Positions 1 to 64,000 of a stretch of DNA of 64,000 nt are shown in pieces; positions within the stretch are counted from its first letter, which is position 1, and every line of letters starts with the position of its first letter. The DNA is from Chrysophaeum taylorii. Taxonomy: Eukaryota; Sar; Pelagophyceae; Pelagomonadales; Pelagomonadaceae. The translations under genes and the position numbers were made by a program. The stretch covers positions 1-64,000 of the forward strand of contig JAQMWT010000099.1 in assembly GCA_029834535.1 (NCBI GenBank), read 5' to 3'. The notes beneath the pieces are model-generated. The model did no database searches. It saw only the letters and a list, made by a program, of their open reading frames with translations, and was not told the DNA's origin.

Positions 1-1484
1 AGTCTGCTCGACGATCTCTTTCCACAGCATGCTGTCTGTCATCCAACTTCTCCAACTTGGTACTGGCTGAGATGACACCACCCCTTTTGTTTGTCATCAC
101 CACATAAATGTCGCCAATCTCATCCATGCCACACTGATTACTGTGTCGATGTTGTTGACGGTTCCTGACCTACCTCTGTGGCGACTACCAATCTAGGAAA
201 GATGGATCTGCATCGCACGCAGGTATTCACTAGGCCAATCACTGTCATGGCCCATCCACCACCCACGCCCTTCTTTAAGATCGTGGATGACATAAGCCAT
301 TCCTAAAACGACTTTCGCTATCCCAGTATGCCCAAAGATTGGATCCGGGTGTTCCCGATCCTCCACCTGTTCCTAAAAGTTGACTTACTTTCGCACAGGT
401 TCTGTTCAGCTTACGACTGACCTGAAACACCAATACAATTTGCTTGCGCCTTCACTCACGCAGGCTCACGAGCAACGCACGCCCTGTTCAATCCTGAGTG
501 TACTTACCATCAGTGTGTTTCAAAACGCTCCTTGGAACCACTGCCACATGCAACTAATCCCGCTGTCAAGGCTTTTTACCATCCTCTTACGTGTTTTTGC
601 CAGATTGCACACTAACTCTCCACTCCTGTGTCCTATTACATAACCGTTGAAACTGACCAACCGTCACATGTGGTTACTACTTACAACTCATCAACATCAC
701 ATAATATCTACTTCTAACCGGCGGCCACCATTCTGACGGCAACCTCACCATAGAAAACTCGCCACCAAATATCATGCCCATTTGACGCGTTTGGAAGCTG
801 CGCCGTTTACTGCCTCCAACGTCCCCCGCGACAGAGACAGATCTATATTTGCCGTTATGGGTTACTTGTGGATAATCCTCAGCCCTTCCTCAAGTTGGCT
901 CCGCTGCCGCCTATGGCACCGCCATACAGCTCTTGTCCGGATGTTTTTGTTAATGCCTGGCTGCCTTACTTACAAGGCCACCGACGCTCTTTCGACTACA
1001 AAGATTCTCATTTTGTCTGGAGATCACACTTATCTCATAGTCGCTATATAGGGTATCTTCGTGGAAGTGACCGCAAACTCGGCTCTAAAATCCACTCCAT
1101 GCTTGCTCCATTGCCCACCGTCCGAGGGTATCAACATTATCTTACTCGACCCTCGCAACGGGAAATACGCTATCCTACTCGACCGGGATTGATTCGTGCT
1201 AACAACCACACCAAACAACATCGTCCTACGAAGATACTTCGCTACTTGTGATGATGAGGATGCACCTCCAAGTGACCCTGCTGCGCACCAGGATGACGAC
1301 GCACCTCCTCCTGCCTTGACACCGAACTGTTCGATGTTCGGCGCAAACGTCATATCCCCGCTCATCCTCGCCCGTCCTTCTTACACACGGATCTGCTGAA
1401 ATACCTCAACGCCAAAGAACGCCGCCTGCGCCACCGGTGCACCACTGCCCGACAACGGCAGCCAAGGCCCCCAACGCGCCTGCT
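1..1484. other. Unassigned accessory DNA upstream of copia-like pol
   Basis: No ORF here has a recognisable domain. The base composition is lower in GC than the gene blocks and matches the copia-like element that follows, so this is probably the decayed gag/protease part of that element. I could not find a DTGA-type protease motif or a clear LTR end. Confidence 0.3.
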
Positions 1485-2330
1485 TGCCCTGGCTTTCTGC
1501 CGACCCGCTATCGCGACTTATGCACCGACTGCATCGCGCACAACAAGCGCCACCCGCACAAGCACTTCAATCCGACCGCCCTTTGAGCAAACTCACAAAG
1601 CCGCGAAGTCGGGCGTGACGGCGGCTATGTGACAATCCCATCAGAATGGGAGGCTTCACACATATTATTGTATTCATGAACTTATTCGAAATTTCTCTTG
1701 GTGTACTTTACACGCACCACCAACGCCACGGAGTTCACTCGCTCTGGACTTTGTATGCGCTACTTTGTCGTACACAACTCAACGTGCACATGCGCACCTC
1801 TTCTCTGATGCCTTCAAGCCCTATTTAGCCAGCACATTACCGCCCCGTCGTCGATGTAGGGCATTCAGCTCATCGCTTTCCTGCCGTATGCACCACTTTA
1901 ACTTTGAAGTTGAGTCAGCCATCGGCTTCATCGCCTCCGCCTCCTCAACTCGCCTTCGTTCTCTCCTTAATGCTCATTATCGTGGCTCAAAGATCGTGGA
2001 ACCAGCCATCATGTTTCCCTGGGCGGTAATACACACCATCCAAAGCTACAACCTTCTCCAGAACGCCACGCTCGAGCGCATTCACCATGCATGCTGAGTC
2101 CGACGCTACTCTACAATCAACTGAGCACCCCCCAGCGACATGCTCAAGATTCGGCGCTGAGTGCCTCTATTGGAACCCCACGCAAACCGTGCTGCCGCAA
2201 ATACTTATCTTGTTGCGCCAACGCAAAACCCGCTCGTCTCCCCGCGTGTTGACCATATTGCCGACGTCGTCCTCAACCCTGAAAACGGACAAATCCGTGT
2301 TTCGTCCAAGCTGCAACCTTCACATGCTCC
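1485..2330 (+). pseudogene. Copia-like integrase remnants
   Basis: A 33-codon open stretch at 1485-1586 ends in LCTDCIAHNKRHPHKHF. This matches the C-x2-C half of the HHCC integrase finger, which in copia elements reads like LC..C...K..R.PF. Around 2130-2180 one frame reads RFGAECLYWNP, similar to the copia motif that follows the integrase core. Further on, VVLNPENGQIRVSS resembles the section before the linker. These pieces lie in different frames, so the integrase is dead. The assignment rests on short motifs plus position directly upstream of a clear copia RT. Confidence 0.45.
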
Positions 2331-3265
2331 AGCATCCTACCCTGATCCTGAACTTGCTCCTCCGCCTCACGCTCCTCCCGCGCCTTCTCGCTCACACCCC
2401 ACGCTGCTATTCAAGACCATTCCATTCAGAGGGGGCACGGACACCCATCCTCAGAGGGGGCACTCTCCACCTCCCTCAGCTCCTTCTTCGTCCCCTGCTC
2501 CTGCTTCTCCTCCTCTTCCGACGCTCCAGTCGACGATTCTGGCTCTATGCCACCGCCGCCCCTGCTTCCTTCTTACAAAGACCTTTGCACAAGATGACCA
2601 TTCTTGTCCCAGGTTCCAAACAACCTAACACCCGCAAGGCAACCTCCATGAAAAATATCCAAGCCCGGCTGCAAGCGTCTACTATTGGTGCTTACAAAGC
2701 CGCTGGTGGCAAACTCGCCGATTTCCGCTGGGATCTTCGCCACCACTTTCACGTTCAAGTCTCCCGCCCTCTCCGCCCTTCATGTCAATGGTGGTATCCT
2801 CTGGTCTGCTATCTGCGCAGAGGGGAACATGCGTTGTTAGCTCGTCTTCTTCTCCCGGCGCACTGCTTACTTGCCCGTTACCCTCACGTCGATGATTACT
2901 TCGCCCACGCTAAGTGCGCATCCAGCATCCCAGCCGCAACCTTTCTAACTGCTGATGGCCACCTACGTGCCCCATTCCTCAACCCTTAGCTGCGTTCACT
3001 GAGCACGCTGCTGCCTTTGGCATCTCTTTTCATCATGTATGCACTTACGTATCTGGCGCCGACCAGCTTTATCGATCACAACTCCTCCGAGTTTGGCGCT
3101 AATTCTGCATCTCTGTCTGACTTGGAGGAATACCTTCTGGTCTCTACAGAGTATATCACCCAGGTCTTACATGCCGACCCTACTATCCATATTCAACTGG
3201 AATCTGCTTCATCCTCCTACTGACGCTGTTTCTGCTTATCCCGAAGTCGCGCACACTGCCTCGAC

Positions 3266-3286
3266 GACCGCAACGTCGTTAAACTA
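3266..3286 (+). repeat. 21-bp direct repeat, copy 1
   Basis: Exact 21-bp match (gaccgcaacgtcgttaaact plus a) to 5163-5183. The two copies bracket the RT/RNase H part of the copia-like element, one before RT and one just after the pol stop. Confidence 0.8.
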
Positions 3287-3339
3287 TAGTTCACCAGCCA
3301 CTGTTGGTCCTGACGAATATAAGGTCCAAGAAGCGGACG

Positions 3340-5145
3340 TTTCCATCGACGAATATAAACTTAAGTGCCTCCACGGTATGTCGCCTGAAGACAGGCACGT
3401 CTACCTCAAGGCCATCGCCAAGGAACTCCACGACATTATCCGCTTTGGCTGCTTCAAACTTCTTTACCCGACGGTGTCTCTCGCCCTATTGACAGCAGGA
3501 TGGTGCTGAAGATTAAAACAGACTCTGCAGGCAAATACGTTAAGCACAAGGCTTGCCTCGTGCTACGTGGCTTCCTAGCGTCCATTGGCGCCGATTTCTT
3601 TGGCACCTTCGGCCCAATGGCCACAATGACCGCAATCCGGGTACTACTGGCTATTGCAGCATACAAGCAATTGCCTGTCTACCACGCAGACGTCCCGAAC
3701 GCCTTCGTTCAGTCTGACATTGATGCCCGTCTATGTTCAGTTACCAGACGGCATCGCTTATCGACCCCGATGACGCTAAGTACAAGGGCCGACGCCTACC
3801 GAAACTGCGGAAGTCACTATGGACTTCGGCAATCACCATTTCTTTGGAACAAGAGATAGACGCTTCTTCCGTAGCCTTGGCTAAGCGACTGCATTCGGAC
3901 TCTTGCCTATATGCTCGAGTATCCGCACATGCTAAGTTCGTCGTATGCAGTCTGTCTGTAGACGACATTGTTATTGTGTCCAATGATGACACTCTTCGTA
4001 CTGTGTTACAGGGTGCCCTTCACAAACGGTATGCTGTAGAGCAGTTTGAACCTGTCCATACCCTCCTAGGCATGCGTGTGTGTCGCACATCTGATGGATC
4101 CATCTCTCTGGATGTGCAAGCCAAGCTTGATGAACTCTTCGCTGATCACCCTGTCTTGCAGCAACTAACTCCGCTTAAATATCCTATGTCATCGTCCTTC
4201 AAGTATAAAGATGGCACTCCCAGCTCTGAAACAGAGTTGTACATCAACTCGCACTTTGCCACCCTCCTTGGCAAGCTGGTGTTCATGCAAGTGGCCTGCA
4301 GACCTGACTTCTCGCAAGCCTTGGGCAGATGTTCGCGTGGTATGCATGCACCCACGTATGTTCACGTCCAAATGCTAGAACACCTGCTCCGCTACCTGGG
4401 GAAGCCGGAAAACCGCTCACTTCGCCTCTGGTTCCATCCTAAAGGTAATGCTATTGAAGCTCACCTTCGCACTGTCTCCGCAAATAGAATCGATCTCTCC
4501 ACTGTGGTTGACTACCAACCGCAGGATGTATCCACTGGACAGTTTGATCCCTTAGTTGCCATGGTTGACGCGGACAACGCCCCTTCCTTAGCACAGGAAG
4601 ATAGGAAATCTACCACCGGGTTTGTCTTCTATCTTTTCAACTGCCTTATTGGTTGGAAAAGCAAGCTTCAACCGATTGTCTCCTGCTCAACTCACGAAGC
4701 TGAGTTGATTGCCCTCAGTATTTGTGCTGATGAAGCTGTTTGGCTACGCAAGCTGCTGTTGGAACTCTCCTTTGTCGTCAACCCCACCTTCTACGTCAAC
4801 AATGTTAATGGTGATAACACCGCTGATCCTGTTGATTTCGATGACAATGACAACCCAATTGCTGAAGATATGCGCTTCGTCAGAAGCCTACCTCTCTTGT
4901 CTGACAATGCTGCTGCTGTTCACACCTCTAATAACCCAGATGGATCATCTCGCTCCACGGCACTGTCGACCAGATGGTTTAAGATCCGTGAGTACATCTC
5001 GCTACAGAAAATTCGAGTCCATCATGTTCCCGGCAAGCTAAACGTGGCTGATGGTTTTACAAAGCCACTTGCTGCTGAGTTCTCCACTTTTCGTTCTCTA
5101 CTCGGTATGCATCATGCCTCTGACGACACGCCTTTACAGCATTGA
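3340..5145 (+). pseudogene. Copia-type reverse transcriptase and RNase H, frameshifted
   Basis: Three frames together give a near-complete RVT_2 domain. The first, ending about 3470, has SPEDRHVYLKAIAKELHDII. The second (3500-3859) has VLKIKTDSAGKYVKHKACLV and the region around HADVPNAFVQ. The third (to 5145) has the catalytic LSVDDIVIVS box. The third frame continues into the copia RNase H signature SCSTHEAELIALS and ends with HHVPGKLNVADGFTKPL, the usual copia C-terminus. In a live element this enzyme copies the RNA into cDNA. At least two indels break it, although the third segment (about 430 codons) is intact. Confidence 0.88.
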
Positions 5146-5162
5146 AGATGCCTAACCCTAGT

Positions 5163-5183
5163 GACCGCAACGTCGTTAAACTA
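5163..5183 (+). repeat. 21-bp direct repeat, copy 2
   Basis: Second exact copy of the 21-mer at 3266-3286, 18 bp after the RNase H stop codon. Confidence 0.8.
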
Positions 5184-7190
5184 GCCCTGGCCCTACCTTC
5201 TTTTGCCACATTTTTTTTTGTACGCGTGTGAGTGTCGCTCATGTCCTTTTTCTTGGCACTCCCGTGGCCGCGGCATCTCCACAGTCGTTCGAAGGACAGT
5301 CCCACGCTCGCTCTCCACGGCCGAACCTTCTCCCAGGTTGTCGCAAAAGCGACTACCCATGACTGCTGCTACTGCTGCCCCACAGGCTGCTGCTGTTGCA
5401 CCGACACCAGCCGAACATATCTCACCTCAATCGCTAACGCACCAGGACGGCCTCAGCATGGACTATGCTTTGTACGAACGAGGAATCTCTCTCCTTGAGA
5501 ACTTCCGAGTCCCTGTCACCCCATTTCTCTCTTCTTTTATGCGAGTGGAACTGACCACATTCATATCCATGCGCTTACCCATTACTATACCTTGGGAAGC
5601 TGCTCCTGCTAATGCTTCTATTGGCTGCTATAGAGGCCCCAAACGCGAACGTTTCATTTTGTCGTCCTTTTGTACGCAATGCCTCAATGATCTTGGACAA
5701 CCGACTTTCCTCGTCTCGACCACGTACAGTTCCAAGGCACAAACACCTCGTGAACTCCCCACCGAAGTGCTGAATCACCCCAACACGGACGACCATAAGA
5801 AGAATGGTCACATCCCCATCTTGCTATTACTATGGGTGTGTGCTTTGCTTGCCACAATACTGATCAGGTGCCTATACAACCTACCGTATGTGCTCGCCAT
5901 GATCCTTCCATCCTTCTGATGCGCGCTCAGCTGGTCTTATACGCGCGACCGCTCATACGCATCTATCGTTTGCCAAGGGCGTCTACACCGTAACTTTGAC
6001 AAAACACTTGTTAACTTGGTCTTATCATCCCGAACATATCTTAACAGATCCCTTGAATTCTCACTACTTCGCTACACATGCTCTTCCATCGACTCCTTCT
6101 CATTAATACACCGCAGATGGCTACAAAAGCTCTGAATTCGCAACTTGGCAACTTTCTCGTGCGACCACTCGTTCGAAACATCTCGCACAAGCTCAGGCTA
6201 AGCCACATCCCCCATCTTTGCCTATGGTGTGTGTACCCACTGTTGCCCAACGTGGTCACAACTTGTGACGAGCTGGTCACGCGCGACCCTCACGCATCTA
6301 TCGTAACTACTTACAAGTACACGCCAACCCTACTTGTTATTGGTCTTCCCATCGGCCCCTACGGCCATTCACTGAGCTTCATACCTTGAGCAGCACTTGT
6401 CAACAAGTCTCTGCTCCTTAAACCTTGACCACTGTTGCCTTCAACGACCGTATCATCCGATGACAAACCGCTTCTCTGGATGTAATGCTTCGGACAACAC
6501 CAACTTCTTGTTCAAACGTGTACTTTTGACACTTGACGCCCCCATCGTTAGCTTTTGCTGATTCACGCCTTGCGTCAACAAGGACCTGCCTCCTATCTTC
6601 ACGCGTCCGTTCGCCGAGTCCAGCTTCTTGAAAACCAACTGACACCTACACTTTTGCCATCCATACTGAATGCTCTACTTGCACTCACTAACTTGACACC
6701 ACATCATCATGTTGGTGTTCACCACCTTACAGCAAAGCTGACGATGATTCCAACACTCTCGAACCGGTAACAACTAACGACATCTACCACCTCACCTCAG
6801 ATAATCCTAACACACTGTCTGTCGTACCTGTGTTTCGTAATGTTCTGTTCAAAGGGTCAAATCGACTCTCAGCTCCACCAAGTCCAAGCCCTAAGACCCC
6901 TTCTATACTCTTGATGCTTCGTATGTGACCTCTGCCAACATCAAGACTGTATTCTCCGTTTTCTTTCCGTCATCATCATCTTTCTCAAGAGATGTTCTAT
7001 AGTCGCACCTTGCGCTTAAGACATCTCGAGGGGGTGCAGAGAAATCTGCTGCCTCTAGCCCTTATCCGTCCGTTGAGAACGTGATCTCTTCCTTACCCTT
7101 CTTCTTGCTTTCTACACAGTGAATTAGTCCTCTGATATGTGCTCAAGCTCATCATCATGGTCTAGCGCGCCCCGAGGTATGTAGCACTAT
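5184..7190. other. Unassigned DNA between the two retroelements
   Basis: The longest open stretch (5359-5919 from its first internal ATG, + strand) begins MTAATAAPQAAAV and has no recognisable domain; it could be a gag-like remnant of another element copy. At 7026-7036 the sequence ctcgagggggtg looks like a polypurine tract followed by TG, as at a copia 3' LTR start, but there is no second LTR copy to confirm it. No cellular gene was recognised. Confidence 0.3.
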
Positions 7191-7194
7191 ACAC

Positions 7195-8640
7195 TTAACC
7201 TTTCTCGTGTAGTTCTAGATGCCGCCTGTCGTGTTCTGTGGATATAGGGAACATACCTTTCATTCCCCGAATTAAATACTTCCAGACGTTCATGATGAGA
7301 CGGGATGGTTTCCCAGGTGACTTACCGCTGCATGCTAAATGCTCTGCAAAAGGTCCGAACAAATCCATACAAAGGACGGCGCAATCACCATCATACACCG
7401 GTTGCTGAAGTAGACCTGCTTTCTTTGGTTCAGGCGTACGAGCTTTCTTGCACACTATGCAACCAGCAATATAAGCACCCACCTCATTAGACATGTGGTG
7501 CCACCGAAAACGTTCAAGTATCGACTGCACTGTACTTTGACGACCCATGTGACCACCATTGAGAGGTGTGTCACGGTACAATCGGATGATGCGCGTCCGT
7601 AAAGTTCGGGGTGCGACTATCATCGGGTGCAAGTCAGGTGCGGCACGGTAGAGAACTCCTTTCACCACATGATAGCGATAATTGGCTCCGTACCGACGAA
7701 AAGAGTGGCTCTGAGCCATGCGATAACGAATGTCCTCGCATGTAGCATCAGTGATCTGCTCTTTGGCTATCTCTCCCAAAGTCAAATTATCCGGAATCTT
7801 GTCGATGTACACTTGGTAATCATCGGCATCACGGAAAATACTAGGCTGGGTCTGCAGACGTTGCTTCTGACGTTGTTTCGTAGCATGAGACGTGACCAAT
7901 TGCTTTGGATCATTGAGGTCCTCTTCCTCTTCCTCCACAGGCAACTTAGTCGTAACAAACGACAGAATGACATGGCACCCAGGTAAAGGTACTCCTTCAT
8001 CATCGACAGGGCGAGGAATTTCTTGGCACACTAGATACGCGTGGTTCAAGGGTTCACCAAACTCGTCCGTCTCGATGACATGATCTATAGGATTGCGAGA
8101 GAGACAGTCAGGGATGCTCATTCCCGGCGACTTCCCTTGTTTGTAACCCAATTCAGGATCAAAGTTGGCGAGCCGCATCGCCCATCGAGCCAACTGCCCA
8201 GACGAGTGCTTCGCCTTTCGTAAAAACGTCAAGTTGCGATGATCCGTTTCAAGGATCGTCTTGTGACCTTCGATATAAGAGCGGAAATGCTCAAGAGAAA
8301 GAATAACTGCCTGTAGCTCTAGCCGGCGAGGCTCATAGTTCCGCGTCTCTTTCGGCGCAGCTCTGCTCCAATACTCAATTACTCGTTCCTCTCGTGTCAC
8401 CTTGCCGGTTTCGTCCTTGACTTCCACGAGCTGAAAAAGATACGCGCCCAGACCATCCTTGGAAGCATCCGAGCGGATCTGAAAAGGAAGATCGTATTCA
8501 GGATGATAAACTCCGCGAGAGTCCACCAAAGCTTCGATGATCGCGTCCCATGCCTTTTGGCACTCAGGCGTCCACTCAAACTTAACGCCTTCAAGACACA
8601 ATCGACTAAGTGGCTCCACAATCTTCGAATAATTCTTCAC
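7195..8640 (-). pseudogene. Gypsy-type RNase H and truncated integrase
   Basis: The N-terminal part (NYSKIVEPLSRLCLEG, then FEWTPECQKAWDAI) is the RT connection found in gypsy pol. RNase H follows with IRSDASKDGLGAYLFQ, ELQAVILSLEHFRSYI and ETDHRNLTFL, all typical, and the tether ends near PDCLSRNPID. The integrase zinc finger reads HMGRQSTVQSILERFRWHHM then CIVCKKAR. The first catalytic-core Asp lies in MDLFGPF. After that the sequence departs from the family and stops, so the DDE core is incomplete. The join to the upstream RT frame is out by one base near 8660, where the usual segment before NYSKI is split between frames. Confidence 0.88.
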
Positions 8641-9962
8641 ACATCGGCGGCAATAGTGCTCATGCCAATGAAAGATCGAATCTGGGTCTTCGGGGACGTA
8701 TTAGGCAACGTACCGGGAATCGGCATCTGCTGCAACGCTTCTGACGTCTTGGGATTCGGCTTCAAGCCCTCCGGAGTCGAAACGTGTCCCAAAAACTCGA
8801 TTTCATCCTTGAGGAGGTGGAACTTCGAAGTTCGAACACTATATCCTCGCTGCGCTAAATGGCACAGCACTTCAATCAAAACTTGTAAATGTCGATGGAG
8901 TTCATCCGATCCTATCATAATATCGTCGACAAACGCGACCAAGTCCTTATACATCCATGTGGACAAATCGCTAGCCATCTGCTTACAAAAGAGAGCTCCT
9001 GCTGTTTTTACTCCTAGAGGCAAGCGCAAGAAACTATGGGCTCCAAGTGGACTAACCATCGTAACGGCGTCCTGAGCAGCGGCGTCCAAACGTAGGTTAT
9101 GATAACCCCATCGAATATCAATGCACGTCCGCCAACGGCGCATGGCAAGAAAAGCCAAAGCATCATCTTGACGAATATTCGGCCAACTGTCATTGACTAG
9201 CTGATCATTGAGCTGACGCAAGTCAACTGCAGCACGAAAAGCATTCGACGTGCCGGCCTCTGCTCCCTTCTTAGGCAGCATCAGTACAGGGAATCCCCAC
9301 GGAGAGTTCGCCGGTCGGATGACTCCATCGCGACACCACTCAGGGATCTGCCTTCTGAGACACTCGAGCTTAGCTGGCGTCAACCTATAAGGCGTCATCT
9401 TGGTCGGTCGTGGGTTTGCGTCTTTAAATCGTAGAGAAACCGGTGGCGAGTCCACGGGCCTCATAATCGGATCAAAAAAAGCCCACGCGCATTGCACGCA
9501 GTGGCTCAACATCATCTTCGCATCTTCATCCAGATGCGGGTTGTCAGGAATTCCCAGTTCTCGAACAGCCTTTTCGACTTCTCCCTTCGTCGGAATTACG
9601 ACTTTCATCGCCTCATTGTCCTTGACGTGCTCAGGAGTCTGCGGTAACGGTACACCGTCCGCATCGCGCGGCGCATCCTTCCATGGCACATCGAACTTTT
9701 CTTCGTACTTGAACCTCACCTCGGGGTGGCTCTCATTGATCTTTTCACCATTGACGCGCACATTCGGCTTGCTCCTTACTTTCGGCTCCTGTTCAGGTTC
9801 AGGATCCGGTGGAACGTCCACTTTTGATTGTCGGGGGGGGGGCAGCAGAAAACGCATGAGCCGTCCCCGGCGCATCTGTTGGAAGCGGAAGCATAGGGGC
9901 TTCTGGCGGTTCCCAGTTAGTGGGATCCTGGAGATCATCTTTTGACACCCACTTAACGACAC
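8637..9962 (-). pseudogene. Gypsy-type reverse transcriptase
   Basis: The fingers and palm of a Ty3/gypsy RT are intact: PYRLTPAKLECLRRQIPEW, SPWGFPVLMLPKKGA, AAVDLRQLNDQL, the first catalytic Asp in CIDIRWGYHNLRL, FLRLPLGVKTAGALFCKQM, and the catalytic FVDDIMIGS. It ends at FIGMS with a premature stop caused by a one-base shift relative to the RNase H ORF. At its 5' side it overlaps another frame, and the switch falls at a run of nine C (coding strand; G run at 9833-9841). In an active element this would be continuous with the downstream RNase H. Confidence 0.92.
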
Positions 9963-10188
9963 CTCCCGGGCGGGCCGGTTGGCAGCCGGAACGTTCGCAG
10001 TGGGACGGGGTATGGCCGGGGGGCGAATACGGAAGGTTATCGACGAGTTGGTTGTCAGTCACATCGCGGTCTCCTCGTCGCATGGCGACAAGCTTGATGG
10101 TCACTCTCCGCCGACCGACCTTTCGGCGCTCCTCGTCTACAGGCCCGTGATTCCGGGCTGGCTCCTGTCGGTCCGGCCTGGCTCCCAT
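9799..10188 (-). pseudogene. N-terminal part of the gypsy pol ORF
   Basis: A 129-codon frame starting MGARPDRQEPARNHG. It runs into the RT frame across the homopolymer run at 9833-9841, where the first frame is lost and the RT frame (LPPPRQSKVDVPPDPEP) takes over. Its ATG lies inside the 46-bp repeated module at 10177-10222, directly after the methyltransferase stop codon. No domain is recognised; it is Arg- and Pro-rich. Confidence 0.5.
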
Positions 10189-10222
10189 GCTCGGGAGAGG
10201 TCTGAAGTTAGTTAGTTAGTTA
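10177..10222 (-). repeat. 46-bp module upstream of pol, copy of the 5' leader module
   Basis: It matches 16608-16653 at 42 of 46 positions. On the coding strand it begins with tandem TAAC repeats, which supply the methyltransferase stop, then CTTCAG and a potential stem CTCCC/GGGAG around the pol ATG. The element therefore carries the same module in its 5' leader and between the methyltransferase and pol. Confidence 0.75.
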
Positions 10223-11256
10223 ACGACACGAGTACGCGTATTTAACAGCGGAATCTGTACGTGACGAAAGGTGGTGTCGGAGATTCGCAAATACTGCTCA
10301 AAGGATCGATCTGTCGGGCTCGACGCGGCCGGCAGGACTTCGCCACTTTGGCGGAAACTTCTGCCAGAAGTTCTGGTCACGGAGTTGTGCAGATCGACTG
10401 CTAAAATCGCAAGAGTGTCTGGAGGGACGACAGACGCTACATGTTTGAGCGAATCTGTCTTAGACAAGCTAGCCCAATCATGGTCCACCGGCATCGTGAG
10501 CAACTCGGCCGTCATCTCGAGAGTCAAAGGCTGAGTGTCCGAGCGATGCGGTCCCAAACGAAGAGGAACTCGCGTAACGGTGTAAGCCGTATCTGTTGCT
10601 TCTCGGGACGAGCCAAGATTATTCAGCTGGAGCAGGTGGCGTTCATGAGCATAACCTAAAGCTGCAGCAATTTTTTGTTGCATGTTCACACATGTCTTCG
10701 GAGCCTCCTGCAAGTGCAGTGGGTGACTGGAAACCAACAATCGCACGCGAGAGCTCATCAGAGTGGGCGTGATATCATGTAAATTGACGACGTACACGTA
10801 AGGGTGTAAGCGCGCTATATAAGAAATAAGGGACGCCTCCTGTTCAATCAGCCGCATCATGAAGCCAGCCATTTTGCACAGCTTCATCGTCCAGTTAGTG
10901 GCCGTAACACCCCTGCCAACATCTCTGGATGTCAAGTTGCAGAGTGCTGAATGAACGCAGGGTGGAGACGCTATACACATCGACGATGACCATTCCGCTT
11001 CAGGCAAATACGCCTTGATCAATCGGAGGGTCGAGCCATATCGTCCGCAGAGCGTGTGCTGAACCACAGGTATCTTTGGAAAATTCTTCTGATGAACCTT
11101 GTTGGCAGCTGTTGAAGAGTCAAGAGCAAGGACGACTCGAAACGACGTCCCGCACAACTCATTCGCTCGTTGCAGTCCTAAAGTACTTCCTCCGGCGCCG
11201 CTAAAGAGCATCACAACCCTTGCGATACGTAATCGGCACCCAGTGGACTTTTTCAA
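10216..11256 (-). CDS. Retrotransposon-borne cytosine-C5 DNA methyltransferase-like protein
   Basis: A 346-residue ORF with the motif order of C5-cytosine methyltransferases, which transfer a methyl group from S-adenosylmethionine to cytosine in DNA. Motif I is LFSGAGG (17-23), the cofactor loop. A motif II-like ALDSSTAANKVHQKNF follows (44-59). Motif IV SPPC places the catalytic Cys at 100, followed by VHS. Motif VIII is SRVRLLV (169-175). Motifs IX-X appear as QPLTLEMTAELL and later VVPPDTLAILA. The usual Glu of motif VI (ENV) is not seen; the equivalent PYVYVVNL has V-N. The target-recognition part is short. The ORF overlaps the preceding linker ORF by 56 nt and ends just before the repeated pol leader, so it belongs to the retroelement. 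Expression and activity are unknown, and the surrounding element is decayed. Confidence 0.82.
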   Translation of the reverse strand: MKKSTGCRLRIARVVMLFSGAGGSTLGLQRANELCGTSFRVVLALDSSTAANKVHQKNFPKIPVVQHTLCGRYGSTLRLIKAYLPEAEWSSSMCIASPPCVHSALCNLTSRDVGRGVTATNWTMKLCKMAGFMMRLIEQEASLISYIARLHPYVYVVNLHDITPTLMSSRVRLLVSSHPLHLQEAPKTCVNMQQKIAAALGYAHERHLLQLNNLGSSREATDTAYTVTRVPLRLGPHRSDTQPLTLEMTAELLTMPVDHDWASLSKTDSLKHVASVVPPDTLAILAVDLHNSVTRTSGRSFRQSGEVLPAASSPTDRSFEQYLRISDTTFRHVQIPLLNTRTRVVN

Positions 11257-12003
11257 ACCTTCGGCGAATCTCGCCTTCTGTAACTTCTCGACATTTCTTT
11301 TCCTCCTCGTCAGTTCGTCGGTCGAAATCGTCGTTACCGAGCGATTCTTGACGAGAATTCTTCTTCTTATCGGCAGAAGGAGACGCCTTCTGCACCGAGC
11401 TCAACAGCATCGGTTCGGGTGCCGCATCGCCTTGTGTTAGATGGCTTGCGACCGAAACAGTGAATGGTAGGTTAGCCTTGTTAGATTCGGCTTCACCATC
11501 CTTCGTTAAATCGTCGACCGTCTCAGCATTCAGCTCGTCATCAAAACGAACAATATCGCCCAAAGCAAGGACTTCACCTTGAGTAATCACGGTCGGCACA
11601 TCCTGGGTAGAGGATATCGCCACTCCAGCTGCGAACTTATCATGATCCTCAGAAGAAGAACACATTCCATCGACCACCCCGAGTTGCTCGTACCCAGAAG
11701 ACGTGGCAACGAAAACTTGCCCGGTTCCATGGGCTCTGAAAGAGCGACTGGCACGCAGTAGGTGCGCCCAGGCTCGACCTTCATCGTGCGCGCAGCATAG
11801 GCTATCACTTCATAGGCATCGCTGTTCGAACTTTGAGAAGGCGTAACTGGAGGGACTCCCAAAGTCGTTGAAGCTCCCGCTCGTTTCGGCGGTGGACGCT
11901 GGAGGTCTTCAATCTTGCACAAGCGAGCGTAGACTCGGTTCTCAACTGTGCTCAGGCTTTGTTGCATCGCATGGTGCTGTTGCCCATGAACCTGGACTAC
12001 CAC
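11201..12003 (-). pseudogene. Linker segment between protease and methyltransferase, two frames
   Basis: Two overlapping frames (11587-12003 and 11201-11677) together give a section like the post-protease part of gypsy pol: VIAYAARTMKVEPGRTYCVP, later QGEVLALGDIVRFDDE and an acidic/charged tail. The frame changes near 11.65 kb. The segment ends in VHWVPITYRKG, after which the methyltransferase frame takes over by another shift. Confidence 0.55.
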
Positions 12004-12018
12004 GGGGCTGCGCTCGTC

Positions 12019-12440
12019 TTAAGTTGTTCTGAACGTCAAAATCGGAGAATCGACTCGTCGATCCTGCACCTTTAACTTCTTGCGCCCATAAGCGACATTT
12101 GTGCGGAGAAACGCAATGCGATTTCGCGGGTAGTCCACAATGGCCCCCAACACCCGAATATCGCGCGTTCCCCCAAAAAATAGATGATTAGTATCGGCCA
12201 CAATGGCAACAACTGGAACGACCACGTCGTCCGCAAGCGCAATCCGCAATGCGACCCATTTGTGGATAGTCGTCTTATGCAATCCTGACCCGTACAGGGT
12301 GCGTTCGACTGGAAGATCGCCCCGGTCAAGGATGATACTATCCTTTGCCAGTTTTCGACCATCCCACGACAAATATAGGAGACATCAGCCATTCCATCCA
12401 CGCCGAAAGTCGTTGCGAACTTCGGCCCGTCTCGTCGTCT
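12019..12440 (-). pseudogene. Retropepsin-like aspartic protease, frameshifted
   Basis: One frame carries TFGVDGMADVSYICRGM, which resembles the active-site strand of retroviral-type proteases (DTGA followed by S-F/Y-I) with DGM in place of DTG or DSG. After a frame change near 12,360, the other frame carries the second half, ending DIRVLGAIVDYPRNRIAF, like the hydrophobic-hydrophobic-Gly strand and C-terminal helix of the fold. Such a protease would mature Gag-Pol. The odd active-site triad and the frameshift argue against activity. Confidence 0.55.
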
Positions 12441-13106
12441 GTAAATATGACCAACTATAAACGTAAGTGTACCAGGGTCCAAACAGCCGATGGTGATGAG
12501 GTCTTGCTCGATCTTTTCCCCATCGCTCGGTGAAAGTGCAGTGTGATGACATCGTATCTCCGGGTTCGCATCGCCCGGCATCTGCATCGTCACCGCTGCC
12601 ATATCTAGCGTTCCAAATCTCGCCTCTGAATCTATATTGGCGCTCGCCGCTTCGGCTGCTTCCTCATTCCCCAGTTTCGCTGACAACAAATTCTGACACT
12701 TCTCAATCGGAGGTACATATACTTCCCTCTTCATCTCTTCTGGCAATCGCCGTTTCTCGTCCATCAAATCGGACATTCCCGTCAACTTCTCCTCCATCGG
12801 CGCCGCTGTGGTCTGCTCTGCTGCGACCAAAACTATATCGGCTAAGACACCGGCTAAAACGGTCTCAACATCGGCTAAAACGGTCTCGGCTATAACGGTC
12901 TCGGGGGGGGGGGGCGTAGGAAAAGAAGACGTCGTCCCCGACGTCAACTCAAAAGGTCTAACGTCATCATCGTGAACTGCCCTGCGAGACATGCACATTG
13001 ACGAATGGAGGGACACAGGAACCTGCGGCATGGGTTCGTCGGTCTCCGAATCTGAGTCTTCCCAGTAGTGCGGAGAATCCAAAGTAGCATCTGATATTGC
13101 TTCCAC
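12440..13106 (-). pseudogene. Acidic segment between gag and protease
   Basis: The frame starting at 13106 (MEAISDATLDSPHYWEDSDS) is acidic and low in complexity. It includes a short tandem repeat of ETVLADVETVLAGVLADIV type, encoded by repeats at about 12,840-12,900, and it runs in frame into the first half of the protease. No domain recognised. Confidence 0.45.
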
Positions 13107-13109
13107 ATA

Positions 13110-13559
13110 CTATGTAGAAGGCCACCGAACGATCCGAGCGTTGGTGGTATTTTGCTCCTGTTGCAAGCGATGGCTGCTCGTCACAGCGACATCGGCAGCA
13201 TCATCGGAGACTCGGGCGGGGCGCGCCGTCGGGTAAAAGACAACTCCCGACGATGGCGGCGCGTCGCATAAAGATTGGAACGCGAAAGTTGCGCTCGAAT
13301 GTCCCGAACTATCCTGATATCGACCTCCGTCATATTCGTCATCGTAATGTCGATGACGTCGGCGCCGGCGCGAATTGCGACTAGAGCTCCGGTGACGGCG
13401 GGGACTCGGGCTGGTTTGAGGAGTATTGGCCTTTCGATCAGGGCTCTGGCTTCGATGTCGGCGCGACGATGGTCTAGAAGGTGATCGTCCGTCTCGCTGT
13501 CGTGTAGAAAACGACGTAGTATCCTTGATGCCTCTGACCTCGCTCACCATGGTCGCCAT
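13110..13559 (-). pseudogene. Arg/Ser-rich segment of gag
   Basis: The 149-codon frame is rich in RS and RRH repeats (for example RRHRSQSPDRK and RRRRRHRHYDDEY). It overlaps the end of the upstream gag frame by 16 nt. It is probably a nucleic-acid-binding part of Gag, displaced by an indel. Confidence 0.45.
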
Positions 13560-14773
13560 TGTGGTTCCGAGATCGGTGAGGGCCGTTTGAATTTCATTTC
13601 ATTAGAAGGCCCCGATCCGCGCGTGGCGTTCGCATGAGATGCATCATCACGCTTCTCCCAATCGGAACGCGATATGGGGTGCTTCTTCTGCTTTCGAATG
13701 CGCTTCCACATCGCACAGTAATAACGATTCGGATCGCGGTTGCAAACCACGCCATGGGTGGTCCAGAAGAATCCGCAGTCCTTGCACGTCCTCTTGCACC
13801 ACAAAGAAGGATCTCGTAAGATCAGCGGATCCGTATTCCCAGACAGTTTATCCGCATCTTGCTTGGCTTGTTGATCGGAGGCCATAGCTCGACCTCCCCG
13901 CCCTCGCGGCGGTTTATTCGATTTCGGATTAGGAGGGCCTTGGTCCTTCTCCTCCTCTATCAACTTTTGTATGTTGATCTCGAGCCGCGTGATAAGCGCC
14001 ACCATCGACTTAAAAGTCAAGTAACTATCAGGATGTCCGCTCCTCATAGTCCGCATACGGGTCCTCAACTCCTTGGATGTCAACCCGCTGATAAGCTGGT
14101 CGAGGATATCGACATCATCCATCGTGCTGCTGGACACGGAACAAAACGCCAAGGCTGCCGATTGGACCTTGGTACAATACGTCTGGACGTGCCGCTCCCC
14201 AGACTTCTTCGGAACTGAAGCCCGGGTGACCTTCCGCAGTTTGTCGAGCAGCTCCTGCTGCGTGCTCGGAGGTCGGCAAGTCGATCTAAAGTAATCCAGA
14301 ATTTTACCGCAATACATCTTATTAAGACGGCGGATGCGACGAACCGAGGCTCCATGCTCTTCATCGTCAGCATCCAATTTCAAGTAAAACGACGGACCGT
14401 GCGGTAGCTCATCGCAGAGCTCCTCGTATTTCTGCAAGTGTTCCTCAAAAATTGGTGCAACGGTGTCCCGTAGATGCACCGGTAATAAGTAGCGTAATTT
14501 CTCGACCGAGTAATGGTCATCCGCCAAAGTATGCATCACCGCTGCCGAATCCAAATTGAATTGCCGTTGATCTCGGCCGTCGATGACGAGTTTGAAGTTG
14601 TCAGGTTTCAAACTGGAAGTGGGGCGACGGGATCGGCTCAAGTTGCCCTTTTCGAAGGCGTCCGCAACCGTCTGCGATATTCCCCGCGATAATTCCCGTA
14701 AAATTTTTGTACCTTCATCCTCAGCTTCCGCCCTAACCCTCAGTCTCCGTATCGACTCGGGGCGGAGGTTCAT
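13544..14773 (-). pseudogene. Gag-like core with Cys-rich end
   Basis: A 409-codon frame directly upstream of the protease region. It has a helix-rich capsid-like middle (VHLRDTVAPIFEEHLQKYEEL, later DILDQLISGLTSKELRTRM and FKSMVALITRLEINIQKLI). A Cys-rich stretch follows, CKRTCKDCGFFWTTHGVVC then RYYCAMWKRI, which could bind zinc and RNA. The match to Gag is by position, helical content and the Cys cluster, not by a named motif. The first Met is probably internal, because an in-frame coiled coil lies upstream across a frame break. Confidence 0.6.
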
Positions 14774-14878
14774 TCCCCGTTTCAGTGTTCCTTTCCGGTT
14801 CAGGCTGCCTCACGGGCGTTTCCGGTTCGGGTCGACTCACGGGTCGTTCGCAGCTACTCTCACGACGCGTACGTTCGG

Positions 14879-15283
14879 CTAACTATTCATCTCGTTCACG
14901 ACGAAGTCGTTCAACCTCTTCACGTAGGGTCTTCGATGTCTCAATCTCTTGCTGCAATGCGTCATTGAGCATATCAACTTCTCGTCGAGCCGCTTCCTCT
15001 TTCGCTTCAGCCCTTTCACGTTTTCGCGACGTCTCCGCTCGAGGTCTTCACGAAGTCGACTTCGGGCTGCAGATCCGCGCTCAATCGTAACACGCTCGCC
15101 ACGGTCCGGGGTCGTTGGACTCAACGGCGAAAAAATGGCAGTATCCGGAGGCACGTCAGGGGGCAAGTCAGCAATGTCGACTGCCTCGGCATCTTTTAAT
15201 TCACCTTCCTCGCGGCCTATCTCAGGGGCGGCGGGAAAAACTGGAGGAGATTCTTCCTCACGCACGTCTGCGTCTGTATCCAT
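14879..15283 (-). pseudogene. N-terminal gag segment with coiled coil
   Basis: Starts MDTDADVREEESPPVFP and is Pro/Glu-rich, then basic. A neighbouring frame over 14,880-15,000 reads as a heptad-like coiled coil (LREEVERLRRERDE) and runs on into PVSRPEPETPVRQPEP, so an indel separates the true N-terminus from the gag core. Confidence 0.45.
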
Positions 15284-16500
15284 ACTGTATCAAAATATCT
15301 ATGAGGAATCTCGAAACACGTCCGGATCCGATCACTCGAAGTAAGTCACGTTGATCCCAGGAACGCTATCTGTCGCTGTAAAAACAGCACTCGCGGAATT
15401 CCAATCCGCTGGCAATTCAAAAATGCCCGTGGGTAGCGATCCCACTCGCTAACAGCTTCCGCCGTTCAGCTATACCAAAATCAATTCCCGGGAGAATGCG
15501 CCGCGATTTCCAACTCGCACGCGTGTTCGTCGTCACTCGGAACGCACGAACACAACAACGTTCGAGTATATTCTCAACGCAAACCGGCCCACTGGAACTC
15601 CGCGTGCTTGATCAGGGCACACGTACAAATCCGGACCACGTAATACAATACGTACGGCAGCACTCGCTCGTCGGCGACCGATGTAGTCGCACGATCTCAT
15701 ATCCTCCACCACGTATGGCGGCACAGAAAAAACCACTCCCGACCCCCTGGTGACAAAGGGGGCACTCACCGACTCGTCCTAGACCTCACTGAACGAGGAA
15801 AACACGGACTCGGGGTCGGGTATGCTCGCCACACACCTTGCTCACGCTCACCAAGCCTCTCAACAAGATGGAGAGATGGTATATGATAGCAAGAATGCTA
15901 CAAGAATACTGCAAGAATGCTTCTCACAAGAGAGAGGTATGATGTCACTAGGAAGGTAGTGAACGGCGTCCCGTTGAACGGGTATCAAGCCTCGAGAAAG
16001 GGAGGGTAAGCCTTAGCGGTCAGAAGTTGTCGGCACAGGGAGCGCGAGACAAGAAGCGCAGCGGACGGACGGCAGAGGGCGAGCCGAGGCGAAGGGTGTA
16101 AGAGCAAACTCAAAGGTAAAAGGGCGGAGCGTGCGCTGATGAGAGCAGCTTAGATTGGCGGGGATCCGATCGTCGAGCTTAACTGGGGTGAATGGAACGA
16201 AGGACGTTGATGCAAGCCGGTCGTAAGGGACGGCCAAGCGCAAGCCTAACCGTCCGGGCACCCGACGGCCGGGAAACGTAAGGGGCGTTGGCCTTTCTGT
16301 GAGCGTTTTGGCTGGAGAACAGTAATCACAACTGTGTTACCCTTCAGCAGAGCGTGAGAACAATGGTAGTCTGTCCTCGAATCTGTCTCTCAATCGAGGA
16401 CAGCCGGTGTGAATAACACAGCGTTTTCTTAAATCAAAAGGCGGCAAAGTGAAGTGAACTAATCCTAGAATATGGGGTACTAACCCCAATTCAGATTTTC
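15284..16500 (-). other. 5' leader/LTR-like region of the gypsy-like element
   Basis: There is no coding signal over about 1.2 kb upstream of gag. The part at 16100-16235 is clearly related to 63149-63290 and, in its second half, to all four units of the 53-57 kb array. LTR borders could not be fixed because the other end of the element is missing. Confidence 0.5.
16100..16235 (-). repeat. Dispersed repeat segment, copy in the gypsy 5' region
   Basis: On the - strand it shares blocks such as CGGCTTGC.TCAACGTCCTTC, CCCGCCAA.CTAA and TATCAGCGC-like and CCTTTGAGTTT-like blocks with + strand 63149-63290. The CCGCCAATCTAAG.TGCT block also occurs once per unit in the tandem array (near 53.61, 54.63, 55.53 and 56.55 kb). 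Confidence 0.75.
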
Positions 16501-16540
16501 TATCTCTATTGGCGCTCCCTGCGCGTGATGCCGTTGCTGG
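16501..16540. repeat. 40-bp direct repeat, copy 1
   Basis: It matches 16652-16691 at 39 of 40 positions (begins tatctctattggcgctccct). The two copies are 151 bp apart. Confidence 0.85.
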
Positions 16541-16607
16541 ATCCCTCGCCTCTACACCAGTTGTGTGATTTTGCTCTGTGATCCTGGACCGGCGCCTGCC
16601 GGCCCAG

Positions 16608-16653
16608 CCTGGCTCTTATGCCCGGGAGAGGTCCGAAGTTAGTTAGTTAGTTA
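16608..16653 (-). repeat. 46-bp leader module, 5' copy
   Basis: It is the 42/46 match to the module in front of pol (10177-10222). Here the position of the pol ATG is ATA. It ends in the same tandem TAAC run on the coding strand. Confidence 0.75.
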
Positions 16654-16691
16654 TCTCTATTGGCGCTCCCTGCGCGTGATGCCCTTGCTGG
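16652..16691. repeat. 40-bp direct repeat, copy 2
   Basis: Second copy of 16501-16540, ending 49 bp before the start codon of the next gene. Retroelement sequence therefore reaches into that gene's promoter region. Confidence 0.85.
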
Positions 16692-16740
16692 GAGGAAAGT
16701 GCCGCCGAAGGGTTAGTTGTTAGTTCTTTCATTCTGCGCT

Positions 16741-17415
16741 ATGCGCTGTGCAGTGGTCTCGAACCTCGTGGCCTCCGCACTAGCGGTGAACGTGGGTCGG
16801 CGGTTCGTTGTGGCGCACGGCGCGCTGTTGCCGGCGAGGTGCCTTGCTCGGAACTTGCCCGAAAGCACCGGGGCCACCGGCGCTTCGCGCGGCGATGTCA
16901 CAGCGCTCGTCCCCATCGTAAGGTTCGCTCCGAATCAAATCATTTCATCGTATCCTGCCCGCAGGCTGCGGTCTGCCGTTGAGGCGAGTCTTGGAGCCCT
17001 CCCGGACCTCAAAGAGGCAACCAAAATCCTCGAGACGGTACCCGCCACCGAGCGCGACTTCAAGCGCCTCTTCGACGAGTTCAGCGATGCCGTGTCCTAC
17101 AAGCAACGGTTCCTCGACTCGAACGCCTTCCTCGTCTACTACACCCAGGGCTTCGACGGCCCCGGCCGGCCCTCGATCGAGGCCGACCTCAACGAACGCG
17201 AGACCCGCCAGTATGGTTCGCGCAACGACGCCTGGATAGCTGTCGACGACGCGCGCGCCGAGCTCCAGTACCTCCTCACAGAAGGCAGCGGCGACACCGC
17301 CGATCTCGCGGCGATGCTGGGCGCCGCGGTAGACGCCCTCGACGACTACCTCCGCCTCGCCCCACCCGCTCTCCTCGCTGAGGCCGCCAAGGAGGGTCGT
17401 GTTATTATCCGCTGA
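16741..17415 (+). CDS. Conserved-looking protein, possibly plastid-targeted
   Basis: 224 residues from the first ATG. The N-terminus (MRCAVVSNLVASALAVNVGRRF, then VAHGALLPARC) looks like a signal plus transit region. The mature part is helical and acidic (LPDLKEATKILETVPATERD, KRLFDEFSDAVSYKQRF, LVYYTQGFDGPGRPSIEA, and Ala/Leu-rich C-terminal helices), resembling small thylakoid-lumen four-helix proteins in style, but I do not recognise the family. Its stop codon overlaps the last codons of the convergent SUMO-like gene by 11 nt. Retroelement repeats end 49 bp upstream, so the promoter is either inside the repeat or very short. Confidence 0.7.
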   Translation: MRCAVVSNLVASALAVNVGRRFVVAHGALLPARCLARNLPESTGATGASRGDVTALVPIVRFAPNQIISSYPARRLRSAVEASLGALPDLKEATKILETVPATERDFKRLFDEFSDAVSYKQRFLDSNAFLVYYTQGFDGPGRPSIEADLNERETRQYGSRNDAWIAVDDARAELQYLLTEGSGDTADLAAMLGAAVDALDDYLRLAPPALLAEAAKEGRVIIR

Positions 17416-17785
17416 AGCATACGCACCCTACACAGTCATCTTGCTGTTGTTGGTCTTGGGTGTTCTCCCGCTTCAAGTCCATGGGTTTTGCGTTGTTAGG
17501 GATCGTCTTGCCATCGGCGACGAAACTTATGCTCTTCTCCTGGAGACCTTTCCGCTCAGCGTACTGCTTGAAGACTTCACCCATCCTGCGCGCGACACGT
17601 TGTCGTCCCTCTGTCACTCAGGCGGTTGAGAGAGAGAAACTTACGAGGTCCCTTTCTTCACGCGCATAATGGTCACCTCGCCTGCGGCGGTGAGGGCTGT
17701 CGACAAAAACCATCGTACCTGTTTTCTTGTGGTGCGCGCGGATGGTCACCATGTCATCCTCCTCTGCTCCTCGTGCGGAGGCCAT
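17405..17785 (-). CDS. SUMO-like ubiquitin-fold protein (3 exons)
   Basis: Exons 17719-17785, 17645-17681 and 17405-17585 join in frame to give 94 residues. The introns are 37 and 59 nt, both GT-AG. The order matches SUMO: VTIRAHHKKTGEVTIMRVKK, then KGTSMGEVFKQYAERKGL, then SISFVADGKTIPN, like SUMO's F-x-x-DG-x-x-I strand. SUMO is conjugated to lysines of nuclear proteins through a C-terminal Gly-Gly. Here the tail reads DDCVGCVCFSG with no Gly-Gly, and the strand before it (DLKRENTQDQQQQ) is altered. It may thus be a non-conjugated SUMO-like protein or a decaying copy. Start chosen at the first ATG; a divergent glycosyltransferase begins about 110 bp away. The intron model is mine, from splice signals plus frame. 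Confidence 0.75.
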
Positions 17786-17895
17786 CCCAAAAAGTTCCGG
17801 AGGCCAAGAAGTTTCCTTCCGTTTTGCCGGGAGGCACGTATCAACGGATCTATGAAACGGTGCGGGGCCGGGCCGTCATCACAGTGGTGGTGGTA

Positions 17896-18672
17896 ATGAT
17901 GGCGCTGTGCGCCCGCGAATTCTGGGGCGTCGCGCGCATCGTGACTGCGGACTGGCTCGCGCTTCGCGATGCCTTCCCCCGCTGTCGCAGCGGACATACC
18001 TCCCCACCCGAGGTCGCGGGGCTCCTGTCTTATTATGTCTCTACCCCCGGCCGTGCGGGCGGCGTCGATAGGAACGCCATTGCCAACTGGCCTCGACTCG
18101 CAAACGCGACGGCGGTCAACCATGCGGCCTTCGCGCGACGCCTCGGGGTACCCTACGCGCGTTTCGGTTCGACGACCGCGCATCGTCGCTGCGGCAAGAT
18201 GCGTTTCGTGAGCCGCGAGCTCGACGCCGCGCGCGACGGCACTTGGTTCCTCTTCGCCGACGCCGACGTCGCGCTAAGATGCGCGCCCCTGAGGCTCGAA
18301 CCCGTCCTCGCCGCTGCGAGCACCGATGTCCATCTCGTCGTCCTTTCTCGCTTCGGCCTTTTCGCCGCCAGGGCGACAACGTGGTCGCGCTCATTTTTCG
18401 CTCGCTTCGCCTCTGCCCTCGAGTCCAGGCCCGCCCTCTGCGCGCTGTCGCCAATGCCCGAGAACGCGGCCTTCGTCACCATCGCGACAAGAACCGACAA
18501 ATGCCAAATCCTTTTCCAAACCAAACCTGCCTTCGTAGAGGCGAGCCATCTCGTCAACCACGAGCGCAAGCGATCCTCCGCGGCGGTTGACAACTTCGTC
18601 CGCCTCGCCCACCGGTACGCGGCCGCATGTGATGGTGCTGGTTACAAGCAGAGACCACGGCCACCGGCGTGA
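17896..18672 (+). CDS. Glycosyltransferase, GT34/galactosyltransferase-like
   Basis: 258 residues from MMALCAREFWG, preceded in frame by more hydrophobic residues, so the start could lie upstream. NHAAFARRLGVPYARFG followed by KMRFVSRELDAARDG and FLFADADVAL is the arrangement seen in fungal/plant GMA12/MNN10-type enzymes, with DAD as the metal-binding D-x-D. Such enzymes add sugars to glycans in the Golgi. The C-terminal half contains PENAAFVTIAT and ends in a basic tail. The protein is shorter than typical GT34 members. Family placement is by motif pattern only. Confidence 0.6.
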   Translation: MMALCAREFWGVARIVTADWLALRDAFPRCRSGHTSPPEVAGLLSYYVSTPGRAGGVDRNAIANWPRLANATAVNHAAFARRLGVPYARFGSTTAHRRCGKMRFVSRELDAARDGTWFLFADADVALRCAPLRLEPVLAAASTDVHLVVLSRFGLFAARATTWSRSFFARFASALESRPALCALSPMPENAAFVTIATRTDKCQILFQTKPAFVEASHLVNHERKRSSAAVDNFVRLAHRYAAACDGAGYKQRPRPPA

Positions 18673-19004
18673 GACCGGCCGCTACCTCATCCGCGCGGAT
18701 TTGGAGTCTTGTGAATCGGTTGCTTACACTGTGTGGCGCTTCTTCTTGTTAGCAGGTTGCAGCCTCTTTTCCATCCAGGACGAGGAGGCACCCTCGTTCT
18801 AACTTTTTCGCGCCGGCTGCGTCTCCTCCTTCTCTGCCGGGACTTTGTTTCTGTTGGCGTGTTGTTCTACCGGCGAGGACTCGTTGGCGATGGAGACGTG
18901 TCTCATCACCAGCCCTGCGTCGCCTCCTTTCGCTGCTGCTTAAGTTTTCTTCCTTCCATTCTTCCCAAAGACTTGTGTTCGAGGTCACTTCCTGCCGTTG
19001 AAGA
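18673..19004. other. No gene seen
   Basis: Downstream sequence of the glycosyltransferase, pyrimidine-rich on the + strand. No recognisable coding motif. Confidence 0.4.
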
Positions 19005-19410
19005 TAATATGCAACAGTTTCATTAAGATGAATCGCCCAGGCGCAATGCAGGGCACGCTGAGCTCCCCGACAACCTCCAAAGGACTTGGACCGCACCGTC
19101 GCGACGATGGTACGCGACTACGTGATGAACGGCGGCGAGATTTTGCTGTATTCGATGGGGTACGCGGACGCCAAGGCCGTGGCGACAAAAAATCGTCACG
19201 ACCTGTTATTATAAACTCTGCTCCGAGCAGTCAAAACCACTACGCGTTGTTGCCGCTCCGGCAACCAACCTGGAGCGCGTTGTTGAAGGCTACCTTCCGC
19301 GGGTGGTCCGTGTTGTTTGATCGATCATGGACGTCAAGTTACCGAAGTTCTTGTCGCCGGACGTCCCGATGTTTGAGGGCACCTTGTCGAACCTGTTGAA
19401 ATCCCAGGAC
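19005..19410 (+). pseudogene. Dynein heavy chain relic, AAA1-AAA2 segment
   Basis: Several + strand frames in order match one stretch of dynein heavy chain. They are: an FIKMN piece like the ITMNPGYAGR step, ELPDNL, RTVATMVRDYVMNGGEILLYS like the end of AAA1, then KLCSEQ and SSQNHYA, and finally DVKLPKFLSPDVPMFEGTLS. In intact heavy chains this last motif leads to the AAA2 nucleotide-binding loop. At least three frame changes and a stop break it. It is a fragment of about 130 residues from a protein of about 4,000. Confidence 0.75.
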
Positions 19411-19479
19411 AATGATCGAGATGCCGGACACAGCACCGCCATGTACGGTGCATTCATAGACGTAGTGTTTGCGCATAAG

Positions 19480-19600
19480 CCCCCTTTCGACGTCTTGTTC
19501 GAAAACAGTATGCCGACGATGATGAACCGGTGCCGAAGAATCATCATCTCGTAGATCTGGAAGACCTTGCCCCAGAAGTACGCCGTCGGCTGCAACGGCT
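19480..19600 (-). pseudogene. Inverted dynein heavy chain relic, AAA2 P-loop segment
   Basis: On the opposite strand, the sequence LQPTAYFWGKVFQIYEMMI then LRHRFIIVG is the segment that should directly follow the relic at 19005-19410. It is inverted relative to it. The nucleotide-binding loop is destroyed (VGILFSNKTSKG instead of G-x4-GKT). The wording resembles axonemal-type heavy chains (IYEMML-RHG). Confidence 0.75.
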
Positions 19601-21217
19601 GCTACTTGCAAACGTCTGTGAATGTACAGTGCTGTGTCCGGCGGCTCGATCATGTATCACAGACGTCGCCCCGCGATCCGCACGCGGCAATCGTCCACTA
19701 TGAGTCCGAGTCGATTTTTACGAAGCTCGCGTTCATAGGCTCTACTAGTTGACTGCTCCTTTCACCCGACAAAAACTCTGCGCCGAATTTCGTCGCGCGC
19801 GTGCAGATTTGCAATACCGTCTTTTTGATATGGCTCGGGACCGGGAAGCATCCCTGCGACGACGCAAGGTAGAACCCCCTTGAGCGAAGCCACGATCTTC
19901 TAGTGCACCCCCCCCGCTAGCCTATTTGCAGCAAGAAGGCTTCGCCACCACCAATGGCGCGACTCGAGGAGCGTTGTCCAAGGGAATCTCGGACGACAAT
20001 CCGCGTGATTCGCCTGGCGCATCGACGCCAGCCTCGCGAACAAACAAGTTGCGCTGTTCCTGCTCATCATTATCATTTTAACGCCCGAACGTATGGTGGA
20101 TGACAGTGACGACGATGTCAGTTCCCTGCACCAGAAATGCTCAGGGCTTTACAGGACGGTGAGTGCCAACGAGTAGTGGCTCTCCACATTGCTCGACGGC
20201 GTCTCCAACGACGACGCTGTCGATGAACTTCCCGGGTCAGAAGCGTGCAACAGCGCAGTCATATATCGTAGAAATCCCCCTGTTCCTCGACATAGACGGC
20301 GTCGATAACCGCGTGAGCGGGGTAATTTTAAAAAGTGAGGTGAAAAGGCATTCGGATGATGTAGCGACGACCACGAAATCGACGACAACGCCGAATTGCC
20401 GAGTAGCGTGGGGCCAGAAGCGACAGGAAGCAAAGATATGCCTATGACATTGTGTCCAGCTCGACGCCGTCGACTGGACGCAATGTTTCTTCGCTTTGTC
20501 ATCAAGACGTTCATCTCGGAGATCTTGTGTGTCCGAGGTGGCAGCTCGGCCCGCTGTTGCTGAGCGAGCCATCTCGAGGTCCTCAAGATGGCGCGCGGCG
20601 TCTACAGCGCCGAGGCACTACCGGCTTTCCACAGTGGACACATCCGGTTAAGCGCACCTACTTGAGAATCTGGATCGAGGTAGAAATGGTAAGCTGAGCG
20701 AGAGAACGTCACTTTATCCGATATGCACGCACTCCTAGGCGCGCGCCGCCCATCTGAGGACCTCCACCTAGACGACTGGAACCATCGAACGCACGTCAAT
20801 TTTTCGAACCTTCGAAGGTCCATCCATTGAGGGTAATAAACTTTCGCAACTCGAGAATCCCAAAACGACGAGAGCACGCAGCATTGGAGGTCGCCATTTT
20901 TTTTTAAATCCGACGGACACTGAGTGACGCGCGCTTGGGTGCGCGACAGCACAATGGAGCGAGTGTGCTCTTGCGCGGGTCCAGGTGGTAGTTGCTTGTT
21001 TAAATAGTGTACGCGACGACGACAAGGACGCGGCGATAATTCTCCCCGGAAGACGGTCCCACATTTTCCGAACCACCACGTCGAAGGTTGGCCGCCGAGT
21101 AGTCCTACGATTGGGGGTCCGCAGATTTCGCGCATTCACACGGTTCTGTTGATGACGACGACAAGGGTTTGAAAAACCGAATGTAGTTAAAATTTGTCCG
21201 TTGTTCCACAAGAGGTG
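19601..21217. other. Unassigned relic DNA
   Basis: Short open stretches occur on both strands with no stable frame. Around 20150-20590 (- strand) some frames look protein-like, but I could not name a family. This may be more decayed material next to the dynein relic. Confidence 0.3.
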
Positions 21218-23071
21218 ATGGTGATCGCGGAGTTGGTGTTGTGTGGTTTGGTCGTCGCCGGCGACGATGAGAGTCGGGATCTGAGGCGGTGGCGGGCAAG
21301 CAACCGGACGGGCGGCGTCGGATCGAAGAGCAAGGCGGCGTGGAACCACGGTGTGCTGGAGAAATGGTTGTTGTCGCACCATGACTACTGGCTCGATGGG
21401 GATGAGACGCTCGGGGCACACTGGCGGCATCCCGACATGCCCGACGGCGACGTGGTGTGGAGCGCGCGGCAGCGGGCGGCCGTGCGTCGCGCTCTTGCCT
21501 CGGATTCCAACAAGGTCGGCAAATGGTGGCCTCTGCCGCGCGTCTTCGTGTATCCGTATCCTTCAGAATTTGCAGACCCCGAGAAACTGTCGGCGCTGAA
21601 CGTGAGTTTGAAGAACGGGAGCCGCGCGTCGTTTACGAGGTACTTCGAACTCACGTACGGTCGGTCGTTCTCGCACGAGTCCCTCGAGCCGACGAGCGAC
21701 GGCGCGACGTGGACGCCTCCCCTCTACGGAGTCGGAGACTACCGCGAGCGCGGGAACACGAAGCAGAACACGCTGTGCGACGACTTGGAGGCCAAGGCCT
21801 CGGGAGCGAGCGGCGACGAGCTCGAGAGGCTGCGGGGAGTGGGCGAAGCCCAGTGCGTTTCGCTCGTCTCCTCGCAGCACAATCTGGGCGTCGTCGTCCA
21901 CCGCGGCCTCGTGACGTCGTACCCAAATCTCGTCTCAAAGCCCGAGGACGCCGAGCTGTTTTTCATTCCCGACTACTTCGACACGACGCGCCAGTTTGTC
22001 AAGCTGGAGGAGTACTGCCGGGTGGCGGGGCCCGCGTGGAAAAAGCACTTGGCGCGCTTCGTTTCGAGCGACGGCGTCAGCTACGCCGAGAGACGCGAGA
22101 TGCGCGATCATTTCGTGGTGGTGGCGCGGGCGTGGCACTCGGGTGACAAGAAGCTCGACGCCTCGGGGGTCTCGTCGCCCTCGTTTCGGCGCGCCAAGGT
22201 CGGCGACTGCGGATACCACGCCGCTTGGATGCCGCACCGGCTGCAGCTCGAGGTTCAGAATCCGCTCGTGCGAGCGTGCGCCCGCGCACACCCGGTCCCC
22301 TACGCGAGCTTTCTGTTTTGGTCGGACAGAGTCGATTGGGGGCGCGCGTGGTGGCAACGCAAAACCCAGAGCCCCAAACCCGCGCCTCTGATCGCGGCGT
22401 TCTTCAACGAAGGCGAGACCAAGGACCACGTCAGAACGTTGCTCAAACACCAGTGCAAAGACGAGCCGGACGCGTGCTACATGCCCCCGGCGAACGTCCA
22501 CGGCCATTTTAATCGCAGTGGCTTGGAGGACGCGTACCGCGGCGCCACATTCAGCCTCCAGCCCCCCGGAGTCACCGCGGCGCGCAAGGGCATCGTCGAT
22601 TCGATCCTCGCGGGCGCCGTTCCGGTGTTATTGCGCGGCGCCGACAACCGAGACAACGACGATGACTTCGCGGCCCACGATCAGCGTGACATGTGGCCCT
22701 GGAATTGGCCGGGGCAAGGCGCGTCGTGTATCGCCGTCACGGAGGCCGACGTCAAGCACCGGGGGGTCGTCTCCCTCTTGCGAAAGGTCGATTCCGACCA
22801 GCTCGCTTTGATGCGAGCCGTGCTGCGGCGTACGGCGCCGGGGATGGCGTGGCCGCTCGACACGTGGCTCGCCCCGAGTCAGGTGTCGAACGCCACCACA
22901 CCGCGCCGACGACCCAACGCTCTCGAGCTCGCGATGCATCACCTGGGTGCTGTCGCGAAACGCAGCATCGCCGACGACAAAGCCGCGACCCAGAAGCTGG
23001 GTCGCCACCACAAGGACGCGGTGGCCCGCAACGAAGGCCACGAACTCGGCGTGTGCCGGGCAAAGCAGTAA
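21218..23071 (+). CDS. Exostosin-family glycosyltransferase (GT47-like)
   Basis: 617 residues from the first in-frame ATG (MVIAELVLCGLVVAGD), which gives a signal peptide or anchor. Exostosin hallmarks appear in order: VFVYPYPSEF at the start of the domain, DAELFFIPDYFDTTR, PAPLIAAFFNEGE, a Cys/Asn region (CKDEPDACYMPPANVHGH), and the donor-site region SGLEDAYRGATFSLQPPGV, ending in ARKGIVDSILAGAVPVLL. Family members are Golgi type II enzymes that build cell-surface polysaccharides. The C-terminal 150 residues are less typical. No intron needed. The sugar transferred cannot be told from sequence. Confidence 0.88.
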   Translation: MVIAELVLCGLVVAGDDESRDLRRWRASNRTGGVGSKSKAAWNHGVLEKWLLSHHDYWLDGDETLGAHWRHPDMPDGDVVWSARQRAAVRRALASDSNKVGKWWPLPRVFVYPYPSEFADPEKLSALNVSLKNGSRASFTRYFELTYGRSFSHESLEPTSDGATWTPPLYGVGDYRERGNTKQNTLCDDLEAKASGASGDELERLRGVGEAQCVSLVSSQHNLGVVVHRGLVTSYPNLVSKPEDAELFFIPDYFDTTRQFVKLEEYCRVAGPAWKKHLARFVSSDGVSYAERREMRDHFVVVARAWHSGDKKLDASGVSSPSFRRAKVGDCGYHAAWMPHRLQLEVQNPLVRACARAHPVPYASFLFWSDRVDWGRAWWQRKTQSPKPAPLIAAFFNEGETKDHVRTLLKHQCKDEPDACYMPPANVHGHFNRSGLEDAYRGATFSLQPPGVTAARKGIVDSILAGAVPVLLRGADNRDNDDDFAAHDQRDMWPWNWPGQGASCIAVTEADVKHRGVVSLLRKVDSDQLALMRAVLRRTAPGMAWPLDTWLAPSQVSNATTPRRRPNALELAMHHLGAVAKRSIADDKAATQKLGRHHKDAVARNEGHELGVCRAKQ

Positions 23072-23163
23072 CCTACCGTGAGAAGTAGGCTTAGCCGTCT
23101 GCGTCGAGGAGAAGGGTCTGCGACGGTCTGACAGACAGCCAGACAGACATCTGGGACGACGCA

Positions 23164-23192
23164 GCAAGCTTGCAAGCTTGCAAGCTTGCAAG
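23164..23192. repeat. Palindromic 8-mer repeat (CAAGCTTG)
   Basis: Three tandem copies of the self-complementary octamer between the exostosin and ThiO-like genes. It could form a cruciform or be a short microsatellite. Confidence 0.8.
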
Positions 23193-23336
23193 AAGCGTGC
23201 CAGTAATCATCGTCAGCTCTAGTAGGTCGAGCAAATGCAAGTGGATTCCCCTCAAGGTTTTAACCCCAAATTTCCCCCGAGCTTTGGGAATTGGAAGGGT
23301 AACATTGAAGTTAGGATGGGGGTTGAAGAAGGCGGC

Positions 23337-25544
23337 ATGGCGATGTTCGTGGTGATGGTCGGCGTCGCCCAAGGGTTCCACTTGGCCGCGGCGCCGCAAC
23401 GGGCACCCCTAAAGGCAGGGGCGGCGGCGGAGCGCGACGTGGTGGTGATCGGCGGCGGGATCTCGGGGCTGTCGACCGCGCTCGAGCTGCGACGACGAGG
23501 CCGCAGCGTGACGGTGGTGTCGAGGGACTTGGCCGAGAGCGCGACCCGCGCCGCCGGCGGCATGCTCGCGCCCGCTGCCGAGCGACTCCACGAGGGTCCG
23601 CTGCTGGATCTGTGCGTCCAGGCGCGCGAGGCGTGGCCCGAGTGGGCGTCGTCGCTCGGGGGTCTCTCGGTGCGCGGGGTCGGAGGCTTCGTGTCGCCGT
23701 GCGTCGCCGAGGACGATCCGATCGCGCGTTGGCGCGTGCCGAGGTCCGCGGGCCCCGCCGAGTGGATGTCGGGGGAGGCCCTGGTGGCAATGGAGCCCTC
23801 GTTGGCCGGTGGACCCGCGTCGCGGCACGGCGGCTTGTGGTACCCGCTCGAAGCTTGGGTCGACCCGGTCGAGGCGCACGCGGCCGTGCTCCGCGCGTGC
23901 GAGAACGAGGGCGTTGAGGTCCGCGTGGGGGTGGATGTCGCGGGCCTCGATTTGGAGGCCGATAGGTGCGGCAAAGTCAGGCTCGCGGGAGGAGACTACG
24001 TTTTGGGCGCGCACGTCTGCGTCGCGGCCGGCGCGTGGCTTCGGTCCCTGCTGCCCGTGCCCGTCGACCCACAGAAGGGCCAGATGCTCGCCCTCCGGCC
24101 AACCCCCCAGAGCCCTCCCGGGCCCTCGCGCGTCGTCTACGGCTCGAAGGCCTATTTGATCCCCAGAGGCGACCGCGTCGTCGTCGGCGCGACGGTCGAA
24201 AACGTTTCGACCGCCCACTGCGACGTCAGGGGAACGCGAGCCCTCCTCGACGCCGCCGTCGCGCTGTGCCCGGGCTTGGACGAGTGGGTCCTCGACGAAT
24301 CCTGGGCGGGGCTGCGCCCGACGACCCGCGACGGCGCGCCCGTCCTCGGGCCCACGCGCTGGAAGAATCTCTGGGTCGTCGGCGGCTACTGGCGCAACGG
24401 CATCCTGATCGCGCCGCGCGCTGCGGAGCTCGTCGCCGACGCCATCGACGGTCTTCTCTCGAAAGCCGACGCGACCCTCCTCGAGGCCTTCGCGTGGGAC
24501 CGCTTCTTCGAGCGCCGCCGTCCGCCGCGGCTCGTCGTCGAGGAAGAGGCGCCGTTTGTTGTTGTTGACGACGGCAGGGAGGAGGAGGACGTAGGCATTG
24601 ACGAGGGGGGGTACGAGAGCATCGCGGCGCAGCAGGCGAAAGCAGGCACCAGCGTTGACGAGGGGGGCTACGAGAGCATCGCGGCGCGGCAGGCGGCGAC
24701 GATGGACGCGGCGAGGGCGGCGAACCGCGATCTCCTGTTTTCTGGCGCCGCGGACGAGCAGCAGCTCGTCGCGCGCGAGGTCGAGGACGAGGAGATGGAG
24801 GAGGTGCACGAATACAACGCTACGGCCGAGACGATCGCGAGGGTCAAGGAAGAGATTTGGAGCGGCGCGGTGACGGCGCGAGAGGCCCTCGACCGCGACG
24901 AGCGACTGGACGTGCTGTCGCTGATCGACCGCGAGGCCCTCGCGGATGCCGACCGATACTTTGTCGAGGATTACGAGCGCGAACGCGCGTCGCAACCCTT
25001 TGGGAACGTGAGGATCGATACGGGCAACGGCACGTCCAAGCACGTGCGGTTCAAGTTCATGCCGCCCGAGGTCGGGCTCCCGACCTTTGGGACCGCCGAC
25101 CGCCTCTGCGCGCTCGCGTCGCGCGCCGCGCTCGACGCGCCACCGCCGCCCCTCCAGCCCCAGGAATTGCCCGAAGACGCGGGAGACGACGATCGCGCTC
25201 GCGCGGACGCGGCCGACCGACTCTACGATCGAGTCGAGGCCAACAAGGGTGGACGCGAGCCCTACGAGATGACGATCGATGACGTCTACACGGTGCGATG
25301 GGTCGAGGAGGGTAAGACCCGCGACGACCGCGTCGTCCGCCAAGGGACGGCAAGAATCCTGGACCTTCGAAAATTCCTCGACCGCGGCGTCGCGCTCGCC
25401 GACGTCTTCGAGGTTCCGGCCGCCTTGATCGACGACCCCTTGACGGTACTCTTCGCGAAGATTCACGGCGGCAACGAGACCCTCGTCGCCAAGGATCCCG
25501 CGAGAATCCTCCGCGCCGAGCTCGTGACGACCCCCCCCCTTGGC

Positions 25545-25576
<32 letters not shown>

Positions 25577-25964
25577 GTTCTTCCCCTTCGTCGTCGGCCA
25601 CAAGTACAACAAGCCGACGACTTCTTCCACCACCTTCCGCGCCGGCGGCGGCGGCGGCGGCGGCGGCGAGTTGGAGCTGATGCGCGTCGAGTGGGACGAG
25701 CCGACACCCGAGGGCGGGTACAAGCCGCGGTCCAAGGGCATCACCTACGCCGACATGGTCCGGTACCAGCAGCTCAAGTCCGACATGACTATGGACCAGT
25801 GTTGCCAGCTCGCCATCATGGAGGAGTACGAGGGCATCATCGAGACCCTCGACGACACCACCGTGCTGGAGGACGGCGAGGACAGTTTGCTCCAGGACCT
25901 GATTGCGGCCCACGACCCCAACGGATCGACTAACGGACCCCCGAGTTGGGAGGTAAACAACTAG
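23337..25964 (+). CDS. thiO: ThiO-like glycine oxidase with long C-terminal extension, plastid-targeted
   Basis: 875 residues. The start MAMFVVMVGVAQGFHLAAA is chosen because it gives a signal peptide followed by Phe at the predicted cleavage site, the heterokont plastid signature; an in-frame ATG at 23235 is an alternative. The oxidase domain has DVVVIGGGISGLSTALELRR (about 34-53), GGMLAPAAE, the closing GLRPTTRDGAPVLGP, then VVGGYWRNGILIAP, all as in ThiO of the D-amino-acid oxidase family. ThiO makes iminoglycine for the thiazole half of thiamine. After about residue 440 comes an extension of some 435 residues with two copies of DEGGYESIAA, an acidic linker, runs of Asp and Gly, and no domain I recognise. 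The next gene starts 10 bp after its stop. Confidence 0.85.
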
Positions 25965-25974
25965 GTACCATCTG

Positions 25975-26272
25975 ATGCCGCGCGCTGAGGGGGAAGCATC
26001 ATCATCCGACCGTCTTTTCGGACTCCTGACCTACGCCGCGGCCGGCGTGACCCCAGCGGCCCTCTATCTGGCGCGGCGCACGACCTGGGACCCCGACAGT
26101 CGCGCGACCTGGGTGGCGGCAACGGTCTTGTGTCTCGCAATCGCGAGGCATCGCGCCTCGATCGAGGCCTTCGCGGGCCGTCTCCCTTGGGCCCTCCGGA
26201 CCCTGGTGCGTTCCACTCTTCAATGGATCACCTCGGGGCAGGTCGGCGATAAACCGCCGCAGACTAAGCGCT

Positions 26273-26303
<31 letters not shown>

Positions 26304-26666
26304 TCTCGGAGATCTTCCAGATCTGGCGCCGTGAGCGTTGAACCGCCGCTGCGATCACACCGCCGCGCGCAGCCTCGTGCGGGACCATCCGAAAATAAAA
26401 CGCGACGACGACGAGTTGTTGTTGCCCGACGATCGGCGTCGCGACGCGTACGTCTGGTGCCGCCACGACCTCGGTATTTGCGCGTGAGTATTTTGGCGCC
26501 GGGAGCGGACCAACACCTGCGCAGGCGCTCGCCCCCCGCCTCATCGCTACGCGCCTGGGACGACGCCCTCGGCTCTGTGCCTCGGGACCTCGCGCAACGT
26601 TGGAACAAACACCCTGCCGAGCGCCGCCCCCCCGCGGCCGACCTCCCGCCCCCGAGACGGTGTTAG
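25975..26666 (+). CDS. Small acidic membrane protein, 3 exons, unknown
   Basis: Exons 25975-26330, 26373-26483 and 26525-26666 (introns of 42 and 41 nt, GTGAG...CAG) join in frame to 202 residues. The first exon alone would end at a stop just inside the intron. Two hydrophobic segments occur early (LFGLLTYAAAGVTPAALYLA and ATWVAATVLCLAIA). They are followed by a run of ten Asp, then a Lys/Asp-rich part with DAYVWCRHDLGIC, and a Pro/Arg-rich tail. No family recognised. It starts 10 bp after the ThiO-like stop on the same strand, unusually close for eukaryotic genes. The intron model rests on consensus sites and frame continuity. Confidence 0.65.
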
Positions 26667-28418
26667 CGCTACACGTCACAACGTCCAGTTAAAAAAAATG
26701 ACCTGGCAGCCCTCTGTGAAGTCTCGAACTTCGCGGAATATCTGCGCCCGGTATGTACCAAGCCGCGACTCGGCTGGTTTCGAGGAAATAATCACGTGTC
26801 TGTCCACGGGACAGCTTCTTGTCCTCGTGAGATTCACATCAGGACGGTCTCGGTGTGCATACCCTTTCTGTGGAGAGGCTCTTCTCTGAAGTGGGTAACC
26901 TCGGGGTAGTATGTCCCGTCGACCGACCCCGATGAAGATGAGTGGGATTTGGTTGGCACTCATCTGCTGCGCCTCGTTGCTGGTGTTGTTGCGACGGTAG
27001 TGTGTACTGCGTGCGCGAGCCCGCATGGGCTTAGAGCATGAGGCCGGTAGACGTCGATGATGGTCCAGGTGTCGACGGACATGAAGAAGCCCTTGCGCAT
27101 TGTCCGAAGTGGAGCAGGGGAGCTTGGCTTCCGGACGACTCACTCGGGGTGTCGTCCATGCAGAAACCGTGGTCGATCGGAAAGACCGAAGAAAGCGACT
27201 TCTTGGGGTACTTGCCTGATGCACCAGGACTAATTTTAAAGCGCCGTCAACGCGGAACTCGTCGACCACAAGCACGCCGTCGGCGACCCCGTTGTACTCG
27301 TGGCCGGAAGGGAGACGAAGATATTCGAAAAGAGGAGCGCGCCGGCCACTTTCCTGGTGACCTGGATCCACTTGTACGTGCGCAGCTCGTCGTATCAACC
27401 TAATAACACTTCTTGGCCTTACCGAACTTGCAGCCAATGTCCTCGTGCAGCGTGGGCACGTGGTTATTGGTGTGGGGGGGATGGCATTCTTTCCAAACAC
27501 TGGTGGTGAAGTCATCAAAGAACGACGACCGAACGTCGTCAACAGAGAGCGGCGTCTTGAGGTTTGGCATTCAACAGAACTCGAAAAATCGCACGTTGTG
27601 GACGAATTACGAGATCCAGGCGTGCCCCTCGTAGGTAGGTGCTGCGCTCGTCCTTGGTGAAAACTGGCCGTCGTTTGCGGTACCACTCGAGGAGGCAGCA
27701 ATGAGCCAGCGACGTGACCGTCATATGCTCAGAAAGGCCACCGCCGCCTTGTCCACCGGCAAGCGCTCTACACCCTGCAGACAACCAAGAAGTTTTTTTT
27801 TTTTTTTTGTCTCGACGAGGTTGAGCAGGAGATGAGGTAACTACTGCCCATGCATGATGAGCTTGCCCTTCTGGTAATTAGGAATCTTACTTACTCGGCC
27901 TTTTCAGCCTTCTGGGTTCCTCGCCATCGTCGGTCGAATGCAGAAGGGGCAACTCGTATTCTTGCTTGTTCGCCGCCGGCCGCAACACGCCCATCATCTT
28001 TCGGCATCAGATCCGGACCCTGGTCACCTTGGAATCCATCTTCTGATGATCCAACTGCCCAGCTGGTGGTCGGGGCAATTGCATCGGAGTTGTTTCTGAA
28101 GAAGATAAGCCCAGGGCCTTGCTCGACAGGCTGGCGCCCTTGAGAAAAAACCGACTAACAATTAATTCGAGTCGCGTAGGTGTCGAACTACCCCCGCGAA
28201 TGCTTGTGGTGTTGCTTCGATGCCTGGTGCAGCCTGTCTTGCCCGGCAAAGGAGCGTGGGTCCATCGACACTCTCCGGACGCGCTTTGAGACGGCGTATA
28301 CAGCCTGGTGAAGGCGCTGTTGGTACAGCCGTGTTGTGTGGCGGCATTAAACATCGCCGAAGGCGAAGACCCCCCCCCTCGGCGAAGACCCACCCCCCCC
28401 TTCCCTCGCGAAAACATT
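26667..28418. other. Relic DNA, partly dynein-like
   Basis: Lower GC, no sustained frame. On the - strand at 27540-27784, one frame reads CCLLEWYRKRRPVFTKDERS, which resembles the dynein heavy chain step EWY..R..FT.DE..HYL at the end of an AAA module. Nearby frames (SSFFDDFTTSVW) could continue it. Weak evidence on its own, but a firmer dynein relic lies at 19 kb. A run of 16 T is at 27795-27810. Confidence 0.35.
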
Positions 28419-29495
28419 ATGCGTAGGGTCATCTCGTCGCGATGGTTCGAGCCGAGTGTGCTTCGGCACGAGGTCGGGGCGTTCCCGTTGGAAAGTTTGG
28501 GAGCGTCGATCACGGCGAAACGGTCGAGGCAACCATTGTTCATGTACGCCGAGACGGGTCGCGGGCGCGATGTGGGTGCCGGTCGATTTGATTGCGAAAT
28601 TGTCACGGTGTCGCCGGCGGAGCTCGTGGCGGCGGACCAGTACTATTACTACACGGCCCCGATTCGGGGATTTTCAAACTGGGAGGAGCTCGTTTCGACG
28701 CGGGGTGCCTATTGTTCGATATGGGTAGGAAGCCGCGGATCGACGACGCAGTCGCACTACGACGTCGCCGACAACGTTCTGGTGCAGTCCGTTGGACGGA
28801 AGCGCGTGCGCGTGTGGTCTCCGGGCGAGCACGGCCCCTTTCACGTCTTTCCCGACGCCCACCCGCGCGCGCGCAAGGCCCAGGCGGACGTGGATACGCC
28901 GACGGACAGGTTTCCTCTCAGACGCCGCCTCGGCCAGCCGGTGCTGGACGTCTGCCTGGGCCCGGGCGACGCCGTCCGCATCCCCGCCTTTTGGTTCCAT
29001 CACTGCGAGGCCCTCGACTTTTCCGTATCTTTTAACGTCTTCGCCCCCTCGGAAGCAGCGCTCGCAGCGTCGTCCGTCCTCGGCTCGAGCGTTCCGCTAT
29101 TCGAAGAAGACGATTGGAAGAAAGCGCTTTCGAGCGAGCTCGCCAAGCTCCTTGATCGGGACGTCACCGGCTTCCTCCGAGACATCGACGACTCGCGCTT
29201 CGAGCCCCTCCGGGCAGCCTACGAAAGAGACGACGAGAGCGGACCCCCGCCGACCTTTAGTAGCAAAAGGCCGCGGAGTCCGCCGCCAGGGTATAATCCA
29301 AAGGACGAGGAGGCGAGGCGGTCGCTTGCCCTTGGGCGGTGCTTGGATAACGCCGGGCCCGCTGCGGCCCCTGGTGTTCAGGAGCTCGTCCTCGCCCACC
29401 TCGCGGAGCTCTGGGGTCTCGCCGCGACCCAAGGGGATGTTCTCTGGATCCAGAGGATGCTGGGAGATCGTCGCCAAGCAACCTCCTCCTCCTAA
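28419..29495 (+). CDS. JmjC/cupin-8 dioxygenase, TYW5-like
   Basis: 358 residues from the ATG at MRRVISSRWFEPSV. The core SHYDVADNVLVQSVGRKRV holds the Fe(II) ligands His and Asp (HYD). The third ligand lies in RIPAFWFHHCEAL, followed by SVSFNVFAP. This spacing and wording closely resemble human TYW5, the 2-oxoglutarate enzyme that hydroxylates wybutosine in tRNA-Phe, and related small JmjC proteins. An N-terminal Y-rich piece (ADQYYYYTAPI) fits the family. The C-terminal 110 residues are charged and unlike TYW5. The substrate could also be a protein; TYW5-like is a resemblance, not proof. Confidence 0.78.
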   Translation: MRRVISSRWFEPSVLRHEVGAFPLESLGASITAKRSRQPLFMYAETGRGRDVGAGRFDCEIVTVSPAELVAADQYYYYTAPIRGFSNWEELVSTRGAYCSIWVGSRGSTTQSHYDVADNVLVQSVGRKRVRVWSPGEHGPFHVFPDAHPRARKAQADVDTPTDRFPLRRRLGQPVLDVCLGPGDAVRIPAFWFHHCEALDFSVSFNVFAPSEAALAASSVLGSSVPLFEEDDWKKALSSELAKLLDRDVTGFLRDIDDSRFEPLRAAYERDDESGPPPTFSSKRPRSPPPGYNPKDEEARRSLALGRCLDNAGPAAAPGVQELVLAHLAELWGLAATQGDVLWIQRMLGDRRQATSSS

Positions 29496-29635
29496 TTCCT
29501 TCTTTATATAGTCTTTCGCTCCGCGCATTACAAAAAAAACCATTGATCCTGAAAGCTTAGAGTTAGATCCTTAACCCTCATTGTAGCGTAGTCGTCGTGG
29601 CCTGGAAAGGTAAAGGTAAAAAGTCAGAAGAAGGA

Positions 29636-30754
29636 ATGATGTCGCTTGACGAGCACCTGGACGGGCGCGTCCTTCGTCGAATCGACGTGCGCGCGCGGGT
29701 GGGTCGCGGGGCGTACGGGATCGTATGGAAAGGTATCGAGAGGCGCAGGGGCCACGTAGTGGCCTTGAAAAAATGCGTCAACGCGTTCGCGAGTTCCTCG
29801 GACGCGCAGCGGACGTATCGCGAAATTTCCTATCTCCGGCTTCTCCGTCACGCGAACGTAATCCAGATAAAGAAGGTGATTCGCGCCAAGAACGACCTCG
29901 ACATGTATTTGGTGTTCGAACACATGGACACGGACCTCCACGCGCTCATTCGAGCAAACCTCCTCGAGGACGTCCACAAGCGCTACATCGGGTACCAGCT
30001 CTTCAAGGCGCTCACTTACATTCACTCGGCCGGGGTCGTCCATCGAGACGTCAAGCCGAGCAACATGCTGCTCAACGAAAACGGCCACATGAAACTCTGC
30101 GACTTTGGGCTTTGCAGAAGCGCTTCGAACAGAACGTCGTTCGCGTCCGAGTATTACGTCGCTACTCGTTGGTACAGAGCGCCCGAAATTCTGTTGGGTT
30201 CGCCGCTTTGCCTGCCTGGCCTCGACCTCTGGGCCACGGGCTGCATCGTCGGCGAAATGTATCACGGACAACCCGTCCTTCCCGGCGACTCCACGCTCGA
30301 CCAGCTCGCCAGAATCTGCAAGCTCATCGGACCGCCGACCAACGAGGACATCGAGGCTATGAGGGCGCGTCGCGTCGCTCTTCCCCTTAAGCATCCCCCG
30401 CAGTGGACCTTCGACGCACAGGCAGCCCACCCCTTGGTCGCCAGAATGCTCTGCTTTAATCCCGCGGCCAGAATCACTGCCAGGCAGGCCCTCAAGGACG
30501 AGTGGGTTGCTGACTTTGCCGAATCTGAACCCGAACCTCTCTTTGACCAGAGTGCTGGACCCATTCTCCTTCCCATCCCCGACGACCGCCTATTGAGCGC
30601 GAACGACTACCGCGATAGGCTCGTCTTGGACCTCGTCAAACACAGCTCGTCCTCCAACGCTGCTACTAAAGTCCGCCGCGTCTTGCCCGACATCCAAGCG
30701 CCAGAAGACGACGACGACGACGCACCCTCCACACCCAACCGACCCACCGACTAG
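29636..30754 (+). CDS. MAP kinase, ERK7/8 (MAPK15)-like, with SEY activation motif
   Basis: 372 residues from MMSLDEHLDGR. It is a complete kinase: glycine loop GRGAYG (23-28), VALKKC, HRDVKPSNMLLNENG, DFGLC, and APE in YVATRWYRAPEILLGS. YLVFEHMDTDLHALIRANLL and GYQLFKALTYIHSAGVVHRD match the ERK7/8 group. These kinases act on ciliogenesis, autophagy and stress in other eukaryotes. The activation motif is S-E-Y (171-173) instead of T-E-Y. The C-terminal tail is short, acidic (run of Asp) and lacks a long regulatory region. A TTC-rich tract follows the stop codon. Confidence 0.9.
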   Translation: MMSLDEHLDGRVLRRIDVRARVGRGAYGIVWKGIERRRGHVVALKKCVNAFASSSDAQRTYREISYLRLLRHANVIQIKKVIRAKNDLDMYLVFEHMDTDLHALIRANLLEDVHKRYIGYQLFKALTYIHSAGVVHRDVKPSNMLLNENGHMKLCDFGLCRSASNRTSFASEYYVATRWYRAPEILLGSPLCLPGLDLWATGCIVGEMYHGQPVLPGDSTLDQLARICKLIGPPTNEDIEAMRARRVALPLKHPPQWTFDAQAAHPLVARMLCFNPAARITARQALKDEWVADFAESEPEPLFDQSAGPILLPIPDDRLLSANDYRDRLVLDLVKHSSSSNAATKVRRVLPDIQAPEDDDDDAPSTPNRPTD

Positions 30755-31470
30755 TAATCACTCTTCTTCCTCCTCTTCTTCTTCTTCTTCTTCTTCTTCT
30801 TCTTCTTCAAACCACCTCCTCTTTGTAATGCTGTGATGATGTGAGCCCCTTCATCGACGTGTTGGAACCTCTCTTCGAGAAATGAACTATATATAAGCCG
30901 CTTGATCTGCACATTCCTTCGGTGCACTTTTATCCACGGAGAACGATGGCCTTCGTTCCTGGTCTACGGCATTTGTTGCAGCGTCGAATTACGCGACGTC
31001 CTGTGTTGCTAGTGTACGAGCCTGAGTGCGCGCAAATCGTCGTCCCTACAGGACGCAACTGCGGGACGCAAGCGCCTTGCTTTCTAAAGCGCGCTCTGAG
31101 CACCGCGGTCGTCTTGCTCTTCTTCTTCTTCTTCTTCTTCTTCTTCTTCTAAGCACGGTGTGGCCGACGCCAAAGATCAATCAGGACTCTTGTAGTATTC
31201 AAGGCATGCCTTTGGGAGACGGCGCGTTAAAATCAAGTCGTGTCGATACACCCAAACTGTTGACACGAGAAGCGGCGAAACAACAACTAAGTGAAGTTGC
31301 GACAGGTTGCGATTATCAAAGACCACCACCACCACCACCACCGGCACCAAATCTGTTGTGACAGCGCTGTACGCGAGTTTATCGAGTGCATAGGGACCCT
31401 GCCAGTCAACGCGGATAAAAGCAAACGCCGCGTTCTCTAGATCATGTGCATTGATCTCGCCCAGCCAACT
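30755..31470. other. Non-coding interval with TTC tracts
   Basis: (TTC)n runs at about 30769-30810 and 31119-31151. A short ORF at 30922-31152 ends in poly-Phe because of the repeat and is unlikely to be real. No gene recognised. Confidence 0.5.
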
Positions 31471-31472
31471 GC

Positions 31473-32021
31473 GTGGACGATCGCGTTGACGATCACGCTG
31501 GAGAGCCCTCGCGCTTAAAACAACAATTCTCGTCGCAAAGGCCCACGCCGTGTTGGCGAGGCTTTGTGGCTAGAACTTCCCCAGCTGAGTCCGGCCGTGT
31601 CGGCATTCTCGTCTCAAAGAATAGGGACGCTTCTGCGAGAGCCATCGCAACTAAGGGCCCACGCCATGTGGGTGAGCACTTGGTGAGTTTAGCGATGGGG
31701 CGGTCAAATGGACGAGATACCTCGGTGATCGCATCGAAGAGTCCACGCGCCTGAATGCCCACCTTTGCAAAGGCCCGCGTTGGCGAAGGCCTGCGCCTCC
31801 AAGTCTTGGGTGATGTGGCAACAAACGCCCACACAATCAAAGGTCGTCACATGGTGCAGATTTGGCTTGTCAATGCACTGCCGAATTTTGTGACGAGAAC
31901 CTGTTGCCTTGTGTTCGCACAAAAAAGAGCGAGAGAACTGACCGCCTACCCGATTCGCGCTACGGCTCTTCATCCTCTTTGTTGCCTCGTCATCCTGCCA
32001 TCGTGGCGCATCGTTTTGCAT
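31473..32021 (-). pseudogene. Relic of a 39-residue helical (OPR/TBC2-like) repeat protein
   Basis: On the - strand, frames carry TQDLEAQAFANAGLCKGG and RAFAKVGIQARGLFDAITEV. These match the consensus of algal repeats written like DLANTAWAFAxxG...LFDAIAxE. The DNA shows the same period: related blocks (gcaaaggcccacgcc-like) start near 31538, 31655 and 31772, exactly 117 bp (39 codons) apart. Intact members of this class bind organelle RNAs. Stops and frame changes make this copy a pseudogene. Confidence 0.6.
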
Positions 32022-32758
32022 GTCTCTCGAGTGAGTGAGTTTTAGCGACGGCTCAGAGCTTGGACCAGGGCATCATTGGAGCGCGCCATCGCGATTATAG
32101 TAGCCGCTCTCGTCGTCGTCGTCGTCGTCGTCGTCGGGTCGACTCGGGTCTCGATCTTCGCATCCCGCCCCCCGAATGCTGCGTGTGTTCACTCAGGGAG
32201 GCTTGTAAACTAATAACACTTATTAGTGAGGGGGAATACATTCGGGCGCCGCCCCTGGCGTTTCGAGCGTGTGGGACCTAGGGGGGGTAGTGGCAGCTTT
32301 CATGCAGTGCTGGTCCTGGCGCCCGACGGGCCCCCTGTCGACCAGGTAGTGGTTTTGCGAGGAGCACCAAACCCCCACATACCGCACTTTTTTTTTTCTC
32401 GGGCGGCGGCGGTGCGAATCGACCGATCTATCCCGCGGTTGGGGTGTGCAAATATGTTCGTCGGCTCGGCCCGATCCTCGTGCACGCCTAAAAAAGCCCG
32501 GTGGTCAGACTCCGCGGCAAATGGGGACGATAAGCGTCGTCGTGTAGGTCCCTCCATCAAGTGATGCGATGTCCCCTATTCATAAATAATCCACTAACTT
32601 TTCGGAAGGTGGGAACGGTGTGTGATTTTGTCAAGGGGCGCACAACAACGTTCGAGGGGACATCTGGAAGAAGAAAGCATGGGTCTGTCAGGCAAATAAG
32701 CACGACAAACGCGAAGCATACTCATGCACGAGGCAGCAAGCACGTTCACGCGACGGAA
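32022..32758. other. No gene seen
   Basis: Contains a (GTC/TCG)n tract at about 32110-32138 and several G or T homopolymers. Short ORFs only. Confidence 0.4.
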
Positions 32759-34702
32759 CTAGCTGTCGTTGTCGCTCTTATTGCCGTCGCCGCCGCCGCC
32801 GCCGCTTTCAGCAGCAGCAGCAGCAGCAGCAGCAGGCGGAGCAAAGTCCGCATTAAAGTGATCGCAGGTCGCGGTCACCGTCGTCGACTGACCAAACTGG
32901 TTTGTGACGGAGATGACAACAGACGAGAGATGAATACCCCGAAAGGACGAGACGACAAGCGTGGGCGCCCAATGCGGTTTCCAGTCGAAGTGTCCCGAGG
33001 CCAGCGGTGCGGTGGTGGTGTCCGCTCGCAGCTCGTAAAAGCCAGGGTACGCATCGTTCTGTTTGATGGAATTTTGTGTCACGAAAGTGACCGAAGGCGC
33101 GCACGAAACGTCGTACACCAACGGTGCCGTGTAGAAGCGCTCGACGGCGTAGGTCTTCCAGCCCAAAAAACTGCTGCGCAGGCACGGAAATTCGGCACAG
33201 CCGTGGCCTCGGACACGCAGATGCCACGCGAACTCCTTTTCGGGAGTGAGTTCGACGATAAAAGCGTCGATATCGGCCGTCTCGTTCGACGTCAGAATTT
33301 GTGGCCACCAGGACATGAGCATATTTCCCGATGGCAGGCGGTCGTTGTCGCCGAACATGGGTGAGTAGCCGCTAGGTAACTTGGCGAATCTATACTCCCA
33401 CACCTCGCGCGCGACGCGCCGATCGGCATCGATCTCGACGACGAGCCCGCGCGACGGTTTCGTCTCGTTCGCGCCGTACATGTTGTCAAACATGAAATAC
33501 AGATCGTTGCCGTAATATTCCGCGTTGTGTTGGCCGAACCACAGGCTCGCACCCGGCGGGTACTTTTGGCCTTCCTTGTCGTAAAGGTCAAAGCCGCCGT
33601 GCGGGCCTCCGCACACCCACGCGGCCTCCCGCTTGACGATATCGTACTTCACGATGGAATTGGTGAGTCGCGATGACAGAATCGCCATCGTGTTGTTCTC
33701 TATGAGCTGGATGTGGTTGATGTCCATGGTGATCTCGTTGAGCATGTACTCCTCGAGGACCTCGCCCGTGAAGGCGCCGATCCTGGCGAATCCAAACCCG
33801 TCGAGCGTCGGAGACCAGAAGCTCGGCGAGTCGAGTCGCGTCGACCATTGAGCGTCGTGGCTGTTCATCGCATCGCTCAAGAGCGTAAATTCGTTTGATA
33901 CCCAATCCCACGCGTAAATTGGACCTTCCTCGGTCAAGTCGATGTTTCCGGTAATCACGAACGACGTCGCGTCGCGCGGCTTAATCGAGTCGAAGTGGAG
34001 GAGTGGGGCCACCTCGTAAGTTGGGACCATTCGCGCAATGGTGCCATTCAAACTCAAAACTATGAGATAGCTCGCGATCGCCCCGTAGTAGAGGCAGAAC
34101 GCGACGTAGCCTTCCTGAGCCGCGTCTCCGATCCGACCTCGGACGCGGTCGGGAAACGCGTCAATCTCTACAGTCTTTGGAAGGTATTCGAGGAGTGCTT
34201 CCACGTCCGTCGGATCGACGTTTTGCGAATGAATATAGGCTTTGACTTGACTCTGTTCTAAAAAGTCCTCGAGCGTCAACGTGTACGAAACCATTTCGCT
34301 GCTCGAAGACGCCGTCTTCGCTTCGACGTCGCCGACGTCGTCGTCGTCGTCGTCGCTTTTTATTGCCGCAGAAGACACCATTTTAAAATCGCCTCCTCCT
34401 CCTCCTCCTTCTTCTTCTTCTTCTAGGCCAGACGAAACCTCGCTCCGAGAGTCGTTTGTTCTTGTCCGGGGGGTGCCATGCTGCGGCTGCTGCTCGAACC
34501 CCTCCGACGAAAGGCGGGGATGGCGTAGGATGACGGTAGTCGACAAGACGACTGCCAGCGTCAAGCCAATCGCCGGGCTCGCCCAACTCCGCCGCGATCG
34601 ATTTCGGCGAAAAAAAAATGTGGGCATCCTCAAACCGCTCGCTGCCTCTTCTACCACGATCGATTGAGGCGCACGCAAAAAGTTTGCCACGTGACATCGC
34701 AT
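32759..34702 (-). CDS. Arylsulfotransferase-like membrane-anchored protein
   Basis: 647 residues if the first ATG is used; M26 (MPTFFFRRNRSRRSWASP, ATG at 34627) would place the hydrophobic segment AIGLTLAVVLSTTVIL closer to the N-terminus and is a good alternative. A poly-Asp/Glu-Gly stalk follows. The catalytic-type region has ITMDINHIQLIENNTMAILS, SIVKYDIVKREAAWVCGG and GASLWFGQHNAEYY. These resemble the beta-propeller blades of arylsulfotransferases (ASST family), which move sulfate between phenolic compounds. LPSGNMLMSWWP and a C-terminal Ig-like part follow. The tail is Ala/Gly-rich. The substrate is not known. It diverges from the tetraspanin gene with 66 bp between start codons. Confidence 0.78.
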   Translation of the reverse strand: MRCHVANFLRAPQSIVVEEAASGLRMPTFFFRRNRSRRSWASPAIGLTLAVVLSTTVILRHPRLSSEGFEQQPQHGTPRTRTNDSRSEVSSGLEEEEEGGGGGGDFKMVSSAAIKSDDDDDDVGDVEAKTASSSSEMVSYTLTLEDFLEQSQVKAYIHSQNVDPTDVEALLEYLPKTVEIDAFPDRVRGRIGDAAQEGYVAFCLYYGAIASYLIVLSLNGTIARMVPTYEVAPLLHFDSIKPRDATSFVITGNIDLTEEGPIYAWDWVSNEFTLLSDAMNSHDAQWSTRLDSPSFWSPTLDGFGFARIGAFTGEVLEEYMLNEITMDINHIQLIENNTMAILSSRLTNSIVKYDIVKREAAWVCGGPHGGFDLYDKEGQKYPPGASLWFGQHNAEYYGNDLYFMFDNMYGANETKPSRGLVVEIDADRRVAREVWEYRFAKLPSGYSPMFGDNDRLPSGNMLMSWWPQILTSNETADIDAFIVELTPEKEFAWHLRVRGHGCAEFPCLRSSFLGWKTYAVERFYTAPLVYDVSCAPSVTFVTQNSIKQNDAYPGFYELRADTTTAPLASGHFDWKPHWAPTLVVSSFRGIHLSSVVISVTNQFGQSTTVTATCDHFNADFAPPAAAAAAAAESGGGGGDGNKSDNDS

Positions 34703-34768
34703 ATCTAAGCATATCTACTGCCGGGACACGATATCCTTCGAGGGCTGTCGATGGCATGACATGGCGTC
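34703..34768. promoter_or_regulatory. 66-bp bidirectional promoter interval
   Basis: All sequence between the start codons of the divergent arylsulfotransferase-like and tetraspanin genes. No TATA box is evident. If the sulfotransferase starts at 34627 instead, the interval is 141 bp. Confidence 0.45.
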
Positions 34769-35827
34769 ATGTGTCAGACTCACAGTCTTCAACTGTACCT
34801 GCGATGTCTGCACCTCTTCAAGCTGCTGATTTCGGTGTACATGTTCATCTACGGGCTCATCGTGTGCACCGATCTGACGATTCATCAGGCCTACGGCTCG
34901 GACATTCTAGGGATCGGCGTCGTCATCACATTCCTAGGCGCCATAAAGCCGTGCAACGTCTACGTCGGACACTACGGCTCGACCAAGCACAACAAATTTG
35001 CGCTCTTGATGGCCGTGACCTTTGACACGGTTGTGGGAATAGTCCAATTTTTTATCGGTTTCACGCTCGCTTTGCGAGGTACTCCCGCGTACGATCGGTC
35101 GCTGCGACGGGCGTGCGCACGACATACTTTGGAGATCGACGAGGACAGGTGCGATGACTATTGGAACGACGACCGCACGGCGGGGGTGCGCCTCGCGTGG
35201 ATGAGCGTGTATTACCGCGCCGTCCGCGACAACGACAACGCGCGGGCCAAGATTCTCGCGCAGGCCGCCGACATTGGCGAGTGCTGTGGGTTCGGGCCGC
35301 CGGCGGCGTGTCAGCGCATCGAGAACGACGACAAATTCCCGAACAAGTTCGCGCGGGACCAGTACCTCGGCAAGGACATGCTCGACCAGAGGGTCGCGTG
35401 CAGCGAGGACCGCGCGTGTGGTGGCGGGGCTTACTGCTGGTACCCCGAGGAGGAGGGCACCTGCGAGCATTTCGCCGACTCGGACATTTCGAACGCCAAC
35501 TCTCTCGGCTGCAGATACGACTGGGGTCTCGGGTCGTGCCTCGACGCTGACGTCGATGCCGCCTCGAGGGGATGCGCCTGGCACTTCGAGGACACCATGA
35601 ACGCCAAAATATACGGCCATGGCGTCGCCTTGATGGTCACACTCGGGCTGGAGGCGCTAACCGTCTTGTCGGGGTGCTGCTACTGCTGGAAGCGCAAGGC
35701 GAACGACATCCTGCCGGTCGACTATGTCTACGAGGAACCCTGGGACCCAGTAAAGAGCGGGAAGCTCATGTTGCACAGACCCCAGGACGGGAACATGCAA
35801 GCGGAGGAGGACGATTTGGGAAAGTAG
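34769..35827 (+). CDS. Tetraspanin-like four-TM protein
   Basis: 352 residues. TM1 is about LLISVYMFIYGLIVC, TM2 ILGIGVVITFLGAI, TM3 around DTVVGIVQFFIGFTLAL, and TM4 VALMVTLGLEALTVLSG. Between TM3 and TM4 is a large Cys-rich loop containing ECCGFGPPAAC, the CCG signature of tetraspanins, plus many further Cys (ACSEDRACGGGAYCW, GTCEHF, GCRYDW, GSCLD). Tetraspanins organise membrane microdomains. The loop is larger than in animal tetraspanins, and the cytoplasmic tail after TM4 is about 50 residues. The first loop is short. Start is the only plausible ATG before TM1. Confidence 0.85.
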   Translation: MCQTHSLQLYLRCLHLFKLLISVYMFIYGLIVCTDLTIHQAYGSDILGIGVVITFLGAIKPCNVYVGHYGSTKHNKFALLMAVTFDTVVGIVQFFIGFTLALRGTPAYDRSLRRACARHTLEIDEDRCDDYWNDDRTAGVRLAWMSVYYRAVRDNDNARAKILAQAADIGECCGFGPPAACQRIENDDKFPNKFARDQYLGKDMLDQRVACSEDRACGGGAYCWYPEEEGTCEHFADSDISNANSLGCRYDWGLGSCLDADVDAASRGCAWHFEDTMNAKIYGHGVALMVTLGLEALTVLSGCCYCWKRKANDILPVDYVYEEPWDPVKSGKLMLHRPQDGNMQAEEDDLGK

Positions 35828-37004
35828 TTCTCTTGCCCGCGCCGCTTGCTGAAAGCCCCCTCCGCTCAGCTCGCAGGTAATGCAATATGGGTGCGTGGCG
35901 CCTTGCACGAGCAAGGCATCAACTTCCCAACCGATGAAGCGAGAGTGAATATCGGCGTAATAATCCACCAGATTCAAATAAGCCATGCGCCATGTCTTAT
36001 TTTAGTTTGATAACCTCCCTGCTGCACGGGACCTCGCTTGCCAACCCGAACCGCTCTTGCTGCGGGGGCACGGCGAGATGGGTTTCCCGGTCCGGGAACC
36101 CAACTTCAAACTCGAGGCGTCTGTTCTCGCACGCTACCGCTCATCGCGCAGTATGCTCATGCTCGGTCGTCTTCTTCGTTGACAAAGATTGGAGAACTTC
36201 TCGGCTCAGCCTGTAAGCGACGCGCGCACCGGGCCAAAACGACGGAGTGCGCAGTTGGTGGTGGGGGCAACAGCAGCCCTCACTTTGGTCGTCGATACCC
36301 CGCTCGGCCGCGAAAGCGCACTCGAGGGGAAATAGTCGGACGTCGTTCGAACTAGGATTTGGCTTGTGCACCCGAGCTCGGGCTCAAGACGGGGTGCTGG
36401 TCAACGACGCCGCGTCGATCGATATGCTCAAAGTTGGAGCACCCTGGGGCGACACGAGCAAGGGCGGGCGCTCTCAGAGTGCCAAGTCCACGCCCACTCT
36501 GTATAGACAAAGTGCGCCGTCGGCTCACTTACCTGGAAATGCACGACGCTGCTGGTTCGCGCGCGAGGACAAGAAGTGCATGGCAGACCAGTGTTGGGTG
36601 CAGGCACGCAAATTCAGCGCGGGGGCGAGCGAGAGCTCAAGTCAAAGAGAGTTTGGGGGGGATTTCCGAGGATTCGTGGAATTCGAGGTTTCATCCCGTG
36701 CTTCAGTAAAAATCTATAGCATCGTGACGTCATGTCCCCACCCATTTGCAAAAAAATCAAAATCTTCGGCATTTTTTGGCCACCCTAACGAATGTCTGGG
36801 AAACCTACATTTGGGATTTTACAGCATTGTAGGCTCAACGTCTATTAGCCAAAACGCGGCGAGGTTGAAATCGGTTGATATGGCTGTTAATGTGAGCGAC
36901 GAAACCCTCGCCTCCTCGGGACATACCACCGAGGGCCTGGACGGCGGCGCGCTCTATAGGGATTTATTTTCACTTTGGTTGCTGTTTGTGCATTCAGTGC
37001 CGAC
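35828..37004. other. Relic or non-coding DNA
   Basis: A short - strand stretch (35858-35986) reads MAYLNLVDYYADIHSRFIGW and looks protein-like, but it is isolated and may be a fragment. At 36660-36900 the DNA becomes AT-rich. Nothing recognisable. Confidence 0.3.
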
Positions 37005-37680
37005 AATGCCGCGGAAGTTCCGTCTTCGCGTCGACGACCCAGTTGTTGCTGCAGTCCTTCAAACGCCCACCGGCCGAAGCGCCTGGTCCGATAGTCGTTT
37101 GAAAGAGACTCTCGAGCAACGTGGGGTTACTTGCGTCACCGAACTCTCGTACAATCGATCCTCAGCATCAACCGCGAACACAGCAAGCCCAAGATCCTTC
37201 AACACGAGGAACGCGCTCGCATGCCAAGCTACTGGCCAATCCTCGACGCCATTGATGCCTTCGTCGTGGAACAATTCACCGACGTCATCGCCGACTTTGA
37301 GCGAGGCGAGGTCGACGGGCACGCGCGCGTCGACAAGGTTGCTTTCGGGCTAGTGCGCGTCCCGGGCTTCATCAAGATTTCGAGCGGCGCCTTGCCAGTG
37401 CAGAGTGGCCCAAGGACGACGCCACCAAGGTACGCGAGTCGCAGCTGAAGAATGACGAGATCGCGCGCGCGCTGGAAGAGCTGAAGCAACACACCTACAA
37501 CTCGCTTCGCAAGCTCACCACCATAGAACTGTACACGTACCTCGCCCGGATCGACTTTAAAGGCCGCAGCGAGCTTGTATGTTGCAGGCCCAACGCATTG
37601 ACGCGCTTTGCGACCGCCTCAAGCTCGGCCGGCGCCGAGGAGTCCAACCAGGAATACTCTTGGACACGGACGGTGTAGCG
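37005..37680 (+). pseudogene. Decayed coding sequence, family unknown
   Basis: Consecutive + strand frames look coding and hand over to each other: MPRKFRLRVDDPVVAAVLQT, then PSYWPILDAIDAFVVEQFTD with VIADFERGEVDGHARVDKVA, then DEIARALEELKQHTYNSLRK. Each is helical and charged, with GC-rich third positions. Frame changes near 37.2 and 37.4 kb break it unless an intron explains one. I do not recognise the protein. Confidence 0.4.
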
Positions 37681-37956
37681 TGCTCTTAAATTCATCGTGT
37701 GACGTGGTATGTCTAAGGGTAAGGCTCGATAAAGCTTTACACTTCTTCTGAAGAGAAAAGTATAGTATGTATCTAAGACATCATCATGTGTCGAGGAAGG
37801 CTCAATAAACCTGCCCATTTCTGAAGCAAGGGATGTAGAGGTTTCTTATTACTTCTACACAAGTAGTCTAACGGATTGTTAGTTAGTTTGTTTGTCTTTA
37901 AAATGTCGACTGCAAAGAGGGGGTGTTTAGTGCGCGTGGGCTTGTGGGGTAGGAGG

Positions 37957-38145
37957 GATGTTTGTTCGTCCGTCGAATCAGGGCTTAGGCTCAGTTAATA
38001 GCGCCAGACACGTCGACCTTGCTGCAGACTACTTCCACGACCCGCGATATGGCTCTTCCAGCGCGCCATTCTCACGCACCGCCAAAACCATGTTGTCGAT
38101 GAAGAATTCTGTCAACGCGCGCATCATGCGCGACCGCTGCTGCCT
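37957..38145 (+). repeat. Diverged single copy of the 53-57 kb Pif1-derived repeat
   Basis: It matches the array's - strand sequence through the stretch encoding ADYFHDPR and the following codons, and upstream through a gatgtttgt...gtc(c)gtcgaat(c)agggctt-like stretch. It is inverted relative to the array and 15 kb away from it. Frames are broken by small indels. Confidence 0.7.
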
Positions 38146-38654
38146 TTACCAAATGAACGTAGAAAAAAGCTCCACTACTTCTGTCAATATAATCTAGAAG
38201 AGAGCGGTTGTCAGCATATTATTGTGAATGAATATTCTCGGGGGTATAGTACAGTACAGTAAAGTACAGTACAGTACTCGGATATTAAGAAAAGAGTGGA
38301 GCGTCCGGAAGAAAGATGATATCGGAGCGTCCCGGAATATGATCGACAAGACGACAAAGAATGATCGGTCGGGGGTTGGGACGATGGTGTGGGGTCCCTC
38401 ATCACTTTTACTAAACGCATCCCGAGGTGCTTGCAGAGGGGGCGCGACGTCTTTCCTTTTTTCCGATCAAAAGAGCAATCGTTGATCATCCGAAAAAGGC
38501 AAATCAAGTTTGAAAAAGATGTAGTTGTGTAGTAGTAGACCATCAACGGATCTGTTACTGTTATTAAGGACGAGTGTTGAGTCGACGACATCAAGCGGCC
38601 ACAAGACGTGTGGTCGGTGGTGAGCGATATGAGGCAGGGCTACTAAAGCAAGAA
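38146..38654. other. Non-coding interval upstream of the Sfi1-like gene
   Basis: Contains a gtacagtaca-type simple repeat at about 38248-38276. No gene recognised; it should include the Sfi1-like gene's promoter. Confidence 0.4.
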
Positions 38655-39231
38655 ATGTCGCGCGCCGCCGCGTCGTCCCGTGCCGAGGTCGTGGAGGTGA
38701 TATTGTACCAGGAGAGCTGCGAGATCGCGATAAAGAATGCTAGCGTTTTGGTGGGAGATTTGGAGAACGGCGGTCGGCCGAGCGCCTCGCGCGTTCACGA
38801 AGTGTTGTGCGGACAGCTGGGGGTCGGGCGGCGGCATCAGCACGAGGTGAAGGTGTACCGTCCGTTGGTGGACAAGGCGTTGTGGGCGAAGGGTATCGCG
38901 GCCGTGGCGAGCAAGAGCATGTCGTGGCGGCGGTTGTGCGATCGTTTTCTGGCCGAGATTAGAGACGAGGAGGACGTGGGATCGCTGCTGCGTTCGCGGA
39001 GCGTGCCGGTGTTTGCGGTGGCCATCGTGCCGACGACGCGGAGCTGGGGGAGTCGCGACGACGTGAGCGAGGTGGCGTCGACGATTTCGATGTCGACGCC
39101 GCCTCGGTCTCGGGGCGGATCGCCGCCGCAACAGGCGGCGTCGCCGTCGTCGGCTGCCGAGAGCTCGTCGGTGGTGCCCCCGGGCGCGGCGCAGGCGACG
39201 CGGTACGCGCGGCTCGTGCGGCGGTCTCCCC

Positions 39232-39268
<37 letters not shown>

Positions 39269-42200
39269 CGGGTTGCTGGAGCGCGCGACGCAGCGGTGGG
39301 TCCAACACCAGACGGACGACGAGGAGTCGGAGTTATTGGACGAGCTCGAGAAGCGGACGTCGAGCGGCGGCGGGCGGTCGCCGCGGAGCGCGCTGGTGGC
39401 GATCGAGTCGTCGCAGGAGCTCGTGCGCAAGCTGCGGGACCGGTCCCAGCGCGACGAGGAGGAGACGCGGCAGTGCTACGTGGAGGCCCTCCGCAAGGCG
39501 CGGCGAGACGTCGAGAAGTTGAGGGGCGCGCAGCAGGCGGCGTTGTTGGTGTCCGAGAGGGACGAGCTTCGGCTCAAGCGCGCGTGGCGGCGGTGGACGG
39601 CGGTGCTGGATCGCGCCCGGGCCGCTGGCCGCCGGATGCGGGAGGGCTTGGTGATGCTGGGGAAGACGGGGAAGACGATCCGGAAGCGCCGCGCGTCGCG
39701 GGCGTTGGGGTTGCTGCGCGCGCGGACGCGGTTGGCCGCGGGCGCGCGACTGGGCGCGGGCGCTGTTGTGGTGGCGACCGGGTGGCAGCGGTCGGAAGTG
39801 TGTGCGCTGCGACTGGGGTTTGCGCGACTGAAGCGGGCGGCGAGCCTCGCGGCGGCGCGGCGGAAAGGCGCCGCTCGGTGGGCGTCGCGGGCGTCGAAAT
39901 TCAAGACGGCCGCTGCGTGGTCGGCGTGGCGCGCCGCGGTCGGCGCGGCGCGACGACGCGTTTCGGCCGCTGCGCGAATCGCGCGGCGACTCGTCGGCGG
40001 CGCCCAGGGGGGCGCCTTTTCGCGGTGGCGCGGGCTCGCGACTGCGGTCGAGTGGCGGCGCGCCGAAAGGGTGGCCGCTCGCGCGATGTTTCGGGTCGGC
40101 GCGGGCGCGAAGAGGGCCGCGTGGACGGAGTGGCGGCGGCGCGCCGCGGCCTCGGCCGCGCTCGAGCGGGCGGGGTTCGCACGGGGGCGTTCTTGTGCGC
40201 GGCGGCGCGACTCGCGGCGCGTCGGGAAGTGCTTGCGCGCGTGGCGTCTGGCGACGGTCAGAGCGGGCAGGACGGACTTTGAGTCGCGGCGTTTGGAGGC
40301 CGTCGTCCGGCGCGCGACGCGGCGCGAGGCGCTGCGCGCGTGGAACGCGTGGCGACGGAGCGGCGAGGAGCGCGAGACGGTGAAGCGGTGCGTCGCGGCG
40401 TTGGGGGGAAAGGCGCGGCGCCTGAGAACGCGCGAGGCGATTCGGGCGTGGCGCCGAGCTTGTAGGGAGTTGGCGGCGCGGAAGCGGGCGGGAAGGGCGC
40501 TCGCGGCGGTCGGGCGCGCGAGGCTCGAGAGCGACCGCGATACGCAGCGGCGCGCCGTCGCGCGGTGGCGGTCCGCCGCGCGCCGCGTCCTCGAGAAGCG
40601 CGCGGTGGCGCTGGCGGCGTGTCGAGCTCTGGGTTCGCGACGATCGAAAGCGACGGCGTCGTATTTCTCGGAATGGAGGATGGCGTGCGCCTCGCGGGCC
40701 TCCAAGTCGGCGACGGCGCGGCGCGTGGTCATTCGCGTCGCGAAATCCAAAGTCTCCGCGGGCTGGAACCAGTGGCGCGCCGCGTGCCGCGCGACGCGAA
40801 GAGCGGAGCGCGCGGCGACCCTGGTGCGCAAGACGGTGATCGGCCGGGCTCGGAACGCGGCGTTGTGGTCGGCGTGGCGGCGGCTGCGGGAAGCGACGCG
40901 GCGCGTCGAGGCGATGGGACGCCGGAACAAGATAGCGAAGCGCGCGGTCGTCGCGATGATCAAAACCAAAACGCGCGAAGCCTGGCGCGCGTGGCGGCAG
41001 CGGGCCGAGGCGGTCGGGAGGTCGGAGGCGCGGGCGCTGCGAATCTCGAAGATATCACGGCGCGTCTCGTACCGGGATACGGCGCGCGCGCTGCGCACAT
41101 GGATTACGCGGACGCGCGAGGCGCGGCACTCGTTGCGCCTCGTGCGTCGCGTGTTCGCGACGCTCGCGCACCGCCGTCTCGCGGCGGGCTTTCGATCGTG
41201 GGTCGACCGGCACTCGGAGGTCGCGGCCGGTCGCGAGCTGCTCGCGCGGTGCGGGGCAAGATGGCAGCGCGTCGCGCTGTTCGGGGCGTGGCTCGGGTGG
41301 CTCGACGCGCTCTTTCGCGCGCGCGACGCCGAAACTGCGATCGCAAAAACGCTCGCGCGCATGCTCGAGCTCGAGCTGGCGTGCGCGCTGGGCAAGTGGC
41401 GGTGGGTGGTAGAGCACGCGGCGCGCCAGGAGGTCGTGGAGGCTCGGGTCGGACGCGTCGCGCGGCGGCTCAAGTCGCGGCGCACGGCGGCCGCCGTCCG
41501 GACCTGGCGCGAGGCGGTTGCGAGGTTGCGAAACGAGAGCGCCGCGCGAGCGCACGAGCTCGCGCACCGGGCGTCGGCCGTCCAGCTGTTGGCGACGTAC
41601 GCGGAGGACGGCGACCGCGCGAGGGCGACAATCGCGTGGGCGCGGTGGTTAGAGGCGGTGACGCAGCGCGTCCAGGTCGTCGACGCTGGTCGCCGCGTGC
41701 TCCTCAAGATGTCGAAAAGCAAGCTGGCAGCGGGCCTCCGGCAGTGGCGCCTCGCGGCCGGCCGCGTCGCGTCCGAGACGACGGCGATCTCGAGGTTAAA
41801 GCGGTTTGGCGGCCGCGTCGCCAGGGCCCGCGAGGCGCGCGCGTGGCGCCGATGGGTCTCGGCGCATAGCTTTGCGTTGCGGCGCGGCGCGACCTTCGAG
41901 CGGTGCGCGCGCGCGGCGCGGGCGCGCGACGTCGCGGCGGTTTTTCGAACGTGGCGCGCGGTCGCGCGTTCGAGAGGCGACCAAACGAGGATCCTCGAAC
42001 GCGCGGCGCGGCGCGTGCGGTCGCTCGCGACGGCCCGGGCCTTCGACGCGTGGTTCCGGACCGCAATAACGCGCCGCGACGTCGCCCGCGCCGTGGTCTC
42101 GCGGATGCAGAAGGCGGTCGCCGCGGCGGGGTTCGCGCTCCTGCGGCGCAACGTCCGCGCCGCGAGTCTGGCGTCGGCCCAATCGCGCAAAATGCGGCGC

Positions 42201-44588
42201 GTCGTGGGGGCGGCGCGGGCGCGCGACGTCGCGGCGGCCTGGCGACGGTGGGTGTCGATTTCGGCGACCTCGAAGCGCGCGACGCGCCTCGTCGCGGCCA
42301 TGCTCGGGCGGTGGCGCCACCGCGCGACGTCGCAGGCGTGGCGATCGCTGCTCTCGAGCGTCGCCGCCGCGCGTTCCAGGCGCGCCCTCGCGCGCCGCGT
42401 CGTCGAGCGCGCCTCGCATCTCGTGGCGGCCGCGGCCTGGGACGCGTGGCGCGCGCGCGTGGTGTCCTCGAGCGCCGTCGACGCGGTCTTCTCCAAGTGG
42501 CACCGCCTCGCGCTCTGGCGCGGGCTCTCGACGTGGCGCGCCGCCCGCAGGCAAGACGCGAAAGAAAAGAGTCTCCGGCGCGCGGCGTTCCGGCTCGCGC
42601 GGTCGCGCAGCGCGCGGGCATTCGGTACGTGGCGGGAGGCCACGCGGTCTCTCGAGACGAACGAGACGAAAGCGCGCCACCGAGCGACGCTCGACAGGAC
42701 CCGGCTTCATCTCGTGATCGCGCGCTGCGACTCGGCGGCGACGATCCGCGTGGCCCAGGCCTGGCGGACGTGGCGGTCCGGTTCGCGCCACACCGCGACG
42801 CTCGAGCGCGTCTGCCGCGCGACAACCCTCGGCTCGATCGGCGCGAGTTCGCGGCGCCGCCTCCAGACGACGGCCTTCAAGGCTCTGGAAGCTCGGCGCC
42901 GCGAATACCGCGTCTGTTCGAGAGTCTTGGCCGCGTTGGCGCGCCGCCGCACGAGAGCGGCCTTTGGCGCGTGGACGGCGAATACCCGCGCGGCGAAACA
43001 CGTCTCTTCGCGGCTCGCGCGGGCGGCGCATTTCTGGACGCGCGGCGCGACGGCGTCGGCGTGGCGCTCGTGGGTTGTCTCGCAAAAGCGCTCGGCTAAA
43101 TCTGATTTTGCCCGGCGGCGCATTTCAGTCCTGCTCGGCCGCCGCGGCCGCGCGACGCTTTATTTCGCGTGGCGCCGCTGGGCGCGGGACCTCCTCGCGG
43201 CCGCCAAGGAGCTCGACTTCGCGGCCGCGCGGAGGGCGGCGAAGCGCGTCGGCCTCCTCCGCGTTCTGGCCGCCCGCGTCGCGCACGGCGGCCGCGAGAC
43301 GAAGCGCGACGCCTTTGGAGCGTGGTTAACGAAGACGCGCGAGCGCCGCGACGGCCGCGCCCTCGCGCGCCGCGTGATCGCGAGGGTCGCGGCCACCGCG
43401 GATGCCCGCGCCGCGGCCCGAGCGCTGAGCGCGTGGCGGCGCTCCCTCGACGCGACCAAACTCGAGAACCTCCGGCGCGACGCGGACCAGGAGCGCGACG
43501 CCTTCCGCGCGACGCGCCTCGCTAAAGCTTGTGCCGCTGCGCTCTCGTCGGCCTCGACGCGCGAAAAGGGCCGCGCCTGGCGCCTCTGGCGCGCGACGAC
43601 GCGCGACGCCCGCCTCGAGGCCGCCCAAGCCGCTCGCGACAAGATCCGCGCCGTCCCGACCCTCGCCAAGACCACGGCGACCTTCTTCGCGCGCCGCGCC
43701 TTCTCGCGCTGGGAAGCCCTCGCCCTCCGGTCCTCGTGCCGCGAGCTCGCCACCCGCAGCCTCGCCGAGATCGCCCGCGCCGTCGACGTCGTCAAGCCCG
43801 CGTCCCGCGCCTTTGCTGCGTGGCGCGAGGCCGTTTACGACATAGCCCGCCACCGCGAGCTTGTCCTCGAGTCGGCCGTCGCTTCAAAACCAACCGAAGT
43901 CCACCACGCCGCCGTCGCCGGCGCGCTCGCGGCCGTGCTCGGGCGCCAGGCGCGCGACCGGGACGCGAGGAACCTGCGCGCCTCGTTCGACCTCTGGCGC
44001 AAGGACCTCTTCCACGACAAGGCCTCCCGCATCCTCTCCCTCACGCTCGGCGCCGCCTGCGACGCGCTCCTCGCCGCCGCCTGGGACCGCTGGACCGGCG
44101 CCAACGAGCGCCGCGCCCAGCTCGAGATGCGTCTCTGGAAGAATCTCGAGCGTCGCATGATGCAGAGCGCCTGGATCCACTGGTGGACCCAGGTCGAGGT
44201 CATCCGCGAGCTCCAGTCGCTCCAGTACGTTTTTTCTGTATTAGTATCATCATCATCATCATCATTATGTCTAAATCCGCAGGCGCGGCGTCCGCGCGCT
44301 GGTCCGCGTCCGCGGCTCCCACGCGACCACCTGACCTCTTCCCACCACCACCACCACCACCACCACCACCACCACCACAAGTCCCGTCCCTACTATTCAT
44401 TCATCTTCTTAACGATGACGGCCCTTCTTCTTCTTCTTCTCCTCACGCGTCGTCGGCGGGCCGAGGGTCTTGCCGGCCTTGGCCGCGTTCCTCGTGTCGC
44501 GGCGGCGCTTGGCTTTCGAGTCGGCGCGGCCCCCGAGGAGGCTGCCCTTGACCTTGGCGCACATGGCCTCGAGGGTGCCCGCGCGTAG
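38655..44588 (+). CDS. Giant Sfi1-type centrin-binding repeat protein
   Basis: 1,977 residues from the first in-frame ATG (MSRAAASSRAEVVEV). From about residue 300 to 1850 it is an uninterrupted series of repeats of roughly 33 residues ending in A-x-x-x-W-x-x-W (AWRRWTAV, AWSAWRAAV, AWRTWRSG, AWDAWRAR and many more; over 40 by eye). This is the hallmark of Sfi1, the long helix that binds centrins at spindle pole bodies, centrioles and basal bodies. The N-terminal 200 residues are a separate, less repetitive domain followed by an Asn run from (AAC)n at 39232-39270. The last 120 residues (Ser, 12-His and Leu runs) overlap NOL12 antisense; an in-frame 54-nt intron at 44229-44282 is possible, so the C-terminus is uncertain. 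Confidence 0.85.
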
Positions 44589-44933
44589 CTGGGCCTCGTC
44601 GACACCCTCGCGCTGCTCCTTCTTCTTTGGCGCCGCGGCGTCCTCGAGGCCGAGGGTCGTCGTCACGGTGACCTCGGTGCCCCACAGGCTCATCACCTCG
44701 CTGTCGTCGTACCGGACGGTGGTCGGCGCTTCCTTTTCTTCCTTCACCACAATTGTTGCCGGGGGGGTCCGGTAGCGTCTCGAGGCGCGGCGCTCGGCCC
44801 GCGCCTCGAGACGCGCCTTGCGGGCCTTGAGGGCTTGGTGCGCGTGTCCGCGGATCCGACGCTCGCGCTTCCTCTTCTCGAAACCCGTCAGGTACGCCGC
44901 GCGGGCTTGGTCGTCCCAAGTGCCAAACAACAT
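44409..44933 (-). CDS. Nucleolar protein 12 / Rrp17-like
   Basis: 174 residues from MLFGTWDDQARAAYLTGFEK, a start chosen because the NOL12 family begins with this region; an open frame continues upstream but is only the shadow of the divergent gene. RAAYLTGFEKRKRERRIR followed by a long charged helix (LKARKARLEARAERRASRRY) is the NOL12/Nop25/Rrp17 signature. Yeast Rrp17 is a 5'-3' exonuclease for pre-rRNA ends in the nucleolus. The C-terminus is Lys/Arg-rich and ends in a run of Lys. Its last 180 nt overlap the end of the Sfi1-like ORF, and its start is 42 bp from the divergent next gene. Confidence 0.85.
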   Translation of the reverse strand: MLFGTWDDQARAAYLTGFEKRKRERRIRGHAHQALKARKARLEARAERRASRRYRTPPATIVVKEEKEAPTTVRYDDSEVMSLWGTEVTVTTTLGLEDAAAPKKKEQREGVDEAQLRAGTLEAMCAKVKGSLLGGRADSKAKRRRDTRNAAKAGKTLGPPTTREEKKKKKGRHR

Positions 44934-44975
44934 GTGCCGTTGGTGTTGTGGCTCAACGGTCGTCGCCGGGATGTG
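44934..44975. promoter_or_regulatory. 42-bp divergent intergenic interval
   Basis: The only DNA between the NOL12-like start and the start chosen for the coiled-coil protein. Either the promoters lie within coding DNA or one start is further downstream. Confidence 0.4.
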
Positions 44976-46079
44976 ATGTTTTGGCTGCTGGTCTGGGTGC
45001 GGACGACCTCCGTTGCGTGGGTGATCGTGTCGCGGGCGCCGCGGGCGCCGGTGCGGATCACGGCCCTCCCCGCCGGGGGCTCGGCGACGACCCTCGGGTT
45101 TCTCGGGGCCGCCGTCAAGAGCTCGAGGATGCAGGCCGCGGGCGATGGCTTCGAGCCCGAAAACGCGACCGAGCTCCAAGTGCTTCGCGACCAGCACCGG
45201 GCTCTGAAAATCGCGCACCACACGCTCGCGACGGAAATGGCCGCGCTCCGGCTGCGGTGCGACCAGTGCGAGGTCGCAATGCACGAGTCGATGGCGAACG
45301 CGACGCGGCTCGCTCACGCGCTCGCGAGGTCGGAGAGGCTTCGGTCCCGCGCGGCGACCGAGGCCAACGAACTCCGGGCTCGCGCGCGGGACTCCCTTGC
45401 CCGCATCGCCGAGCTCGAAGCGCGCGTGGCGGCCCCGAAGACAAACAACACCCACGCGCCGAGCGAGCGCGCGCTGAGAATCCACATAAAGCGTCGCGCG
45501 AGACTCGCTAACACTACGACCGTCGACGACGCGCCGCCGAAGCAGACCCACGAGCCCCTCGTCGAGGTCGAAGACCCCCCGGCGATCGACTTCCACCGAC
45601 CCGTCCCGCGACACCAGAAACCGCAACACCCCGAGCGCGTCGTGTTGGTGCCGGAATACGGTATCCGACGGCACGTCGGCATCGCCCCGCCCCCCGAGGC
45701 CGAGTCCCTCGCCTCGAAACTCGGACGGGGCTCGACAATTTATCAGCAGCTCCAGGTCGAGGTCGCGCGACGACGCCTCGGCCGAACCCCGGATCTCGTC
45801 GCTTCCGCCCCCCTCGACGAGTCCTTCTTCTCGGCTTTGCCTCAGAAGACCATCGACATGGCGGCGGCGGCGGCGGCCGCCGCCAAGAAGCCCGACGCGC
45901 CACATTCCGCCACGCGGCGGAAGCCCGCGACCCCTGTATCTCCGCCGCCCCAAGAAACTATTGTCCAGAAGCTCCGCCGCGGCTCCCCGATCTACCAGCA
46001 GCTCGTCCAGGACATGGTCCGGGAGAGGATGCCGCCGCCGCCTCCGCCTCCGCGCCGCCCCCCCCCATACTCCTCCTAA
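44976..46079 (+). CDS. Secretory coiled-coil protein with IYQQL repeats, unknown
   Basis: 367 residues from MFWLLVWVRTTSVAWVIV, a good signal peptide or anchor; ATGs upstream would overlap NOL12 antisense. A coiled coil of about 110 residues follows (LQVLRDQHRALKIAHHTLAT, then EANELRARARDSLARIAELE). Next is a basic Pro-rich stretch, and two copies of a motif: SKLGRGSTIYQQLQVEVARRR-like and QKLRRGSPIYQQLVQDMVRE. The tail is proline-rich. No family recognised. The repeated K-L-x-R-G-S-x-I-Y-Q-Q-L motif suggests a short binding helix. Confidence 0.7.
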   Translation: MFWLLVWVRTTSVAWVIVSRAPRAPVRITALPAGGSATTLGFLGAAVKSSRMQAAGDGFEPENATELQVLRDQHRALKIAHHTLATEMAALRLRCDQCEVAMHESMANATRLAHALARSERLRSRAATEANELRARARDSLARIAELEARVAAPKTNNTHAPSERALRIHIKRRARLANTTTVDDAPPKQTHEPLVEVEDPPAIDFHRPVPRHQKPQHPERVVLVPEYGIRRHVGIAPPPEAESLASKLGRGSTIYQQLQVEVARRRLGRTPDLVASAPLDESFFSALPQKTIDMAAAAAAAAKKPDAPHSATRRKPATPVSPPPQETIVQKLRRGSPIYQQLVQDMVRERMPPPPPPPRRPPPYSS

Positions 46080-46146
46080 AAAAATCAGCAGCTGGCGGCT
46101 TTATATAAAAAAGTTTTCTCTTATAAGAAGGGCAAGAAGATCAGAA

Positions 46147-47325
46147 ATGAGGAGGGACGTGGGAATTGTTGGCGCGGGGCCTATAGGACTCTATGCCGCC
46201 TTTCGGCTCCCGGGGAATGTTGTCGTGTGGGAAGCGGGCGAGATCGGCGAGAACGTGGCCTCGTGGGATTTCGTCGAACTGTTTTCGGACATGGAGTTGA
46301 ACTTGCCGCCGGACGTCCGCGCGGCGCTTATTGCGGAAAATGCCGAGATTCCGAGGGGCTACATCACGGGGCGCGAGTACCGCGAGCGCGTCCTCGAGCC
46401 CCTGGCGGCGCTCTTGGAACGGCGGGGGGTCGTCATCAAGCGTCATTCGAAGGTTCTCGGCGTCGGCCGAGGCCGGCTCCTCAAGGGCGAAGCCGTCGTC
46501 GCGACGGGCGACGCGCGACGCCAGGAGCACCCCTTCCGCGTCCTCGTGGAGACCGAGGGCGTCGAGCGGTACGAGACCTGCGCGGTGCTGGTGGACTGTT
46601 CGGGGAGTTACGGGAACGGCCTGTGGTGCGGGGTGGGGGGAACGCCCGCGCCGGGCGAAGCCGAGGCCGAGCGGCGCGGCCTTCTGACGCGCCGCATCCC
46701 CGAGCCCGGTCCCCAGCCACCGCGCGTCGCCGTCGTCGGCTCGGGATATTCGGCGGCGACGGCCCTCAAGGTGTTGGTGCCCGAGGTGTCGGAGGTGCTT
46801 TGGGTGGCTCGCCGCGTCGAGCCGTACGAGGCGCTGCCCGGCGATCCGCTCCCGCAACGACGCGCCCTCGCCACTTTCGGGAATGGTCTCGCCAAGGGAA
46901 AAGCGCCCAACGTCACGTTTAGGGGCGGGGCCGTCGTGGTTGGGGTTAGGATGCGAGGCGACGAGGTCGACGTCGAGCTCGAGATCGACGGCGGTAAGAC
47001 GGAGACTCGCGCGGTCGACAAGGTCTTCGCGCTCTGCGGCTACAAGCCCGACGCCTCCCTCTACTCTGAGCTCCACATGCACGCCTGTTATGCGAGCGAC
47101 GGGCCCATCTCTCTCGCGGCGACGCTTCTGGCGGCGGCGGCGGCGCGGGCTGGGGGCGGCGCTTCGGATTGTCTCGCCCAGGCCAAGCCCGGCCCCGCGA
47201 CCCTCGACAACCCCGAGCCAAATTTCTACATCCTCGGAATGAAGAGCTACGGCCGCAACTCCTCCTTTCTCATGCGCGTCGGCTTCGAGCAGGTCAACCT
47301 TCTCGCCGGTGCGCTTAGTACGTAA
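46147..47325 (+). CDS. FAD/NAD(P)-dependent oxidoreductase
   Basis: 392 residues from MRRDVGIVGAGPIGLYAAFR, with the FAD-binding Rossmann motif GAGPIG at the very start. A second nucleotide fold starts at PRVAVVGSGYSAATALKVL (G-x-G-x-x-A), as expected for NAD(P)H binding in flavin monooxygenase or thioredoxin-reductase-like proteins. The middle has DCSGSYGNGLW and the end reads NFYILGMKSYGRNSSFLM, like the closing segment of bacterial-type FAD monooxygenases and pyridine-nucleotide oxidoreductases. The C-terminal half also has FALCGYKPDASLY. No CxxC is seen, so it is not a disulfide reductase. Substrate unknown. It converges on pyruvate kinase with 45 bp between stops. Confidence 0.8.
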   Translation: MRRDVGIVGAGPIGLYAAFRLPGNVVVWEAGEIGENVASWDFVELFSDMELNLPPDVRAALIAENAEIPRGYITGREYRERVLEPLAALLERRGVVIKRHSKVLGVGRGRLLKGEAVVATGDARRQEHPFRVLVETEGVERYETCAVLVDCSGSYGNGLWCGVGGTPAPGEAEAERRGLLTRRIPEPGPQPPRVAVVGSGYSAATALKVLVPEVSEVLWVARRVEPYEALPGDPLPQRRALATFGNGLAKGKAPNVTFRGGAVVVGVRMRGDEVDVELEIDGGKTETRAVDKVFALCGYKPDASLYSELHMHACYASDGPISLAATLLAAAAARAGGGASDCLAQAKPGPATLDNPEPNFYILGMKSYGRNSSFLMRVGFEQVNLLAGALST

Positions 47326-47370
47326 TAATTAATGACTCTATCGTTAGTAGTATGAACTCGAAAGAAACTA

Positions 47371-48801
47371 CTATTGGACGATACCGACGGCGCCGTCGAC
47401 GATGGTGACGACGACGACGGGCTGGGCATTGTCGTCGTCGTCGTCGTCGTGGTCGTTAAGAATATTGCGCGCGAGGGCGACGGGCGAGAAATCGTCACCA
47501 ACCACCTGGTGCGTCGCGACGACTCCGCGCGACAAAGCGAGCTGGCGCGCGACGCGAGGGGAGTCGCAGACCGCGAGAACTGGAACGTTGGGCGCGAATC
47601 TCGCAACGCTCCGCGCCGTCGCGCCGCGCTCCGTCTCCTTCACGACGATCGCGGCTGCTCCGCAGGCCCGCTGCGCCGTGACGGCGGCGAGAGCGAGGGC
47701 CTCCCGCGCGTCGAGGATGGGATCGTCCCGATTTTTTCGCTCGAGCCACGATTCCGTCGATCTACATATATCTCTCTGCGTTTGGACGGCCGCGACGGGG
47801 TAGTCGCCGTTGGCCGACTCCCCCGAGAGCATCACCGCGTCCGCGTACTCGAGGACCGCGTTCGTGACGTCAGCGACTTCGGCGCGCGTGGGACGCGGGT
47901 TGGCCGACATCGAGTCGAGCATCTCCGTCGCGACAACCACGGGTTTGCCTTTGTCGCGACACTTGGCCACGATATCCTTTTGCCACTGGCACACGTCCAC
48001 CAACGGCACCTCGACCCCCAGGTCGCCGCGGGCTACCATGATGCCGTCGGCGCTGTCGATGATCTCGTCGAGGTTCCTCAGCGCCTCGACCGACTCGATC
48101 TTGGCAACCACCATCGGGCTATCTCCGCTCTCGTAATCCTTCCCGACCTCCCGGACGCACGCGTCCACGTGCGCCCGGATCATGTCGACCCCCGCGCCGT
48201 CGTGGACGAAGGACGCTGCGATAATGTCGATGCCGTGCTCGATCCCAAACCGGATGTCCACCTCGTCCTCGCGGGACATGGGGGGGAGCTCGAGAGGAAC
48301 GCCCGGCAAGTTAACGCCCTTTCGCTCGCCTATTCGACCCGTGTTCTCGACCACGCACACGGCCGCATCGCCCAAGACGTCCCGCACGCGCAGCGAGATC
48401 GCCCCGTCGTCTAGCAGCACGAGCGTCGACGGGACCACCTTGTCCGCGAGGCGCGGGTAGTCTACGAACATCTTCGTCTCGTCGCCGTCGCCATCCACGG
48501 CGCTATCCGTCGTCAAAACGAGCTCGTCGCCCTCCCGGAGCTCGATCTTGGCCTTGCGGTCGTTTTTGCACGCGCGCAGCCCGCCCAACCGGATCTCGGG
48601 CCCCCTCGTGTCGAGGAGCGTGGCGACCTCCGTCGTTGCCGCCGACAGGTTTCGTATTCTTCGGAAAAACTCCTCGCGAGTCGCATGCGAGAAGTTCAGC
48701 CGCATCACGTTCATCCCGGCCGCCACGCACTTCCGGAGCGACTCCGCCTCCTCGGAGCTAGGCCCTATCGTCGTCACCAACTTGGTCAGCGCTCGCCGCA
48801 T
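47371..48801 (-). CDS. pyk: Pyruvate kinase
   Basis: 476 residues, full length for the compact form. Pyruvate kinase converts phosphoenolpyruvate and ADP to pyruvate and ATP, the last step of glycolysis. Landmarks: TKLVTTIGPSSEEAESLRK, GMNVMRLNFSHATREE, LLDTRGPEIRLGG (Arg instead of the usual Lys in TKGPEIR), AASFVHDGAGVDMI, VVAKIESVEALRNLDEII, the signature MVARGDLGVEVPL, ATEMLDSM, RPTRAEVADVTNAV, DAVMLSGESANGDYPV, and a C-terminal domain with KETERGATARSVARF. No N-terminal targeting sequence, so probably cytosolic. It diverges from the SFT2-like gene with 142 bp between starts. A run of Asp lies near the C-terminus. Confidence 0.97.
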   Translation of the reverse strand: MRRALTKLVTTIGPSSEEAESLRKCVAAGMNVMRLNFSHATREEFFRRIRNLSAATTEVATLLDTRGPEIRLGGLRACKNDRKAKIELREGDELVLTTDSAVDGDGDETKMFVDYPRLADKVVPSTLVLLDDGAISLRVRDVLGDAAVCVVENTGRIGERKGVNLPGVPLELPPMSREDEVDIRFGIEHGIDIIAASFVHDGAGVDMIRAHVDACVREVGKDYESGDSPMVVAKIESVEALRNLDEIIDSADGIMVARGDLGVEVPLVDVCQWQKDIVAKCRDKGKPVVVATEMLDSMSANPRPTRAEVADVTNAVLEYADAVMLSGESANGDYPVAAVQTQRDICRSTESWLERKNRDDPILDAREALALAAVTAQRACGAAAIVVKETERGATARSVARFAPNVPVLAVCDSPRVARQLALSRGVVATHQVVGDDFSPVALARNILNDHDDDDDDNAQPVVVVTIVDGAVGIVQ

Positions 48802-48943
48802 TTTTTTCCGAGTTCCGTTGAGTCACAGGGGTTAGATTTAGTAAGTATACTCCTGCGTGTGATTCTCCTCCTTCTTCTTTGTGAGAGATAGATAGATAAT
48901 GGTCGGCCGGTCGGGCTGAAAATCCAAGACCATTGCGCGGCGC

Positions 48944-49933
48944 ATGAATACGTCGACAAATTCTCCCGAGGAGGAGAAGGAGGAGGAACCGAAGCGCGGG
49001 TGGGAGCTGATGAAGCTGCGGTTCGACGGCGAATCGCTGGTGCGTGGCTGGGATGGTGTGCTCGAGAAGACGCGAGAGAAAATGGAAGAGGCGAGGGCCA
49101 AGTCCCTCGAGCTGACGGAAGAAGCGAGGGCCAAATCGAGGGAGCTGGCGTCGAGCGCTACCAAGCTCGGGGACTCGCTGGCGGCACGGGTGAAGGAGGC
49201 GGTCGCGAAGGGCGAACAAGCGGGGGACGACGAGGAGACGGGCGGCTTGCTCCAGGACGAGTCCCCGTCCGAGCCGACGCAGTGGTGGACGCAGCTCGTG
49301 TCGGTCGAGGGGCTCGCGTCGCGCATCGGCGATGGCTCCCGTGAGGTCGTCGGCCAGATGAACACGCTCGGGAAGAAGATGGGAGATGGCTCGAGGGACG
49401 TGGGGACGAATCTTGTCGGTTTCGGCAAAAAAATCGGCCAGGGCTCCAAGGACCTCGCCTCGAAAGTCTCTGGATCGATCGCCGACACGCGCGAGTGCGG
49501 CTTGACTAGACCCCAGCGCTTTAGATGGTACGTCATCCTCCTCTTCGCCTCCACCGCCTTCTTCGGCCTCGCCTTCCAAACAATTTTGCTTCCCACCAAA
49601 TTCGCCATGGCCTTCGCCTGCGGCACGGTCTGCTCCTTGGCCGCCAAGGCCATGCTCAACGGACCCTACACCCAGCTCCGCCTCATGTGCCAGCTTCGCA
49701 AGCTTCCCTACACGATCGCGCTCCTCGCCACCACCTTCACCACCATGTACCTCTGCTTTACCCATGCCACCATCATCCTTATCATCGTCTCCTCGGCCGC
49801 TCAGATCGCCGCGCTCCTCCACTACCTTTTCGCCGACACCCCCGGCGGAAAGCATGGCATCAGAATCCTCTTCAAGCTCATTCTCAACACCGGCAGGCTC
49901 ATCGTCAAGCCCTGCCTTTATGCGCTCGAGTAA
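48944..49933 (+). CDS. SFT2-type vesicle transport membrane protein
   Basis: 329 residues. The N-terminal 180 residues are charged and helical, with repeats of ARAKS.EL type (EEARAKSLELTEEARAKSRE) and later repeats of GDGSR or QGSKD. From about residue 185 there are four TM segments: YVILLFASTAFFGLAF, FAMAFACGTVCSLAAKAML, YTIALLATTFTTMYLCF and TIILIIVSSAAQIAALL. The loop MLNGPYTQLRLMCQLRKLPY matches the SFT2 consensus (GP..Q...M....R). Yeast Sft2 aids retrograde transport to the Golgi. The long N-terminal extension is unusual for the family. Confidence 0.85.
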   Translation: MNTSTNSPEEEKEEEPKRGWELMKLRFDGESLVRGWDGVLEKTREKMEEARAKSLELTEEARAKSRELASSATKLGDSLAARVKEAVAKGEQAGDDEETGGLLQDESPSEPTQWWTQLVSVEGLASRIGDGSREVVGQMNTLGKKMGDGSRDVGTNLVGFGKKIGQGSKDLASKVSGSIADTRECGLTRPQRFRWYVILLFASTAFFGLAFQTILLPTKFAMAFACGTVCSLAAKAMLNGPYTQLRLMCQLRKLPYTIALLATTFTTMYLCFTHATIILIIVSSAAQIAALLHYLFADTPGGKHGIRILFKLILNTGRLIVKPCLYALE

Positions 49934-50095
49934 GAGTTTTTTTCTTCCTTCGCCCGTTTCTTACTACTCCTATATCGGTGTAATGTGCGCCTTTCGGGCC
50001 CATCACGGAGTCGCCCATGCTCAATCGCCCATTCTTTTTTTCTTTCTGCAGCGTCTTTCTGGCGGGCGCTTCTTTTTTTAGAACGATCGGGTGTG

Positions 50096-50274
50096 GAAGA
50101 AGAAGAAGAAGAAGAAGAAGAAGAAGAAGAAGAAGAAGAAGAAGAAGAAGAAGAAGAAGAAGAAGAAGAAGAAGAAGAAGAAGAAGAAGAAGAAGAAGAA
50201 GAAGAAGAAGAAGAAGAAGAAGAAGAAGAAGAAGAAGAAGAAGAAGAAGAAGAAGAAGAAGAAGAAGAAGAAGA
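50096..50274. repeat. (GAA)n microsatellite, about 60 units
   Basis: An essentially uninterrupted 179-bp run of GAA on the + strand between the SFT2-like and HMG-box genes. Open frames of poly-Glu, poly-Lys, poly-Arg, poly-Ser or poly-Leu over it are artefacts of the repeat. Confidence 0.98.
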
Positions 50275-50562
50275 TCCGGACCCGGCAGCAACGTCAAAAG
50301 CAAAAAGGACGTCACTATTTATTTGCCCACACTCTGGTCTACGCCCGTTGATTGTGTTGTTGGCGTGCGCGCGCCCACTTGAGAGGACCTTGATTTTGCC
50401 CAGCACACGAATTCTGCTTGTGCACTGGTGGCGTCCCGCACCTGGGAGCTCGCCTCCCCCACACCATGAGCACAAGATCCCGCCCGAAAAGCCACTGAAT
50501 CAGTTCCAAACGGGCCTATCTGAAACAGCAACGGCCGTGATTATAATTCTTGTTTCAAAAGT

Positions 50563-51399
50563 ATGGCTGAGGAGAGCGGCGCCGTCGTCTCTGGCGCCGT
50601 CGAAGAGGATGAGCCAATGGAAGAGACGACGGGGCCCGTCAAGAAGCCCGTATCGGCGTTCTTGCATTATTGCGCCGAACAGCGGCCGGCGGTGAAGCTG
50701 ACGATGCCCAACGCCGGCGCTGGGGAAATCACGAAAGCCATTAGCGAATCGTGGCGCGGGCTGAGCGACGAGGAGAAGCAAAAGTTCGTGGACCTCGCGA
50801 CGGCAGACAAAGACCGATACGAGCGCGAGCGGAAGACTGACAAGGCAGACAAGAAGGCGTTGGAGCCTCACGAAACTGTCATCCCTATAGCGCGCGTAAA
50901 AAAAATTGTCAAACTTGATCCGGAGGTGAAATCTGTGTCCAAGGAGGCGACGGCTGTCATCGCCAAGATGACCGAGCTCTTTGTGGGTCGTCTTGCCAAG
51001 GAAACGCACGTCGCGTCCACGGGTAAGAGAATTGTCAAAGCTTCGGACGTCGCTCACTGTATACACAATCGACCTGCCTTCGCTTGGCTTCGTGCGGACT
51101 ACCCCATGGCTGAGTACACGGCGAAGGCTGTGCCCAAGCCCAAGCTCGTGGCACCCGAGAACAACGCGACGATCAGCCAGTTCTTCCAGCCTGCTCCAAA
51201 AAAGCAAGCCGTCGAAGATACTAATCTTGGTGACGAAGAGCTTGATGAGGACGAGGCCTCGACTCGTCGTCCTGCTGTAAACGTCACACACCAACTCCTC
51301 CAACCTGGGCCGCCTCCTGACGCACCGCGGGCCCCTGCTGAGGACGACGAAGAATCTCAGGATGACCTCGAAGACAAGCACCCGCCACTAGTCTCGTGA
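50563..51399 (+). CDS. HMG-box plus histone-fold fusion with PIP-like motif
   Basis: 278 residues. An HMG box spans about 26-90 (KKPVSAFLHYCAEQRPAVK, then ISESWRGLSDEEKQKFVDLA), which bends DNA. Directly after it, 106-180 form a histone fold of the NF-YC/CHRAC15/POLE4 type: IPIARVKKIVKLDPEVKSVS, then AVIAKMTELFVGRLAKE and RIVKASDVAHCIHN. Residues 201-208 (NATISQFF) resemble a PCNA-interacting peptide, with Asn in place of the first Gln. The tail is acidic. Histone-fold subunits of DNA polymerase epsilon or CHRAC would fit a replication or chromatin role, with an NF-Y-like partner expected. I do not know a protein with this order of domains. Single exon. Confidence 0.85.
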   Translation: MAEESGAVVSGAVEEDEPMEETTGPVKKPVSAFLHYCAEQRPAVKLTMPNAGAGEITKAISESWRGLSDEEKQKFVDLATADKDRYERERKTDKADKKALEPHETVIPIARVKKIVKLDPEVKSVSKEATAVIAKMTELFVGRLAKETHVASTGKRIVKASDVAHCIHNRPAFAWLRADYPMAEYTAKAVPKPKLVAPENNATISQFFQPAPKKQAVEDTNLGDEELDEDEASTRRPAVNVTHQLLQPGPPPDAPRAPAEDDEESQDDLEDKHPPLVS

Positions 51400-53429
51400 T
51401 GATGGTGATGTTAAGATCCGCCCTAACTTGCTCGAGGTGTTATCCTTTTTACGTTTTGTTTTAAACCACTCGACACAGCCGCGACTCCGTGGGCCACCCT
51501 CAACATGTGGCTGCGATGCTGATCAAAGCTCTGCGTGATATGGACACCAATGTCCCGGCCGAGACGGGAGACGGGCCTCAGATCAGATTAGAACAGAACA
51601 GACCAGATCATCAGGGAGCAACCTTGAATTGGTTTAGAGAGCGTGGGTGGCAGGATGCCTTATCGGCGATGATGGGGAGATTGTGATGATAAGGGGGAAA
51701 TGGCCCTCAGAATTCGTCGCCGTCGGGGAGACAGGTAGCGCGCATAGTCCCCGCGGTTTGACTGACTGACGAACTACCTTGCAAGTTAGCTACAACCAAC
51801 TTCCTTCCGTGCTCTCTCTCTGCTGCTTTTCCATTCTCCTATTCCTTTGGCCGTTTCTTGACTCGCCCCTGCTTATAACTTCCTTCACCTTCCTACATCT
51901 TTTACTTTTTGTTATCTCCATCATATAATATTATGGTAATATGGTGGTAAATATCGTAATAAGCAACTCCCGGGCTCAACGATGCATGATGTATAATTGC
52001 CTATTTTCCCTCTTTCATCCACTCTCTTCCCAAAACATGCTTGCGGCGTGGTGGGTCACATCTCACCGAGAGCAACATATGAACGAACAAACAAACACGC
52101 TGCCTTTCTCTCGATTTATCACTCTGGCTCGTAGAGCTTGAGGTGGCTTGCAACTATCTGTACTATAATAATAATACGGTGGTCTGTGGTCTTTTCTTCT
52201 TTCTTTCTGTCTCCTCAGCGATCATCCACTCTGGCATTTTAAGCCTGGGATTGAAAATCACAATGATAGTTATAACAAGAAGACAACGAAGAAGGATCAT
52301 TTCTATCCTCTTTCATGGTTGGCTCTTTGAGACTGTGAATTGCTCGCCATGGAAGCATTATTTTAGCAAGCCTGGGGTCAACCACGAAACCTTCCAAAAC
52401 CACTAATCGCTTTGTTTGCCCACGCCCCCTTCTTATGGATCGACCTTCGAAAACCACGAAACCGAAGCCATATCTGTCGATTTTGTATAAACTACGCTTC
52501 GCAAAGAGCGCTTTGCACAAAGTGGTGGGGAAGCGCAAGGTTGTGTTCTGTATGATAGCGAGGAACCTATGTTGGGTCCAGGAGGTTAGTACCGTGCGGG
52601 CGTGGGTGAGATAGTCCAAAGGGTATATTGGCGCGAAGGCGTCTGCAGTCTTGTTATGAGGGAGTTGAGACGGTGAGCTAGGCCACCATTGGAGTCAGGT
52701 GTTTTTTGGAGGGCAGTTGGTTGTGTGGTACTTGTGCTTAGTGTCTGGAGGAATCGAATGGTGGCGATGTGATGTTGGGGAAAAGGAAAAGATGCAAAGA
52801 GGAGCCCATAAGAGCAGACGCAGGTTCACCAAGGTGAATACTAGTGCTGGGCGAGAGATCCCGACGCGGGCAGGATGTGCCGAGATGGTACGTGACGGCT
52901 GGCGCCGATTTCGCACGCCTTTTCTATTCGACAAGGGCACACAGCGTTTGCTGCGCTAGGTTTGCGAGTGAACTTTCAGACTCGCCAATGCAACACATGA
53001 GACTGGAATTGCCATTCACATGCGACAGTTGACCATCGCGTTTGTCACGCGGCGGGAAATTGCCGCCGCGCATTCTCGGTTTGCTCGCTAGCACACCAGC
53101 GTTAGCGGCAGCAACGCGGCAGATATGGTGAGACATGGGGACATAGAGCTGCTCACATTGAACATTGGGCCTCTCAAATCCTAGAACGGATCTCCGGCCG
53201 CCGCAATAATGCTCCTCTCCCTCCGCACCAGACGCTGCGGCCAGCGCCCGCCGTGGGCAGCAACGTCGTCGTTGTCGCGTGTCTTGTGGCTACGCCGCCT
53301 CCGCGCATTTGGCATTCAAAAGATCATTGCTGACGTGCTTCCAGCTAATAACTGTACCTTTGCTTGGATCCGCCACGTCTGTGCTGACGTGGTGTCTAGG
53401 AGCGCAAGTAATTAATTATATACAAGTGC
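51400..53429. other. Gene-poor AT-richer interval
   Basis: About 2 kb with only short ORFs. No tRNA-like fold or protein motif recognised. It separates the HMG/histone-fold gene from the tandem array. Confidence 0.45.
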
Positions 53430-53775
53430 AGGCCAGTAAGTTCACCTAGTCCCAATCTCTAACCCCAGTAAGTTCACCTGGTCCCAGTAAGTTCACCTGG
53501 TCAGTAAGTTCACCTAGTCCCAATCTCTAACCCCAGTAAGTTCGGCGTAAACCCACTCGTGCTCACACCCACTCACCCCACTCTCCTTCGAGCTCGTCGC
53601 TCTCACCTCCGCCAATCTAAGCCGCTTTTACCCGTACACGCCGCTCGCCTTTGCGTTCACTCTAAAAACCCCTGTAAGTTCACTTGGTCTCTGTAAGTTC
53701 ACCTGGTCACTAAGTTCACCTAGTCCCAATCTCAAACCCCAGTAAGTTCACCTGGTCCCAGTAAGTTCACCTACC

Positions 53776-54361
53776 GTGCGCGTGTAGACGCCGGGAGGGG
53801 GCTTATCGGTATTGCGCAGCACGTGTGGGGTAGGGTGGAGTCGTCGACTCAGAAGAGGATATCCTCGGGGTTGCTGATCGACAGAGAGCCACGTAGAGCT
53901 GGACGTGGCAGAAGACGGGCTTGGGCAAGAGGACGCCGACCTTGCGGGGCGTCTGCCTCTGGCTCTTGTTGATCGTTTGGCGTCGGTGGGGCTTGAGGGA
54001 TACAGGTTGGAGGAGCCTCGGTGACACGACACGATCGATCATGTATCTGGTACCGTTGCAGTGGCCGTGCGACGGGTCGAGGTTGCGAAGACTTTAAGCT
54101 CGCGATCAAAGTCAGCATGCCGTTGGTTGTCAGGGAGTTGAAAACTCGACTGTAAAGAGCGAGGCGTCGGCTTCCGACCCAACCTAGTCGGCCGAAAAGA
54201 ACTCCGACGCCTCGTCTTCGGGAAAAAAAGGCCGCGGTCATGCGCGCGTTGTCAGCATCGACAACATCGTTTCGACGGGGCGTGAGAATGGCGCGCTGAA
54301 AGAGCCGCCGCGGGTCGTGGAAATAGTCTGCGAGGTCGCTGTAGACGGCTTGGAGGATCAC
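53776..54361 (-). pseudogene. Pif1/Helitron-type helicase C-terminal relic, unit 1
   Basis: From high to low coordinates: VYSDLADYFHDPRRLFQRAI, LTPRRNDVVDADNARM (the RAIL-P-N-V-x-x-N step of Pif1 helicases), then a CNGTR-like step, INKSQRQTPRKVGVLLPKP and VFCHVQLYVALCRSATP (Pif1 motifs V-VI, normally INKSQGQT...HGQLYVALSR). Frames change between these pieces. Confidence 0.75.
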
Positions 54362-54814
54362 TGTCTGTGGCTCGCGTGCCTACCTGATCCTTACTCTCGC
54401 GCCTACCTGATCCTTACCCTAAATCGAGGGACAAACAGACAGACAGACAAACAAACAGACAAACATCTGTCGATTAGTAGTTAGGAAACACAAGTGCAGG
54501 CCAGTAAGTTCACCTAGTCCCAATCTCTAACCCCAGTAAGTTCACCTGGTCCCAGTAAGTTTCATATAAGTTCACCTGGCCAGTAAGTTCACCCAGCTCA
54601 CACCAACTCCTTTGAGCTCGTCGCTCTCGCCTCCGCCAATCTAAGCTGCTTTGATCCGCACGCGCCGCCAACCTTTGAGTTTACTCTAAAAACCCTTTAC
54701 TCTAAAAACCCCAGTATGTTCACACCTGGTCCCAGTTTCACCTGGTCACTCAGTTCACCTAGTCCCAATCTCAAACCCCAGTAAGTTCACGTGGTCCCAG
54801 TAAGTTCACCTACC

Positions 54815-55214
54815 GTGCGCGTGTAGACGCCGGGAGGGGGCTTATCGGTATTGCGCAGCACGTGTGGGGTAGGGTGGAGTCGTCGACTCAGAAGAGGATA
54901 TCCTCGGGGTTGCCGATCGACAGAGAGCCACGTAGAGCTGGACGTGGCAGAAGACGGGCTTCGCCAAGAGGACGCCGACCTCGCGGGGCGTCTGGCCCTG
55001 GCTCTTGGTGATCGTTTGGCGTCGGCGGGCCTTACGGGATACAGGTTGGAGGAGCCTCGGTGACAACGACACGATCGATCATGTCCGCGGTCATGCGCGC
55101 GTTGTCAGCATCGACAACATCGTTTCGACGGGGCGTGAGAATGGCGCGCTGAAAGAGCCGCCGCGGCTCGTGGAAATAGTCTGCGAGGTCGCCGTAGACG
55201 GCTTGGAGGATCAC
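54815..55214 (-). pseudogene. Pif1/Helitron-type helicase relic, unit 2 (internally deleted)
   Basis: Same start (VYGDLADYFHEPRRLFQRAI) and end (ITKSQGQTPREVGVLLAKP, then VFCHVQLYVALCRS). Lacks about 150 bp between DNARM and the IDRVVVTEAP step. Confidence 0.75.
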
Positions 55215-55287
55215 TGTCTGGCTCTCTCGCGCCTACCTGATCCTTACTCTCGCGCCTACCTGATCCTTACCCTAAATCGAAGGACAA

Positions 55288-55322
<35 letters not shown>

Positions 55323-55695
55323 AACATCTGTCGATTAGTAGTTAGGACAAGTGCAGGCCAGTAAGTTCGCCAGTAAGTTCACCTGGTCCCAATCTCTAAC
55401 CCCAGTAAGTTCACCTGGTCCCAGTAAGTTCACCTAGTCCCAATCTCTGACCCCAGTAAGTTCGGTGTAAGCCCACTCGTGCTCACATCCACTCACCCCA
55501 CTCTCCTTCGAGCTCGTCGCTCTCACCTCCGCCAATCTAAGCTGCTTTGATCCGTACACGCCGCTCGCCTTTGCGTTCACTCTTAAAACCCCAGTAAGTT
55601 CACTTGGTCCCAGTAAGTTCACCTGGTCACTAAGTTCACCTAGTCCCAATCTCAAACCCCAGTAAGTTCACCTGGTCCCAGTAAGTTCACCTACC

Positions 55696-56281
55696 GTGCG
55701 CGTGTAGACGCCGGGAGGGGGCTTATCGGTATTGCGCAGCACGTGTGGGGTAGGGTGGAGTCGTCGACTCAGAAGAGGATATCCTCGGGGTTGCCGATCG
55801 ACAGAGAGCCACGTAGAGCTGGACGTGGCAGAAGACGGGCTTGGGCAAGAGGACGCCGACCTTGCGGGGCGTCTGCCCTGGCTCTTGGTGGTCGTTTGGC
55901 GTCGGCGGGCCTTAAGGGATACAGGTTGGAGGAGCCTCGGTGACAACGACACGATCGATCATGTATCTGGTACCGTTGCAGTGGCCGTGCGACGGGTCGA
56001 GGTTGCGAAGACTTTAAGCTCGCGATCAAAGTCAGCATGCCGTTGGTTGTCAGGGAGTTGAAAACTCGACTGTAAAGAGCGAGGCGTCGTCTTCCGACCC
56101 AACCTAGTCGGCCGAAAAGAACTCCGACGCCTCGTCTCCGGGAAAAAAAGGCCGCGGTCATGCGCGCGTTGTCAGCATCGACAACATCGTTTCGACGGGG
56201 CGTGAGAATGGCGCGCTGAAAGAGCCGCCGCGGGTCGTGGAAATAGTCTGCGAGGTCGCCGTAGACGGCTTGGAGGATCAC
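55696..56281 (-). pseudogene. Pif1/Helitron-type helicase relic, unit 3
   Basis: Begins VYGDLADYFHDPRRLFQRAI. The middle reads LDPSHGHCNGTRYMIDRVVV in one frame, matching the Pif1 LD...GLCNGTR motif. The KSQGQ part is shifted out of frame by a one-base loss relative to units 2 and 4. Confidence 0.75.
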
Positions 56282-56723
56282 TGTCTGGCTCTCGCGCCTA
56301 CCTGATCCTTACTCTCGCGCCTACCTGATCCTTACCCTAAATCGAGGGACAAACAGACAGACAAACAAACAAACAGACAGACAAACATCTGTCGATTAGT
56401 AGTTAGGACAAGTGCAGGCCAGTAAGTTCACCTATCTCTAACCCCAGTAAGTTCACCTGGTCCCAGTAAGTTTCATATAAGTTCACCTGGTCAGTAAGTT
56501 CACCTAGCTCACACCAACTCCTTTGAGCTCGTCGCTCTCGCCTCCGCCAATCTAAGCTGCTTCGATCCGCACGCGCCGCCAACCTGTGAGTTTACTCTAA
56601 AAACCCTTTACTCTAAAAACCCCAGTATGTTCACCTGGTCCCAGTTTCACCTGGTCACTCAGTTCACCTAGTCCCAATCCCAAACCCCAGTAAGTTCACG
56701 TGGTCCCAGTAAGTTCACCTATA

Positions 56724-57313
56724 GTGCGCGTGTAGACGCCGGGAGGGGGCTTATCGGTATTGCGCAGCACGTGTGGGGTAGGGTGGAGTCGTCGACTCAG
56801 AAGAGGATATCCTCGGGGTTGCCGATCGACAGAGAGCCACGTAGAGCTGGACGTGGCAGAAGACGGGTTTGGGCAAAAGGACGCCGACCTCGCGGGGCGT
56901 CTGGCCCTGGCTCTTGTTGATCGTTTGGCGTAGGCGGGCCTTAAGGGATACAGGTTGGAGGAGCCTCGGTGACAACGACACGATCGATCATGTATCTGGT
57001 ACCGTTGCAGTGGCCGTGCGACGGGTCGAGGTTTCGAAGACCTTAAGCTCGCGATCAAAGTCAGCATCCCGTTGGTTGTCAGGGAGTTGAAAACTCGACT
57101 GTAAAGAGCGAGGCGTCGGCTTCCGACCCAACCTAGTCGGCCGAAAAAAAGAACTCCGACGCCTCGTCTTCGGGAAAAAAAGGCCGCGGTCATGCGCGCG
57201 TTGTCAGCATCGACAACATCGTTTCGACGGGGCGTGAGAATGGCGCGCTGAAAGAGCCGCCGCGGGTCGTGGAAATAGTCTGCGAGGTCGCCGTAGACGG
57301 TTTGGAGGATCAC
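56724..57313 (-). pseudogene. Pif1/Helitron-type helicase relic, unit 4
   Basis: Begins VYGDLADYFHDPRRLFQRAI and retains INKSQGQTPREVGVLLPKP and VFCHVQLYVALCRSATP, the best-preserved motif V-VI region of the four units. Has an extra 3-bp A insertion near 57150. Confidence 0.78.
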
Positions 57314-57474
57314 TGTCTGGCTCTCGAGCCTACCTGATCCTTACTCTCGCGCCTACCTGATCCTTACCCTAAATCGAGGGACAAACAGACAGACAAACAA
57401 ACAGACAGACAAACATCTGTCGATTAGTAGTTAGGACAAGTAGTTGTTCACGCATTTGCCCTTCCGCGCTAAGG

Positions 57475-57733
57475 CAGGGTCGGATAAGAAAGTTCGTACG
57501 AGCCGTTAACTATGTTTCAGTTTGTTCTAAGACATACTCAACGGATCGCTGAGCTATGTTCATTTGTACTCAAGCAGTATGTGCCGTCACGCCGCGAGAT
57601 CGTCGAGATGGAACTAGTCCCCATAGTGAAGTCGGCATCCTTTCGTCCCCTCACGCAAAAAAAGGAAAAAGCCCACGCGTTGTAGGACCCGTCGTTGCGG
57701 CGCGGGCTAGTCTCGTTTTCTTATCCGACCCTA
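57475..57733. mobile_element. 259-bp MITE-like element with 16-bp TIRs and 7-bp target duplication
   Basis: agggtcggataagaaa at 57476-57491 is perfectly inverted at 57717-57732. The 7-mer gctaagg flanks both ends (57468-57474 and 57734-57740), with one extra base at each end (c and a). The (C/T)AGGG start resembles hAT-type termini, although that superfamily normally leaves 8-bp duplications. The interior has no coding domain. Confidence 0.75.
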
Positions 57734-57740
57734 GCTAAGG

Positions 57741-59070
57741 AGGGCGGAGAAGTCGCCAGCGCGCGAAGCCACACCATCCAACTGGCCAGGGTCGGTGAAA
57801 AACTGCCCCCGGAATCGACCAAGGATGTCACGGCCAGAGTTTCACGCCGTGCACGATTCAGAGTTGCAGTGACGAGATTCCTGAACACCGCATTCGCTGC
57901 CTCAGACAGATTTCGAGTGCCGCATCGCGCTAACTCTCGCGGAGACGGACAACTTCCCCTCGATCTTCTAGGCGCTCGAGACGGTTAACGAGCTCGTCCA
58001 CGAGGGCATGCTGCGACCGACAATACTTGAGGTCCTACTTCTCGAAAACATCACTGAGGTCCACGGGGGGGGTCGTCTCTTGCATCGCAGACATCAGCGC
58101 TACCCGAGAAATCATCACCCCGCGCAAAAAGCCTACGTGGCTGCGTCAGAAAGTTATTGAAATTATAAACTTGAAAGAGACGTGGAAGGACCTGGTGTGT
58201 AGGCCTCTAGTTTGCATCCGAATACTCCGCGTCTTATACTCGCGCGGTCTTGAGCACCTCTCTCGTCAGACGAGCCGTTGAGGATCCAGGGTTTCTTCGT
58301 CGGGAGGTGGAATTTCCACTGGAAGTTAGAGCGCCTGCATGCACTTTATCCCGGTATCCTTGCCGCCGGGTACCAGGTCGAGCAGAAAAAAAAAAAAAAA
58401 TTAAAGTATCAATGATTGCGACGTTCGACGTGCCAAGGATTATAAAGCGTAGGATTGATTAAGTTATCGGGTCGAGCATCAACAGCCATTGCTCGCTCCC
58501 ACGTGAGGTCCTCCGTTAGCGGGGTGCCGAACACAGAGGCTTTTTTTATATAAGCGTTTTGTCGACCCAGCTTATTCTTCGTTGGGTGGGTTCACGGTGG
58601 AGTACTCCCAAGAGATAGAATGAGGGTGTGTGCCTCTGACGGCCACACTCAGCACTTTCGCAGCGAGCGCAGTGTTCGACATGCGAGACCAGCCATCGAC
58701 TTACTTACGGTGCCGTTGTTGCTGTCGTTGTTACTGAGCTTATAATCTTTCTCGTCTAGATCTTCGATTTCTAGATGGTGGGGGTTTTGTTCATTGTGAG
58801 CCCCAACAGGCAAGTATGTGGGGCGTCAGCGACGATAATGAGGAGGCAGCCGAAAAAAGGTAACTGTGGCTGCGGGTCGAGATGGTGGTGGGCTCTCGTT
58901 GACATAGCAGCAACGGGGGAACAAGGAGGAGGACCAGCGTGATGGCACTCAACAAGGGGCACGAGACAGTGTCGGTGATGACGATGATCCGTGGTCGCAC
59001 AGCTGTCATCGTAATGGCGCACGCGCGCGCGTGTTGCTGCAGACCAGCCAATTTCGGAAATTCGGGCATC
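57741..59070. other. No gene recognised
   Basis: Short ORFs only. There is an A run at 58386-58399 and an AT-rich stretch near 58545. The 300 bp before 59071 would be the 3' region of the four-TM gene. Confidence 0.4.
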
Positions 59071-59863
59071 TCAAGCTTCGTCGGAGTGGGAGGCTGGCTC
59101 TTCGGTGGTGGTGGGGGAGAAGCTGCGCTTCGGCAAGGCAAACGGAATGAGGGAGCCCGCGCCGAAGAGGCCGAACGTGACGAGGGCAAAGCAGAAGGTG
59201 AACCAGGAGACGACACGTAGGAAGCGTTCGTAAGGCGGGTTGTGCGGGTTGTCGATGGTTTCGGTGTCACCCGGTTCCCAGAAGGTCGTTGGCTTGTAGG
59301 AAGGGTACTTGATGTGAACCATGGCCTCGAGGGCAAACATGAAGTAAAGGAGACCAATGTAGATGCAGCCGTAAAGGATGATCGTAGTGATGTTGTGGAT
59401 TGGCATCCATTTCCTCGTCATGCCGTACGAGAGGTGGAGCGCTAACGCGAGGAACAGCGCGAACATCAGGAACATGATTGCCATGACGCCCGAGCTCAGG
59501 AGTCTGTACGAGTAGACGAAGCCGAAGGATGTCGTCAGGCCCCACTGCCACGGCTCGGACCGCTGGCACTTGCCTTCCTTGGCGGCGTTGCACGCCATGC
59601 CGTCGGCGCCGAGCATGCTCGCCCGCTCGACCCCAGAGAGTATCACGACCGCCATCACCAGCATGAGAGAAATGACCACCAGGAGCGTCTTGAGGTGGTC
59701 GCTCATGTTGTACTTCCCGTGCCCAACGCCCTGACGACGACGATTAGTTTTGACGACGCAACTCTATAGACAAGAAAAATTAATTAATTACCTTCTCCGT
59801 GGCATGTTCGGTCGTAATCTCCACCGGTTCGGTTTTTTCTTCCCCCTTGACAGCAGCACTCAT
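59071..59863 (-). CDS. Four-TM membrane protein, 2 exons, unknown
   Basis: Exon 1 is 59792-59863 and exon 2 is 59071-59730, with a 61-nt intron (GTAATT...GTCAG). The joined frame has 243 residues. The first exon encodes MSAAVKGEEKTEPVEITTEH; without it, translation could start at MSDHLKTLLVVI at 59706. TM segments are about LLVVISLMLVMAVVILSGV, VMAIMFLMFALFLALALHL, IILYGCIYIGLLYFMFALEA and WFTFCFALVTFGLFGAGSL. The first extracellular loop has two Cys (DGMACNAAKEGKCQRSEPW). The layout is reminiscent of claudin/PMP22-type four-TM proteins, but no signature is seen. It diverges from the fucosyltransferase-like gene with 300 bp between starts. Confidence 0.75.
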
Positions 59864-60163
59864 GTCGTCGCTCTTGTTGCTGATGTTCTGCACGTGTTCA
59901 GAGTGTGTTCGCTTCTCGTTCGTGTTCCCAAACGAACAACCGTAATTTGAAACACGAGCTCACCAAAGAACCTTCGTCGGCATCAACTTCAAGGCAAACT
60001 CAGGGCCTGCAAACTTAATGTTCGATGTGTGACTCTCGTTCCGGATTATTCGTGTGACACCCTGTTGAACATCTTCTCAAAATGCAGTCAACTTTATCCT
60101 CATTCCGGAAACGAAGGGTTTTTTTTTTTAAACAACGAGATCCGTGAGGACGAGATCCGTTGC

Positions 60164-61393
60164 ATGCATTGGATCATCGGAAGTGATGTTGCTGTCGTCG
60201 TTCAAGGCGCGAGCACAGTGCCCACATCTCTCGCGGCGACGTGTCAGACGGCGCGGGAGGTGGACCGCCTCGGGCGGCCGTTTCTCGCCTATGCGATCCA
60301 AGCGACGCTCCGCGAGTATCGTCGTGCGCCCGCATCGCACTTCCAGCGAAAAGGATGCGCTCCATCGTACCTCCTCAAGACGGGCGTGCGGTCGCAGGAC
60401 GGCCTCGGCGCGCAAGTGATGCGCAGCGACCAGCTCCTCACCCTCCTGGCGACGGCCGTGTTGTCGCGGTGGCGAATCGCCTGCCGACCAGACGATTGGT
60501 CCTTCGGGGCGACCTACGGCGACGTTCCGGCGATGAGTCTGTTTGGATGCGGCGGAGGGCCGCCGTTCGGCGTGTTTGCGCACGTCCCCGAAGAGTGGGT
60601 CCACAAGTACGGTAGGCGGCTCGATCTGCGGAGGCCCACACGACGAACGCCGTGCGGTACGGAGGTCGCCGTGTATTGCGCGGGCCATTCGACGACCGAC
60701 GGTCGCTTCATTACACATCGCCCGCCATCGCACAAGTCCGCTCTCAAGTCCAAACACGCCTTCGACCTCGTCGCATCCGTGATGCGGTACCAATTCGAGA
60801 ACGCGGTTCGCCGCCGCGAGCCGATCGCGTGGTGGCTCGATCGCCAAATCAGAGTCGCTCTGCACGTTCGACGCGGCGATGTAGCGCCCTTCGGGACCAC
60901 CGCGCCCCACGTCGGCTGGGGCGACAACCACTCGCACCACTGCCGCGCGGTCGAGGAATCGACGTTCGTCAGTTGCCTCGACGCCCTGCTTCGCGAAGAT
61001 TACGACGACGCGGACGACGTCGCGATCGCCGTCGTTAGCACGTCGGGTCGCGCACGTCTTCCCGCACTCGGGGCCTACCGAAGGGACGTCGTCTTCACTG
61101 CCGACCTGCGACGGGAACACAACTCCACCTACAACCCCCACGTCGCCGCCCTCGCCAGAGACCTCGACGTGATAGCTGCTGCTCACATCCTCGTTATGTC
61201 CCCCGACTCGGAGATGAGCGTGCTCGCCGCAGCACTCATGCGCCAGCCTAAGCCGAAGGTCTATGCGGTCAAGAGCGTCGCTCGGGAGTGTGCCGCTCCC
61301 TCTGACCTCCAGGAACTACTGCCCTTCGCCCAATTTCCGAATCCATGGTGCCGACCTTGGCTCTACGGCGATTCTAGTAAGACGCGCTCCTAG
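60164..61393 (+). CDS. Fucosyltransferase-like glycosyltransferase (HVRRGD type)
   Basis: 409 residues from MHWIIGSDVAVVVQGAST; the open frame extends upstream without an ATG. The key motif is IRVALHVRRGDVAPFG, the GDP-fucose-binding HxRRGD of alpha-1,6- and protein-O-fucosyltransferases. Downstream, RDLDVIAAAHILVMSPDSEM followed by SVLAAALM matches the second conserved motif of that fold (D...h..a...v.S.S..s..aa). SQDGLGAQVMRSDQLLTL resembles the start of the family domain (GLGNQ...R). An N-terminal anchor is not obvious. Single exon. The acceptor is unknown. Confidence 0.75.
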   Translation: MHWIIGSDVAVVVQGASTVPTSLAATCQTAREVDRLGRPFLAYAIQATLREYRRAPASHFQRKGCAPSYLLKTGVRSQDGLGAQVMRSDQLLTLLATAVLSRWRIACRPDDWSFGATYGDVPAMSLFGCGGGPPFGVFAHVPEEWVHKYGRRLDLRRPTRRTPCGTEVAVYCAGHSTTDGRFITHRPPSHKSALKSKHAFDLVASVMRYQFENAVRRREPIAWWLDRQIRVALHVRRGDVAPFGTTAPHVGWGDNHSHHCRAVEESTFVSCLDALLREDYDDADDVAIAVVSTSGRARLPALGAYRRDVVFTADLRREHNSTYNPHVAALARDLDVIAAAHILVMSPDSEMSVLAAALMRQPKPKVYAVKSVARECAAPSDLQELLPFAQFPNPWCRPWLYGDSSKTRS

Positions 61394-62079
61394 GTCCGCG
61401 GAGGTCCCAGATTATGTTATTATTTTCGCAAGCGATAAGGACGAACAAAATAATTCTCTCGCAGCGTGCAGCAATCGATATTTTTGCACTTCGGCGAGAG
61501 CCGGAATACGTATAAACTGCGCCGGGATTTTTTTGAGTTTGTTCAATGGTGGTGGTGGTGGTGGTGGTGTTGGTGGTGGTGGCACTGTTGCCACACACAC
61601 AGTGTGTGTAACCTCCGGCCATCATCATAAGTTCTGTGCCCTATCCCGGATACTACTACGGAGCGGCAGCCATAATTTTGTGCCTTGCTCCAGGGGCTCC
61701 ATCCATCGAGGCGCCTTGATAACACTTCCGCGTTCGTTATTATGAAGAGGTGCTGCCAATCCTAAATGGGCTCTACTGCTGCGCCCATATGGCTCTGCTG
61801 CTTTCGCCGATAGCATCCTCACGGTGCGCATAGGCATCACCCGCCGCCGGGACAGCACACAAGTTTACCATAGGAGGGTCAACGTCGCTCGCCTGGCCTC
61901 TGTGTTGTGGACGAAACCACACACTTGCTCGAACGGCCATCCAAGCACCGCGTTTCTTCTCCTCAAGACACCCGGATCTTGGTAAAACTAGACCCTAGAG
62001 AAGTCATGCAAGCCGCCACCGTCGTTGCCGCTTCCCCTCCAGCGCCGTCGTTTGAGGAGACGGCCCACTGTAATCATGG
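61394..62079. other. Non-coding interval with GGT repeat
   Basis: (GGT/GTG)n at about 61546-61580. No gene recognised. Confidence 0.45.
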
Positions 62080-63000
62080 GCCTCTAGGGCTTATGGAGCA
62101 CGAGGAAAACGAATTCGGGCCATTCTTCCGCAAGTTGTCGCAATCAGCCGGTGAGAAGGCCACAGATTTCAGTCCATCTTCGGAGTCCATTCGAAGCAGC
62201 CGATCAAGCCGCTTGTCAAGGCGCTCCATACTCTGGCATCATAGTAATTCGTCACTGCCACCCGTGACTATCCACTTCCCGTCGAGCGAGAATGCGCAAG
62301 TTATGACAGCTTATTGACCCCCTGAGACCACCCGAAAACATATGCCGCCGGCGCCAAAGTTCGCATCGCACGTCCACGCCATGTTGTCATCGCCAACTGC
62401 CACGCTCCACTCGCCGTGTAAGGAGAAGGCGCAGATCTCGACGCCACCTGCGTGCCCCATGTGTTTTGAGCCGCAGCCTGCTTTCTTGACGGGCCGAAAC
62501 CTGGCCTTTTTCTTGTCCCTGCTCCCCGTCGCGATAGACTTCCTATCCAATAATGTCAATCGCAAGGCTCATGAAACCTTACTTCTCACAGCTCAGTCTC
62601 CATTGTGTGTTCTTTAGCAGTAGCAAGCATGCACCTAGTTCCCGCCTTGACGTTCCAGACCCATGTCCAAGCTGCGGTCAGGATCTGCTTGAAGTCAGAT
62701 AATTCTCAAACCTGTTTGCACAACTCTCTCAACGCGTATGGTGTGCCTTTGTTTGTGCCACAGCTTGCCCGTATCAGTACCCCAACCCTGGCTATTGACT
62801 TCATACTACCACCCGTGGTTATCTTCATCACCATCGACCGAGAACGCACAGCTCGTGAGAAGATGGGCGTGGCTCTTGAGCTCGAGTCGCAACGCCCAGG
62901 CACCTGCCGCCAACTGGGAGCCTGTGTCCAGTCTTTCCGGCCGCTCAGCTCTGCGTGCTGTCCCCGCCTCCTTATTAGCAGCAGCCTTTCATAAATCCTC
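62080..63000 (-). pseudogene. Decayed WD40-repeat gene
   Basis: Several - strand pieces match WD40 blades, which read like GH...V..CAFS.DG..+.SGS.D..+.+W. They are: LKSHAHLLTSCAFSVDG (about 62,870-62,820), TWVWNVKAGTRCML (about 62,660), GHAGGVEICAFSLHGEW (about 62,440) and ITCAFSLDGKWIVTGGSDEL (about 62,285). Frames change and stops occur between them, so this is a pseudogene of a repeat protein with at least four blades. Confidence 0.65.
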
Positions 63001-63148
63001 CCTGCCAGGAGGCGTCGAGCACGTCGGTTTCAGGTGGGGACCAAGGAATAGGCTATCAAGAATCGAGATACCAAGGGCACATTTGCATCGTCCTTTTGGA
63101 GAAAGTCGTCAACGGAGTCGGCTGCGACCACCCTAACCCTTTCCACTC

Positions 63149-63290
63149 GGCCGTCCCCTACAAGCGGCTTGCGTCAACGTCCTTCCTCTCACTCACCACA
63201 ACTCTCCTTTCCGCTCGACGCTTCGACCCCCGCCAAGCTAACCTGCTTTTATCAGCGCCCGCTCTGCCCTTAACCTTTAAGTTTACTCCT
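63149..63290 (+). repeat. Dispersed repeat related to the gypsy 5' region
   Basis: About 140 bp alignable to the - strand of 16100-16235 and, for its second half, to the ccgccaatctaag block in each unit of the 53-57 kb array. Probably a solo LTR piece or another shared element end. Confidence 0.7.
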
Positions 63291-63300
63291 TAACCCTTTC

Positions 63301-64000
63301 CCTGCGATGACTTCGAATAGCTTCCGCGCCGCGGCTAATTATTAGGCTACCTAACGAGGAGCAAGCAAAGCATCCTGGCAGTGAGCTCGGTTGTAAGTTC
63401 GTCGTATTTTCCGGATGTCGACCTCGGCGCAAGGACAATCAGCGGACCTCTTAATCACGAGCACGGCGCTCACCAACGTCATCGGTATCCCTCCTGTTTA
63501 TGCAGTACCGGCGCCGCCCCACCATTTCCCTCTCTGTCCACCGGCCAGAGTGCCGATAGCGACTGGAAATCCAAACTTCCGTTGAACGTCGTTAGTAACT
63601 TAGCCCCCGCTCCGACGCGCAAGCTCTGAGAGCCGAGCCAATCGATTTTCCCTGCGTCGAGCGCTCTGGCGATGGGCTCGGGTCTCACGTGCCCATTCGC
63701 CTTCCCTATTCGCACATCTGCCGAGGTCTGTTTTTCTGTGTCAGCTCAATTCTTAATGTCGATTGGAATTCAGTGTTCTACTACCAGCTCCTGCCCTATG
63801 ACCTTTCTCAGAGCAGGCCCATTTGGTGATAATCACATCTATGCCTTACCAACTAATATAGCACGAAGTAAGAAAATAAAAGCCACGGCGCATGACATTG
63901 TGCGACTCTGCGCAGCAAAATGATATAAGCTGCCGTGGGCCTTTCGACTCAACTTCCATGGCACACAGGCTTTCTGGGGGGAGTAGCCATAGATGGGGGT
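63301..64000. other. No gene seen
   Basis: Short ORFs only, to the end of the window. Confidence 0.4.

Follow-up and report, generated by a model that had tools for sequence, protein, structure and literature searches.

The window, as we refer to the whole 64-kb stretch of DNA analysed, carries on its minus strand an ORF (11256-10216) that the first-pass annotation had assigned to a cytosine-C5 DNA methyltransferase within an LTR retrotransposon, and the remaining parts of the element lie on the same strand (Table 1). The Pfam search proposed there was run, and the ORF was found to match DNA_methylase (PF00145) with an E-value of 1.1e-5 and 25.5 bits, above the curated cut-off of 22 bits, over the stretch 13-69 of 346; the more distant subfamily C described below also scored above the cut-off. 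When compared with a profile built from four bacterial C5-methylases, the window domain scored 35.4 bits, while 96 of 200 shuffles of the domain were reported at all by the same profile and the best of these reached 1.0 bit, which rules out a chance match to C5-methylases. Motifs I, IV, VIII, and IX-X were present in the ORF in the order claimed; motif VI reads EQE instead of ENV, and motif VIII lacks its Gln. It was thus confirmed that the window ORF encodes a genuine C5-methylase domain borne by a Ty3/gypsy LTR retrotransposon.

Table 1. Parts of the methylase-bearing element in the window, from its 5′ LTR to its truncated end.
Feature	Positions	Strand	Basis
5′ LTR	15714..16039	-	About 90-95% identity to repeats bounding other copies
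Gag-like region with a Cys-rich tail (ORFs 14879-15283 and 13544-14773)	13544..15283	-	Place and repeated occurrence
Protease-like region, split over two frames	11716..12614	-	59-66% identity to residues 979-1277 (of 3063) of the L025 frame
C5-cytosine methyltransferase domain	10220..11226	-	Pfam, shuffle control, alignments, fold of the subfamily C relative L034
257-bp insert parting methylase from reverse transcriptase	9963..10219		Absent at the same place in L011 and L013
Reverse transcriptase (RVT_1)	8637..9962	-	Pfam E = 8.2e-16
RNase H and the zinc-binding domain of a truncated integrase without its core	7349..8640	-	RT_RNaseH E = 1.9e-26; Integrase_H2C2 E = 3.8e-12

Decay of the window copy

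The window copy was compared with other copies in the genome (loci numbered L008 onward). Its 5′ LTR was found to be 95.4% identical to the repeat in L010, 91.7% to that in L011, 94.1% and 90.2% to those in L013, and 89.7% to that in L021, with L012 and L022 having it inside longer matches. The larger gag-like ORF (13544-14773) gave no Pfam match and was conserved at (i) 85-96% in L009, L012, and L022, with fragments at 76-83% in L014; and (ii) 50-56% in L010, L023, L027, and L028. As the label comes from position and recurrence with no domain match behind it, the region is best described as gag-like. The protease-like region likewise had no Pfam match, and its retropepsin motif, identified by eye, reads DGMA where D(S/T)GA is usual. 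The insert behind the methylase is flanked by 10-bp target duplications (9953-9962 and 10220-10229) of the sequence GTGTCGTTAA. Similarity to L025 stops at 7348 (residue 2639 of 3063) and similarity to other copies at about 7349; therefore, the integrase core and 3′ LTR are missing from the window copy, and a search for this 3′ LTR did not find one. Judged from its sequence, the window copy is decayed, with a frameshift, an insert, and a lost 3′ end. This decay bears on how the ORF is to be read. The ORF limits given in the first-pass annotation exist, but the 3′ end is accidental, since the 257-bp insert supplies the stop and separates the methylase from the reverse transcriptase. The ORF does overlap the one upstream by 56 nt, but this overlap is the product of a frameshift in the window copy, just before or near the start of motif I, which gave the methylase ORF its separate start.

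The insert belongs to a family of short repeats of about 257 bp beginning CTAACTAACTAAC, with relatives at six other loci, whole in L008, L012, and L038 and partial in L009, L016, and L020. It lies directly behind the methylase both in the window and in L038, a subfamily C locus. Two further repeats were noted in the window: (i) at 16501-16691, a 40-bp direct repeat, 151 bp apart, around 76 bp that share 84% identity with 10147-10222, where the insert has one of its ends; and (ii) at 24595-24695, a 44-bp repeat in two copies 57 bp apart within a large ORF with an FAD-dependent oxidoreductase domain.

Other gypsy copies and selection on the methylase

Elsewhere in the genome the protease-like region, methylase, reverse transcriptase, RNase H, and integrase were found in this order in a single frame. 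The longest open frames are of 3,063 codons (L025, G000:C5:544000-553999) and 3,067 codons (L026), with the two loci about 24 kb apart on C5. Pfam domains of the L025 frame include DNA_methylase (1443-1498), RVT_1 (1997-2161), RT_RNaseH (2256-2368), H2C2 (2552-2610), and rve (2628-2721); the order of reverse transcriptase, RNase H, and integrase is that of Ty3/gypsy elements. The proposed placement of the methylase between the protease and reverse transcriptase of a gypsy-type element is borne out by L025, L026, and L028, each of which has the protease-like region, methylase, and reverse transcriptase in a single frame. The DNA_methylase score of L028 is above the cut-off (25.3 bits) and those of L025 (18.4) and L026 (18.9) are below it. 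Paired LTRs were 98.2% identical for L015/L016, which bound the L025 copy, 95.8% for L019/L020, 95.2% for L017/L018, 93.1% for L021/L022, and 89.0% for L011/L012. The LTRs of the L025 copy start with TGTGGCG and end with CGCCACA; its flanks give no clear target-site duplication, and L015/L016 contain no tRNA genes. The window gag-like ORF matches L027 and L028 but neither L025 nor L026; therefore, these longest frames are not complete elements, and gag may have to be supplied to them by other copies. In L010 (4017-9629), gag is fused to reverse transcriptase, with the protease and methylase missing.

Protein searches of the genome with the methylases of subfamilies A (117 matches) and B (121 matches) identified 165 distinct places carrying the methylase ORF. 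This number rose to 195 when 30 Pfam-only candidates were added, which had been picked by hand from 121 Pfam search matches (near motif I, plus C57:374397 near the C-terminal motifs). The five of these 30 that were fetched (L033-L037) were all of the gypsy-methylase kind, three of them broken. Copy counts are lower bounds and at the same time may include single loci present on two haplotype contigs. C10 (209,419 bases) and C297 (210,199 bases) of G000 have element copies at nearly identical places; they are probably two haplotypes, and the counts probably contain such doublets. When examined from the side of the reverse transcriptase, 61 of 103 matches were found to have the methylase at the expected distance upstream. 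The first-pass expectation that other copies would carry the ORF is thus upheld by both counts. Two of the other 42 were fetched and both carry a methylase, partly inverted in L039 and frameshifted in L040.

The methylases fall into three subfamilies, with B 77-80% identical to A and 38-39% identical to C. The Pfam match of subfamilies A and B spans chiefly motif I, and subfamily C (L034 and L035) matches more strongly, at 4.2e-10 and 1.1e-9 (40.0 and 38.6 bits). The NCBIfam dcm model also matched L034 (1.1e-4) and L025 (0.0014), with all scores far under the cut-off of that model. Downstream of L035 the reverse transcriptase (L038, broken frames) is 58-63% identical to that of subfamily B. 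In a seven-row alignment spanning A, B, and C, the elements GAGGST, ALD, ASPPC, the motif VI Glu, RxR, and VPP were invariant, and the catalytic Pro-Cys of motif IV (SPPC) was invariant in these seven rows as well as in 15 of 15 rows of a separate alignment. The motif VI Glu aligns with the Glu of ENV and is followed by Gln-Glu, or by His-Glu in L035; motif VIII keeps RxR and is missing the Gln of QxRxR. In an alignment with the host DNMT2 and bacterial enzymes, motifs I, II, IV, VI, VIII, and X correspond, and motif VIII is followed by a short stretch. Because motif VI is EQE or EHE and motif VIII has no Gln, enzymatic activity is uncertain.

Selection was examined by Nei-Gojobori dN/dS, with medians taken over pairs. 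Between A and B the methylase median was 0.07 (finite in all 48 pairs, which ranged from 0.053 to 0.089; uncorrected pN/pS 0.171), at a dS of 1.48-2.59, which is near saturation. The corresponding medians were 0.017 for a reverse transcriptase fragment of 106 residues (32 pairs, up to 0.068) and 0.114 for the protease-like region (21 pairs). For pairs with subfamily C, dS was saturated in 26 of 28 and pN/pS was about 0.6 there, so the test says little for this subfamily. Within subfamilies the methylase ratios were higher, 0.28 (A) and 0.25 (B), and within A those of the reverse transcriptase fragment (0.48) and protease-like region (0.60) exceeded that of the methylase; such raised ratios are expected if individual copies decay after insertion. 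The A-B ratio and the conservation of motifs in the 38%-identical subfamily C show that purifying selection kept the methylase during the subfamily split.

A chance neighbour is ruled out by the copy number, the shared frame, and the dN/dS. The wider explanation, in which the methylase is either such a neighbour or a functionless passenger, could draw on the broken state of the window copy, the L010 copy without the domain, and the 42 of 103 reverse transcriptase matches, two of them inspected, that lacked a methylase match where one was expected. Set against it are the 165 to 195 places, the 61 of 103 matches with the methylase in place, the finding of a methylase in broken form in both further cases fetched, and the A-B dN/dS of 0.07, and we regard it as highly improbable.

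Relatives of the gypsy methylase and a second, copia-type methylase

The predicted structure of L034 (subfamily C) has a C5-methylase fold. DNMT2 was on top of the Foldseek list for this structure. When the window domain was compared with PDB as a single sequence, the top matches were also DNMT2, though weak (E = 0.017 and 0.024). A profile of the gypsy methylase matched bacterial C5-methylases at a probability of 97.8% over 89 columns, and bacterial enzymes from cyanobacteria and others (L041-L046) showed 29-36% identity in the first portion of the domain. The bacterial enzymes differ in that (i) L041-L044 have the ENV and PQxRxR motifs, whereas the gypsy rows have EQE or EHE and no Gln; (ii) motifs VIII and IX are further apart in L041, L043, and L044; and (iii) they are not joined to a retrotransposon polyprotein. 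The host genome encodes a DNMT2-like enzyme (L029) and a DNMT5-like enzyme with an SNF2 domain (L030), which share the Pfam family and core motifs with the gypsy methylase; L029 is 20% identical to L034. The CFT motif, a mark of DNMT2, was present in L029 and absent from the gypsy rows of the alignment. In a tree of 13 rows, with long branches and four of ten inner branches starred, no supported grouping of the gypsy rows with L029 was found; the neighbour of the gypsy rows was one bacterial row, a weakly supported placement (66/93). Descent from the host DNMT2 or DNMT5 is not supported by these comparisons, in which the tree has long branches. As to a viral origin, two viral contig scans with a few short patterns found no relatives, and the BFVD structure matches were general C5-methylases. 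Further DNA_methylase matches with C-terminal motifs only were noted at G000:C57:374397-374621 and G000:C260:30968-31159 and are possibly exons of other host enzymes. The genome also has a plastid contig with psaA (L047), whose best match among chains was 9m4f, followed by 7y7b, which we take to be from a cryptophyte, and 6l4u and 6ly5, presumably from diatoms.

The DNMT2 matches bear on the substrate. An enzyme acting in a DNMT2-like manner would modify RNA in place of DNA, with the element RNA or the tRNA primer as its target. The weak PDB matches and the top of the Foldseek list point this way, the gypsy copies have no clear CpG decay (below), and the accessible part of PMC5890265 raises an RNA substrate for a LINE-borne case. 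We consider an RNA substrate unlikely.

A second methylase was found in the same genome. In the Pfam search, 55 rows fell within model positions 12-175, with motif I not covered. Locus L031/L048 (C96) has a frame of 1,952 codons with DNA_methylase (6.4e-8) followed by rve (E = 0.0032-0.004, under its cut-off) and RVT_2 (4.3e-39), which is the Ty1/copia order. This methylase had 139 genome matches (131 candidates scored; some places in two pieces); loci noted on C96, C4, and C523 are L031:1097-4999, L048:3-3152, L032:222-1202, and L021:2-1787. Like the gypsy enzyme, it lies inside an LTR-element polyprotein and is under purifying selection (dN 0.140 and dS 1.288 for L031 compared with L032). 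It is not close to the gypsy enzyme, however. It keeps ENVPP, has LPCQ in place of PPCQ, and sits before the integrase. Its profile matched bacterial C5-methylases at 94.6% and did not match the gypsy methylase profile (probability 0.1%, both profiles being shallow), and in the 13-row tree the gypsy methylases grouped apart from the copia methylases, each group having full support and long branches. That the enzymes differ, as do the element orders that carry them, suggests two separate uptakes of C5-methylases by LTR elements. At positions 3733-5145 on the plus strand, the window also holds a degenerate copia reverse transcriptase/RNase H, 27-41% identical to the reverse transcriptase of the methylase-bearing copia elements; the methylase piece of L031 had no significant match to the window.

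CpG content, possible roles, and known systems

A lasting CpG methylation footprint was sought in the gypsy copies by CpG observed/expected ratios and by transitions, and it was not clearly found. The ratio was 1.30 for the host DNA of the window, 1.17-1.36 for seven gypsy A and B stretches, 1.10 for the subfamily C fragment, and 1.02 for the copia piece L031. The differences of C to T and G to A, counted over pairs that are not independent, were 1.21-fold (A) and 1.05-fold (B) as frequent at CpG as at other C/G sites. No excess of C-to-T differences stood out in the CHG and CHH contexts in A and B; the context with nominally the most C-T differences was CCT in both A (0.045) and B (0.057). 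The CpG transition rate was raised in two LTR pairs, L019/L020 (five changes) and L021/L022 (two changes), but not in the three other pairs. The copia remnant of the window was CpG-poor (0.78) and TpG-rich (1.47), and thus CpG decay of the methylation-linked kind may occur in this genome.

The reading we prefer, at a probability of roughly 0.55, is that a Ty3/gypsy Pol polyprotein has a selected methylase between its protease-like region and reverse transcriptase that would methylate the element's own cDNA so that it passes as host DNA. The methylase would be translated within Pol and, because of this, would most likely be carried in the particle. There it would most likely act on the element's own nucleic acid, chiefly on cDNA before or at integration, and the incoming DNA might then pass as host DNA or escape a host nuclease or silencing reaction. 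The mark could be transient, sparse, or outside CpG; as no clear decay of CpG was seen in the gypsy copies, we favour a cDNA mark of the transient or sparse kind over methylation that persists in the copies. The lack of clear decay also stands against self-restraint, in which methylated new copies would stay silent, harm the host less, and so favour the family. Self-restraint is named as a possibility in the available text of PMC5890265, the host DNMT5-like gene with SNF2 (L030) could maintain such a mark, and the copia remnant is CpG-poor and TpG-rich; yet self-restraint should relax easily and the methylase is strongly constrained, so this explanation appears quite unlikely. That the methylase works in trans, on the chromatin of the host or of competitors (at the integration site, for instance) instead of on element cDNA, is in our view very unlikely. 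Nothing speaks for it directly apart from the occurrence of such enzymes in two retroelement families here, and it is countered by the embedding of the methylase in Pol in the long-frame copies and by the host DNA of the window, which has no CpG decay.

Returning to the preferred reading of methylation on cDNA, the presence in the same genome of a copia family with another C5-methylase points to a shared benefit. A broader proposal, which we offer tentatively and think rather unlikely to hold, is that two LTR superfamilies independently acquired distantly related C5-methylases because the host would attack cytosine-unmethylated incoming DNA, in an analogue of restriction, and the Pol methylases would counter this on the cDNA. 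Hosts usually turn cytosine methylation against transposons, and cells often use it to silence such elements. The abundant, selected, retrotransposon-borne C5-methylase domain is real, and what surprises most is the copia-type case in the same genome. Two LTR families that preserve different C5-methylases make the question of why transposons want methylation testable, as the families are abundant, some copies have long open frames and LTRs that are nearly identical, and one copy or more that lacks the domain is there for comparison.

Related systems have been described in other organisms. The dinoflagellate and charophyte precedents mentioned in the first-pass annotation are correct, being SymbioLINE-Dnmt and SymbioDIRS-Dnmt3 of Symbiodinium and KnitGypsy-Dnmt3 of Klebsormidium nitens (PMC5890265). 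According to the accessible part of that paper, the Symbiodinium elements are also multicopy and carry C5-methylases under purifying selection, and the SymbioDIRS enzymes methylate CG de novo in yeast. As described there, however, the carriers are DIRS and LINE elements and not LTR elements with an rve integrase as found here, and the SymbioLINE copies are CG-depleted, unlike the present gypsy copies. A DNA methyltransferase domain is likewise found in an algal mobile element of Ectocarpus, Sola1-1_Ec32, which in the available text of PMC12477816 is a DNA transposon whose enzyme is predicted for N4-methylcytosine or N6-methyladenine, not 5mC. As DNMT3 has been noted in LTR elements of the Copia type and in DIRS elements (PMC12344493), we do not claim the present copia case as a first. 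No LTR element with a C5-methylase was seen in the accessible portions of PMC9998398, PMC3145265, and PMC6338049, and a search by title and abstract, with most subscription papers outside it, found no description of the present element. The closest system is KnitGypsy-Dnmt3, likewise an LTR element of the Gypsy type whose Pol frame includes a C5-methylase; according to PMC5890265, Ka/Ks is low for that domain and the copies are intronless. When compared by its description only, as available in part, the KnitGypsy enzyme is DNMT3-related by tree, whereas the enzyme reported here has EQE in motif VI and a short stretch after motif VIII. The hosts also differ, as that of KnitGypsy is green (a charophyte) whereas psaA here is nearest to chains that, in part, we take to be of cryptophyte and diatom origin. 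Overall, the arrangement as such is already known from KnitGypsy-Dnmt3, and it is in motif VI and the stretch following motif VIII that the present enzyme appears to differ.
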